DNA of 42,520 nucleotides from a virus. The position numbers and the translations under genes are program-made. A model generated the notes under the pieces. The model had not been told where the DNA came from. It searched no databases and saw only the letters and a program-made list of their open reading frames with translations. Numbering within the stretch: the stretch's first letter is position 1; the number at the start of each line of letters is the position of its first letter. Below are positions 1 through 42,520 of the stretch, in pieces. The stretch is taken from IMG/VR virus record IMGVR_UViG_3300043313_001107, positions 1-42,520 of that record; one strand, given 5' to 3'.

Positions 1-369
1 AGGGGATCCATTACATCCTCAAAGTCCATTTCAGGACAGGATTCGGAACAACTCTCTGGCCTGTCCTCACGTGTTGAGCCTAGCACACACCCGTACCCGG
101 CTTCAACTCGCTTTTCTGGACCTGTTTTGGTGGTTGTTACGGCACCGGTGTGGGAACTCTTCCCAATCTTTTTCGTGTGGGAACTGTTTTCACAATTGCA
201 CTTGTTTTCTATGTCTCCACTTGCCGATAATTACGACCGTGGGAAACATCCACATCACGGCGCGGCCTAAACCCTCGCCGTGGGACGGGGCTAGATTGTA
301 CGGGATTCTCTACCGGAGAGAAAACCGTGGCCCCGTGGGAATGGGATCGGACGCGATCTCATCTCCCAA
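1..369. other. Non-coding left-end control region
   Basis: No convincing gene lies here; the open frames lack a ribosome-binding site and have biased, unstructured composition. The stretch holds one exact copy of the TGGGAA-N3-TTCCCA palindrome (151-165), a degenerate copy at 176-194 (TGTGGGAACTGTTTTCACA) and a half-site at 239-253. A possible rightward promoter, TTGTTT-N18-GATAAT, sits between the last two. A perfect small hairpin, TTCTCT-N5-AGAGAA, is at 306-322, just past the end of the leftward HNH gene, and could act as its terminator, although no T-run follows. If the molecule is circular or concatemeric, this region joins the control DNA at the right end. Confidence 0.5.
151..165. repeat. 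TGGGAA-N3-TTCCCA palindrome, copy 1
   Basis: Exact 15-bp inverted repeat with spacer CTC in the non-coding left end. It is the first of five exact copies in the window; a degenerate copy lies 12 bases further on. Such scattered symmetric sites are typical binding sites of a dimeric repressor, but the binding protein is not identified. Confidence 0.65.
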
Positions 370-864
370 TCAACTCAGGCGCGCATATTCCCCATACTTA
401 TCCGCCGCCGCCTTGAACCTAGCTTGCACCGCCTCATCCCGATCACGGAAATAGCCCACCAACTCATCCCCAATCGTCACCTTCCAGAGCCTCCGCAACT
501 CCACCCAGGTCACGCCCATCACACCTATGCCCTCGTGGGACCCAGCGCGATTCATTCCGTTTTGCTCGTGGCTGGCTTCTCTCAGGTTGTAGCGCCGGCA
601 ATTGAGGCCACACCCGTCTCTATGGTCGATCACGGGCGCGGTTGATTCCCGCATCAGGAAACGATGTAGGCTAGTCGATCCCTTGTACGTTCCAGTGGTG
701 GCGTAAAGACACTCTCCACTCCTCTGCAGCGACCAACGACGCCACCGCACGAGCTCCCAATCAGATACGTCTACGGCCGCAAAGTATCGTCCATCCCTAC
801 CCACAGGGACGAGCATGTAATCAGGATCAGGCATGGTGACGCCCATGAAGATCAGACTTGGCAT
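370..864 (-). CDS. HNH endonuclease with AP2-like DNA-binding domain
   Basis: A 164-residue protein. The HNH core runs from about residue 66 (LHR) through DHRDG (80-84) to the Asn near 93. The C-terminal part (about 114-162: GVTW, LWKVTI, GYFRDRDEA, GEYA) matches the AP2-type DNA-binding domain often fused to phage HNH enzymes. In the family these are homing-type or nicking endonucleases that cut double-stranded DNA near their own insertion site. It is the last gene of the leftward left-arm block. An exact TGGGAA-N3-TTCCCA palindrome lies 19 bases upstream of the chosen start and may control it. The start is uncertain; internal Met codons at 846 and 834 are alternatives. Homing activity is inferred, not shown. 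Confidence 0.85.
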   Translation of the reverse strand: MPSLIFMGVTMPDPDYMLVPVGRDGRYFAAVDVSDWELVRWRRWSLQRSGECLYATTGTYKGSTSLHRFLMRESTAPVIDHRDGCGLNCRRYNLREASHEQNGMNRAGSHEGIGVMGVTWVELRRLWKVTIGDELVGYFRDRDEAVQARFKAAADKYGEYARLS

Positions 865-874
865 ACCGCTAATA

Positions 875-1057
875 CTACAGCTTGGGAACGCTTCCCAATG
901 AGGGTGTATGGAGACGAACCGCCTCGCGCAACCCATCCGCCAACAAGATTGCCGCCGTTGGTGAGAGCGCGAACCGAGCATTTCCAAAATCCACGAAGAA
1001 AGCCCCGGCAGCGGGAATCCACCTAATCTCTAGTGAATCAATATCAATTTTTTCCAT
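875..1057 (-). CDS. Hypothetical protein, 60 residues
   Basis: A 60-residue protein whose ATG overlaps the stop codon of the upstream gene (ATGA), indicating translational coupling. The sequence alternates short beta-like segments (EIRWIPAAGAFFVDFGN) with a helical alanine/leucine-rich segment (TAAILLADGLREAVRLH). No family is recognised. The context is a leftward accessory block between a predicted beta-rich protein and the HNH gene. The terminal codons overlap palindrome copy 2. Confidence 0.6.
   Translation of the reverse strand: MEKIDIDSLEIRWIPAAGAFFVDFGNARFALSPTAAILLADGLREAVRLHTPSLGSVPKL
883..897. repeat. TGGGAA-N3-TTCCCA palindrome, copy 2
   Basis: Exact inverted repeat with spacer CGC, extended by one base on each side to TTGGGAACGCTTCCCAA. 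It overlaps the 3' end of the small leftward gene at 875-1057 and lies just upstream of the HNH gene, a position suited to an operator for the latter. Confidence 0.65.
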
Positions 1058-1617
1058 CAGCCACCTACAGTGAAACTATGCAGCGTCAGGGAACATAGTT
1101 CGGAACCATCGCCAGGGTCAATGTCTGGCGTGAACTGAGCAGCTACCGCGAAGATGTAAAGCGGATCAACCTCGGTGATGTTCCCTGGGTGCTGGTCCAG
1201 GTCTACGGCCGGCTGGGGGTTGCTGGCCACGTTGCTCTTGAATGTGCCCTGCAGCTTCCCAGATCCCGCCCAGATCAACAGGTCATGCCCCTGGATCATC
1301 CACATGGTCTCTGGAATGTCGGTGACTCCACCTATCGGCTCCGGGACCGACGACGCCAGCGGCAACAGATCGTCCAGGTTCTCCCCAGAGATGGCTTTAG
1401 ACATGCCAAAGAGCGTCAAGGTGAGCATCCCAGGCACAGCAGCCTTTACGGTGCCCGTGGCCGTCACATCGAGCAGGACGAGCTCCAGATTGCTGCTACC
1501 CGGTACTGTGACCGTCGCCGGCACAAACTTTTCATCCCGAACCTTGAAAAATTCCGGGCTGGTGGAGGTGAGAGAGAGAGGCGCGGCCGCTGGTGCCTTG
1601 TCGATTGTGTCAGACAT
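1057..1617 (-). CDS. Hypothetical beta-rich protein
   Basis: A 186-residue protein. I chose the ATG at 1617 because an AAGGAG ribosome-binding site sits 8 bases before it; an ATG eleven codons earlier lacks one. The middle is rich in Val, Thr and Leu (VPATVTVPGSSNLELVLLDV), suggesting a beta-sandwich, and a Pro/Gly-rich region and a Trp-containing segment (MWMIQGHDLLIWAGSGKL) follow. There is no signal peptide or cysteine motif. No family is recognised; a virion-associated or decoration role is possible from the fold pattern, but the gene lies away from the structural block. Confidence 0.65.
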   Translation of the reverse strand: MSDTIDKAPAAAPLSLTSTSPEFFKVRDEKFVPATVTVPGSSNLELVLLDVTATGTVKAAVPGMLTLTLFGMSKAISGENLDDLLPLASSVPEPIGGVTDIPETMWMIQGHDLLIWAGSGKLQGTFKSNVASNPQPAVDLDQHPGNITEVDPLYIFAVAAQFTPDIDPGDGSELCSLTLHSFTVGG

Positions 1618-1675
1618 AGAAATGCTCCTTGCTGGTGGATTGAGCAACATGGGTCCGACGCAAACCCACTATAGC

Positions 1676-1954
1676 CTAATTCAACGTATCCACAACCCTC
1701 ACATCATCGTGCTTGTCGGGATCAACGACGCGCACACACTGAGCCACTTGGCCGCTCTCTGGATCCACGGGAAGCGCGAGAACGCAACTCACCAAAACCA
1801 TTCCAGGCGTTTGCTCCGCTCCGCCACGCCTACTCCCAAGCACAATGCTCGATTCCTTCACTTCGGCCACAAAACCAAAGATTTGCGACTCAGGAAGAGC
1901 CACCAAAATCTTGTTTCCCTTCGCCAACACGTTCCCCACTCGATCCTTCACCAT
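1676..1954 (-). CDS. Small beta-barrel-like hypothetical protein
   Basis: A 92-residue protein. The first 60 residues (DRVGNVLAKGNKILVALPES, then FGFVAEVKESSIVLG) have the alternating hydrophobic pattern of a small SH3- or KOW-like barrel, as in many phage proteins of this size. It lies in the leftward block and overlaps the 3' end of its upstream neighbour by 65 bases. No precise function can be assigned. Confidence 0.6.
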   Translation of the reverse strand: MVKDRVGNVLAKGNKILVALPESQIFGFVAEVKESSIVLGSRRGGAEQTPGMVLVSCVLALPVDPESGQVAQCVRVVDPDKHDDVRVVDTLN

Positions 1955-2312
1955 TCACAACCTCCACATCGTTACACCCACAAGGGCAATCTAAACTGTC
2001 CTGCCAGCCTTCAGGCCAAGCATCCTCATCCGTACCATTCGCACGTATCCAGGCCAGCAGGGAGACGCCTTCAGCCGTCAGCCACGCCCAGCCTATCCCC
2101 GTCCCATGCTCGATCAGCCCCCAGTCATCCAGAACCTTCGCGCCGAACTCGCGCCAGCCAAGAACCGCGCCATCCTCAAGTTGATAGAACGAGCCGCGCT
2201 TATCGTGGTCCTCGGCAATCTCCAGAAGGTACAGGATTATGGGCCAGTTTGAATTACCACAGCCGCATAATTTCACCTTTTCGAGAAACACCTTGGCTTC
2301 GCGCAGTTTCAT
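1890..2312 (-). CDS. Hypothetical acidic protein
   Basis: A 140-residue protein starting at the ATG at 2312, which overlaps the stop codon of the upstream winged-helix gene. The N-terminal 90 residues are predicted helical with several Trp residues (WPIILYLLEIAEDHD, GWREFGAKVLDDWGLI, GWAWLTAEGVSLLAWI), reminiscent of a small winged-helix domain. The tail is Cys/Gly/Glu-rich (DCPCGCNDVEVVNGEG) and encoded in the region overlapping the next gene. No family is recognised. Confidence 0.6.
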   Translation of the reverse strand: MKLREAKVFLEKVKLCGCGNSNWPIILYLLEIAEDHDKRGSFYQLEDGAVLGWREFGAKVLDDWGLIEHGTGIGWAWLTAEGVSLLAWIRANGTDEDAWPEGWQDSLDCPCGCNDVEVVNGEGSSGERVGEGKQDFGGSS

Positions 2313-2989
2313 ACAATTCCCTCTAGCTTCGCCGTCTCCCGCGCAAACCATTCAGCCTCTTCGGGGTTACGTTCCTCCCACGATAGCCCCCCATTCGCGC
2401 GATCCCACGCGGATTGAGTGCCAAAATCGGCCGTTGTGGTGAGTTTCGGAGCCGGTTTGATGCCGCACTTGAGGCTCCACGCCTCACGGAACGACATTCG
2501 CGCGCCGTGGTTCTCCGGTCTTGGCCTAAATCGAACCCGTGGCGCAGACGCTTCAGCGTCTCGCGCAGTAGTTGTTTGTTTTTCTATCTCAAGTATCTGT
2601 TTTACCCTGACACGGGTGTCACCCCCTCCTGTCACGAAACTCTCATCGAGAACAGGGAAGGTATAGCGGTTGGTGTAGTTGGATCGGCAAGCGTATTTGC
2701 GATGCTCCACCAGCACCACACCCAGCAGCCGCAGCGCGCGAATGTGACGCCGAATGGTTCGCATATCCAGCCGGCGACGCTCCGCGATCCAGCGCACCGA
2801 GGCATAGCAGGTTCGCGTCTTCAGGTCCATCCGCTCCTGCATCACAAGGTAGGTATCACGGAGCTCTACCCGCGAAATGATGGCATCCAAGCCATGTATC
2901 CGTTTGACGAAAAGCCTAGAATTGAAGTGACTTTGACGTAATTTTGACTTGATTTTAGACGCGCGCGTTTGTACAATCGGTCTCAACAT
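2309..2989 (-). CDS. Winged-helix DNA-binding protein (replication-initiator-like)
   Basis: A 226-residue basic protein. Residues about 50-110 form a helix-turn-helix (ASVRWIAERRRLDMRTIRRH, then ALRLLGVVLVEHRK) followed by a beta-hairpin-like NRYTF segment, the arrangement of winged-helix domains in phage and plasmid replication or regulatory proteins. The C-terminal half is Arg/Pro-rich and then acidic with several Trp. I chose the ATG at 2989 because GGAG lies 7 bases upstream; a GTG six codons earlier is possible. An inverted repeat, ACTCG-N7-CGAGT, sits just upstream and could be its autoregulatory site. A replication role is a possibility only; a transcription regulator is equally plausible. 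Confidence 0.65.
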   Translation of the reverse strand: MLRPIVQTRASKIKSKLRQSHFNSRLFVKRIHGLDAIISRVELRDTYLVMQERMDLKTRTCYASVRWIAERRRLDMRTIRRHIRALRLLGVVLVEHRKYACRSNYTNRYTFPVLDESFVTGGGDTRVRVKQILEIEKQTTTARDAEASAPRVRFRPRPENHGARMSFREAWSLKCGIKPAPKLTTTADFGTQSAWDRANGGLSWEERNPEEAEWFARETAKLEGIV

Positions 2990-3005
2990 AAGGCTCTCCT
3001 GTGCC

Positions 3006-3022
3006 ACTCGTTGATAGCGAGT
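3006..3022. promoter_or_regulatory. Inverted repeat upstream of the winged-helix gene
   Basis: ACTCG-N7-CGAGT, perfectly symmetric, ends 16 bases before the chosen ATG at 2989 of the leftward winged-helix gene. It may be a dimer-binding operator or an RNA hairpin next to the ribosome-binding site. The 7-base spacing is shared with two other inverted repeats next to DNA-binding-protein genes (5479 and 32293). Confidence 0.4.
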
Positions 3023-3070
3023 AGGGGGGTTGGGATAGAAAAACGAACTGGGTGATAACAGTTAGTTTGA

Positions 3071-3100
3071 GGGGGTCACGGGGTTCCGCCCGTGGCCCTC
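3071..3100. terminator. Strong GC-rich hairpin, terminator-like
   Basis: A nearly perfect 12-bp stem (arms 3071-3082 and 3089-3100, two G-U pairs, 6-base loop) lies at the stop codon of the small leftward gene at 3099. On the + strand it is followed by a run of six T (3105-3110), so the classic intrinsic-terminator shape points rightward although no rightward gene precedes it. For leftward transcripts there is a strong stem without a T-run. Confidence 0.45.
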
Positions 3101-3269
3101 ATACTTTTTTAAAGCTGAAGTGAGCAAGAGAGCCGGCCAGGGTTTCGTCCTGGGGGGTCATTGCTTCACTTGACGATTGGAGAACACTTGGCCGGCGATC
3201 CGCGCAGAGTTGGCGCGAGCTTCGCAGAATCTTTTTTACGTGGGAAATCGACTTGACTTGCTGAGGCAT
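3099..3269 (-). CDS. Small hypothetical protein
   Basis: A 56-residue protein beginning MPQQVKSISHVKK, with GAAGGGA placed suitably before the ATG at 3269. The N-terminal half is basic (VKKILRSSRQLCADRR), the rest polar. It stands alone between two non-coding stretches and ends at a strong hairpin. No family is recognised, and the gene is supported only by open frame, ribosome-binding site and position. Confidence 0.4.
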   Translation of the reverse strand: MPQQVKSISHVKKILRSSRQLCADRRPSVLQSSSEAMTPQDETLAGSLAHFSFKKV

Positions 3270-3500
3270 ATTTTTCCCTTCAAACATCCTTGAGGGCGGA
3301 TGGGGGAGGGATGTCTCCCCCGACCCAATACACCGGGGATCAGCCGGCGTTTTGCCTCATTCAGCTCCCCGCCGCCGCAAGCGGTAGAGGAAACCTAAAT
3401 CGAGAATATAGCTTTAAGTTTTGTGGGTAAGTTAATAAATTTAAGTGGATTAGATGTGAACCTTGAACGTTAACATCCTTAATATCAGAGCCATAGGAGT
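3270..3500. other. Non-coding, partly AT-rich spacer
   Basis: No supported gene. The part at about 3395-3480 is clearly AT-richer than the surrounding genome, with several TTAA/TAATA stretches. It could hold the promoter for the leftward genes at 3269 and 2989, or an origin, but no consensus promoter or ordered iterons are visible. The part at 3300-3330 carries a short GGGGGAG/CTCCCCC inverted repeat. Confidence 0.4.
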
Positions 3501-3710
3501 TTAGCGTTTTTTCCGCCGCGTCTCTTTTTTAGGTTTGCGATAGATCACCTTGCAGAAGCGCCCGGAAATGTCGCCAATATCCACAACTGAAAATATCTCC
3601 CAGCCGCGACCCTCCAAATCTTCCAAGGACTCCGGTAACGTGCTCCACTCGGCTGATTGCCAACTCCACTCATGTTTCATATTTTTAGGCTTAGGTGATT
3701 CTGTAGGCAC
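3501..3710 (-). CDS. Hypothetical protein with basic tail
   Basis: A 69-residue protein. I chose the GTG start at 3710 because AAGGAG lies upstream and the gene then overlaps the end of its neighbour; an ATG at 3680 has no such site. The core HEWSWQSAEWSTLPESLEDL followed by GWEIFSVVDIGD resembles small phage proteins of the DUF4177 type, in which a Glu/Leu-rich helix precedes a GWE strand motif. The end is strongly basic (PKKETRRKKR). Function unknown. Confidence 0.55.
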   Translation of the reverse strand: MPTESPKPKNMKHEWSWQSAEWSTLPESLEDLEGRGWEIFSVVDIGDISGRFCKVIYRKPKKETRRKKR

Positions 3711-3972
3711 GTTGAGGCTTCTCCTTCACAGCCTGGACAACACGAGCAAATGGAAGACGCGAATGGATGGGGATGGATTCGAGGCTGGAGACCTCAAAAT
3801 CCATCGCGCCCGTGAACCGCAACACCGAGGCGCAACCTAAACAGACAGTAAAATCGCCGGGCCCAGGCACAATCTCATCCAGAAGCGAAGTACAGGCGTC
3901 CAGCCGATAAAAGCAGACTGGACACCAGTGGAGCTCCGTTCTAGTGGTGAGCGACTTCCCCGTTGTCTTCAT
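3691..3972 (-). CDS. Zinc-ribbon-like hypothetical protein
   Basis: A 93-residue protein with two CxxC pairs (WCPVCFY near residue 17 and VCLGCAS near 44), the signature of a small zinc ribbon. The C-terminal half has no cysteines. The ATG overlaps the stop codon of the upstream gene at 3969, showing coupling. Such proteins are common in phage accessory regions and may bind DNA, RNA or protein; the sequence does not say which. Confidence 0.6.
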   Translation of the reverse strand: MKTTGKSLTTRTELHWCPVCFYRLDACTSLLDEIVPGPGDFTVCLGCASVLRFTGAMDFEVSSLESIPIHSRLPFARVVQAVKEKPQRAYRIT

Positions 3973-4166
3973 TCGCCACGCTTCTCTTTTCGCTCCTTGA
4001 CGTTAACAACCTTGTAGGCTGTAAAGTTGGGGCTGTTGCGGCCCACAGCGTTAGCTGTTATCAGGAAGCTGTTCTGTAGCATCCTGTTATTGCTCGATTG
4101 GGCCAGAGCAAAGCCCATGAGGACTAACAACCCGCCGTACTCGTCATCAGTCAACTCAATAGTCAT
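3969..4166 (-). CDS. Hypothetical protein, 65 residues
   Basis: A 65-residue protein with an acidic start (MTIELTDDEYGGLLVLMGFALA), a central helix and a lysine-rich end (VKERKEKRGE). The start overlaps the stop of the upstream DUF3846-like gene (ATGA). The pattern 'ELTDDEY..LL..MG.A' is frequent in small phage proteins of unknown function. No membrane segment is convincing. Confidence 0.55.
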   Translation of the reverse strand: MTIELTDDEYGGLLVLMGFALAQSSNNRMLQNSFLITANAVGRNSPNFTAYKVVNVKERKEKRGE

Positions 4167-4456
4167 CGCACAGCCTCCTCTGGCTCGTCCAACTCCAGCC
4201 GAGTATCCACCACAACAGCGTTCCCCATAATCACGTCCTTGCGGCCGTGGATGTAAAGGCGTGTCGCGGGTATGTTCAATTCTAATTTCTGCAGCTTCCC
4301 CAGATCGTTGACGACCATGAAACGCCCGTCAATCGTACAAACCTCTTCGATAGGACCGCCCACAAGATCCTGCAACTCTTCGCGCGTCCAGTGAACCCCA
4401 TTGGACGGCCGCAATTCCCTCGTGCGGCCGTCCGGTTGATAAAGCATCGTGCTCAT
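4163..4456 (-). CDS. DUF3846-like phage protein
   Basis: A 97-residue protein. The central part (LQDLVGGPIEEVCTIDGRFM, then VVNDLGKLQ) and the C-terminal IMGNAVVVDT motif match the pattern of DUF3846-type phage proteins: an index-of-interface strand pair, an 'NE/ND.GK' turn and a final 'I.GNAVVV' strand. The family has no experimentally established role. The gene is tightly packed between coupled neighbours in the leftward operon. The family call is from memory of the pattern, not a search. Confidence 0.6.
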   Translation of the reverse strand: MSTMLYQPDGRTRELRPSNGVHWTREELQDLVGGPIEEVCTIDGRFMVVNDLGKLQKLELNIPATRLYIHGRKDVIMGNAVVVDTRLELDEPEEAVR

Positions 4457-4663
4457 TTACTCAGTCTCCTGTACTTCGCCGGCCGTTGGTGGATCCAAAA
4501 GTTCAATGACGAGCGTTGCGATTCGCGCAGCCCCTTCAACTCCCTGGCCTTCGATGCGGCCGAGTAGCCAAAACAATTCTGAGCGGGGATCGGTTGCCCT
4601 GGGAATCAGAGCAGCCGCGACCTTCGGTTGAGTATCGCGGGTTAGTGTGCTGGTCTTTGCCAT
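4457..4663 (-). CDS. Hypothetical helical protein
   Basis: A 68-residue protein beginning MAKTSTLTRDTQPKVAAA; the remainder is predicted helical (SELFWLLGRIEGQGVEGAAR, then IATLVIELL) with an acidic tail. The start codon abuts the stop codon of the J-domain-associated protein. No family is recognised. Confidence 0.55.
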   Translation of the reverse strand: MAKTSTLTRDTQPKVAAALIPRATDPRSELFWLLGRIEGQGVEGAARIATLVIELLDPPTAGEVQETE

Positions 4664-5259
4664 TACGTTGTTGCTCCTTTTTGTGCTGCTAGTAATGCCT
4701 TCAAAGCGTCATCTCTCGCCACGTTCACGCGAGAAAAAGCGGCTGATTCTGCGTTTGCCGCGTGTAGCTTGCGGATCAGATCACGATGCGCCAGGGTGAC
4801 AAGGTGAGCCGGCGACATGGGAGGAACATTGAGGACGATCCAGCAGTCCTCTCCCGCGCCGGCCGTCTGAGGCAGAGCCTTGAAACCGGAAAAGGCGCGT
4901 TCCATCATCTCCGACGCTCCCCACCGCTCGATGGAGCGCATGGCCTCAATCGTCTTGGCGATGGAAGTCATGTTGTCGCGTAGAGCATCAAACTTGTCAC
5001 AGGCAAACACGGTCTGTTTGCCCCGCCGAATAAAGTAGACGGCCACACCTGGGTCCACGGGCTCACGGTCCAGGCGCGGAGTCCCATCGTTCTTAAGTGG
5101 CAGGTTGGTGGAGATGACAAGAGACGTTCCCCCCAGGCGATGCACTTCAGAAACAATGAGGCTATAAGCCTTCGCGGTTGGAGTGTCGAAGCGGGATTGA
5201 ACCTGAATCCCCGCCCTGTCCCAGCCAAGAGGCCACTCCAGCGGATAACTATTCGCCAT
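4663..5259 (-). CDS. Conserved phage protein with J-domain-like C-terminus
   Basis: A 198-residue protein. The N-terminal two thirds carry hallmarks of a conserved phage family: YPLEWPLGW at the start, then STNLPL, DPGVAVYF, QTVFACDKFD, DNMTSIAKTIEAMR and ERWG. In related proteins a DnaJ-type J domain follows. Here the C-terminus (about 135-190: AGEDCWIVLNVPPMSP, LVTLAHRDLIRKLHAA) looks like a shortened or degenerate J domain; the HPD tripeptide that stimulates DnaK is not visible. Members are often encoded near replication genes and may recruit host chaperones, but the role is not established. The start overlaps the upstream ribbon-helix-helix gene. Confidence 0.75.
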   Translation of the reverse strand: MANSYPLEWPLGWDRAGIQVQSRFDTPTAKAYSLIVSEVHRLGGTSLVISTNLPLKNDGTPRLDREPVDPGVAVYFIRRGKQTVFACDKFDALRDNMTSIAKTIEAMRSIERWGASEMMERAFSGFKALPQTAGAGEDCWIVLNVPPMSPAHLVTLAHRDLIRKLHAANAESAAFSRVNVARDDALKALLAAQKGATT

Positions 5260-5473
5260 CAGCCCCCTCCTCTGCGATACGAGCCTTAGCCGCAGCTAGT
5301 AACGCCCTCACCATCCAGAGACTTTGAGACATGCGCTCCAGTTCCGCAGCCTTCCGCAGCAGCTTGTTATCCGCCACCGAAATGCGAATCCCGGTCTTCA
5401 CCGTCCCACTCCGTTTTTTGCTGTATAAATCCGGTCGAGGCGCACCACCAACCGGAATCTTTTTTGTTGTCAT
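5249..5473 (-). CDS. Small ribbon-helix-helix-like DNA-binding protein
   Basis: A 74-residue protein. After a basic N-terminal tail (RPDLYSKKRSG), TVKTGIRISVADNKLLRKAA provides a beta strand followed by a helix, and MSQSLWMVRALLAAAKAR gives the second helix, the arrangement of CopG/MobC-type ribbon-helix-helix regulators. I start it at the ATG at 5473. It is divergent from the nuclease gene at 5503, and a perfect CATAAT-N7-ATTATG repeat occupies the 30 bases between them, a natural site for autoregulation and control of both directions. It heads the leftward operon 5473-3501. Confidence 0.6.
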   Translation of the reverse strand: MTTKKIPVGGAPRPDLYSKKRSGTVKTGIRISVADNKLLRKAAELERMSQSLWMVRALLAAAKARIAEEGADGE

Positions 5474-5478
5474 GCCGC

Positions 5479-5497
5479 CATAATGGAGGTTATTATG
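5479..5497. promoter_or_regulatory. Operator-like inverted repeat in divergent spacer
   Basis: CATAAT-N7-ATTATG with the flanks also partly symmetric (GCC/GCCGG). It lies between the divergent genes at 5473 (-) and 5503 (+), and the spacer contains TGGAGGT, the only ribosome-binding-like sequence for the rightward gene. Binding here could block both transcripts. The likely ligand is the ribbon-helix-helix-like protein encoded next to it, by inference from position. Confidence 0.5.
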
Positions 5498-5502
5498 CCG
5501 GT

Positions 5503-6006
5503 ATGTCAAGTGGAACGTGGAGAGAGGCTATCGCAGAGCAAAACGAGCGGCTGGGGATCAAGATTAGAACCCCGCCGACACCAGATACTTTGCCGCCCAA
5601 AAAACCCGTGGGCCACGTCGATAGGATGGCCGAACGCCAGGAACTTGCGGGAGCGATCGACAGCCGCCGCCGCCACGTTGCCAACGAAATGAACGGTATC
5701 GAAAAGAAATATGCCGCCTACCTCGAAACGCGCCGGCTGTGCGGAGAGATAGCGGGATGGAAGTTTGAGGGGATCAAACTAAAGTTGGCGCGCGCGACCT
5801 TCTATAACCCGGATTTCCTGGTAGTCAAGAATGACGGCCGGCTGGAGCTCCACGAGACCAAGGGCCACATGGAGGATGATGCGGCCGTGAAAACCAAGGT
5901 AGCGGCCGAGATGTTCCCAGAGTTTCGCATCGTTGTGGTGAGAGAAGTTGGAAAGCCGAAACGATGGAGTTTCAAGAACTACAAGCATCAGGAGGAGCAG
6001 GAGTGA
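5503..6006 (+). CDS. PD-(D/E)XK nuclease, DUF1064-type (Holliday-junction/T7 endonuclease I-like)
   Basis: A 167-residue protein. The C-terminal half has the nuclease core: FYNPDFLVV (Asp104), LELHETKG (Glu118, Lys120) and a following RIVVV strand. The upstream EKKYAAYLE helix (about 67-75) supplies the usual glutamate. The family cuts branched or damaged DNA in phage recombination and packaging preparation. It is the first rightward gene of this block, and its start is placed at the ATG at 5503. A perfect inverted repeat precedes it. The next gene overlaps its stop codon (GTGA). Confidence 0.8.
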   Translation: MSSGTWREAIAEQNERLGIKIRTPPTPDTLPPKKPVGHVDRMAERQELAGAIDSRRRHVANEMNGIEKKYAAYLETRRLCGEIAGWKFEGIKLKLARATFYNPDFLVVKNDGRLELHETKGHMEDDAAVKTKVAAEMFPEFRIVVVREVGKPKRWSFKNYKHQEEQE

Positions 6007-6395
6007 GTTGCCCGAAATGCGGCAGGGATCACAAGCGCAGCAAAAACGGCCCCTGTCCAAACTGCTACCGAAAGACGTACAAAAAGACCGAATCCGGTAA
6101 GGATGCCATCCGTCGAGCAGACAAGGCATCTGTACGGCGACACCCAGAACGGAGGATGAGAAAAGTTGTCAGATACAGGGAAAAAATCGGGTACTACATC
6201 CCAGCGGAGCTCCACGCGCTCCGCAACGCGACCAAAAAACTCGAAAGAGCACTGGAAGCAGCCGAAAACGATCATGCAGTTCGCCCAACAAGTGAACGCC
6301 GTTTGCAGCAGAGTCTTGAACGGCGAGATAGATATGGAAGTGGCGAAGACCTATTCAGCGATGGCGCGAGTAGTGACCCAGGCGGCGAACATTGA
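6003..6395 (+). CDS. Zinc-ribbon protein with basic helical body
   Basis: A 130-residue protein starting at GTG 6003, overlapping the nuclease stop codon. The N-terminus SCPKCGRDHKRSKNGPCPNC is a clear four-cysteine zinc ribbon, followed by a highly basic stretch (KKTESGKDAIRRADK) and a helical region (LRNATKKLERALEAAEND). The last 40 residues overlap a second real-looking frame (6274-6456) and are low in complexity. The mix of zinc ribbon and basic tail suggests nucleic-acid binding; no precise role is known. Confidence 0.6.
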   Translation: MSCPKCGRDHKRSKNGPCPNCYRKTYKKTESGKDAIRRADKASVRRHPERRMRKVVRYREKIGYYIPAELHALRNATKKLERALEAAENDHAVRPTSERRLQQSLERRDRYGSGEDLFSDGASSDPGGEH

Positions 6396-6456
6396 AGTAG
6401 CGCGCGCACGTCTCAGTAAAGACCTTCCAGAGTTGGGGCTAGAAGACGATGAATAG
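6274..6456 (+). CDS. Small conserved-looking helical phage protein
   Basis: A 60-residue protein starting at the ATG at 6274. The text MQFAQQVNAVCSRVLNGEID followed by VAKTYSAMARVVTQAANIEV and a DLPEL end has the composition of small phage proteins that begin 'M..F...V..VL.GEI....A..YS..AR...Q'. These are widespread and of unknown role. It overlaps the zinc-ribbon gene by 122 bases in another frame, which is long for this genome; both frames look coded. There is only a weak GGAAG before the start. Confidence 0.5.
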   Translation: MQFAQQVNAVCSRVLNGEIDMEVAKTYSAMARVVTQAANIEVARARLSKDLPELGLEDDE

Positions 6457-6703
6457 CGAAATTGGGCGCGAACTGAAAGCGAACGAACTTAAGGTGAAAA
6501 CCGTTGTGGTGTTGATGGCCGAACGGAGCCGATGGGTCTACACCGCATGGGTCTATGAGTTGGGCCAGGACTTTGTAATCTTCAGCTACGAAATAGGCCC
6601 AGGGACCAAGGTAAAGTTTGTGGCGCACCTTCGAGAAGATGGAACGCTGGCCGACGATGCAGCTAGAAAGATCACGGTACACGAGTACTTAGGAGAGATT
6701 TAA
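6449..6703 (+). CDS. Hypothetical protein, 84 residues
   Basis: An 84-residue protein that overlaps its upstream neighbour by 8 bases and ends in an ATG/TAA overlap with the next gene. The sequence alternates helix and strand (LKVKTVVVLMAERSRWVYTA, WVYELGQDFVIFSYEI), suggesting a compact alpha/beta fold. No motif is recognised. Confidence 0.55.
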   Translation: MNSEIGRELKANELKVKTVVVLMAERSRWVYTAWVYELGQDFVIFSYEIGPGTKVKFVAHLREDGTLADDAARKITVHEYLGEI

Positions 6704-6969
6704 TGGCACGAAAAGACAGCTTCACCGGCAACACAATGTTTTGCGTCAACTGCAAAAATCCGATCCCAACAGACCGTAAGAGCGATGCAATCACTTGCTC
6801 GAAAGCCTGTACCAAGGCGCGCAGAGACTTCATGCGGAGCAAGCTGGATCAGAAGCAATGCCGCTACTGCCTCAGACCATCGACAGCCGAGGAGCGCGCG
6901 CGGTACATGGCATGGAGGCGCGCAGAGAAGAAAACGGCAAGGGAGGCCGGGGATGGGGCAAATGAGTAA
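6703..6969 (+). CDS. Zinc-finger protein
   Basis: An 88-residue protein. It has FCVNCKNPIP, ITCSKACTKARRDF and KQCRYCLRPS: the first two pairs form a treble-clef or FCS-type finger, as in small phage proteins that read 'C..C....p.......TCS..C...R', and CRYC adds a third pair. It is strongly basic. It overlaps both neighbours by a few bases. Nucleic-acid binding is likely by family resemblance; the target is unknown. Confidence 0.6.
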   Translation: MARKDSFTGNTMFCVNCKNPIPTDRKSDAITCSKACTKARRDFMRSKLDQKQCRYCLRPSTAEERARYMAWRRAEKKTAREAGDGANE

Positions 6970-7159
6970 GGGAGAGAGAAATACCCCCTGGGTTGTGGTG
7001 GATGGAGACGGTAAGGGACAGGTAGGACGCTGTGTTCGCTGTGGAGGCAGACTGACCCTGGGACTACCAATGGGGCTAACAGCGGTTGTGCTGTACATGC
7101 AAGCGTTCGTAGAAGAACACCGCTATTGCAAGGAGGCCAAGGATGGAGGAGGAAGATAG
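6962..7159 (+). CDS. Small zinc-ribbon-like protein
   Basis: A 65-residue protein starting at ATG 6962, 8 bases inside the previous gene. It carries GRCVRCGGRLTLGLP and a later HRYCKEA, giving one CxxC pair and a third cysteine, together with a hydrophobic stretch LTAVVLYMQAFVEEH. This is an incomplete zinc-site pattern, found in many phage proteins that end 'F...H..C'. Function unknown. Confidence 0.5.
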   Translation: MSKGERNTPWVVVDGDGKGQVGRCVRCGGRLTLGLPMGLTAVVLYMQAFVEEHRYCKEAKDGGGR

Positions 7160-7382
7160 AGAGTTCCGCAAGCTGGCCGAAAAAGGCATAATGCGTTTGG
7201 GTACTGCTACAATCACCCCCGAAACACCCAACGCCTTCCGCCACGTACTCCGCCACGGGATCAACGAACGGAAAGGCCAGAAATGCCGCATCCTCCACCA
7301 AAGCGGCACACTCGCCCAAATCGAGTTTGAAGATGGCCATAAAACTTACGTCAATCGCTTTTGTATTGTGAGGACGAAATGA
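7143..7382 (+). CDS. Hypothetical protein, 79 residues
   Basis: A 79-residue protein that starts inside the end of the zinc-ribbon gene and ends in an overlap with the membrane protein. An acidic-basic helical start (EEEDREFRKLAEKGIMR) is followed by beta-like segments (GQKCRILHQSGTLAQIEFED, HKTYVNRFCIV), consistent with a small barrel. No family is recognised. Confidence 0.5.
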   Translation: MEEEDREFRKLAEKGIMRLGTATITPETPNAFRHVLRHGINERKGQKCRILHQSGTLAQIEFEDGHKTYVNRFCIVRTK

Positions 7383-7528
7383 TAACGCTCATCCTTCTGG
7401 TCTTCGCTTTTGTGTGCTTTACCCTCGCCGCATTTTGGAATCCCCCACCCTGGTACAACCGTCTCGTTGCAGCCGGCCTAGCCTTCTGGGTGTTGTCGGT
7501 CCTTGTGGCCGGCCGTCTTATACGTTGA
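7379..7528 (+). CDS. Two-span small membrane protein
   Basis: A 49-residue protein beginning MITLILLVFAFVCFTLAAFW, then NPPPWYNR, then a second hydrophobic span ending in GRLIR. It thus has two predicted membrane helices joined by a short Pro-rich turn. The ATG overlaps the stop codon of the previous gene. It resembles small phage inner-membrane proteins of unknown use; a holin role is less likely because the lysis genes sit elsewhere. Confidence 0.55.
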   Translation: MITLILLVFAFVCFTLAAFWNPPPWYNRLVAAGLAFWVLSVLVAGRLIR

Positions 7529-7542
7529 AAGGAGGCGCGCGA

Positions 7543-7806
7543 ATGGATCGAACCACCGCAGCACCGCAGGAAGTACAGAAGATCCTGGGCGGCAAAGGCA
7601 AGAAGCTACACGCTCACGAGATTCACGTCAGGCGCACCGAGAACAAGGGCTATATCGCGCGCCACATGCTCCGCGACAAACACGGCAACTTCCCAATGGA
7701 CGGGCAGCGCGGAGAGGCTGAATATGCCCTCGCCAACCATGACGAACTTCTGGCCCACATGAAAGATCACATGGCAGACATTCCCGACGAGGCCGAGGAG
7801 GGCTAA
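7543..7806 (+). CDS. Conserved small phage protein
   Basis: An 87-residue protein. The ATG at 7543 is preceded by AAAGGAGG, one of the best ribosome-binding sites in the window, implying strong expression. The body KKLHAHEIHVRRTENKGYIA, then EYALANHDELLAHMKDHM, is typical of a family of small histidine-rich phage proteins of unknown function encoded upstream of packaging genes. No catalytic motif is visible. Confidence 0.6.
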   Translation: MDRTTAAPQEVQKILGGKGKKLHAHEIHVRRTENKGYIARHMLRDKHGNFPMDGQRGEAEYALANHDELLAHMKDHMADIPDEAEEG

Positions 7807-7808
7807 CT

Positions 7809-8069
7809 ATGCAAGCAATGGCTGAAATGCCACGGTATGAATCCCATAAGAAAGTATGGGCTTTAAAAATCAAGAAGGTTCTAAAAGATGATTGGGGCAT
7901 TGGGATTCAATTTGAAGACCCGCAATTCTCTAATCGTGTTTTCACGAACGACCAACTAAAGAATAGACCCGTTCCCGAGGAGGGGATGTATCTAGTCCAG
8001 TATGAGGACGGATATATCAGCTTCTCTCCTGGAAAACAGTTTGAAGAAGGCTATACGAGAGTCAACTAA
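7809..8069 (+). CDS. Conserved phage protein, SHKKVWALKI family
   Basis: An 86-residue protein. The opening MPRYESHKKVWALKI and the ending YLVQYEDGYISFSPGKQFE, then GYTRV, are the two conserved blocks of a widespread phage protein of unknown function, usually encoded close to head or accessory genes. The middle part is variable among relatives. It ends two bases before the terminase start, so the pair is probably one transcript. Confidence 0.75.
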   Translation: MQAMAEMPRYESHKKVWALKIKKVLKDDWGIGIQFEDPQFSNRVFTNDQLKNRPVPEEGMYLVQYEDGYISFSPGKQFEEGYTRVN

Positions 8070-8070
8070 A

Positions 8071-9819
8071 ATGCCCTTCAACTGGCGTCGATTGAAGGAC
8101 GAGACCCAGGACCAGCACGATAACAAGCGATGGCGCGCGGAGCTCACTGTACTAGTACAGGAAGACGAAAAACTCCGCGAAGACGGCCGGCGCGTCTGCC
8201 AGACCAACTTACTCGCACTCTGCTGGGTTCTGGGATTCTGCCTAGTCGATGAAGAGATACACCACGAGGCCATAGGCTTCTTCCTGCAGAAAGAGCCAGG
8301 GCTATCACTCGATGAGTGGATATCGGGGAGTATCAAGCAGGGTAAACGCCGTGGATCCCTCTTACTCCCCCGTGGCGTCTACAAAACCACCATCTCCCTC
8401 GCCAATTGCGCGCAACTCATCATTTGCTGGCCGCTGACCATCTCCATAATGATCCTTTGCGGCCGCAGAGACCTTGCATGGGACTTTGTGAAACAGGTTG
8501 GTGGATTCTTTGTAAGGAGACCGAACCGACCCCCTACCCTCTTTCAAGCACTCTTCCCAGAGCTCTGCGTGGGCAAGGAACCCGACACCGGCGAGTTTAC
8601 CGCCGCGATCCGCCAGGACGAGCCCCGCATCATTGAGCCGGCCATCTGGGGGGAATCTGTGGAGTCTGGACTATCGGGGTATCACCCCAACTATCTCGTC
8701 ATTGACGATATTTCAAATAATCGCAACTCCCAGAAGTACGAGAACCGAGCTCAGATCACCAAAAAATACAAACTCGCGCGTAAGGTTCTCTTGCCCCTGG
8801 GACTGGAAACTAAGTGCGGGACCTCATACGGAACCGGAGATGTGTTCGCAGATGAGGTACTGACCACGCGCCCAGGCGAAGTGAGGCGGATCGTTAAGCC
8901 GTCATTGATTCTCAAGAGCGGAGAGCGGCTGGATCAGAACGGCTTTCCCGATGAGGACGAAGTGGTTTTGCTGTTTCCGAAGATCCTCAGTTATGACTAT
9001 CTCCGCGCAGAATATGACAACGGCTTCGACTCGTTTATGACCCAGTATCAAAATGACGAGTACGGCGCGGCCGAGGTTGTGTTTTCGCAGGATCAGATTT
9101 TGCGCGCGATGGTGAATGAGGATGCTTTGCCGCTCGAAGGCCGAACCTTCATTCACTGGAGATTCCCCTGCACCCGCCACCAGTGGACGACAGCGGCCGC
9201 TGTTGTCGGAATCGAGTACCGCAATCGCTGTTACATTGTCGAAGCCATCGAAGGCCACTACAAACCCAGCGTTCTCGCTAACCACGTTGTCACCCTGGCG
9301 CGGAAGTACCAGATGCACCGGATAAGCGTCGAGGACTCCCCAGGCGCAATCCTCATGCAGTCAGCCATACAGAACTACTCCCTTACAACGGGCTGGGATG
9401 TAGGGATCGACTGGCAGGACTTCAACGACGACACCGGACAGCGAGACCTTAGAATCCGCAACATCGAAGCAGACCTCGCCACGGGACGGCTTTACTTCAA
9501 TGCCGGCATGAAGCAATTGCGCGCGCTCATGCTGCAGCTTACCCAGTACGGGATGCTACCGAACAACGCCATTCCCGACTGCATAGCGCGCGTGGCCGAT
9601 GCCCTGTTACCCCCAAGTATCGCCAGGGAAATGGACGACGAAGACGAGGCGTGGAACGCGGTTAAGGAGCGCGACAAGTACAACATGATTTATGGTCGAG
9701 GCCAGTATGCTAGGCCCGAACCGGAACCAGAAGAAGAAGAGGCCGAATACACCGACCCGAACGACGAGCCCTATAACGAACTGGGACTAGAGAACATCCT
9801 TGGGGGATTGAATGGCTAA
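8071..9819 (+). CDS. terL: Terminase large subunit
   Basis: A 582-residue packaging motor. The ATPase domain has a Walker A variant LLPRGVYKTT (P100-T107) typical of many phage terminases, and Walker B YLVIDD (D212, D213). The C-terminal part is a RNase-H-like nuclease with VEDSPGA and IPDCIARVADAL as likely second and third acidic blocks. The region where the first catalytic Asp is expected (around residue 365) reads HWRFPCTRHQW, without an obvious Asp. The tail is very acidic (PEPEPEEEEAEYTD). It would cut concatemers and pump DNA through the portal. The start is the ATG at 8071. No small terminase subunit is recognised nearby. Confidence 0.93.
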   Translation: MPFNWRRLKDETQDQHDNKRWRAELTVLVQEDEKLREDGRRVCQTNLLALCWVLGFCLVDEEIHHEAIGFFLQKEPGLSLDEWISGSIKQGKRRGSLLLPRGVYKTTISLANCAQLIICWPLTISIMILCGRRDLAWDFVKQVGGFFVRRPNRPPTLFQALFPELCVGKEPDTGEFTAAIRQDEPRIIEPAIWGESVESGLSGYHPNYLVIDDISNNRNSQKYENRAQITKKYKLARKVLLPLGLETKCGTSYGTGDVFADEVLTTRPGEVRRIVKPSLILKSGERLDQNGFPDEDEVVLLFPKILSYDYLRAEYDNGFDSFMTQYQNDEYGAAEVVFSQDQILRAMVNEDALPLEGRTFIHWRFPCTRHQWTTAAAVVGIEYRNRCYIVEAIEGHYKPSVLANHVVTLARKYQMHRISVEDSPGAILMQSAIQNYSLTTGWDVGIDWQDFNDDTGQRDLRIRNIEADLATGRLYFNAGMKQLRALMLQLTQYGMLPNNAIPDCIARVADALLPPSIAREMDDEDEAWNAVKERDKYNMIYGRGQYARPEPEPEEEEAEYTDPNDEPYNELGLENILGGLNG

Positions 9820-9949
9820 TAAGCATAAACCGAACGAGACATTACTCATTGGGGAAATGGTGAGCTACAACGCGATGTTTACGGATACCGTCCGACCTAA
9901 CGCCACGCAACGAATCCGCCACATCAACTCGGAAGGATTGAATGGATGA
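9812..9949 (+). CDS. Small hypothetical protein
   Basis: A 45-residue protein whose ATG overlaps the terminase stop region. It opens MANKHKPNETLLIGEMVSYN and ends in SEGLNG, the same four residues, GLNG, with which the terminase ends. An 11-base direct repeat (GGATTGAATGG at 9805 and 9935) underlies this. Function unknown; the gene call rests on coupling and position. Confidence 0.45.
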   Translation: MANKHKPNETLLIGEMVSYNAMFTDTVRPNATQRIRHINSEGLNG

Positions 9950-10116
9950 GCAAAGTTGATATCGCTGACGAGTGGAGCGCGATGTTTGTTGGAGCCGTGG
10001 TCACGAAAATTGAGCGCAGAGGCGATTACGTCCGATGGCACCTCAGGAGAGACGATGGCCAGGAATTGACCCAGGAATGGTATTCGCCGCCACTCTCAAA
10101 CGAGGGAGGAAAATAG
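9946..10116 (+). CDS. Small hypothetical protein
   Basis: A 56-residue protein starting at ATG 9946 inside the end of its predecessor. The text (ADEWSAMFVGAVVTKIERRG, then DYVRWHLRRDDGQEL) suggests a helix followed by a beta-hairpin. It ends three bases before the next gene. It is slightly similar in opening pattern to the preceding small protein (SYNAMF versus EWSAMF). Function unknown. Confidence 0.5.
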   Translation: MSKVDIADEWSAMFVGAVVTKIERRGDYVRWHLRRDDGQELTQEWYSPPLSNEGGK

Positions 10117-10119
10117 GTA

Positions 10120-10416
10120 GTGAGCCAGGATCAGCCATCCGAGCAAGGCATCCTGTACAGCGAAAAGCAACTCGCCAACTACAGCCATCGCCTCTCCAGG
10201 CTGAAACCCGTCGAACCTGGAGATATGTGCTGTAGTTGTGGAGACGATTGCGACGGCCCCGGCTTCGCCGTTGGGGAGTTCCACGCCCTCAGAATCAACG
10301 GCCACCCCATCTGTGCAAGGGGATCGTGCTACGGCGCGCAGATAGCCGAATTTTCCGGTAGACGCGACGGCTGCAGATGTGGATTGACCAAAAAGCGCAA
10401 GAACGGCGAAGGTTAG
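10120..10416 (+). CDS. Cysteine-rich hypothetical protein
   Basis: A 98-residue protein starting at GTG 10120. Seven Cys residues (DMCCSCGDDC, PICARGSC, CRCG) cluster in the last two thirds, suggesting one or two zinc sites. The N-terminal 35 residues are polar and helical. It lies between terminase and portal, a place where phages often carry unrelated small genes. No family is recognised. Confidence 0.5.
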   Translation: MSQDQPSEQGILYSEKQLANYSHRLSRLKPVEPGDMCCSCGDDCDGPGFAVGEFHALRINGHPICARGSCYGAQIAEFSGRRDGCRCGLTKKRKNGEG

Positions 10417-10420
10417 GTTA

Positions 10421-10501
10421 ATGGGTTTGCAATGCTCATCCCAGAAGGGTAATATCCGCCTAACTTTCCATAATGGTGACGAGGGGATTGTCACCCAGTA
10501 G
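10421..10501 (+). CDS. Very small possible protein
   Basis: A 26-codon frame (MGLQCSSQKGNIRLTFHNGD and six more) beginning four bases after the previous stop. The end resembles a beta-hairpin. There is only a weak AGGTTA before the start. I list it because the spacing fits the packed pattern here, but it could be chance. Downstream, 10502-10615 holds no recognisable gene. Confidence 0.25.
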   Translation: MGLQCSSQKGNIRLTFHNGDEGIVTQ

Positions 10502-10615
10502 AGACCGGAAGTGGCCGACCAGTAACACCGCCGACCCGAACCCGAATTGAAACAGTAAGCAATTTCATTTGAACGGGCTTTGGGGCTTCTTATTTTGGCG
10601 CGAGGTACTGGAGCG

Positions 10616-12727
10616 ATGGCCACAGCCACGCTAGCGGCGGCTAGCAATTGGTCACAACCCGTTTATGCTAAGGACGTTGAGACGCCCCGCGACCCCGCGA
10701 TCCCGCCAAAATATACGGATGAAGCCGTACTCTCCATCGTTGTCCAGGACTACCTAAGCGCAAGCGCATGGCTGAATGACCGCCGCTGGCCGCTCATGTG
10801 GAACGAGTCCGATATTTTGTACCAATCCCCGCGCACCTTAAGCGTCTTCGAGAACTCCAGCGTGACGCGCGCGAACGTTTCAAGGTTCTCCGTTGCCAGA
10901 CAAGTGAACGCCTTAGCCCCCGCGATATCGGGGGCAGTTTTTTCTGACCCGACCCCCTTCGACATACGCCCCCGGCCGTCATCGCACCAGGACTCCGCGC
11001 GCGCGTGGAAGGAACTGATAGCCGAACTTCTGGACCAGATCAGTTTCAAGCAGGAGCTCAGTTACGGCATCCAGGGGATGACCAACCAGGGCACCGTGAT
11101 TTTCAAAGGCGGCTGGGAAACAGAAACCCGCGTCGAGACGCATTACAAGCGCAAAGTGGCACCGCCACAGGTCGATATGCCGTTCGGCAAGCCCATGACG
11201 GTCTTTACCGAGGCCAGCGATGAGTTTGAAGCCGTGGACGTGGAAGTGACGCGCAACCGGCCGATTTTTGAAAAGTGCGAACTGGGAACCGTCTTTGTGG
11301 ATCCAACGTGGCGCAACCCAAACCAGCTTTGGAAAGCCAAGTGGATCATCCACGAAAGATATTTGAACTACGACGACCTTCAGCGTCTCCGCGAAAATGA
11401 CGAGTACGACATTCCCAGTGATGATGTTTTGCGCGCCATCTTCATGCCCAACGATGAGGAGCAGACTGAAAGCATCGAAGGCACTGAAGAATCTTTGAGC
11501 GCAAACACCAGCGTCCATCACGCCGCGCGACGTGACGATACCTACAGCGAAGATCCGCTAATGAAACCGATGCAGGTTTTGGAGTGGTGGAGCAAGACTG
11601 AGGTTCGCGTGGTCCTGCAGCAAAAATGCGTGATTCGCAAGAACCCGCACAAACTCCCCGACAAACCATTTTTCTCCGCGAACTACTGGGACATTGATAA
11701 CGCCGGCTATGGCATGGGTGTTGGCCGCATTGCCGGCGCAGACCAAAGGGTTGAGCAGGGGATGTTAAACGCCCTTCTGGATATTTTGGCTTTTGCGGTT
11801 CAGCCTGAGTACGCCGTAGCTCGTGGCGCGAACGTTCCTACGCAAGATCAACGTAGGAGGCTGGGTGGCATCCGCATGGTGGACGGTAATGACGCGACCA
11901 AAGCCATTGCTCTTGTTGCCCAGCCACAAGTCCCGCCCGATGCTTGGCGCGCCATTCAATCCGTTGTAGCTTCCGCCGAAGGCGCGACAGGAGCAGATCA
12001 GGCGACAGTGCAAGGTTCTATCCCAGGACGAGGATCGAGCATTGTAAGGTCAGGCACCGGCGCGGGAGCAGTAGCAGCCGCGTCCAGCGCGCGCATCCAG
12101 TCTCCCGTTGACAGAGTTTGCGATGGCGTTCTGATTCCCTTCCTCAAGTTCATGTTCCAGATGATTAAAGAGCGGATGCCGATAAGCGAAATCCGCGATG
12201 TTCTGGCAGAGCGCACAGAAGACCTCGTGCCCGACTTTCAGGATTTCATGTCGATGCCCGTCAAGTTTGAGACCCTAGCCGGCACCAAACTTGCAGCGCG
12301 CAACCGCATGGCGCAAGCCCTCCCCTTCTTACTCGAAGTCCTGGGCAATCAGGCACTCGTCCAGCAACTCTCAGAGACCGGATGGAAGATCAACGCTATG
12401 GAGTTGGTCAACATGGTTCTGGACATGAGTGAGTGGAAGAACAAGCGGGATTTGATTGTGCCCATGACCGACCAGGAAAAGCAGCAACAGATGATGCAGA
12501 ACCCCGCCGCGATCCAGGCCCAGGCTAAATCCGCCGAAATGGATAAGCAGCACCAGAATGACATGGAGCTCGAGGACAAGAAGATTGCCGGCCGCATCGC
12601 AGCCAAGACCGTAGACACAACACATAAGACATTGGTGCAGTCGCCGCTCGAGCGCGCAGCCGCTTTTGCCGAGCGCACCGCCGACGAGCGAACGATGCAA
12701 GCAAGCCAATACTACGGAGGAGGCTAG
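10616..12727 (+). CDS. Portal (head-tail connector) protein
   Basis: A 703-residue protein. Length, position after terminase and internal blocks (VFVDPTWRNPNQLWKAKWII, ANYWDIDNAGYGMGVGRIAG, ADQRVEQGMLNALLDIL) fit the portal of podoviruses. The dodecamer forms the vertex channel through which DNA enters and leaves and to which the adaptors bind. A long helical, Gln/Met-rich C-terminal part (about 620-690) suits the barrel and crown. The ATG at 10616 is chosen with GAGG upstream; a TTG twelve codons earlier is also open. The next gene follows after two bases. Confidence 0.85.
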   Translation: MATATLAAASNWSQPVYAKDVETPRDPAIPPKYTDEAVLSIVVQDYLSASAWLNDRRWPLMWNESDILYQSPRTLSVFENSSVTRANVSRFSVARQVNALAPAISGAVFSDPTPFDIRPRPSSHQDSARAWKELIAELLDQISFKQELSYGIQGMTNQGTVIFKGGWETETRVETHYKRKVAPPQVDMPFGKPMTVFTEASDEFEAVDVEVTRNRPIFEKCELGTVFVDPTWRNPNQLWKAKWIIHERYLNYDDLQRLRENDEYDIPSDDVLRAIFMPNDEEQTESIEGTEESLSANTSVHHAARRDDTYSEDPLMKPMQVLEWWSKTEVRVVLQQKCVIRKNPHKLPDKPFFSANYWDIDNAGYGMGVGRIAGADQRVEQGMLNALLDILAFAVQPEYAVARGANVPTQDQRRRLGGIRMVDGNDATKAIALVAQPQVPPDAWRAIQSVVASAEGATGADQATVQGSIPGRGSSIVRSGTGAGAVAAASSARIQSPVDRVCDGVLIPFLKFMFQMIKERMPISEIRDVLAERTEDLVPDFQDFMSMPVKFETLAGTKLAARNRMAQALPFLLEVLGNQALVQQLSETGWKINAMELVNMVLDMSEWKNKRDLIVPMTDQEKQQQMMQNPAAIQAQAKSAEMDKQHQNDMELEDKKIAGRIAAKTVDTTHKTLVQSPLERAAAFAERTADERTMQASQYYGGG

Positions 12728-12729
12728 TG

Positions 12730-12843
12730 ATGGCAGAGCTAAAGGGCAAGAAGCAGCCCACCAACGAACCGCTTGAAGACACCCGCGACGAAGAAGACGG
12801 CGACGAGAGCAACGAAGAGGAAGAAGAAGAAGAGGACGAGTAA
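12730..12843 (+). CDS. Small highly acidic protein
   Basis: A 37-residue protein: a short Lys-rich start (MAELKGKKQPTNE) followed by an almost continuous acidic run of Asp and Glu. The adjoining gene starts directly after its stop codon. Small acidic proteins between portal and scaffold genes are seen in several phages, but no role can be fixed. The frame is maintained and flanked by tight junctions. Confidence 0.5.
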   Translation: MAELKGKKQPTNEPLEDTRDEEDGDESNEEEEEEEDE

Positions 12844-13236
12844 ATGGAAGAGACGACGACCAGAACGGAGAGAACCTTTGGCGTGACCGCCGAGCTCTCG
12901 TCCGTTCAGCGTCGTAATCTCCACAACCTCGCCAACTCAGAGATTTACCCGGACCTTTTGGACGTGCTGGAGATGGTGTGCATTGAGACCGAAACCAAAC
13001 TCATCAACACCGATCCCGCCGACGAGAACGCTGTACTTGCCAATCACAAAATGGCTAAGGCTGCATGGCAGATATTCACGCACATGCAAGACCGGATTCA
13101 ACTGGAGTCACAAACTTTCCTGGCGTCTATTGCTAAACCAAACCCCATATCCCAACTATCCCCAGAGGAGCGGAGACAAGAGAATTTGCTTGATCCCACA
13201 AGACCCCTCGCGGAAGAGGACTATGCGGAAATTTGA
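12844..13236 (+). CDS. Hypothetical head-region protein
   Basis: A 130-residue helical protein. It contains LSSVQRRNLHNLANSEIYPD, a stretch around ADENAVLANHKMAKAAWQIF, and a polar C-terminus ending LAEEDYAEI. It lies between portal and scaffold-like genes, where phages encode head completion or morphogenesis proteins. No known family is recognised. Confidence 0.6.
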   Translation: MEETTTRTERTFGVTAELSSVQRRNLHNLANSEIYPDLLDVLEMVCIETETKLINTDPADENAVLANHKMAKAAWQIFTHMQDRIQLESQTFLASIAKPNPISQLSPEERRQENLLDPTRPLAEEDYAEI

Positions 13237-13251
13237 AAAGGAAACCAAACA

Positions 13252-14115
13252 ATGCAAAGACGCTGGCTGAATGACAAGCAACCCGACGAAAACGGCGATT
13301 ACATCCTGGTAATTGAGAACGCCAAAGGCGCGCGCGTCTCCACCTTCAAGGGAAAGACGATTGACGAAGTAGCCGAAAAACTAGCTGACTCCCAGATTCA
13401 CGTCAACATGGAGTTTACAAAATTGCGAAAGCCAGACGCGGCGAGACCTCAACTGAAGATTGAGCCACCGAAGCAGCTCACCGCCGCTGATCGTCTGCGC
13501 CTCTCCTCCGATATCACCGACCCGGAAAGGGTGGTCGAAGCCATCGAAGAAATCGTTACCGCGCGCCAGGGCATCTCCCCCGACAATATCGGGCGCAAGT
13601 TTACGGAGATGAGCCAGCAGGAGCGCGATGCGTATTACATCGCGGAATCAAGTGCGTTCCGCGAAGAACACCCAGAGTTTTATCCTGTGCCCCAAAACCG
13701 CGATGCTCTCTTTGGTGAGTTGCGCGCGAACGGCTGGGATCTTACCCGCAACAACCTCGCTATAGCGTTCACAAACCTATGGGATCGTGGAGACATGATT
13801 GCATGGCCTGACGATAGCGGGGAGAACCCGCCACCCTCAAACGAGGATGACGGTACGCCGAACGCTCCACCCGCAACACCACCTAACGGAAGGCCAACGC
13901 CAGCAGTAGCGGCCCCCTCTCCCAGACCTCGTACGGTTGCCACAGGACTCCGCAACGCAGATGCTTCGGCAAATGCCCCGGTTGCCCCTCGGCAGAAAAC
14001 ACCGAGATATACACGCGCTGAGATAGAGGGGATGAGCCAAGGGGAATTTAAAGACAAGCTCCTAAACGAGCCTGGATTCCGGGACTGGTATAACTCCAAC
14101 TCTAAAACCGCGTGA
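13252..14115 (+). CDS. Putative scaffold or capsid-assembly protein
   Basis: A 287-residue protein immediately upstream of the major capsid gene, the usual place of the scaffold. It is polar, with a structured first 190 residues (IENAKGARVSTFKGKTIDEV, EVAEKLADSQIHVNMEF, SSAFREEHPEFYPVPQNRD), then a Pro/Asn/Ala-rich disordered segment (about 195-250) and a basic-helical end (RAEIEGMSQGEFKDKLLNE). The 'EEHPEF.P...N...L...L..NG' motif with 'L...NL..AF..L' occurs in several phage proteins next to the capsid gene. The scaffold role is inferred from place and composition only. Confidence 0.6.
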   Translation: MQRRWLNDKQPDENGDYILVIENAKGARVSTFKGKTIDEVAEKLADSQIHVNMEFTKLRKPDAARPQLKIEPPKQLTAADRLRLSSDITDPERVVEAIEEIVTARQGISPDNIGRKFTEMSQQERDAYYIAESSAFREEHPEFYPVPQNRDALFGELRANGWDLTRNNLAIAFTNLWDRGDMIAWPDDSGENPPPSNEDDGTPNAPPATPPNGRPTPAVAAPSPRPRTVATGLRNADASANAPVAPRQKTPRYTRAEIEGMSQGEFKDKLLNEPGFRDWYNSNSKTA

Positions 14116-14140
14116 CCTCACCCGTTAGGGGGATAGTCAC

Positions 14141-15286
14141 ATGCGCTACACATCGTCAGCCGCAGAGCGCGGCAAGGTGTTTTTCAAGAAGTTTCTCATT
14201 CCCGTGATCGAGTTTATTTGTGCCGTAGGCGGCTCATTTATCTCGTTCACGGGTCAAGTGGGCAAGGTTCATTCTGCCCTTGTGCTGGGAGTTGGAGTCT
14301 CCCCAGCGTCGAACCTCACAACAAATTTGCCCCAGTCTGTTGTTACCCAGTGGGACAAAGTTTTCATCGCAAACCTTAAGGCAGAGACGCCCTGGGTAAG
14401 ATGCACGTCTCGCCGGCAACTGGATGAAGCAAGCGGCAACAAACTTGCTTTGTTCATGTATCAAAATTTGCCGGCCCCGCCGCTCACCCAGGCTCCAGAG
14501 GGAACCATTCAAACTGGGTTGACTGTAACGGTTGTGCAGAACACCAGCACGATTGGAAATTACGCAGACTACGCGAACATTTCCACGTATGCCCTACAGA
14601 CCGCCATTGACCCCGCTTTGGAGGCTCTTGGCGTCCAGATGGCGTACCGTTTGGCGCAGGTAATCAACCTTATCATCCAGAACACGGCGGATGGGGCTGC
14701 GGCCGTGGATCCCAAGGTTGCGATGGTTCCGCTGGGAGCCAACGTCACAGCGCAGGACATTACAGCAGCAGCGCAATCGCTTGCGGCCGTCAATGCCCTG
14801 CCCTTTGATAATGGCCGCTACACGGGTGTAATCCATCCGCTCATAGTTGGGGATATTTTGATGAGCACCCAGCCGAATGGCATTACAGATGTTTTAAAAC
14901 GCACCGCCGAAGGCCAGGAGAAATTGAGAGAGCTCCCAAGCCCGGATGGTGACTCGCTTACGGTCATTGATTGGGGTGGCGTCAGCTTCCACCAGTCAAC
15001 CCTGGTTAAGCAGACCGGCACCGCGCCCGTGAAGCTACGGACGTATGTGATCGCAAAGGATGGCGTAATCGGCATCTCGTTTGGCGCGAAAGAAAATACG
15101 GCCATCGGAGACGGCGACTGGCGCAACATCCAGGTCTGGGTCCGAAGGATTACAGAGCCGTCAGGCTATGATCCGTCGAAAATGATTGGAGGTTTCGCCA
15201 GCTATAACACCATGTATACGGCGACCCTTCCACCGGATCCTGTCCAGCGCATCCGCTACTTCGATGCCGCAACCGCACTGACCTAA
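14141..15286 (+). CDS. Major capsid protein, N4-gp56-like
   Basis: A 381-residue protein. The segment NTSTIGNYADYANISTYALQ, then TAIDPALEALGVQMAYRLAQ, and the later VIHPLIVGDIL and YVIAKDGVIGISFG blocks match the N4-gp56 capsid family of HK97 fold. The first 50 residues are unusually hydrophobic (KFLIPVIEFICAVGGSFISF) and unlike usual N-terminal arms. The true start may instead be a downstream codon; a GTG near 14282 is possible, but its ribosome-binding site is weak. A strong hairpin follows the stop codon. Hundreds of copies would form the head shell. Confidence 0.85.
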   Translation: MRYTSSAAERGKVFFKKFLIPVIEFICAVGGSFISFTGQVGKVHSALVLGVGVSPASNLTTNLPQSVVTQWDKVFIANLKAETPWVRCTSRRQLDEASGNKLALFMYQNLPAPPLTQAPEGTIQTGLTVTVVQNTSTIGNYADYANISTYALQTAIDPALEALGVQMAYRLAQVINLIIQNTADGAAAVDPKVAMVPLGANVTAQDITAAAQSLAAVNALPFDNGRYTGVIHPLIVGDILMSTQPNGITDVLKRTAEGQEKLRELPSPDGDSLTVIDWGGVSFHQSTLVKQTGTAPVKLRTYVIAKDGVIGISFGAKENTAIGDGDWRNIQVWVRRITEPSGYDPSKMIGGFASYNTMYTATLPPDPVQRIRYFDAATALT

Positions 15287-15322
15287 AGAGACGGAACGCC
15301 GCGCCTCACCCCACTGAGACGC

Positions 15323-15360
15323 GGAACGGGGGAGTGTCCCACCAGCACTCCCCCAGTTCC
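15323..15360 (+). terminator. Strong hairpin after the major capsid gene
   Basis: Two arms (15323-15336 and 15346-15360) pair through GGAAC/GTTCC and GGGGGAGTG/CACTCCCCC with a single bulge and a 9-base loop. It lies 37 bases past the capsid stop codon. No clear T-run follows, so it may act as an attenuating terminator or as a 3' stabiliser of the capsid message. Confidence 0.6.
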
Positions 15361-15386
15361 GAAATTTGAAGCCACGGAGAAACGTC

Positions 15387-15857
15387 ATGGCACTTGATAA
15401 GAAGTCAATCACGGATGAGTTGGAAGCCCTCCAGCTTGAAGAGACGCGGGAGCGCGTGGAGGAAATGCGGAACAACCGAGCCGCAAGGCATCTCCGCGCG
15501 GAACGCCGCAATGTTGACCTGCTTGATGCGCGCGCGCGTCAGGAGGCAATCCAGGCGAATTGCTGGCACAAGAAAGGCGGCAAGGGTGTGCAGCAGCTTG
15601 CTCACGGCAACGACCACAACTATGCCGTCATCAAGCACACGCTTAGCCACGGTCCCATGATCGTCCTTTGCCAACGATGCTCGAAGGTCTGGGAGCCACC
15701 GGATACCGCATTGAACGCGCGCAAGGCATCCGTCGAAGACAAAGCCCTCTATCGAAAACTTTATGAGGAATACCAGTGGGCAGTAAACCTCCCAACCGAC
15801 AACGAGCCAAGCGGAACGCAATTGTTCGTCATCACCAAGGCCGAACCCGCCGCTTAA
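15387..15857 (+). CDS. Conserved head-region protein, possible zinc binding
   Basis: A 156-residue protein with a CGGAG site 7 bases before the ATG at 15387. The N-terminal third is a charged helix (ITDELEALQLEETRERVEEM). The central part (ANCWHKKGGKGVQQL, then HTLSHGPMIVLCQRCSKVWE) has a Cys-His and CxxC arrangement that could bind zinc. In related podovirus genomes a protein of this layout follows the capsid gene; its role is unknown. The end has no special motif. Confidence 0.6.
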   Translation: MALDKKSITDELEALQLEETRERVEEMRNNRAARHLRAERRNVDLLDARARQEAIQANCWHKKGGKGVQQLAHGNDHNYAVIKHTLSHGPMIVLCQRCSKVWEPPDTALNARKASVEDKALYRKLYEEYQWAVNLPTDNEPSGTQLFVITKAEPAA

Positions 15858-15922
15858 TACGACCACGCACGAGAGAACCACAAACCCCAAAGCGGAAACC
15901 TCCGCAGAAAGTGAAGCCAGAC

Positions 15923-16411
15923 ATGACCACGCAAACCGCCGAACCTCGCGGAGCCGGCAGCGGCGAACACGCCAACGCCACTCGCGGCCGCAAATCCAAC
16001 CAGACACCAGCGGAATACGAAAAAGGCGATATCGACAAAGGCAGGATCGACCCTGAAGAAAAAACGCTGGGGCAGGTCTCCGAGATAAAGGCCGCTCGTG
16101 ACCGCCGCGCTTACCTCATCGACCAAGCGGAGAAGAACGAAGCCGCCAATGATGAGCTCAACGCCATCCAGACCGAGCAAAACAAAAAGGTCCAACTCGC
16201 ACAAAACACCCTTCAAGACCCGGATGTGATGCGCGAGGAGTCGATGGAGACGGCAATCAATGCCCTCACCCGCGAAGACCCAGACGTGCGCCGAAAGGAA
16301 TTTGACGACCAGCAGAAGGCGCGCGAGAAGGCAGATAAGTCCACCAAGGAAGCCAGCACCAAAGCCAGTCCCACATCAGCGGATTTCAAACAGGGACAAG
16401 CAGCCGGCTAA
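15923..16411 (+). CDS. Hypothetical polar helical protein
   Basis: A 162-residue protein starting at ATG 15923. It is highly charged and helical from residue 40 on (TLGQVSEIKAARDRRAYLID, QAEKNEAANDELNAIQTEQN) with a Lys/Ser/Ala-rich end. This composition suits a coiled-coil assembly or head protein. It lies between the capsid-associated gene and the first adaptor. No family is recognised. Confidence 0.55.
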   Translation: MTTQTAEPRGAGSGEHANATRGRKSNQTPAEYEKGDIDKGRIDPEEKTLGQVSEIKAARDRRAYLIDQAEKNEAANDELNAIQTEQNKKVQLAQNTLQDPDVMREESMETAINALTREDPDVRRKEFDDQQKAREKADKSTKEASTKASPTSADFKQGQAAG

Positions 16412-16430
16412 GGGCAGATAAGGGGGAGCC

Positions 16431-17438
16431 GTGGGAAACAGCACGATAAGGCTGCAGCAAATCATGGATGGGGTCTCCGCTATTGGAGACCTCAACCCCC
16501 TGTTTAACAACACAGGAGGTTTCGCCGCCGAACCCGCTTTGACTATCGCTAACGATGTGATGAGCGAGTTGCTAAGTGTACGTTTCCCGTGGAAGTGGAA
16601 CCGCCTCAAAATTCCGCCCTTCCCTCTCACGAGCTACCAACAGGACTATGCAACACCGATCAACGAGCTTGGATGGCTGGAGAATGGTTTGCGGATTGAC
16701 GTGAACAATTCGACCTATCCGCCCCCGACATGGCCGATCTACGTTGTCAGGGATCTCCCAATGGCAAACGTGCAATCGGGTTTTCCCTATCAGGCGGCAT
16801 GGTTCTACAACAGTGACCTTGAACAAGGCGCGTGGCCAGGACCGCAGGAAGTCTACACGCAGCCGATAGGCGCAGCCTCCGCGCCGTCGAACCCGCCGAC
16901 CAACATACTCGATGCCCAGGGAAACATCCTCATCCTCGTGCAGTACGGAACCACGGGACTGATTCCCCCCGCCGCTCCGCTGTGGCCAGACCCAGCCACC
17001 CAGCCCGACAACTGGCCAGCCGGCCAGACGATCACAGACGGGACATGCGTTTGGCTGGTTGTGGATCCACACGCACAGGGATTCCGCTTCAACCCGATTC
17101 CGCCCGAATGTGGAAACGTGTGGCTTATCAGGCTATGGGGGCAGAAAAAGGCCATTCCGTTTTTGAACATGAAGCAAAAGATTGATCCCGTTCCAGACGA
17201 TCAGGCCAAGTGGTTCAGGGATGGATGCGTGGCCTATGCCCACCGCTACTCCACCAATCCCGCAGTGAAGGCCCGTTATCCGCAGATGAAAGGCGAATGG
17301 CTGGCCGCGCTCGATGCCCAGGCGCGCCAGAATGACCGCGAAGATGAGGCCAAAGGATTCTTCCCCGACAAGAGCGTAATGGCACCCAGCTACACCAGCG
17401 ATCCCGGTCCCTGGCCGTATCGCTACGGATGGAGATAG
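16431..17438 (+). CDS. Tail adaptor-like protein (paralogue 1)
   Basis: A 335-residue protein starting at GTG 16431 with GGGGGAG before it. Shared blocks with the next gene (AEPALTIANDV, FPWKWNR, YATPINELGWLE) show a common origin. The middle carries a Pro-rich insertion (about 130-215) with PPAAPLWPDPATQPDNWPAG. The C-terminal ~100 residues are helical (DDQAKWFRDGCVAYAHRYS). By position between capsid and nozzle, this is likely the head-to-tail adaptor or tail tubular protein A of podoviruses, docking on the portal. The exact structural slot is inferred. Confidence 0.6.
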   Translation: MGNSTIRLQQIMDGVSAIGDLNPLFNNTGGFAAEPALTIANDVMSELLSVRFPWKWNRLKIPPFPLTSYQQDYATPINELGWLENGLRIDVNNSTYPPPTWPIYVVRDLPMANVQSGFPYQAAWFYNSDLEQGAWPGPQEVYTQPIGAASAPSNPPTNILDAQGNILILVQYGTTGLIPPAAPLWPDPATQPDNWPAGQTITDGTCVWLVVDPHAQGFRFNPIPPECGNVWLIRLWGQKKAIPFLNMKQKIDPVPDDQAKWFRDGCVAYAHRYSTNPAVKARYPQMKGEWLAALDAQARQNDREDEAKGFFPDKSVMAPSYTSDPGPWPYRYGWR

Positions 17439-17441
17439 CCG

Positions 17442-18164
17442 ATGAGCGTAACCCGCAACATCATGTCGAGTGCGCTTTGGTCGATGCCTTTCCTTGGCTA
17501 TCAGCCCGTGGACATATCGAACGCGGAGCCGGCATTGAGCGCGGCCAACATCGTCAAGCAAACCATCCTTGGCCCACCGTTCAAATGGTCCTTCAATCGT
17601 GGCCAGATTCACCTGGAGCTGGACCCGGCCGTTGACGACTGGGGGCAGGACTATCTAATCGACACGGTTACAGACTTCGGTTTTCTGGAGCAGGTATGGC
17701 TTACCGACCCAAAGACCGGCGACAAGAAAGAAATTGAAGTCCGTAAGGCACTCGCGGAAGATGCAACAGTGAAGCGGCCCGGATCAGCCGCCGTCCAGAA
17801 CGATGACGAGGACGGCATTGTTATCCGCCTCAACTCGATTCCCGATGCACCGTACATCATTGACGCCTTCTACCAGCGCGCAGCCGTACCGATGACCTCG
17901 CTGGCAAGCACTTGGAAGCCGATTCCCGACCACAAAAGCTACATCTACGATTGGGGATTCCTGGGGATTGTCTCCCTTCTCACCAAAGACGCGCGCGCGC
18001 CCATCTTCCTTTCGAAGTTCACCAGCCACCTGTTAGGCGAACAGGACGGATTAACCGCCCTGCAGAGAAATATCTTCCTCGGCAACTGGCTTGACCTCAT
18101 CACCCAGCAGGGACGCGAGACGATGGCCGCGCAGCAAGGCGCACAGGCGAGGGGTAACGCCTAA
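17442..18164 (+). CDS. Tail adaptor-like protein (paralogue 2)
   Basis: A 240-residue protein three bases after its paralogue. It keeps AEPALSAANIV, PFKWSFNR and YLIDTVTDFGFLE in the same order but lacks the Pro-rich insertion. The C-terminal half has DWGFLGIVSLLTKDARAPIF, then LTALQRNIFLGNWLDLI, a helical bundle as in tail tubular A/gp4-like adaptors. It may form a second ring below paralogue 1, or one of the two may be a ring-terminator. It ends in an overlap with the nozzle gene. Confidence 0.65.
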   Translation: MSVTRNIMSSALWSMPFLGYQPVDISNAEPALSAANIVKQTILGPPFKWSFNRGQIHLELDPAVDDWGQDYLIDTVTDFGFLEQVWLTDPKTGDKKEIEVRKALAEDATVKRPGSAAVQNDDEDGIVIRLNSIPDAPYIIDAFYQRAAVPMTSLASTWKPIPDHKSYIYDWGFLGIVSLLTKDARAPIFLSKFTSHLLGEQDGLTALQRNIFLGNWLDLITQQGRETMAAQQGAQARGNA

Positions 18165-20776
18165 TGGCCAATCTTCTCCAGCAAGCAGGAGCGGCCGGCG
18201 AACCTACCAGCTTCGCGCCCCTGCATACTAACCGGATCTTCACTGGCCTCTGGACGAACCGCAGCCAATTGCGCGACGCCGCAACCAGTGAGTATCAGGA
18301 GAAGTACGGGATGAGCCGCCAGGACTCGATTCTGGCCGGCCAGAACGCAGAGATAACCCCGCGTCTCACTCTCCGCCGCCGATGCGGAAACACCATTTAC
18401 AACAACCAGTCTTTCCCCCCGGTCAATCGCTTTTACAGCTTCAACACCTTCACCCTCACAACCGAGTTCATCAAGGTTTTAGCGGATACCGGCATGGGTG
18501 GAGGACAGGTCTTTGACGCCACCGGCCCCAACACAAAAAACGTGCTTTTTACCAAGAGCGCGGGAGCGGGATCCACCTACTTTCTAGGCGTCGGAAATAC
18601 CCTCTATTTCACGAATGGCGTCGATAACATGCTGTGGCACTATGACACCGGAAACGTGTGGACCTGGGGAATCACCGCGCCGACCACCGCGCCAACCGCC
18701 GTCCAGCAGCCGCGCCCCAATCCCTATCCCTCCTGGGCAGCAAGTACGATCCAGGCGGCATGGGTTCCCCGCCCCGATGTTCCCACAGTGTTCTGGAACT
18801 ACGTAGTGATTCGCGGGAGCGATAGTAACTTACATAGCTGGGGTCACTTCGCTCTTGCCGGCGATCCTGCAATGACCGGCCATCTTGGATCGGGAGAACC
18901 AAACTGGCCGGTCTCATCCCTTGACGGGACGATTTCATGGACTAACAGAGGCGCAGGGGCATGGGTTTCTGGCTTTGGCTATGGTCTGGGAGACCTTGTA
19001 ATAGGCCACATCACAAACCCGCCAGGGACACCGGATCAACTCTTTGTAGCGATCCACGGAGGCACCGCTAACGGCAGCGGAACCGCACCGAACTGGGGAG
19101 CGGCCAGCAAGGTCAACATGCAAATCAGCGACGGCACCAACGGCCTCATCTGGCAGAACGTTGGCCGCGTCCTGAGCTGGACCGACATAGCTACACTCGC
19201 CGGCAATCCCAGCGGAGTATCGAACAACATTACCACCGCGCCGACGATTCTTGACCCAAACGGCTACCTGCAGACCGTTTACCAACTGGGTACAACGAGC
19301 CCAAGCGCACCCTCAGTATTCGAGAACCAAATAGGCGCGCTGACCGGAGACGCGCTGGTTATCTGGCAGAACAAAGGCCCGTATTCCGTACCATCCACCG
19401 CGCCCGTTAGCTATGGATACGCCTTCAAGAACCCGACCACCGGCGACATAAGCAACATGAGTCCCACGTCCATTCCCATAACCGTCATTCAGGGCAACGA
19501 GGTACTGGTACAGGGTGACGGATCAACACAGCCGGGAGTGACCCAGGTTGTCATCTATCGCACCCCGCAAGGCGGATCAACTTTTCTCTATCTCGATACC
19601 ATTCCTAACCCCGCCCCCGGAGTGAAATGGTCCTATCTCGATCACACCCCGGACTCTGGATTGAATCCCGCAATACAGGCGCAGCGCGCCGGCGAAGGTA
19701 CGCCGCTCCCAGCGGGAGCCACATGCCTGGGCTATCACCTTGGCAGGATCTTTGCCGCCGTGGGAAATGTCGTTTACGTCTCCAGCGGCCCGGATGCCAT
19801 TGTTAGCGGATCAAGCGGAAACTCAGGCTTCAACACCACGTTTACCGCGCAATCGAAGATAACGCGCTTCTGGGTTTGCACCCTCGGCCTCGTGGTTTTC
19901 ACGGTAAGAGATGCGTACATCATCCTTGGTTCCGCGACCTCCAGCGACCCCCTGTATATGGTTGTTTTCGTGGAGCAATTGCCTTTGCTCCACTATGACG
20001 CTTTCACGATCAACAAGACCACACCCCTGCTTATGCAGGGAAACAACATGGTTATCGCCCTTGATCCCTCGGCGGGAATCATCGAAGTTGGCTTCCCAAT
20101 TGCAGACAGATTTGAAGAAGAATTTGACCCCGCCCTGGCTTTTGTTACCTTCCACACCCAATCCAGCAGAGAAACCGCCCTCTATGTAGCCAATGGAAAT
20201 GGCTACTGGTACAGGATGAACTCGAACAATGCACCCGAACAGGGGAGCGCGTGGAGCCCTCGCGCCAATATCGCCGGCATGGGATGTGTTCAGAGTGTCG
20301 AAGTCCTACCCGGAAAGTTTCTGCTTTTGTGGGCAGGAACCGCAGCCGGCCCAATTATGAAGCGGGATATAACGAGCCGGCTGGACAATGGTACGCCGTA
20401 CCCCGTTTCGTCCCGTTTCGGGAGTATTGTACTGGCCCAGCCGGGTCAGTTAGCCGCCCTTTCATTTATCACCCTGGAGGCTGTTCGCGTCGGAACTCGC
20501 GCCAGCCTCGCGCTGCTTTTGGGGGAGATTAGCGGGGAGTTTGCGGGGGTAGTTTCAGAGGCTTTCGAGCCTCTGGATCGTACCCGCCAAGACCCTACTA
20601 ATCTCCCTCCGAGCAAGACACTTTACAGCGATAGATACCACTTCGCGCAGAGCCAAAGTGCGGCATGGTGCAGACACTTTCAGATGGAGATTTCGTGGCC
20701 GGCAGAAGACGCCGCAAACGAGCTCTTGACCTTCACTATTTTTGGTCAAACTTGGCAGGAAATGAGGAGCCAATAA
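18164..20776 (+). CDS. Tail nozzle-like protein (tail tubular protein B type)
   Basis: An 870-residue, beta-rich protein. It opens with HTNRIFTGLWTNRSQLRDAA and continues through many strand-rich blocks with conserved Trp/Gly-Asn-Tyr patterns (GNTLYFTNGVDNMLWHYDTG, LGYHLGRIFAAVGNVVYVSS), consistent with a beta-propeller-like nozzle as in podovirus gp12/gp10 proteins. It would form the distal tail tube through which DNA passes. Size, the place after two adaptors and the sequence pattern all agree. A long central region (about 300-560) is rich in Thr/Pro/Asn. It overlaps both neighbours by one base. Confidence 0.75.
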   Translation: MANLLQQAGAAGEPTSFAPLHTNRIFTGLWTNRSQLRDAATSEYQEKYGMSRQDSILAGQNAEITPRLTLRRRCGNTIYNNQSFPPVNRFYSFNTFTLTTEFIKVLADTGMGGGQVFDATGPNTKNVLFTKSAGAGSTYFLGVGNTLYFTNGVDNMLWHYDTGNVWTWGITAPTTAPTAVQQPRPNPYPSWAASTIQAAWVPRPDVPTVFWNYVVIRGSDSNLHSWGHFALAGDPAMTGHLGSGEPNWPVSSLDGTISWTNRGAGAWVSGFGYGLGDLVIGHITNPPGTPDQLFVAIHGGTANGSGTAPNWGAASKVNMQISDGTNGLIWQNVGRVLSWTDIATLAGNPSGVSNNITTAPTILDPNGYLQTVYQLGTTSPSAPSVFENQIGALTGDALVIWQNKGPYSVPSTAPVSYGYAFKNPTTGDISNMSPTSIPITVIQGNEVLVQGDGSTQPGVTQVVIYRTPQGGSTFLYLDTIPNPAPGVKWSYLDHTPDSGLNPAIQAQRAGEGTPLPAGATCLGYHLGRIFAAVGNVVYVSSGPDAIVSGSSGNSGFNTTFTAQSKITRFWVCTLGLVVFTVRDAYIILGSATSSDPLYMVVFVEQLPLLHYDAFTINKTTPLLMQGNNMVIALDPSAGIIEVGFPIADRFEEEFDPALAFVTFHTQSSRETALYVANGNGYWYRMNSNNAPEQGSAWSPRANIAGMGCVQSVEVLPGKFLLLWAGTAAGPIMKRDITSRLDNGTPYPVSSRFGSIVLAQPGQLAALSFITLEAVRVGTRASLALLLGEISGEFAGVVSEAFEPLDRTRQDPTNLPPSKTLYSDRYHFAQSQSAAWCRHFQMEISWPAEDAANELLTFTIFGQTWQEMRSQ

Positions 20777-21024
20777 TGCCCTCAATCAAGGCATCCGCGA
20801 AGGTCGATTTGAAGGGATGGGAGCCAGCTTCAGCACCCCCGCAGCAGGGCAATAATTCGCCCTCCGCCCCCACCCCTACAGACCCCACCGCGCGCAGTCC
20901 TTTCATGCTCTCTTCGATGCCGCTTATGGCCTCCACGGGAGACGCATTTGCCCGTCAGTTTTACGGCCAGGGGAACACTCCATCGCAAAGGATTCTCCCA
21001 GCCAAGAGAGGAGCGGGAGCATGA
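20776..21024 (+). CDS. Small Pro/Ser-rich protein
   Basis: An 82-residue protein whose ATG overlaps the nozzle stop codon. It is Pro/Ser/Ala-rich and mostly disordered (ASAPPQQGNNSPSAPTPTDP) with a conserved-looking end (FARQFYGQGNTPSQRI). Similar short proteins appear beside tail genes in podoviruses. It overlaps the next gene by four bases. Function unknown. Confidence 0.55.
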   Translation: MPSIKASAKVDLKGWEPASAPPQQGNNSPSAPTPTDPTARSPFMLSSMPLMASTGDAFARQFYGQGNTPSQRILPAKRGAGA

Positions 21025-21557
21025 GACCACCGCAAGCGTTCACCTTCGCCGGCTATACCGTTCGCCCCTTGAGCGAGAAGGACAGGCCATATCTGGAGGT
21101 TCAGATCAGAGCCGACCAGTACCACCAGGGCAGGATGGACGCGGATTACTTCCTCAAGCTGCAGCCCGGAGAGGATGCGTGGGCACTGGAGGACGAACAG
21201 GGATTGGTTGTTTTCTACTTCAAGACCGCCACCGCCGTCCGTATCTCGATCCAGTTCCCGGCTATAGAGGGAGCCGAAGACAAGGCGCGCAACCGTTCCG
21301 CACTCCTCAAAGGCTTCGCCTGGATAGGCGATATCTTCCGCAACAACCGTTTCCGGGAAGTCATCTTCGATACCGAAGGCGTGGAACTGGCAAATTTTGC
21401 AAAAAAGCGTCTCGGATTCAGGGAGTCGCCAGGACTTCTCCTCCGCTCGATATGGCCGGCGACACCAGATAACCCCCAAAAAGGCTACACAGAGGCTTGG
21501 GAAGCGTTCCCACAGGCATTAGAAAGTAGCGAGGTACACCCCAATGTGCGGAGATAA
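21021..21557 (+). CDS. GNAT-like acetyltransferase-fold protein
   Basis: A 178-residue protein. The order of elements resembles a GNAT domain: an N-terminal YTVRPLSEKDRPYLEVQIRA helix, strand-rich DAWALEDEQGLVVFYFKTAT, a central helix region, then FREVIFDTEGVELANFAKKR and LGFRESPG, which mirrors the 'N..A......GF' end of the family. The usual R/Q-x-x-G-x-G/A acetyl-CoA loop is not obvious, so activity is uncertain. It is encoded among tail and internal-virion genes with four-base coupling, suggesting a virion-associated role. Palindrome copy 3 lies near its 3' end. Confidence 0.6.
   Translation: MRPPQAFTFAGYTVRPLSEKDRPYLEVQIRADQYHQGRMDADYFLKLQPGEDAWALEDEQGLVVFYFKTATAVRISIQFPAIEGAEDKARNRSALLKGFAWIGDIFRNNRFREVIFDTEGVELANFAKKRLGFRESPGLLLRSIWPATPDNPQKGYTEAWEAFPQALESSEVHPNVRR
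21498..21512. repeat. TGGGAA-N3-TTCCCA palindrome, copy 3
   Basis: Exact inverted repeat with spacer GCG, inside the 3' end of the GNAT-like gene and about 30 bases before the start of the next gene. It is coding on the + strand, but the symmetry is exact, so it may be a site for the same factor as the other four copies. Confidence 0.55.
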
Positions 21558-22164
21558 TACCGACCTCAAAAACATAAGCGACGAGCAAAATGAGTTTTAC
21601 AAGCAGCTTTCCACCCAGTACACCCAGGTTTTTGGACAGAACCAAGCCATTACCGGCGCGCTAACGAGCGTCTTTATGCCGATCCTAGCGGCCGGCCCGT
21701 CCCAGACCGGATTCAGCCAGGGACAGGAAACCGCCATGCGAACTCAGAATCTTGAGAACGTGGCCACGGATTACGGACAGGCGCAGAAGGCGACAGCCCA
21801 GATCCTCGCGGCACGAGGAGGCGGCAATACTCTCCTACCGTCGAGCGTGGACGCCAACCTTATAGCTCAGAACGCGAACGCCGCCGCCGCCACCAGAGCA
21901 GCGGGAGACAACTCAATCACGCAGCAGAATTACGCGCAGGGATACCAAAATTGGAACGCCGCCGCGAATGTTCTGGGATCCACAGCGGGACTTTTGAACC
22001 CCACAGGCTACGCAGGAGTAGCCAATACTTCAGGAGCCAACGCAGGAACCACCGCCAAAGCCGCGTCCGATGCCGCGTTCGCACCCTGGGGTGCAGCCTT
22101 TGGAGCTCTGGGAGCCGTTGGCGGAGCAGCAGCTTCATACGGCATGAAAAAATTCATGGGGTAG
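21544..22164 (+). CDS. Internal virion protein-like, membrane-active tail
   Basis: A 206-residue Ala/Gly/Gln-rich protein. A helical body (TDLKNISDEQNEFYKQLSTQ, YTQVFGQNQAITGALTSVFM) is followed by long Ala-rich stretches and a hydrophobic Gly/Ala segment near the C-terminus (APWGAAFGALGAVGGAAASY). This is the profile of ejection proteins such as T7 gp14, which enter the outer membrane during infection. It is first of three consecutive large proteins likely stored in the head. Assignment is by profile and place, not family match. Confidence 0.6.
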   Translation: MCGDNTDLKNISDEQNEFYKQLSTQYTQVFGQNQAITGALTSVFMPILAAGPSQTGFSQGQETAMRTQNLENVATDYGQAQKATAQILAARGGGNTLLPSSVDANLIAQNANAAAATRAAGDNSITQQNYAQGYQNWNAAANVLGSTAGLLNPTGYAGVANTSGANAGTTAKAASDAAFAPWGAAFGALGAVGGAAASYGMKKFMG

Positions 22165-22177
22165 TTAGAGAGGCGTT

Positions 22178-24208
22178 ATGGAGAACGATCCACTGGCAAT
22201 GTTGGCACCCCCGGACCCTACGTGGAACCCCGGCAATACCGTTCCCCCGGATGCTATGGTTGCGGCCCCTGCAGCACTCGCCGCAGCCCCCGCCGCAGCC
22301 GAGCCGATGGCCACGATTGACCCCTCATATCCCACCTCTATCCCCAGCGAAACCGCACCCAATAATCCCGACATTGAGCGCAGCTATCACGAGTCAACAT
22401 GGCGCAGGATTCTGGACAAAGTTGGAGGGATTCTGGGAGGCGATACCACCATCCATGTGACCAAGGATAAGGATGGAAATGTGACCATGACCCACGACCC
22501 CTCCACTACCGGAGAGAAGTGGTCCCGCATAGCCGCCGCAGCACTCGGAGGAGCGGCCCAGGGCGCAGCTAATTCACGAGGTCCAGGAGGAGCATTTCGA
22601 GGCGCAGCAGCCGGCACAGAGTTTGGATTACAGCAGGGACGGCAACAGCAGGAAGACGCCGATAAACAGGCCACCGCAGAGCAGAAACGGCAGCAAATGA
22701 ACGCCAATGGAGCCCTCATCCACCAGCAGCTTTATACGTCAACGCTTCAGGCGAGAGCACTGAATACGAAGCTGACGGAGGATCAGGCTTCGATGCTGAA
22801 TGAGTACAAAGACAGTTTGGCGGCATCACCCAATTCAAAGGACTATGGAACGATTGCCAGCGAAGCCGACCTAATGAAAGTGGCAACCGAAAATCAAGCG
22901 TTTCTCCAGCAGCACACGAATCTCCAGCTTAAAGCCGTACCCGTTCCAGATGGAAAAGGCGGCATTGCCCTCCATGCCATTGCCACAGACCCCGGCGATG
23001 ACATGCAGCCCTCACAAAAAGGGGATTATCTATTCAATCTTGACGCCGATCCAAAGACGGGAAAGCCAATTTTAAGTAAAGAACCTGTCTCCGCAGGAAG
23101 CCGAAAATCGGGGGAACTCAGGTTGGCAAACCAGAAAAAATTAGCAGAGTTTTTTGATGCCCAGAACAAGTATCAAAAAAGTCTCAATGACACGGAGAAG
23201 GCCGACAGAGAGAAAGTACCGACGACCTATGAAGCAGCGGTTATTCAGAAGTACAAAGATAAATATCCCAAAGACCCGGCAAGAGCTTTAGACGAGGCTA
23301 CTACGGAGATAAAGGAAGCCGAAAAGAAGCGTTTTGCCGCCCCGACTATCAATATCAACCAGGGTGGCATTACTCAGCCGGGAACGCAGATATCCGAACT
23401 CATCCAGCCAGGCGCGAGGTTCGCAGATGGAACCGTGGACGGCACTATTGCCTACAAGTTAGCGCATCACGATATGACGCTAGACGAGATTCCGAAGCGA
23501 TACGGCAAGGGTGTACCTACCCCGCAGGAGTACACCTCCGCCGCCGAAGCCATATCTCAGCGAGATTACGGACTGCCCTATAGCCCAACGATGATTAAGC
23601 AGGAAGAAAAAGTCTTCGACAACATGAAGACAACAGGAGTCCTCAACGGCATAGACAAACTTGTGGGAGTGGGAGGAAGCCCCGGCTATTTAGATACCGT
23701 TGTAAGCCTCGCAGAGCGCGCGGGAGTGGGATCATTCGCCCCAATTCAGGAGATAAAGCGCGCAGTAAAAACCAAGCTGGGCGATTCCGCAATGAAGGAC
23801 TTCAATGCAGCCCTGGCGGAAGTGCAGCGCAGCCTCCCCACCCTAATAGGCAACCCCACCATTGGCGGATCAGATAGCGACCTAAAGCAAAAGGCTGCAG
23901 AAAAGGCTTTTGGCCAGAACATAACCCTAGAAAACCTGAAAAGCAATGCGGAGGTATTCAAGGGGATGCTTATGGGATCGAGGGATAGCCTCACCCGCAA
24001 CAATCGTTTTCTGCAAGACCGCTATGGACTCAAAGGCTCAGGGGCACACGCGCCAACACCAAGCCCAACACCAGGCCCAACACCAGGCCCAGGACTTGAC
24101 CAATCGAATCCGCCGCCCATCGAGAAAGTTCCTGCAGGGAATGACACCACTTTTGCAAACGGACAGGTTTGGAGAAACGTCAACGGCAAGGCGCAACGGA
24201 TCAAGTAA
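22178..24208 (+). CDS. Internal virion (ejection) protein-like
   Basis: A 676-residue protein with an Ala/Pro-rich start, a Gly-rich segment (GGAAQGAANSRGPGGAFRGA), a long charged helical centre (LDEATTEIKEAEKKRFAAPT) and a Pro-Thr-Pro-Gly repeat (PTPSPTPGPTPGPG) near residue 625 before a short C-terminal domain. Size and order after the 206-residue protein match the gp14-gp15-gp16 ejectosome order of podoviruses. No catalytic motif such as a lytic transglycosylase is visible. It ends nine bases before the next gene. Confidence 0.6.
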   Translation: MENDPLAMLAPPDPTWNPGNTVPPDAMVAAPAALAAAPAAAEPMATIDPSYPTSIPSETAPNNPDIERSYHESTWRRILDKVGGILGGDTTIHVTKDKDGNVTMTHDPSTTGEKWSRIAAAALGGAAQGAANSRGPGGAFRGAAAGTEFGLQQGRQQQEDADKQATAEQKRQQMNANGALIHQQLYTSTLQARALNTKLTEDQASMLNEYKDSLAASPNSKDYGTIASEADLMKVATENQAFLQQHTNLQLKAVPVPDGKGGIALHAIATDPGDDMQPSQKGDYLFNLDADPKTGKPILSKEPVSAGSRKSGELRLANQKKLAEFFDAQNKYQKSLNDTEKADREKVPTTYEAAVIQKYKDKYPKDPARALDEATTEIKEAEKKRFAAPTININQGGITQPGTQISELIQPGARFADGTVDGTIAYKLAHHDMTLDEIPKRYGKGVPTPQEYTSAAEAISQRDYGLPYSPTMIKQEEKVFDNMKTTGVLNGIDKLVGVGGSPGYLDTVVSLAERAGVGSFAPIQEIKRAVKTKLGDSAMKDFNAALAEVQRSLPTLIGNPTIGGSDSDLKQKAAEKAFGQNITLENLKSNAEVFKGMLMGSRDSLTRNNRFLQDRYGLKGSGAHAPTPSPTPGPTPGPGLDQSNPPPIEKVPAGNDTTFANGQVWRNVNGKAQRIK

Positions 24209-24217
24209 GAGGACGCG

Positions 24218-26467
24218 ATGGCAGAACAGTGGGAAGTAGTTTCACAGACACCAACGCCGACACCACCACCACCGCAGCCGAGCGGAGGGAATGACCCGTG
24301 GCAGGTAGTCTCACAAGCTCCAACCTCCACCACATCCGCAGCCGCATCACCCGAAGACAAGAGACCGATGTGGCAAAAAGCAACCGACTATGTGAGCAAC
24401 CTGGGAACGCCGTCGATGGCGCGCGGCTTTGTGAAATCGCTGGAGGCCGGCGCGGGAGGGATGATCGACAGCGTAAGCAAAGTCCTCACCGGCCCGGACG
24501 TGAAAGACCAGCCAGGGACTTACACCGCAGGGGGAGGCCCGTTGGGTGCGCCCACTGTGCAAGTACCGGAGGGGGTACGGAAAGCTGTGCAGAAGGTGGC
24601 GAAACCAACCGCCGATTGGTTGCGAAAGAACACGGAACTAGAGGGATTCTGGGAGAGCGTGGGAGGCGGAGGAGAGTTGTTGTGGGAGTTGATGAACGGC
24701 CAAGCTGAAGCGAATCCGGGACGAGTCTTGAGCGTGGGAGAAAGAGCCGCAGGAGTGGGCAAGCTGGCCAAGTTTCTGGAGGGTGATGGCATTGAAAGCC
24801 GACTCGCGCGAATCGGGCTAAAGAGCGCGACCCACGGAGCTACCGCAGCGGGAGAGATGGGAGCGCAATCGCTCATCCATTCCGAAGATCCAGACAAGGC
24901 TGTGAAGGATGCAGCGATCGGCAGCGTTGTAGGGGCAGCAGGAGGAGCCGTCACCAGCGGATACAGAGAAGTAAAGGACGCACTTAAGCCAACGATAGAG
25001 ACGCTTACAGGTCACGAGATGCCCGTACTGGTAAACCAGCGTCCTAACCCTCCAGTTATTTCAAGTGTGCTCACGAAGGCAGAGGACAACCCAGCTTTTG
25101 ATGCGGTACAGCAGAAGACCCCGCCGAAGGTAATCACGAGCGGAGCGCAGCGCGCCACCAAGCGCGTATTGGATCAGGTCAACGAAGGCCGGCAATTTCA
25201 AGGCCCGACAGACGCGGCAGGGAACCCCCCAGGTTCATTCAAATTCAGCGTGGATAAGTATGACCCGCGCGTAGAGGCAGAGACCCCAGCCGAGGCCGCA
25301 GCCACCAATACGCAAGCACAGATAGGAACCCAGGCCAGCGCCATCCCGGAGCGAGTAGGAGGGGGAACGCCTACCGGAGCCACGCAGCGAACGCGCCAAC
25401 TGGGATCAATGGCCAGCACCATCCCGGAAGACCTGATTCGAGGCAAAGCCTCACCTATCGCGGAGAAGATCGAGACCACCGATCCAAACGAAGCCGTAAA
25501 GATGCTGGTAAAAGCGCGCCAGCTTCAGCGGATGCCGAATCTTCCCGCACGACTACAGGCGAGATTAGATGAGCGCGTGGCCAGTCTTGAAGAACAACTG
25601 GGCAAATACCACGAGACACGCGCTGCAAACCCGAACTTCAAACCTGTTGACGTAGAGAAGGCCATTCAGGACACGCACGATTACGAGACCGCTGGGGAGT
25701 TGATGCAAAACAGCGTCAGGGATGTGTATACCCGTATGGATGCTGTGACGGATGGCGAGATGACCAAGTTGATTCAACAGCCCCGCGCGAAGGCGATAGG
25801 GCGAATGAACGAACTATTTGAACAGCACAAAGACAATTTCACAAAACAGGAATGGGAGGCAGCAACCAACGCCTACCGTCAGGGCTTTGTGTCCAAGGAG
25901 CTCCACAACATCGTGCAGGACGGTTTCAATATGTCGGCAGAGAACGCCGCCGCCACTGGAGAGACCCGCCGCTGGGCAGGATCAAACCAGATGACAAAGA
26001 AGCTGGACATGTTGATGGAGGATCATGGCGACGATGTAAAGAACATGATCGGAGACGAAGGTATACGCAGTCTCCGCCGCATGAATAGCCTCCTCAAAGG
26101 CCCAGAGACCAGCGGCCCCCTCGTTGACCTTGTAAACAATGTGGCGCGCGTCATGCGACGACACGGAGGATCCGTGGCCGGGATGCTGGGAGGCACAGCC
26201 GGCGCGATGCTTGGAGGTTCGCACTATCACGGCGCCTTAGCGGGAGTCATATCGGCCGCAGCAGTGCAAAAGGTTTTGAACCATATCGCCACCAACCCCG
26301 CGCTAATGGAGCGCGTGGCCTATGCCGTCGAGAACAAAGTACCCGCAAACATTGCCGCTCCACTCATCTACGCCACGATTACCCGCGCGGGTGGATTAGA
26401 TGAAGGCCAGCCGCCTCAACCTGTATCGGAGCAGTCCACTCCGGTAAAGGAGGCGGAAAGTCGATAG
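24218..26467 (+). CDS. Large internal virion protein-like
   Basis: A 749-residue protein. A Pro-rich start (TPTPTPPPPQPSGGN) is followed by a largely helical body with membrane-like Gly/Ala segments (about 225-245, AIGSVVGAAGGAVTSGY, and about 650-680, AGMLGGTAGAMLGG). Such glycine-rich helices resemble the membrane-translocating regions of ejection proteins. It is the third of three candidate ejection proteins. No lysozyme-like motif is visible. Its last codons carry the ribosome-binding site of the next gene. Confidence 0.6.
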   Translation: MAEQWEVVSQTPTPTPPPPQPSGGNDPWQVVSQAPTSTTSAAASPEDKRPMWQKATDYVSNLGTPSMARGFVKSLEAGAGGMIDSVSKVLTGPDVKDQPGTYTAGGGPLGAPTVQVPEGVRKAVQKVAKPTADWLRKNTELEGFWESVGGGGELLWELMNGQAEANPGRVLSVGERAAGVGKLAKFLEGDGIESRLARIGLKSATHGATAAGEMGAQSLIHSEDPDKAVKDAAIGSVVGAAGGAVTSGYREVKDALKPTIETLTGHEMPVLVNQRPNPPVISSVLTKAEDNPAFDAVQQKTPPKVITSGAQRATKRVLDQVNEGRQFQGPTDAAGNPPGSFKFSVDKYDPRVEAETPAEAAATNTQAQIGTQASAIPERVGGGTPTGATQRTRQLGSMASTIPEDLIRGKASPIAEKIETTDPNEAVKMLVKARQLQRMPNLPARLQARLDERVASLEEQLGKYHETRAANPNFKPVDVEKAIQDTHDYETAGELMQNSVRDVYTRMDAVTDGEMTKLIQQPRAKAIGRMNELFEQHKDNFTKQEWEAATNAYRQGFVSKELHNIVQDGFNMSAENAAATGETRRWAGSNQMTKKLDMLMEDHGDDVKNMIGDEGIRSLRRMNSLLKGPETSGPLVDLVNNVARVMRRHGGSVAGMLGGTAGAMLGGSHYHGALAGVISAAAVQKVLNHIATNPALMERVAYAVENKVPANIAAPLIYATITRAGGLDEGQPPQPVSEQSTPVKEAESR

Positions 26468-26804
26468 CCCCTATGTAACAAAGCTATCGCCAGAGCAGGA
26501 GAAGGATTTTCAAACATGGGTAAGAGCCAACAAGATCCCATTCGATCCAAGCCCCACCTCTGACTACGATATGCGCGGTTACTACAAGGACAATGTTGTC
26601 GGCCAGGGAGGAGTAAAGACCAAAGTTAGCCAGTTCGACCAGAGGCCACATTTTCCCGATACCTACAAGACGCCATATCACAAGACGTTTTCGAACGAAT
26701 CGAAGTACGCACCCGCCGACGCTCCACACTGGGAAGGCGACAGATTGATTGACAAGACCGGAAAGGTAATCGCAGACGAGACACCGAAGAAGGGATCAAG
26801 ATGA
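26460..26804 (+). CDS. Conserved virion-region protein with unusual start
   Basis: A 114-residue protein. The blocks SPYVTKLSPEQEKDFQTWV, DYDMRGYY, HFPDTYKTPYHKTFSNES and GDRLIDKTGKVI match a conserved phage family that normally begins a residue or two before SPY. At that place stands GTC (26460), six bases after an ideal AAAGGAGG; no ATG, GTG or TTG is in frame before the Met at 26571, which would delete the first conserved third. Either the codon is a true non-standard start, a recent mutation, an assembly error, or translation reaches this frame from the upstream gene. The next gene overlaps its stop codon. Confidence 0.65.
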   Translation, partial: VDSPYVTKLSPEQEKDFQTWVRANKIPFDPSPTSDYDMRGYYKDNVVGQGGVKTKVSQFDQRPHFPDTYKTPYHKTFSNESKYAPADAPHWEGDRLIDKTGKVIADETPKKGSR

Positions 26805-27511
26805 GTGAGCAACTAGCCGGCGAAATCCGCAGCAACCTGAAGCGCGTCGAGATGAGTTACGACGAGGAACTACCCACGCCCGTAGTCGCGGAGCCGTTGC
26901 CCTATGTCGATACCAACAACCAGCAGCTTATGGACGAAGAGAGCCGCATATTTGCTGAGAACTATGCCGCGCGCGCACCGAACCGATGGAAGGGGCAAGA
27001 ACGATGGATGGGACGGGAGAACGAAGAGGCCCGTCTAGTCAACATCCTGCATCCTCATGCCGTCTTTCAGAAACTCAGAAACGCGGGGATCAACTGCAGC
27101 ATCGAGCCGGCCATAGATTATGTCTGGGAGCCAGACGATAAGACCAGATTGATCGTGCTGAAGCAGCGCAACCTCTCCTCCGCGCGCTTCTGGCTGGGTG
27201 ACAACGTGATTATGGATCGGGTTGGAATATGGGCATGGGTGTGGCAGGACGGTGTACGAACCGTGAAGTACATCACCTATCTGCAATATCCGCGCGGCCC
27301 AGAGTGGAGTTTGATGCGCTTCGATGAATTTGACGTGCCGACCTCGGAGAGATTTCGCGGGTGGAGGACGGCACTGTTGCGCTTGATTCAGGAAGGCGTC
27401 TTGACTGAGGAGGAAGTGGATAGAGCCTTTGGCCCCGTGAGCATGGGAGATGTAAGCCTCCTCTACCGCGAACAGCTTGAGGACTATCGCAAGGCCAGGG
27501 GGAGAGTATGA
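26801..27511 (+). CDS. Hypothetical protein of virion region
   Basis: A 236-residue protein with ATGA overlap at its start and another with the next gene. Predicted alpha/beta (NWKGQ-like Trp/Arg-rich centre RWKGQERWMGRENEEARLVN, WEPDDKTRLIVLKQRNLSSA, then WAWVWQDGVRTVKYITYLQY). A helical C-terminus follows (RTALLRLIQEGVLTEEEVDR). No signal peptide. The place between the ejection and lysis genes leaves its role open. Confidence 0.6.
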   Translation: MSEQLAGEIRSNLKRVEMSYDEELPTPVVAEPLPYVDTNNQQLMDEESRIFAENYAARAPNRWKGQERWMGRENEEARLVNILHPHAVFQKLRNAGINCSIEPAIDYVWEPDDKTRLIVLKQRNLSSARFWLGDNVIMDRVGIWAWVWQDGVRTVKYITYLQYPRGPEWSLMRFDEFDVPTSERFRGWRTALLRLIQEGVLTEEEVDRAFGPVSMGDVSLLYREQLEDYRKARGRV

Positions 27512-27765
27512 AGATGGCCGGCGCCAGCATCGTTCTCCTGATCCCTACACTTGGTTGCTATCACCACATGCTGGTTATCAATGTGGGATTTGCTAACAAG
27601 ATTGCAGCGGCCCAGGGTGTCCCGATGACTTCGCAAGCGTATTGCCTCGCGCTGCTATCTCCCAATGTTCTCCTTACCAATTCGCCACCCGAACTAACCA
27701 CAGAACAAAAGCAGTATTGCGCGGCAGAACTCGCCGTGGTCCCGAAGAGAGGGCAGAGCAAGTGA
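27508..27765 (+). CDS. Small exported or membrane protein
   Basis: An 85-residue protein. A hydrophobic start (MKMAGASIVLLIPTLGCYHH) looks like a signal or anchor, with a Cys that could be lipidated, although the -3 to -1 residues TLG are not a standard lipobox. The remainder is polar with two further Cys. It lies immediately upstream of the cell-wall hydrolase and is translationally coupled to it, so a spanin-like or lysis-accessory role is possible, not proven. Confidence 0.5.
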   Translation: MKMAGASIVLLIPTLGCYHHMLVINVGFANKIAAAQGVPMTSQAYCLALLSPNVLLTNSPPELTTEQKQYCAAELAVVPKRGQSK

Positions 27766-28187
27766 CATACGAGAGTTACGTAAAAGGTAAACTCGCTGAT
27801 TTTGTGGTGCAGGAGGCTTACCACCACGGAGGCACAGACACCATGCTTGCCGTGGCCCAGGTACTCGCTAACCGCGTAGCGGCCGGCTGGCAGGGGGGTG
27901 ACTGGCTGAAAGTCATCATCACGGCCGATGAATTTCGCGGGACCGTCCACACGATTCAGGAGCCCAACCCGCGCGATGGAGGATTCAGGGACTTGCTCCG
28001 CCGCATTGACGATGTGTATTACGGCACCGCCGACGATTCAGCAGTAAATAACGAGCAGGGGCAGAAGTCTCTTTATTACGCAGAGCTCCACAACGTCAAT
28101 TGCCCGTGGTTCACAGACACGATTCTCAGCGATCCCGAAAGCCACCCGCGTCTTGCAACAGTAGGCCAGATGACATTTTTTGGATGA
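27762..28187 (+). CDS. Cell-wall hydrolase (endolysin candidate), SleB-like
   Basis: A 141-residue protein starting at GTG 27762, overlapping the upstream stop codon. FVVQEAYHHGGTDTMLAVAQ, then VLANRVA, follows the 'E....G......VA.V..NRV' pattern of SleB/CwlJ-type peptidoglycan hydrolases, with Glu18 as the likely catalytic residue. A later region (PWFTDTILSDPESHPRLATV) is compatible with the family's second half. It would degrade peptidoglycan during lysis or entry. The place after ejection genes suits either. The hydrolase call is from motif pattern only; no signal peptide is present. Confidence 0.6.
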   Translation: MTYESYVKGKLADFVVQEAYHHGGTDTMLAVAQVLANRVAAGWQGGDWLKVIITADEFRGTVHTIQEPNPRDGGFRDLLRRIDDVYYGTADDSAVNNEQGQKSLYYAELHNVNCPWFTDTILSDPESHPRLATVGQMTFFG

Positions 28188-28197
28188 GGTAAGAGCA

Positions 28198-28869
28198 ATG
28201 GTCACGGTTACAGGCAAACTCCAATCCGCAATCAACGCCGCCGCCGTAAAAGGGCAGGTAGAGGTAATGCTGTGCGGGTACGGGAGCCGCGTTCCGCGAC
28301 ACAACGGAGTTGCCCTGGTCGCGCGTCTGCAGGATGATGCAATCACCATTGACCCCGCTGGCACGTTCACCTTCACTGTTGCGCCGAACGATGAGATAGC
28401 GCCGGCAGCAACGTATTACACGGTGACGATCAAGGATGAGAATGGCGACATAGCCCAGGTCAACGCCTATCGTTTTCTGAGCGTACCGGGAACCTATGAC
28501 CTCAACCTCATAGATCCTTACGACCCGAACCAGCCGCCGCCGCCCTTGCCGCCGTTGCTGTCCAATCTGCTGCTGAATCTTGGAATAGCTGGGGATAACG
28601 TCACCTTCCCAGGTGACGGAATCTACATCTCGTTTAAAGCGACACTCACGGGCAATGTAGGCAACGCAGCTATTTCAAACATGAAGCCGGGGAACCTGTA
28701 CACCTTCATCATCGTGCAGGACGGAGTGGGAGGCCATACCTTCGCGTGGCCGGCTAACGTGCATAACGCTGTCCTGGTTGATCCCTTTGCGAACTCCACT
28801 ACCATCCAGACCTTTGTGGCGGATGAGAACGGAGCGCTGTGGCCCGTAGGCCCAGCAACATGGCAATGA
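28198..28869 (+). CDS. Beta-rich appendage protein (paralogue A)
   Basis: A 223-residue protein; GAGG 6 bases before the ATG at 28198. The N-terminal half (VTVTGKLQSAINAAAVKGQV, FTFTVAPNDEIAPAATYYTV) resembles a small fibre-attachment beta domain with a Pro-rich linker (NQPPPPLPPLLSN). The C-terminal ~95 residues carry PGNLYTFIIVQDGVGGHTFA, then TTIQTFVADENGALWPVG, which recurs in the next gene. It probably belongs to the host-recognition apparatus together with the fibre. Function inferred from place. Confidence 0.6.
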   Translation: MVTVTGKLQSAINAAAVKGQVEVMLCGYGSRVPRHNGVALVARLQDDAITIDPAGTFTFTVAPNDEIAPAATYYTVTIKDENGDIAQVNAYRFLSVPGTYDLNLIDPYDPNQPPPPLPPLLSNLLLNLGIAGDNVTFPGDGIYISFKATLTGNVGNAAISNMKPGNLYTFIIVQDGVGGHTFAWPANVHNAVLVDPFANSTTIQTFVADENGALWPVGPATWQ

Positions 28870-29174
28870 GAAGACTCCTACAAGTAGACGCGGCACAGTC
28901 GATGGTCATAGATGCCTTGGCCGGCGAAACCTTTGTGGTCAGCATGGAGACCTCTATAAGCAAGATCCGCGTCAAGAACATCACGCCAGGACAGCTTTAC
29001 GTCTTCATCCTTAAACAGAACAACAAGGGACGCCACACGGTTAGCTGGGGGAGCTCGATTCGCAACGGCTCCGCGCTGGATCCGCGGCCGTTTAGCGTGA
29101 CTACCCAATGCTTTGTTGCAGACACCGGAGGGATTCTGAAATCAGATATTCCCGGAACCTGGAGCCAACCTTGA
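28866..29174 (+). CDS. Beta-rich appendage protein (paralogue B)
   Basis: A 102-residue protein whose ATG overlaps the upstream stop codon. PGQLYVFILKQNNKGRHTVS and VTTQCFVADTGGILKSDIPG align with the C-terminal domain of the gene before it (same order, both ending PATW/PGTW). It consists of that domain alone. Likely derived by tandem duplication. It may pair with the fibre or its attachment ring. Confidence 0.6.
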   Translation: MRRLLQVDAAQSMVIDALAGETFVVSMETSISKIRVKNITPGQLYVFILKQNNKGRHTVSWGSSIRNGSALDPRPFSVTTQCFVADTGGILKSDIPGTWSQP

Positions 29175-29254
29175 TGAGAGCCCTAGCGGTTTGCGTGATT
29201 ATGTCTCTTGCTTTTGTAGTCTTCCTCGTTGTGTTGATGACGGTGAAGAGGTGA
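29174..29254 (+). CDS. Tiny single-span membrane protein
   Basis: A 26-residue protein, start overlapping the upstream stop codon: MRALAVCVIMSLAFVVFLVV followed by LMTVKR. One membrane helix fills nearly the entire length, with a basic end. Such minimal proteins occur beside lysis genes in phages, and a lysis-regulating or pinholin-like role is possible. It is short, but coupling on both sides supports it. Confidence 0.4.
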   Translation: MRALAVCVIMSLAFVVFLVVLMTVKR

Positions 29255-29257
29255 CGG

Positions 29258-29389
29258 ATGCCATATCGAAACGGCCAGTATGACCCCCAGGATCCAGCAA
29301 CGCGAATGTTTATGAAGATCCTCGCGGGGGCACTGGCTTTGATACTGGCATTTCTCGGATGGTGCATCGCAAAGATTTATCAGACCTAA
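29258..29389 (+). CDS. Small membrane protein
   Basis: A 43-residue protein: a polar N-terminus (MPYRNGQYDPQDPATR) and one membrane helix (ILAGALALILAFLGWCIA) ending KIYQT. It starts three bases after the preceding stop codon. It might act as a holin or anti-holin partner of the 26-residue protein. No family is recognised. Confidence 0.45.
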   Translation: MPYRNGQYDPQDPATRMFMKILAGALALILAFLGWCIAKIYQT

Positions 29390-29401
29390 AGGAGCACGAC
29401 G

Positions 29402-31843
29402 ATGGCGACGACCACACACACCGCACCAATCGGAATCGACCAGATAAACACTACGTTTTATGTGGTAGGCAACGGTGCTCTCCAAACCATCCAGGCTGGA
29501 GTTGATTTCGCGCGCAACACGATTGGATACGGAACGGTTGTCATCACGCAGGGCATTAATGTTGCCGACGATATAGCCGCCGTCACCGGAGGCAACGCCA
29601 GCATCCTGCTATGGGACAACCGCACCGGCAACAATCAGATATGGCAGTGGAACGGGACGCGGTATATTCCGAAGGACTTCGATCAGGGAGCGTTTATAGC
29701 TCATGGGCCAGCGGGAACACAACCTGCAAGCCTACAGATGGGATTCGACCCGAACGGCACCAGCGGCCAAGGTACAGCCAACCTCATAGCCACCGGAAAG
29801 ATAGGGCAGAATGTACCGTCCTTCCAGTTTGGGATTCAGCAAGAGGGGCAAGCACCGCATATCCTGATGCGCGGAGAAGTACAGCCAGGAGTGGGCAACT
29901 ATCGCGTCCTCATGCCGCAAGGTCTGTATCTCTTCAACTTCAATAATGAAATCAATCTTTGGGTAGGCGAACCGTACCAGAATGGCGCAAGAGGGATGGC
30001 TGTTACAGGCGTTCCAATAGAGGCAGCTATCGACCTGCAAGGCGAGACAATAAATGGGTCATACGATCAAATCATAAGGCTCAACTACCACGGCGGATTA
30101 GTACAGATTGGAGCGAACGCGGAGATTACCGAGGCCGGTAGCGTTCACGCATTACGGGGAAGATTCGCAGGGCCACTACGCGCCTTCAAAAGCGCAACTG
30201 ACCCGAATACATACAACTTGTGGATGGGAGATATTGACGAAGGCCCAGGCGCGAAAGGGTTAGAGATAAATGCCCTCGCCGCCACAAACACTATCGACCT
30301 GCAAGGCAGGACAATAGGAGGCGGATTCGATCAGGCCATACGCCTGAATGAACAGGGTGGAGACGTACTGGTTAATGGCTCCCCCGTTCGCACGTATGCC
30401 AATACCCCGCAGGATCAAGGCCCACAGGGGCCAAAGGGCGACACCGGCCCCGCAGGAGCCGCAGGAGCCCCAGGGCCAGCAGGAGCCACAGGGCCACAAG
30501 GCCCAACCGGAGCCAAAGGCGATACCGGAGCCACCGGCCCCGCAGGAGCAGGAGTAGCAATCAAAGGCAGCGTAGCGTCAGCGGCTAATCTGCCACCTAC
30601 CGGCAACACCATTGGAGATGCCTATATCACCCAAGACACCGGCCACATATGGACGTGGGGTGGAGCGGTATGGGTAGACGGCGGGAAAATTGTTGGGCCA
30701 ACAGGCCCACAAGGGCCACAAGGCCCGATAGGTGCGACAGGGGCACAAGGGCCACAAGGGGTTAAGGGTGACACCGGCACAACAGGAGCAACAGGCTCCA
30801 CAGGGCCACAAGGCGCAACCGGCCCCGCAGGGCCAACCGTCTACCCAGGCGCAGGTATAGGCGTATCGACCGGAACCGCATGGGGAACTTCAATCGACCC
30901 CGCAAACGTGGCATTACTTGATAGAGCAAACACGTTTGCCTCATCCATCACCGGCAAATTAGGGCTGAACATCAAAGGGCAAGCCGGTTTTCCAACCGGA
31001 GTGAGTTCGGTTGGACTTGGTACAACTGGAGACCAAACGATATTTGACGCGGTAAGCAGCAACGCAACACGCGCAACGATGATGTTCAGACAGTGGGCAG
31101 CGAATGTATCGGGAGGAATAGAGAGTCTTAAATTCGATGTTGGCGCGAACGCTGCTTTTGGTGCATCCGTCTCAGTATTTGGAGGCGTAACAGTTACAGG
31201 CGTCGCGGGTGTTGTGAATGGAAGTGCGCGCCTAGCATGGGGCGCAGATACCACTACGCTGGATTCCTTCGGCGCTGGTGGCGGCAGGGGAACAATACAT
31301 CTCAGGGTGTCATCGGCCAATGCAGCCAACCTGATAGATGCCCTCATCATTGACACGAATGGAAACATCACTTGCGCCGGTACGATCACCGCAGCCGGTA
31401 AGAGTTTCCGAATCCCGCATCCACTCGATGAAACCAAAGACCTCGTGCATAGCTGTCTCGAAGGCCCGGAGTGGGGAGTCTACTATCGCGGAGAAGTTGT
31501 GACCGCGAACGGCACCGCAGAAGTGACACTCCCCGATTACTTCGAGGCATTGACCTACACCGAAGACCGTAGCGTACAGCTCACCCAGGTATTTGAAGAT
31601 GGGGCAGTGCTTACCATGCTTGCAGCTTCGCGCATAGTTGGCGGCAAGTTTACCGTTCAGTCTTCCGCGCCGATTGCAACCGTAGCGTGGCAGGTTAACG
31701 CCGTCAGGCGCTTCGGAGAAAACAAACTGGAAGTAGTCACCGCGAAGGCGGAGCCGCCATCCGTACCAACTCTACAGGCGGTAGAAGAAGCAAAAGAGGA
31801 GAGTACGAATGAGCGGAAGCAACGGAGCCCTAAGCGAGTTTGA
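29402..31843 (+). CDS. Collagen-like tail fibre protein
   Basis: An 813-residue protein with AAGGAG before the ATG. Two Gly-X-Y segments lie at about residues 339-384 ([20 protein letters not shown]) and 431-478, which form trimeric collagen-like stalks. Before the first is a duplicated module: NLWVGEP...IDLQGETI...DQIIRLN and NLWMGDI...IDLQGRTI...DQAIRLN, about 88 residues apart. The C-terminus (about 668-770: [30 protein letters not shown]) resembles a domain common in bacterial surface proteins ('HPLDP..K.L.HS..E.P...VY.G'). The last 40 residues are charged. It is the likely receptor-binding fibre. Confidence 0.8.
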
Positions 31844-31892
31844 GCCCCGAAGGTCTGGTTAAATCCGAACCGAGTTAAAATCTGGAGATCCT

Positions 31893-32207
31893 ATGTTTAC
31901 CGATCCAGAACGCATCCTCTTGCTGGCCGTCATCGTTGCGGGATCCCTGCAACTGGCGAAGTTGTTTCTTCCCCTGCTAAATGGCTGGGGAGGCGTTCTG
32001 GGCAATGCCACACTGACGGCCGTGGGATTGTTTGTGGTCTTTCGCTTTGAGCTCACCTGGACGACGCTGGCCACCTATCTCCTGATAGGACTCGCGGCGG
32101 CCGGCATCCACGGGACCGCGACCAAGATCAGCGACTATCCCAGCCCACACGAGAACCCCACACCCAGCGGAACGCCGGCACAAAACTATAAGGTTCATAT
32201 CGAGTAG
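31893..32207 (+). CDS. Holin-like membrane protein
   Basis: A 104-residue protein with GGAG near the ATG. It has three predicted membrane helices (ILLLAVIVAGSLQLAKLFLP, LTAVGLFVVF, LATYLLIGLAAAGIHG) and a polar Pro-rich tail (YPSPHENPTPSGTPAQ), the architecture of many phage holins. It is the last gene before a terminator and ends the structural block. The holin assignment is by profile only. Confidence 0.55.
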   Translation: MFTDPERILLLAVIVAGSLQLAKLFLPLLNGWGGVLGNATLTAVGLFVVFRFELTWTTLATYLLIGLAAAGIHGTATKISDYPSPHENPTPSGTPAQNYKVHIE

Positions 32208-32237
32208 AGCGCGCAGACGCTGCATCCTCTCTGATTA

Positions 32238-32280
32238 GCCCTTTCCCAAGGATGCCACAGGCGGAAAGGGGCATATTTTT
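32238..32280 (+). terminator. Intrinsic terminator ending the late region
   Basis: Arm GCCCTTTCC (32238-32246) pairs with GGAAAGGGGC (32263-32272) with one bulged G, followed by ATATTTTT. It lies about 30 bases past the holin-like gene and just before a new promoter, so it separates the late transcript from the next block. Confidence 0.7.
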
Positions 32281-32284
32281 GCGC

Positions 32285-32313
32285 TTGACACGACTACTAG
32301 ACGCGAGTAGTTT
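32285..32313 (+). promoter_or_regulatory. Promoter with internal operator for the RHH gene
   Basis: TTGACA (32285-32290), a 17-base spacer and TAGTTT (32308-32313) form a sigma-70-type promoter. Within it, ACTACT-N7-AGTAGT (32293-32311) is a perfect inverted repeat, positioned so that a bound dimer would block RNA polymerase. The start of transcription is expected at about 32320, the A of the ATG, which implies a leaderless message. The likely repressor is the ribbon-helix-helix protein encoded immediately downstream. Confidence 0.65.
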
Positions 32314-32319
32314 TGAGAA

Positions 32320-32511
32320 ATGGCAGCTAAAACCTATGCAGTACACACGCAAGAGGAGAACATTAGGCGGATGGATCAACACGCCACCCGCCTGAGACGG
32401 AGCCGCAATTCTCTAATGAACGAAGCAATCGAAATGTGGCTGGAGTATTACGACGCGGATTTGCTGGAAGAAATCAAGCGCAACAACAGAAAGAAAGCGG
32501 GACAACGTTGA
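32320..32511 (+). CDS. Ribbon-helix-helix transcription regulator
   Basis: A 63-residue protein of the Arc/MetJ/CopG class. The strand KTYAVHTQEENIRRMDQHAT leads into helix one, and RRSRNSLMNEAIEMWLEYYD gives the second helix with the typical 'RS.LMNEAI..WL' pattern. The family binds DNA as dimers through a beta ribbon. It sits directly under a promoter containing a perfect inverted repeat and leads the 32320-34487 set, pointing to autorepression. No ribosome-binding site precedes the ATG, in line with a leaderless start. Confidence 0.75.
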   Translation: MAAKTYAVHTQEENIRRMDQHATRLRRSRNSLMNEAIEMWLEYYDADLLEEIKRNNRKKAGQR

Positions 32512-32897
32512 TGATGAATACCACCCCGACCCGCTACTACATGCCCCGCAATCGCCACAAGCAGGGAGTGATGGAGTGGCAGGGAGAGAAGATCAAGGTA
32601 GATGACGGTATCCAACCCCTGCTTTTAGCCTTTAACCGCTTCGAGAACATCGCAACGAACTCCTCTTGTATCGGGGGAAAAGGGGAAAAGGGATTTGTGG
32701 GATTTGTAGGCGATAAGGCCAAGCATGTTAAGGAGCTATACCGCGCACTTGGCCCGGTCCTGGGTGAGTTTGGGGTCAGCGTCGAACTCAACAGAGCCGC
32801 CGATGGAACCACCTGGGGATGTGTGCGATGGAACCCCGAAGACTTCGACTTACTTTTAACAACAATTGAATTGATGGCAGGGAAAGAGGCACGATGA
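32511..32897 (+). CDS. Hypothetical protein linked to the ATPase
   Basis: A 128-residue protein starting at ATG 32511, overlapping the regulator stop codon, and overlapping the ATPase gene by four bases. The text (QGEKIKVDDGIQPLLLAFNR, NIATNSSCIGGKGEKGFVGF, VKELYRALGPVLGEFGVSVE, DFDLLLTTIELMAG) has a tRNA wybutosine- or Taw3-like rhythm ('N..SC.GG', 'GFVGF') but is short and lacks a proven family. Its constant coupling to the ATPase suggests a shared role. Confidence 0.55.
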   Translation: MMNTTPTRYYMPRNRHKQGVMEWQGEKIKVDDGIQPLLLAFNRFENIATNSSCIGGKGEKGFVGFVGDKAKHVKELYRALGPVLGEFGVSVELNRAADGTTWGCVRWNPEDFDLLLTTIELMAGKEAR

Positions 32898-34297
32898 GAA
32901 TTATTCGGCTGCAGGGAAGCAACGTAAAGAAGATCAAGGTAATCGACATTACCCCTAACAAGTATGTGAACCGCATCAGCGGAGGCAATGGCACAGGGAA
33001 GACCACAACCCTGGACATGATTGAAATGGTTTTGGTTGGCGGCAAGAGCATCCCCAGCCGCCCCGTTCGCACCGGAGCCGCGCGCGCCCAGATCAAGGTT
33101 GACATGGGGGAGGACTCGAGAACAGAGGTTGTACTTACCCGCCAATTCTTCGAGGGATCCGCCAAGCGCGCTGGCCGTCTCCACGTAGAGCAGATGCCTG
33201 GAGCGGATGCCACGGAGCTCCAGGAGCGCCGGCAGAAGATCACCACACCGGATGAGCTCGAAGACGCGCTATTGAAACAGGTCAGCTTTGACCCGCTGGA
33301 GTTTATGCGGATGAAACCGAAGGAGCAATATCACATCCTTCGCCGCATCTCCACCCCTGATATCGACATGGACGCGCTGGACGAGAAGATACAAGGCGAG
33401 TTTGACGCGCGCACCATTGCCGGCCGCAAGCGCGACCAGCTAGAGGCCCAGCGCGATGCTATCCAGATCCCCGAAGGTCTCCCCACCGAGCCCCGCGACG
33501 TGAAAGGCATGACGGAGGAACTTGCCCAGGTTAGCAACTACAACCTGGAGATTGAACGCGAGAGGCGCGAACGCGAGGATTACCAGCGCGAATACGAAAG
33601 GATGAAAGAAGCCACTAGATCACGCGCGGACCGTCTTGGAGAATTGCGCCTCGAGATTGAGCGGATGGAGATAGCACTTCGCCAAGACCTTGACCGCTTG
33701 GTAGAGATGGAGAAGACGGAGAAGGCATGGGAGCCCCTGGCAGAGCCGAAGGATGCCGCCGCACTCGCCGCGCAGATCGAGGAAGCCCGAATCCTTAACC
33801 GAGCGATCGAGCGCGGCCAGATGCGCGCCAAGATTGACGCTGATTACAAGGTGGCGCATGAGGAATGGAGCAAGCTGGACGCGGCCGTGAAGGAAGGCGA
33901 ACGCCGCAAGAAGGAAGCCATTGCCCACGCGAAGTATCCCGTCGAAGGTCTGGGGTTTGGCAATCAGGAAGTGATGTATAACAACCTACCGTTTGAACAG
34001 GCCAGCAACGCCGAACAGATCAAGGTCAGCGCAGCCATAGGCATGACGACTAACCGCAAGGTCCGAGTCATGAGGATCAAGGACGGGAGCCTATTGGATG
34101 ATGCCAGCCTCGCCATCATCGCGGATATGGCCCACGAGCGCGATTTCCAAGTTTTCATAGAATGTGTCGATTTGACGGGCAATGTTGGTTTCTACATGGA
34201 AGACGGCGAAGTAAAGACCGTCAACGATGAGCCCCTGGACAAACTCCCAGAGGCAAAGACGGCAAAGAAGGCCACCAAAAAGAAAGTGAGCAAGTAA
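32894..34297 (+). CDS. RecF/Rad50-like AAA ATPase
   Basis: A 467-residue protein. Walker A GGNGTGKTT lies at residues 30-38 in an N-terminal sheet typical of SMC/RecF heads. A charged coiled coil follows (about 200-260 and 300-350: ERERREREDYQREYERMKEA). The C-terminal head shows SNAEQIKVSAAIG where the ABC signature is expected and RVMRIKDGSLLDD where Walker B is expected; the usual acidic pair is degenerate. Related phage ATPases act in recombination or replication, sometimes with a nuclease partner, which is not seen next to it. Coupled to the 128-residue gene. Confidence 0.75.
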   Translation: MRIIRLQGSNVKKIKVIDITPNKYVNRISGGNGTGKTTTLDMIEMVLVGGKSIPSRPVRTGAARAQIKVDMGEDSRTEVVLTRQFFEGSAKRAGRLHVEQMPGADATELQERRQKITTPDELEDALLKQVSFDPLEFMRMKPKEQYHILRRISTPDIDMDALDEKIQGEFDARTIAGRKRDQLEAQRDAIQIPEGLPTEPRDVKGMTEELAQVSNYNLEIERERREREDYQREYERMKEATRSRADRLGELRLEIERMEIALRQDLDRLVEMEKTEKAWEPLAEPKDAAALAAQIEEARILNRAIERGQMRAKIDADYKVAHEEWSKLDAAVKEGERRKKEAIAHAKYPVEGLGFGNQEVMYNNLPFEQASNAEQIKVSAAIGMTTNRKVRVMRIKDGSLLDDASLAIIADMAHERDFQVFIECVDLTGNVGFYMEDGEVKTVNDEPLDKLPEAKTAKKATKKKVSK

Positions 34298-34298
34298 T

Positions 34299-34487
34299 AT
34301 GCACGATAGCAATAACTGGCAATTCGCCGTCACCCTGGGAGCCATAGTGGTAGGCGTGTTCATTAACAACCGGAAGGCTGACGATGTACGCAGGGAACTG
34401 CATACCGATATCAGCCTGTTGACCGGAAAGTTTATTGACCTGATTGATCGACTGGCAAAGGTCGAGGCCAAGTTGGAACCCAAGTGA
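34299..34487 (+). CDS. Small membrane-anchored coiled-coil protein
   Basis: A 62-residue protein: a short polar start, one hydrophobic span (FAVTLGAIVVGVFI) and a charged helix (DDVRRELHTDISLLTGKFID) ending VEAKLEPK. It starts one base after the ATPase stop codon. Such one-span coiled-coil proteins occur in many phages (for example holin or spanin partners), but nothing marks a role here. The region 34488-34650 holds no convincing gene. Confidence 0.55.
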   Translation: MHDSNNWQFAVTLGAIVVGVFINNRKADDVRRELHTDISLLTGKFIDLIDRLAKVEAKLEPK

Positions 34488-34650
34488 TCGAGATTGCGGC
34501 GAAGGACTAAACCCGGAGCCGCAGGGCGTGGCGGATGGACGCGGGAGAGCAATCGAACGCATGAAGTTGCTACGCAGGTTACGGGAGTGGGCAACATACT
34601 AGTTGTTGTTCACTCCCCACCTAACTTAAGACCGGAGAAAAGACGAAGGA

Positions 34651-35214
34651 ATGTTCACCCTGGACCAATCCCCAATCAGGTATTACCACCGCGACGGTAA
34701 GCCGATCCTGGACAATGAACTACTGACCGCCGCCGAACAGTGGGGAATCATGTTCGAGGACAGCGCGGCCCGGATCGTAGGCAGCACCAAAACACTTTAC
34801 GGAGAACGCCTGAGTACCGTATGGCTGGGAATGGATCATAACTGGGGATGGGGAAAACCCCTGCTATTCGAGACCATGTTATTTGCCCCAACGAAACCGC
34901 TCCGATTCTCCCGCGAGTATGGGGAATGGCTGTTGAACGATATGCGCGAACATTTCACGCGCGGGTCCAAAAGAACCATGCCCGAAGACTTAAAACTGGA
35001 GTTTGAGGAACGACAGAAGCGCGAAGCCTACAACAAAAAACACTTCCCAGACGACCAGCTTCAAATCCGCTACACCACGGAGAACGAAGCGCGAGACAAG
35101 CACGAAGAACTAACAATGCAATGCCTGATACCGCCACGATGGAGACATTTTCTGTTGTGGACGGTTGGCCGGCAAGAGACCTGGAGACGCTGGGACGATG
35201 AAGACGACGACTAA
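34651..35214 (+). CDS. Hypothetical protein, 187 residues
   Basis: A 187-residue protein with AAGGA before the ATG. The first part (SPIRYYHRDGKPILDNELLT, AAEQWGIMFEDSAARIVGST) is alpha/beta; then a Trp-rich, basic-acidic C-terminal part (WRHFLLWTVGRQETWRRWDD). There are no cysteines of a metal-binding pattern and no membrane span. No family is recognised. It overlaps the next gene by 17 bases. Confidence 0.55.
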   Translation: MFTLDQSPIRYYHRDGKPILDNELLTAAEQWGIMFEDSAARIVGSTKTLYGERLSTVWLGMDHNWGWGKPLLFETMLFAPTKPLRFSREYGEWLLNDMREHFTRGSKRTMPEDLKLEFEERQKREAYNKKHFPDDQLQIRYTTENEARDKHEELTMQCLIPPRWRHFLLWTVGRQETWRRWDDEDDD

Positions 35215-35764
35215 CCAAGACACCAAAGAAATGATGACTACACTGTTGGACCTCGCTAAACATCAGCGCGAGAGTTTCAAGTACAGCGGAGACGAACAGA
35301 TGTTGCCGATGGCGTTCATCTACGGAGATGAAATCACCATAATGATGTTGGGCTGGAAGGACAACAAAGAGAAGTACCAGATGGCCGCATCCGCCAATAT
35401 GATGGCGCGCACCCGCAAGGCCCAGAGCCTTAGTTTCGTCACAGATTCTCGCTGGATCAATTCAGATGCCTATGGGAAGTATTACAACCTACCCAGCCCC
35501 AAAGAAATGGGAGTAGAGAAATTCATGGCCCACTATCGCCGCACCCTTGCAGCGTTTGGTGGAGAGATGAAGAACCTACCCCGCGAGTTATGGGGTGAAG
35601 CCGTTACAGTCTTTACCAATGGCCCAGGCATCCCGCTCACCATTCAGATGGCACCGTACAGGGAAGGACCGAAGGACACGATTGAATGGTTGCCGGCTGA
35701 TCCTAAATGGGACGGCCCAGACAACAAGAGCAAATCCGACATGCTAACCGATTGGTGGAGTTGA
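35198..35764 (+). CDS. Hypothetical protein, 188 residues
   Basis: A 188-residue protein starting at ATG 35198 in the tail of the preceding gene. Predicted alpha/beta: helix (KEMMTTLLDLAKHQRESF), strand-rich core (MLPMAFIYGDEITIMMLGWK, QSLSFVTDSRWINSD) and a Pro/Asp-rich end. The 'A.....VTDSRW' pattern resembles small phage proteins of unknown role. Coupled to the next gene by close spacing. Confidence 0.55.
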   Translation: MKTTTNQDTKEMMTTLLDLAKHQRESFKYSGDEQMLPMAFIYGDEITIMMLGWKDNKEKYQMAASANMMARTRKAQSLSFVTDSRWINSDAYGKYYNLPSPKEMGVEKFMAHYRRTLAAFGGEMKNLPRELWGEAVTVFTNGPGIPLTIQMAPYREGPKDTIEWLPADPKWDGPDNKSKSDMLTDWWS

Positions 35765-35765
35765 G

Positions 35766-35978
35766 ATGCCATTCCCCGCGACCAAAGCGAAGCTGATCGA
35801 GGCCGGTTACAAGTACCTCGCAAACAAAACGTGCCCGTGTGGATCCAGCATGGAGCTCTGGTTAACGCCGAACGGAGCCACTATGCCTATGAACCCCATG
35901 AGTGGCGACGAAGATCCTGCAGTCTCCCACTTTTCCGATTGTCCAAAAGCCGCGCAATTCAGGAGAAACAAAAAATGA
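35766..35978 (+). CDS. Small putative metal-binding protein
   Basis: A 70-residue protein. CPCGSSMELWLTPNG and a later HFSDCPKA give a Cys-x-Cys pair with a distal His/Cys, a common layout in phage zinc-binding proteins ('C.C....E.W.TP.G..MPM'). It ends overlapping the next gene's ATG. Role unknown. Confidence 0.55.
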   Translation: MPFPATKAKLIEAGYKYLANKTCPCGSSMELWLTPNGATMPMNPMSGDEDPAVSHFSDCPKAAQFRRNKK

Positions 35979-36184
35979 TGGACTACAACCTTGCAGGACT
36001 CGCACTCATTGCGTTCCTTGTTTTGTTCCTACCATCCACCGGACTCATTCACCGCCGCGCGCGCGCACTGGCAACAAGAGCAAAGCAGCAAGCAGACTCC
36101 AGAGAACTCCGAGAGTTACTACATGCGGAGGCTTATCGCGTGTTAGATGAAGAACGAAATTCAGAAGCAAATCAAACGCGATGA
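35975..36184 (+). CDS. Small membrane protein
   Basis: A 69-residue protein (start ATG 35975): one membrane helix (LAGLALIAFLVLFLPSTGLI) followed by a basic-charged coiled segment (RRARALATRAKQQADSRELR). Start overlaps the previous stop codon. An inner-membrane anchor with a cytoplasmic helix is likely; function unknown. Confidence 0.55.
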   Translation: MMDYNLAGLALIAFLVLFLPSTGLIHRRARALATRAKQQADSRELRELLHAEAYRVLDEERNSEANQTR

Positions 36185-36537
36185 CGGAAAGGCAGAGCCG
36201 AAGCATGGAAGGAAAGGTAAACGAAAATATGCTATCCCTGCAGCAAATCATGGATCGAGTTGCGGCTGGCATGACGAAAGAAGAGGCCACAACGCTACTC
36301 GCGGAGCAGGTTGCCGAGATTGTAAAGCTGGGAGTATCGGAGGAAGAGGCCACCCGCAGGATCCTTGCGAATATCGGATACTTCGCCGGCTACTACAGCC
36401 AGGAGATAGCAGATCGAGCCTATGACCTGTTTAACACGGAACATCCGATTTTTGGCAGGACTCACCCCACTCCAGAGGAAGCCTTACGCCTGGGGATGGA
36501 GTGGGGAAAGCGCAGCCGCGAGAGGAGCCAACCTTGA
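36181..36537 (+). CDS. Hypothetical helical protein
   Basis: A 118-residue protein whose ATGA start overlaps the previous stop codon. Two similar helical blocks occur (MLSLQQIMDRVAAGMTKEEA, IVKLGVSEEEATRRILANIG), suggesting an internal helical repeat. It has a polar C-terminus. No family is recognised. Its 3' end carries the ribosome-binding site of the next gene. Confidence 0.55.
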   Translation: MTERQSRSMEGKVNENMLSLQQIMDRVAAGMTKEEATTLLAEQVAEIVKLGVSEEEATRRILANIGYFAGYYSQEIADRAYDLFNTEHPIFGRTHPTPEEALRLGMEWGKRSRERSQP

Positions 36538-36854
36538 CCAACTATGACGACCTGACGCCAGAAGAACGGATCCACCTGGAGCTCACACCAGAAGAGAGGC
36601 AGAGGATTCAAGCCTTTGTTACGGAGGCCACGGCAAAGGCTCAAGAGGTTAAAAAACTATTTGGAAGCGGAACGCGCGGGATGATGATGTTCGCGTTTGC
36701 CATGCATACGTTACAAATCGCGCATCCAGTCCTATTCGACAATGCCGACATAGCGGAGCGGATGGCCGAATGGTTCGCGGCTGGAGCCCCTGAAGATTTA
36801 CGCAACATTGCAGACAAGATCATTGCTCGATGCACGAAAGGAAAGCCAAATTGA
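36534..36854 (+). CDS. Hypothetical helical protein, TTG start
   Basis: A 106-residue protein. The TTG at 36534 overlaps the upstream stop codon and is preceded by GAGAGGAG at proper distance; a GTG at 36501 is the alternative. All-helical composition (TPEERIHLELTPEERQRIQA, FVTEATAKAQEVKKLFGSG, DNADIAERMAEWFA). The repeated TPEER motif is notable. No family is recognised. Confidence 0.5.
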   Translation: MTNYDDLTPEERIHLELTPEERQRIQAFVTEATAKAQEVKKLFGSGTRGMMMFAFAMHTLQIAHPVLFDNADIAERMAEWFAAGAPEDLRNIADKIIARCTKGKPN

Positions 36855-37186
36855 GCGAACCGCAGGATAAGCCGACAGGAATCAACTTCTGGGTGCAGGG
36901 TATAGTTGCCGCGCGCAACGGGAAGCCATACGTCCAACTCTCCAATCAGGACGCCATGATCGCACAGCTAACCATTGCCGAGGCGCGCAGCATCGCCCTG
37001 GACCTCTTCCGCGCAGCCAGCTACGCCGAGGCCGACGCGATGTTACATGGATTTTTCAAGAAGATGGATTTACCGATGGCAGCGTTAGGCGCGCTAATGA
37101 TCGACTTCCGCGACTTCCGCCACGCCCTGGACATGGAGAAGGTGGACACCCGCTACTCAGATCCAGACACGGGGGAAGAAGTTTGA
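36851..37186 (+). CDS. Hypothetical protein, TTG start
   Basis: A 111-residue protein starting at TTG 36851 (TTGA overlap) with AAAGGA before it; an ATG seven codons earlier is also open. The first half is beta-rich (GINFWVQGIVAARNGKPYVQ), the second helical (AEARSIALDLFRAASYAEAD). No family is recognised. Confidence 0.55.
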   Translation: MSEPQDKPTGINFWVQGIVAARNGKPYVQLSNQDAMIAQLTIAEARSIALDLFRAASYAEADAMLHGFFKKMDLPMAALGALMIDFRDFRHALDMEKVDTRYSDPDTGEEV

Positions 37187-37404
37187 GTTTCACATGCCCA
37201 GTCTGCCACCGCGTCAGCTACAACCCAAACGACGAGAGCGCGGGATACTGTGGCCACTGTCATGCGTTCACCGGAACCCCGAATTACGAGCCATACAACA
37301 GGAGGCCCGATGGACAACAGCGATTTAGCAGCCGCAGCCCTGAAACCCGACCTGAGAGCGAAGTGCAATTGTCGGATGCAGACGAAGATGGGGAAACCAA
37401 GTAA
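37183..37404 (+). CDS. Zinc-ribbon protein
   Basis: A 73-residue protein starting at TTG 37183 in a TTGA overlap. FTCPVCHRVSYNPNDESAGY and CGHCHAF form a four-cysteine zinc ribbon in the first 30 residues; the rest is polar and disordered. The 'CP.C.R.S.NPND...GYCG.CH..T' pattern is a known small phage zinc ribbon of unknown function. It overlaps the next gene by 95 bases. Confidence 0.6.
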   Translation: MSFTCPVCHRVSYNPNDESAGYCGHCHAFTGTPNYEPYNRRPDGQQRFSSRSPETRPESEVQLSDADEDGETK

Positions 37405-37525
37405 AACGTGCCAGAAGTGCCACGGCACCGGAACCGTAACAGCATGTAAAGATTGCGAGGCAAGCGGATGGAGCAGAGTACAGAACAAGATATGCCCGAA
37501 ATGCGCCGGGACCGGACACACCTAA
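37310..37525 (+). CDS. DnaJ-type cysteine-rich small protein
   Basis: A 71-residue protein with AGGAGG before the ATG at 37310. CNCRMQ, CQKCHGTGTVTACKDCEASG and CPKCAGTGHT are repeats of the CxxCxGxG zinc motif of the DnaJ central domain. No J domain is present, so it is a free-standing zinc module. Overlaps both neighbours. Likely protein-binding by analogy with DnaJ. Confidence 0.6.
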   Translation: MDNSDLAAAALKPDLRAKCNCRMQTKMGKPSKTCQKCHGTGTVTACKDCEASGWSRVQNKICPKCAGTGHT

Positions 37526-38313
37526 CCAATTGCGACCAGTGCGCTGGCACCGGAATACTCAGAGGCGGAATCGTTTGCGGATGCCGCGAGGAAGATGACA
37601 CCGCCACCAGGAGGAGAGCCCAGATGGGAGTTTGCCCCGTAGCACACCCGCTCCGCCAGGACATACAGGCGCCGCCGAAGTTTATGCAGCATCTCCCAAT
37701 CGACAAGCGCGGCTATCCTTGCCCGTGGTTCATTGAATGGGTTGGAGGAGAGCCAGAGTTTCGCGCGGCTGACGGTCGCAAGCTGGTGAAGGCGATCAAT
37801 CAGAGACTTTGCTGGACTTGCGGAAATCCGTTATTCGGAGAAGAAGTGTTTGTGATCGGTCCAATGTGCTTGGTTAACCGCGTGAGCTCCGAGCCGCCCA
37901 GCCACAGGGAATGTGCCATCTATTCCGCAACCAATTGCCCGTTCCTATCGAAGCCCCAGATGGTACGGCGAACGGACGGACTCCCAGAAATGAAGGTTGC
38001 CGCCGCTGGGGTGATGATCGAGCGGAACCCAGGCGTATCCCTGCTGTACTACACTCGCCGGCATACCCTGATATCCAGCCCACACCTACCAAGCAAAGGC
38101 GCAAACGCAGGAGTCCTATTCAGACTGGGAAGGCCATTCAAAACGGAATGGTTCGCCCGTGGGAGGCCAGCCACGCGCGCGGAGATACTGGAGAGCATCG
38201 AGACCGGCTTACCGCTCCTGAGAGCCACAGCAGAGCAGCATGACGGCCCTGAAGGTGTGGCCGCTCTGGAGATGCAGGTACAGGAGGCCATGAGGCTGAT
38301 ACCCCGATGCTGA
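37468..38313 (+). CDS. Protein with N-terminal zinc motif, conserved phage type
   Basis: A 281-residue protein. The start is placed at ATG 37468 (GAGG 7 bases before) because the N-terminal part holds CDQCAGTGILRGGIVCGC, a CxxCxGTG zinc motif like that of the gene before it. A second possible start at 37624 has an even better GGAGGAG. From there on: HPLRQDIQAPPKFMQHLPID, RGYPCPWFIEW, and two CxxC-type clusters (LCWTCGNPLFGEEVFVIGPM, ATNCPFLSKPQM), as in a phage family of unknown function. It may carry two or three zinc sites. Confidence 0.6.
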   Translation: MEQSTEQDMPEMRRDRTHLTNCDQCAGTGILRGGIVCGCREEDDTATRRRAQMGVCPVAHPLRQDIQAPPKFMQHLPIDKRGYPCPWFIEWVGGEPEFRAADGRKLVKAINQRLCWTCGNPLFGEEVFVIGPMCLVNRVSSEPPSHRECAIYSATNCPFLSKPQMVRRTDGLPEMKVAAAGVMIERNPGVSLLYYTRRHTLISSPHLPSKGANAGVLFRLGRPFKTEWFARGRPATRAEILESIETGLPLLRATAEQHDGPEGVAALEMQVQEAMRLIPRC

Positions 38314-38768
38314 CAGGCCACCCCTTCAAGCTGATCCAGCTAAGGCAAAATGCAAGGGTGCCTTGGACGGCCTTTACTGCAGTATCGCCAGAGGATTATG
38401 GATGGCTGACAGAATACCGATGGTCTCTCAACATCTCAGGAAGCAACCGCCTGTATGCCTATACCAGCATTTTGGAAAATGGGAAATGGCGATACATAGG
38501 GATGCACCGCCTGATTGTTCAGCACAACGGCACAATAGCTGATGATGAGGTAGCAGACCACCGGAACGGCTACACCCTAGACAATCGGAGATGTAATCTC
38601 AGGCCAGCGTCAGAAGGTGTAAACAGACGCAACCGTTACCCCTTCGAGCCCATCCAGTCAGACGAGCCATACCCGCCGCCTTATGCTCCACCCACTGGCC
38701 CATTACTCCCGTCTGGAGTGGCCTACTACTACAACAAAGAGTATGGGGTGTGGCGCATCGCCCCGTAA
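38307..38768 (+). CDS. HNH endonuclease
   Basis: A 153-residue protein, start overlapping the preceding gene. The N-terminal WLTEYRWSLNISGSNRLYAY is the substrate-side strand-turn common to HNH enzymes. The core is MHRLI (67), VADHRNGYTLDNRRCNLRP (83-100). The C-terminal 40 residues (PYPPPYAPPTGPLLPSGVAY) form a Pro-rich linker into a short AP2-like or NUMOD remnant ending YNKEYGVWRI. Last gene of the rightward block, with a palindromic hairpin 10 bases past its stop codon. Confidence 0.85.
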   Translation: MLTGHPFKLIQLRQNARVPWTAFTAVSPEDYGWLTEYRWSLNISGSNRLYAYTSILENGKWRYIGMHRLIVQHNGTIADDEVADHRNGYTLDNRRCNLRPASEGVNRRNRYPFEPIQSDEPYPPPYAPPTGPLLPSGVAYYYNKEYGVWRIAP

Positions 38769-38778
38769 CACGCAAGAA

Positions 38779-38805
38779 AGCCTCTGGGAACACTTCCCAA
38801 AGGCT
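38779..38805. terminator. Convergent hairpin containing palindrome copy 4
   Basis: AGCCT-C-TGGGAA-CAC-TTCCCA-A-AGGCT: an 11-bp stem with one mismatch and a 3-base loop, in the gap between the rightward HNH gene and the leftward genes. It contains an exact copy of the TGGGAA-N3-TTCCCA palindrome at 38785-38799. It may serve as a two-sided terminator or a protein site; no T-run is adjacent. Confidence 0.55.
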
Positions 38806-38842
38806 CACCCTTGCGCCAGCCTAGCAGCCAGTTTGCCCCCGC

Positions 38843-39184
38843 TTAGAGACCTCGCGAGTTTGGATTGTATTGATTCAGCGCGTTAACTATCCGCATGGCC
38901 AGACTTCGAGATGTGCAAGTGGCCACAATCTCCCCGTTCCTTGTAATCGTGCGAACGTCGAAGCCGATCCGAAAGGCAGGACGGGGAGGCAGGTCGGGAA
39001 TGTTCCCCCGTTCCCGCGCGTCAATCATCGCGTCGTCTATCGTCTCGCCGCGACCCAGTTCCTTGGCCGCACTGAAGACGAAGAAGCCGCCGACACCCAG
39101 CCCAGGCACAACCGCAGGAGCGAAGACTTGAGCCTCCGCCAGCAATTGCAGCGCGCGCCGATGATCCAAAGGTTTATCGCTCAT
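38843..39184 (-). CDS. Hypothetical protein
   Basis: A 113-residue protein, coupled to the upstream gene by an ATGA overlap. An N-terminal helix (RRALQLLAEAQVFA), a Gly/Val-rich middle (PGLGVGGFFVFSAAKELGRG) and a C-terminal strand-helix (TITRNGEIVATCTSRSLAMR) fit a small alpha/beta fold like others in phage accessory regions. No family is recognised. It is the last leftward gene before the convergent hairpin. Confidence 0.55.
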   Translation of the reverse strand: MSDKPLDHRRALQLLAEAQVFAPAVVPGLGVGGFFVFSAAKELGRGETIDDAMIDARERGNIPDLPPRPAFRIGFDVRTITRNGEIVATCTSRSLAMRIVNALNQYNPNSRGL

Positions 39185-39573
39185 ACAGGTTCATCCTTGT
39201 CTATGAAGTAATCCAAATTACGATCCTGCAAATCCTCCGTAGTATCGACAGCACACCCGATAAGCTCCTCCAACTCCTGAGACAACGCCCACAGTTTGCT
39301 TTGAACCGCCGCCATCTGGCGATAAAGAGATTGCGCCTCGTCCCGCTGTTCATCAGTCAATTCTTCGGCCATATTGGAACCCCCAGCGCAAGCCATCGCC
39401 GCCAGATCATTAGCCTCGTAAAGAGGATCAACAATAATCCCGTTTTCGCAGCCATCCGCCACAACACTGCAGATGGAATTACCCATAATAAAAACAGCGT
39501 CAGGCACGTTTAGAACGTGGTTTATTGCGTGTTGAAGAATAAGCACAGCCTCTTGATGACCCAGCTTGGCCAT
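39181..39573 (-). CDS. Hypothetical protein
   Basis: A 130-residue protein with AAAGGGG before the ATG at 39573. A helical start (HQEAVLILQHAINHVLNVPD), a middle with two Cys (MGNSICSVVADGCENGII) and an acidic helical end (EELTDEQRDEAQSLYRQMAA, LSQELEELIGCAVDT). No family is recognised. It is part of the leftward set that includes the 49-residue protein upstream. Confidence 0.55.
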   Translation of the reverse strand: MAKLGHQEAVLILQHAINHVLNVPDAVFIMGNSICSVVADGCENGIIVDPLYEANDLAAMACAGGSNMAEELTDEQRDEAQSLYRQMAAVQSKLWALSQELEELIGCAVDTTEDLQDRNLDYFIDKDEPV

Positions 39574-39633
39574 AAAAACCCCTTTGCGCTGGAGACGGCC
39601 AGCGCGCCGGTTAGAGAAAAGAAAAAGGTGGGC

Positions 39634-39783
39634 TTACTCCGCGAGATGCGAGGCGACCTGTTTTTGTAGGTACTTTTCAGCGGAGTAAAGCCGATCCCAT
39701 GCGAAATCAATTCCGACAGCTTTGGAGCGGAGAGAGGAGATAAGGTTGATGGAGGCGATAAGGTTAGCAAGTTCAGGAGACAT
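39634..39783 (-). CDS. Small protein under a repeated promoter module
   Basis: A 49-residue protein starting at ATG 39783 with AAAGGA before it. Two predicted helices (LANLIASINLISSLRSKA, AWDRLYSAEKYLQKQVASH). It is preceded by one of three near-identical promoter-plus-hairpin cassettes. Function unknown; the strength of the cassette suggests it is highly transcribed and regulated with ArdC. Confidence 0.6.
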   Translation of the reverse strand: MSPELANLIASINLISSLRSKAVGIDFAWDRLYSAEKYLQKQVASHLAE

Positions 39784-39803
39784 GGTTTTAGTCCTTTCAG
39801 GTT

Positions 39804-39817
39804 GTGGCATCAGCCAC
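39804..39817 (-). promoter_or_regulatory. 5'-leader hairpin, module C
   Basis: GTGGC-N4-GCCAC predicted to sit at the very 5' end of the transcript from the promoter at 39829-39856, followed by AACCTGAAAGGA, the ribosome-binding site. The same arrangement is found at 41636 and 42341. It may stabilise the message or be bound by a regulator. Confidence 0.6.
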
Positions 39818-39828
39818 GGAATAAGTTG

Positions 39829-39856
39829 ATTATACATGACTCCATCATGGAGTCAA
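39829..39856 (-). promoter_or_regulatory. Promoter with internal 17-bp palindrome, module C
   Basis: Read on the - strand: TTGACT, 16-base spacer, TATAAT (perfect -10). The palindrome GACTCCATGATGGAGTC (39838-39854) overlaps the -35 and most of the spacer, so a bound dimer would exclude polymerase. The same layout drives the ArdC gene. Confidence 0.75.
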
Positions 39857-39860
39857 CACG

Positions 39861-40727
39861 TTAGAAAAGTGAAAGTTGCTTGCTTGCAGATGCGGCAGGA
39901 TAACCGTTACCCGCATCCGTTCGCCCTTCATCATCGAAAGGTTCTGTAGGTGGAAGACATTCAGCGCAGGACTCCCCATGCTTGGCATAGCAGGACGGAC
40001 AGAAGACCGCGCCAGTCTCGGAGCACTCCCCGTATTCATCCATCTGGGAGAGGTCAGCGTCACAGGCGGAGCACTCCATTGTGTCATCATCCACCGGGAC
40101 CGGCAGCGGATTGGAAGGTCTGAAATCGTGCTTTTGGATGCGATGCAGCGCGAACTTTGTAGGCTTTCCGCCCGATCCATTCCACCAGTGGCGAAGATGG
40201 CCAATACACCATTGCCGAACGTCATCAGACCGTTCACCAACCTCTAGCGAGGAGCACAGAAACGACCTGTACCCAGTAGCGGAGTAGAAACCACGATCCC
40301 ATTCAACAGCGCCAATCTCAAAGCCCCAGACGCGCGCGTTATAGGCAGACATGCCAAGGGAGCCGCCCAGCCCCTCAGTCTGAAAGTTAACCTTTGTGAT
40401 CGACACGAAAGTCTCAAAGTTACCCTTCTGGCCGAACAATGGAACGGAGCCAGGGCGCGCGCGCGTCAGCCAGTCGAAGATTTGCGCCACGTCATGGAAG
40501 CAATATCGGAAGCCCCTAGAGGTGAAACGCTCAAAGGACTCTGCGCGTTCGATGATATCTTGAGCCTCACCATAAACAGATCCCGCCGTCTCAAAGTCCC
40601 GCGCACGTACAGCCGCATCGAAGCGAATGATGCAATCACGATAGAGCGGCACGAGCTCCGCCACCGTGGAGGGGAGATGCCCAAGGTCTTTGGGCATCTC
40701 CATCACAGTCTGTTTGCTGTTATTCAT
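39861..40727 (-). CDS. Cysteine-rich protein with C-terminal clamp-binding motif
   Basis: A 288-residue protein, start overlapping the ArdC stop codon. The first ~190 residues (AELVPLYRDCIIRFDAAVRA, RFTSRGFRYCFHDVAQIFDW) are a helical/alpha-beta domain. Residues about 220-258 hold CSACDADLSQMDEYGECSET and FCPSCYAKHGESCAEC, a dense zinc-binding cluster. The last five residues are QLSLF, a canonical bacterial sliding-clamp-binding pentapeptide. It may bring the protein to the host or phage clamp. It is co-transcribed with ArdC, downstream of its promoter. Biochemical role unknown. Confidence 0.7.
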   Translation of the reverse strand: MNNSKQTVMEMPKDLGHLPSTVAELVPLYRDCIIRFDAAVRARDFETAGSVYGEAQDIIERAESFERFTSRGFRYCFHDVAQIFDWLTRARPGSVPLFGQKGNFETFVSITKVNFQTEGLGGSLGMSAYNARVWGFEIGAVEWDRGFYSATGYRSFLCSSLEVGERSDDVRQWCIGHLRHWWNGSGGKPTKFALHRIQKHDFRPSNPLPVPVDDDTMECSACDADLSQMDEYGECSETGAVFCPSCYAKHGESCAECLPPTEPFDDEGRTDAGNGYPAASASKQLSLF

Positions 40728-41617
40728 GCCGCCACCTCTTCCTCTGATGTAGCGGCAAAGGTGCGGCCCAGAATGAAATCAGCCGCCTTTTGTGCCCGTT
40801 GAGCAGCTTGGATGGCCAGCGTCTTATCATTCTTTAGCTTGCTGATCCATGTCTGGATGTACGCAACCGAGTTGCTAATTCGCTCCTCATTCGAGCATCC
40901 AGTCTCCGCGCAAAGAAACGCGGCCGCAAATTCAGCCGTTAACTCTTCCTTGCTGTAGTCCTCAGAACCAAAGCCAGTCATGGCGATTAGCTCCGCGCGG
41001 TTACAGCGAGACTTTATGCCTGTACTGTGAGCAAATTCATGGAACAGGGTAGCGTAGTAACCGCCAGCAGAGGCGAACGTCTCGCGGTTAGGCATCTGGA
41101 CATGATCCCGTGATGGAACGAAGTGCGCGCTATCGCCACCATGCGCCAGCGTAGGATGCGAGTCTGAGGCCATGAACTTAGAGACAACCGCGTCACACTC
41201 CGCGATTGGATCAAATACTTCACCCTCAAAAGGTAAATCAGCGGGTACACCGTCCAATTGCTCGATGTTGAACACGGCATAACCGCGCGCCAGTGGAGCA
41301 GCATTTTTGCCCTGTAGCTTGGCCTCGATGACCGCCTTTTTATCCGGGAATTTCCAGAACATCACGGGAGATGATTTCTCACCCTTGCGAACCTGATATC
41401 CCAGTTCCAAAGCCTGCTTGTAGGTACACCAACCCTGTGACGTATAGCCAGAGCAGAGGAGAGAAAACACGTTCGCTCCACGGTACGGCTTACCAGATGC
41501 AAGGTTGTAGGGCATCCCTGAAGTCTTTCCAGAGGTTCGCCATTCCTTGCGCCACGGAATTTTACCGGACTCAAGAGTTGAGATTATGCGGTCAGTAATT
41601 GTTTCGTAAATGGACAT
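40724..41617 (-). CDS. ardC: ArdC-type antirestriction/ssDNA-binding metalloprotease-like protein
   Basis: A 297-residue protein. The N-terminal ssDNA-binding domain (about 1-130) begins MSIYETITDRIISTLESGKI, then PWRKEW, RGANVFSLL and YQVRKGEKS, all ArdC hallmarks. The C-terminal zincin-like domain has HEFAHSTG (193-200) and an EELTAEFAAAF segment with the likely third ligand Glu229. In plasmids, ArdC protects entering DNA against restriction by binding single strands. It has its own promoter with an internal palindrome and a 5' hairpin leader. It is coupled to the clamp-motif protein downstream. Confidence 0.92.
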   Translation of the reverse strand: MSIYETITDRIISTLESGKIPWRKEWRTSGKTSGMPYNLASGKPYRGANVFSLLCSGYTSQGWCTYKQALELGYQVRKGEKSSPVMFWKFPDKKAVIEAKLQGKNAAPLARGYAVFNIEQLDGVPADLPFEGEVFDPIAECDAVVSKFMASDSHPTLAHGGDSAHFVPSRDHVQMPNRETFASAGGYYATLFHEFAHSTGIKSRCNRAELIAMTGFGSEDYSKEELTAEFAAAFLCAETGCSNEERISNSVAYIQTWISKLKNDKTLAIQAAQRAQKAADFILGRTFAATSEEEVAA

Positions 41618-41635
41618 TGAACTGCCTTTCAGGTT

Positions 41636-41649
41636 GTGGCATCCGCCAC
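41636..41649 (-). promoter_or_regulatory. 5'-leader hairpin, module B
   Basis: GTGGC-N4-GCCAC at the predicted 5' end of the ArdC transcript, followed by AACCTGAAAGG and the start codon. It matches modules A and C apart from the loop. Confidence 0.65.
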
Positions 41650-41660
41650 GGAATAAATTG

Positions 41661-41688
41661 ATTATACATGACTCCATGATGGAGTCAA
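41661..41688 (-). promoter_or_regulatory. ArdC promoter with internal 17-bp palindrome, module B
   Basis: On the - strand TTGACT (41683-41688), 16-base spacer, TATAAT (41661-41666). Palindrome GACTCCATCATGGAGTC at 41670-41686 overlaps the -35 and spacer. It is identical to module C except for the central base, evidence that one repressor controls both. Confidence 0.78.
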
Positions 41689-41696
41689 ACCGCGCA

Positions 41697-42320
41697 CTAG
41701 GCGCGCGCTAACCGCGCGCGCCTTATGTGCTTTTGGAGTTGCTGCAAAGATTCCCGGATATTGTTGTTAGCTTCCTTGACGATGCGCTGGACGTTCGGTG
41801 CTTCGATGCCGGGAACTTCCTCGCTCCACACGCGCGTTAGCAGGTCTGCAGTCTCTTTAGAGATACCCTGAGTGGAGAAACGAACAGCCTCGCATCTGGA
41901 CGTGAAACGTGTCTCAAATCGCTCTGTTTCGTTACAGGTGAAAATAATGACAGTGTTTTCTGGCCTGTTAGTGGAATCAAGGATCGACAGCCAAGCGAGT
42001 TGTGCGGCTGGACTCATCTGGTCTGCCTCATCCACTAGGACAACATGGAATCCGCCAAACATAGGCTTATAGGCCAGTCTGGAGCGCAATGCTTTGACAG
42101 TATCAACGGTACAACTCTGAGACGGTACGTGATGGAGTTGAGCTCCCATTTCATCAGCCAGCGCCAGCGCCAGCGAAGTCTTACCAGTTCCGGGAGCTCC
42201 CACAAACAGGAGTGCGGTACTGTATGGATCATTCAGCAATTCCATTGCAAGGTCTTTTGCGTCTTGCATCCCGATAAAATCGACTACCTTGGTTGGCTTG
42301 TACTTTTCGACTAATAGCAT
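41697..42320 (-). CDS. Minimal AAA+ clamp-loader-like ATPase
   Basis: A 207-residue protein starting at ATG 42320. It has a clamp-loader opening (LLVEKYKPTKVVDFIGMQDA), Walker A GAPGTGKTS (41-49), Walker B VVLVDEAD (93-100), sensor 1 FTCN (127-130), the SRC arginine-finger motif (141-143) and a sensor 2 region NNNIRESLQQL (about 186-196). Clamp-loader subunits (DnaX, RFC, T4 gp44) are usually 320 residues or more and add a collar domain; here only the AAA+ module is present. It could be a compact phage loader, a decoy that interferes with the host loader, or an AAA+ of other use. It leads the leftward cassette under module A. Confidence 0.8.
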   Translation of the reverse strand: MLLVEKYKPTKVVDFIGMQDAKDLAMELLNDPYSTALLFVGAPGTGKTSLALALADEMGAQLHHVPSQSCTVDTVKALRSRLAYKPMFGGFHVVLVDEADQMSPAAQLAWLSILDSTNRPENTVIIFTCNETERFETRFTSRCEAVRFSTQGISKETADLLTRVWSEEVPGIEAPNVQRIVKEANNNIRESLQQLQKHIRRARLARA

Positions 42321-42340
42321 GGGGTGAGTCCTTTCAGGTT

Positions 42341-42354
42341 GTGGCCAGCGCCAC
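42341..42354 (-). promoter_or_regulatory. 5'-leader hairpin, module A
   Basis: GTGGC-GCTG-GCCAC on the - strand, followed by AACCTGAAAGGACT and the ATPase start. It shares the eleven bases GGCCAGCGCCA (+ strand) with the tandem repeat at 42423 onwards. Confidence 0.6.
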
Positions 42355-42365
42355 GGAATATTTAG

Positions 42366-42395
42366 AAGGTAGCGCGCCAGTTCGGAACGTGTCAA
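42366..42395 (-). promoter_or_regulatory. Promoter of the clamp-loader-like gene, module A
   Basis: On the - strand TTGACA, 18-base spacer, TACCTT (aligned with TATAAT of modules B and C by the identical distance to the leader hairpin). The spacer holds a different small palindrome, GTTCCGAAC (42380-42388). Nine bases upstream of the -35 lies TGGGAA-N3-TTCCCA, copy 5. Confidence 0.6.
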
Positions 42396-42403
42396 CTAAA
42401 AAG

Positions 42404-42418
42404 TGGGAATCGTTCCCA
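42404..42418. repeat. TGGGAA-N3-TTCCCA palindrome, copy 5
   Basis: Exact repeat with spacer TCG, extended to GTGGGAATCGTTCCCAC (42403-42419). It is just upstream of the module A promoter, in the position of an activator or repressor site for the leftward clamp-loader/ArdC set. Confidence 0.65.
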
Positions 42419-42422
42419 CAAT

Positions 42423-42520
42423 AGGCCAGCGCCAACCGCCAGCGAACGACCTGCGAGGCCAGCGCCAACCGCCAGCGAACGCGACCTGCGAGGCCAGCGC
42501 CAACCGCCAGCGAACGACCT
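42423..42520. repeat. Tandem 33-35 bp repeats at the right end
   Basis: Two full units and a 30-base partial one: 42423-42455 (33 bp), 42456-42490 (35 bp, with two extra bases GC) and 42491 to the window end. Each unit starts AGGCCAGCGCCAACCGCCAG and contains GCCAGCG twice. The window stops inside the array, so the copy number is not known. They could be origin iterons or an assembly boundary. Confidence 0.75.

Follow-up and report, generated by a model that had tools for sequence, protein, structure and literature searches.

A clamp-loader-like ATPase, an ArdC protein and a KlcB-domain protein with a terminal clamp-binding motif form a possible establishment module in a probable Acidobacteria phage

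Results and discussion

Three leftward genes at the end of a phage genome

The DNA analysed, referred to here as the window, is a virus record from IMG/VR; it spans 42,520 bases, and no end repeats are on record for it. At its right end, three genes lie in leftward order and encode an AAA+ ATPase, an ArdC protein and a 288-aa protein, P0001.

41697..42320, minus strand: AAA+ clamp-loader-like ATPase, 207 aa, core and lid, no collar (Pfam, PHROG, AlphaFold fold match)
40724..41617, minus strand: ArdC, ssDNA-binding N-domain and zincin metallopeptidase domain, 297 aa (Pfam, phmmer)
39861..40727, minus strand: P0001, 288 aa, with a KlcB domain, a Cys cluster and QLSLF at the C-terminus (tblastn, BLASTP, motif statistics)
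39861..39878, minus strand: codons for QLSLF and stop, beta-clamp-binding motif (translation, consensus QL[S/D]LF)

Our tentative reading, to which we give somewhat less than an even chance, is that these genes form an early, repressor-controlled module by which an Acidobacteria phage would establish itself and replicate with the host replisome. Host RNA polymerase would fire the AAA+ and ArdC operons from similar leftward promoters, which are recognizable in the sequence; early timing and a repressor are inferred. ArdC, as a homolog of R388 ArdC, would then bind ssDNA and block restriction of the phage DNA. The co-translated KlcB-domain protein would dock on the host beta clamp by QLSLF, as its motif and the mostly conserved pocket of the clamp suggest. 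Finally, and least surely, the collarless ATPase, whose gene adjoins a possible iteron array, might target the host clamp itself or a loader complex that includes host subunits, so as to place or remove clamps at phage forks; its fold and motifs are those of a clamp-loader ATPase.

P0001 ends in a consensus clamp-binding motif

A preliminary description of this DNA had proposed that the cassette might protect entering single-stranded DNA and take over or disturb the host clamp. The third protein was found to end in QLSLF exactly as described: P0001 ends KQLSLF, and no other ORF in the window ends in QL[SD]LF. In the composition of the window, any one C-terminus would read QL[SD]LF with a probability of approximately 1.2e-6. 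The consensus for clamp binding is QL[S/D]LF, and Bacillus subtilis PolC has QLSLF itself at its C-terminus (PMC12309361), while QLxLF represents the highest-affinity class within the broader consensus Q-phi-x-[LM]-[FL] (PMC11139829). As the last five residues of P0001, the motif conforms to the broader consensus and is accessible. Docking of P0001 on the host beta clamp via QLSLF is the best-supported new function in the cassette, and we regard it as likely. A cysteine cluster lies near residues 218-258; its Pfam match to FYVE was insignificant (E 0.03), and the AlphaFold model of P0001 alone was unusable (pLDDT 42).

The phage probably infects soil Acidobacteria. This host is proposed because relatives of the AAA+ protein, the sole basis for the assignment, occur in Acidobacteria assemblies: eight of the nine relatives in bacterial assemblies (39-51% identity) came from sequences titled Acidobacteria or an acidobacterial taxon. 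Relatives at 39% identity or more are also present in viral contigs. Three of these Acidobacteria assemblies encode DnaN proteins in which 13 of 16 checked pocket residues are kept (R152, L155, T172, G174, H175, L177, F241, P242, V247, M362, P363, M364 and R365), while the residues corresponding to R246 and S346 of Escherichia coli are alanine. DinB-type proteins of the same assemblies carry QADLF or QLDLL. Since no clamp motif was found in host DnaE under the pattern used, the test of host motifs rests on the DinB-type proteins and the clamp pocket.

Because QLxLF is of the high-affinity class (PMC11139829), a small early protein bearing a motif of consensus strength would rival host polymerases, and P0001 might thus serve to shut off host replication by blocking the host clamp, possibly with the AAA+ protein stealing or unloading clamps, so that resources pass to the phage. 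Phage and toxin precedents exist in Twort gp168 and SocB, which, as P0001 may be, are small mobile-element or host proteins aimed at the host clamp. The listed site of action of gp168, however, is the DNA channel, with no QLSLF tail involved, a description that sets it apart from P0001. A general clamp blockade would also be self-defeating, because the phage itself seems to need the polymerase and clamp of its host, and the KlcB-like domain and ArdC partner look like plasmid establishment genes, not toxins. We therefore consider host shut-off unlikely.

The N-terminal domain of P0001 resembles plasmid KlcB

KlcB is a family of IncP and IncW plasmids with no assigned function. P0001 matched plasmid KlcB in tblastn (E 8e-4 to 1e-2) and in pairwise BLASTP (down to 3e-10), a relationship absent from the preliminary description. 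Its N-terminal domain has the KlcB pattern GxxPLxGQxGxF ... FxSxTGYRS. The tblastn and BLASTP alignments covered mainly residues 15-180, and in neither did P0001 match the second half of the long form of KlcB from IncP plasmids.

The plasmid genes occur in similar company. The maintenance region of R388 (IncW) holds ardC and klcB, and both PardC and the klcB promoter are repressed by ArdK (PMC3937220). Among the IncP-type klcB genes sampled, most come after an antirestriction gene, the IncP operon being klcA-klcB-korC. The window differs from R388 and IncP in the direct ATGA overlap of the P0001 gene with ArdC and in the replacement of the IncP KlcB C-terminal domain by the Cys cluster and QLSLF. 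In addition, IncP klcA belongs to a different antirestriction family (ArdB type) from the ArdC of the window, and no AAA+ gene was noted in the plasmid klcB neighbourhoods viewed. Deletion of klcB from pB10, like deletion of klcA, did not significantly affect restriction (PMC11602122).

Canonical terminal motifs were found in two KlcB-domain proteins, P0001 (QLSLF, C-terminus) and that of viral locus L192 (QLSML, N-terminus). Near-motifs in which position 4 is a non-canonical F were present at the C-termini of the R388 (QIAFGF) and Thalassospira (QIGFQF) proteins and at the N-terminus of viral L191 (QFAFDF); the terminal-motif pattern applied to KlcB proteins was partly framed after examples had been seen, and only Thalassospira, a later find, provides an independent check. 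The KlcB-domain proteins of L190 and Pandoraea had no terminal clamp motif, and QLRLI in the long IncP KlcB is ambiguous, as it may belong to a folded domain. It is conceivable, if somewhat improbable, that KlcB-domain proteins are sliding-clamp ligands which, together with antirestriction proteins, help DNA that enters a cell to become established, with the phage AAA+ protein as the matching ATPase on the host clamp. If true, this would give plasmid KlcB a testable function and would link anti-restriction with recruitment of the host clamp as DNA enters. It would also offer a natural collarless clamp-loader ATPase for learning which loader parts are needed, and an entry point into the replication of Acidobacteria phages.

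The AAA+ protein is clamp-loader-like and ends after the lid

As the preliminary description had stated, the AAA+ protein is a collarless clamp-loader-like ATPase. All ATPase motifs were recovered: Walker A GAPGTGKT at residue 41, Walker B VVLVDEAD at 93, sensor 1 TCNE at 128, SRC at 141 and sensor 2 NNNIRESL at 185. These agree with the motifs of clamp loaders (RFC/gp44/DnaX), and most of the motif columns were invariant or near-invariant in clade alignments. Pfam matches were AAA (1.2e-14) and DNA_pol3_delta2 (4.6e-13), and the best PHROG match was PHROG 168, phage clamp loaders (E 1.4e-32, residues 10-211 of 314). The AlphaFold model (pLDDT 91) matched the fold of RFC, DnaX-gamma and T4 gp44 minus the C-terminal collar, with TMt 0.56 against a full RFC subunit and 0.71 against RFC domains 1-2. 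At 207 aa the protein stops after the lid and has no collar, and in the first family alignment all nine further proteins stop at this point as well. Most of the best viral matches in BFVD are at least 280 aa long, and the nearest relatives in isolated phages have approximately 31% identity by tblastn. Many of the longer clade members (L005, L006, L007, L008, L011, L128 and L157) start M-x(0-2)-LF, and these N-termini (MSLF, MDLF, MNTLF, MDNLF and MLLF) recall half a clamp motif.

Clamp loaders normally require the collar for assembly, and its absence counts against action of this protein on the clamp. We consider this action the least certain step of the proposed module and rather doubtful. 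The likeness to T4 gp44/gp62 and the RFC small subunits (PHROG 168) lies in the AAA+ core, lid, Walker, sensor and SRC motifs and fold; the window protein differs in having no collar, no recognised gp62-like partner and no phage clamp or polymerase of the families searched. The preliminary description knew of no system with this trio, but the families of ArdC and of phage clamp loaders are both known, and a phage loader of RFC type without a detectable clamp has been described in subgroup 3.1 jumbo myophages (PMC7824862). Those phages differ in having a T7-like polymerase and large genomes, whereas the window is approximately 42 kb, has no recognised polymerase of the searched families, and its loader-like protein is collarless and ArdC-linked.

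The claim that the phage encodes no visible polymerase or clamp was borne out for the families searched: clamp (PF00712), PolA (PF00476) and Pol III alpha (PF07733) had no matches in 15 related viral records, which may be incomplete; the polymerase families covered were PolA and Pol III alpha. DnaB (PF03796) had no match above the cut-off in the same records; a match in G002, below the cut-off, was the P-loop of the AAA+ protein itself. PHROG profile comparison identified an O-like HTH initiator at 2309-3007, kept in one relative, G002 (40%). With an O-like initiator and no recognised clamp, helicase or polymerase of the searched families, the phage probably borrows those of the host. An SbcC/RecF-like ATPase (PHROG 1499) is encoded at 32894-34297 and is common to L004, L010, L044 and L157.

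Tandem repeats lie next to the AAA+ gene.

42423..42520, no strand assigned: repeats of 33-35 bp in tandem, close by the AAA+ gene on its upstream side (TRF)

Equivalent arrays were found upstream of the AAA+ gene at contig ends in L002 (111-259), L003 (180-364) and L044 (120-208). Periods in related phages were 22, 33 or 35, and shorter repeats of 11-bp period were present in L005 and L006. The arrays may be iterons or a genome-end feature.

The O-like initiator, the repeats beside the AAA+ gene, the lack of a recognised helicase and the missing collar would also suit a helicase loader in the role of lambda P or DnaC, working with the initiator at the repeat array, with the clamp-loader likeness ancestral and the QLSLF protein separate. 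Nevertheless, similarity to the helicase-loader family PHROG 50 (7e-5) was weaker than to PHROG 168, and the SR(C) motif and an N-terminal KY(R/K)P box are conserved across the AAA+ clade, which argues against this role. We consider it improbable.

AAA+ and ArdC genes are linked beyond the window

The assignment of ArdC held up. The protein is full length with both ArdC domains, ArdcN (2.3e-33) and MPTase-PolyVal (2.1e-33), the latter with HEFAH (HExxH) at residue 193, and phmmer matched it to the solved ArdC structures 6I89/6SNA with E 1.7e-50. R388 ArdC binds ssDNA and counters HsdRMS, and its protease activity is not needed (PMC7213743). By this homology, the ArdC of the window would protect phage DNA.

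The preliminary description had suggested a neighbourhood survey. The exact trio was limited to the window, the near-identical L002 and a fragment, L013, as was KlcB-domain P0001, so conservation of the trio in other genomes was not borne out; the AAA+–ArdC pair, however, recurs. In our survey of loci with our own profiles, the order AAA+ then ArdC was found in the window, L002, L003, L004, L006, L008 and L157, and the order ArdC then AAA+ in L125 and L128. A protein with only the ArdC N-domain precedes AAA+ in L124, L129 and L131, with Pfam ArdcN confirmed in L124 and L129. These short proteins, from Acidobacteria assemblies, are encoded at L124 2331-2714, L129 4412-4759 and L131 9340-9711. 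Linkage of AAA+ with ArdC or ArdcN was thus present in 12 of 25 clade loci and in none of 76 control loci of distant clamp loaders (Fisher p 4e-9, or 1.8e-8 minus one near-duplicate, in a test that ignores shared ancestry). DUF932 adjoins AAA+ in the place of ArdC in L005, L007 and L127, and neither gene lies beside AAA+ in 10 of the 25 loci, some of which end short.

In L003 and L157, the slot overlapping ArdC holds another family, P0004/P0005, whose members are 46% identical to each other and have a terminal clamp motif, QLSMF (C-terminus) or QLGLF (N-terminus). Terminal clamp motifs therefore occur in this slot in three divergent lineages (QLSLF, QLSMF and QLGLF) and in two non-homologous proteins; with a chance of approximately 6e-6 per terminus, three lineages are not expected by chance. 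P0001 and P0004 of L003 look alike by eye, but homology was not supported (best BLASTP 0.018 over the Cys stretch; HHalign probability 0.1). ORF scans of the ArdC neighbours in L004, L006 and L008 revealed no clamp motifs. Two related-looking Cys-rich proteins, L044 1671-2021 and L003 3053-3466, have possible further clamp motifs: one ends QGSLF and the other starts MNQPNLF if begun at an internal ATG.

For the proposed protection and clamp takeover, the recurring terminal motifs, the mostly conserved host pocket and the AAA+–ArdC linkage in two gene orders are favourable; against it, the trio is not conserved, the families are known, and any clamp binding, loading or inhibition is putative.

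The cassette appears to comprise two transcription units

The following elements recur in this region.

42330..42356, minus strand: leader hairpin GTGGC-GCTG-GCCAC and Shine-Dalgarno of the AAA+ gene (recurring leader)
41625..41688, minus strand: promoter TTGACT-16-TATAAT, spacer palindrome TGACTCCATNATGGAGTCA, leader hairpin and Shine-Dalgarno (expected to drive ArdC and P0001)
39793..39856, minus strand: second full promoter/operator/leader copy, downstream of the cassette, before a small gene at 39634-39783 (64-nt repeat)

The 64-nt promoter/leader repeat is 95% identical between its two copies, one before ArdC and one before the 49-aa gene past the cassette. Each has a 19-nt palindrome with 9-nt arms in the promoter spacer, followed by the GTGGC/GCCAC hairpin and a Shine-Dalgarno sequence; no palindrome accompanies the leader of the AAA+ gene. 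Although the three genes had been described as adjacent and sharing a promoter style, only their adjacency and the likeness of the AAA+ and ArdC leaders were confirmed. The leader copies lie at 42330 before the AAA+ gene, at 41625 before ArdC and at 39793 before the small gene past the cassette. The P0001 start overlaps the ArdC stop (ATGA), which places its gene in the ArdC operon without a promoter of its own; the cassette thus consists of two transcription units, not three single-promoter genes.

The leader also precedes other leftward genes in several relatives, the third gene varies among relatives and DUF932 can replace ArdC (L005, L007 and L127), as would be expected of an ordinary early region of independent, co-expressed accessory genes in which ArdC serves anti-restriction alone and the job of the AAA+ protein is unrelated to it. 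This explanation accounts poorly for the co-occurrence of AAA+ with ArdC or ArdcN in both orders and in Acidobacteria assemblies, but not at distant clamp-loader loci, and for terminal clamp motifs at the low per-terminus chance given above in the same slot of three lineages. We consider it quite unlikely.

The hairpins are short and their stability against shuffles was not striking (z -0.5 to -2.2), so that support for the leader comes from recurrence and not from energy. No Rfam match was found at 36000-42520. In the window and in L003, L004, L010, L044 and L157, a stem-loop with a Shine-Dalgarno sequence recurs before several leftward genes per genome, and the stem varies by genome (GTGGC/GCCAC, GCGGC/GCCGC, TGGGC/GCCCA and GCGGG/CCCGC). 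Stems and promoter-spacer palindromes that differ between genomes hint at genome-specific repressors.
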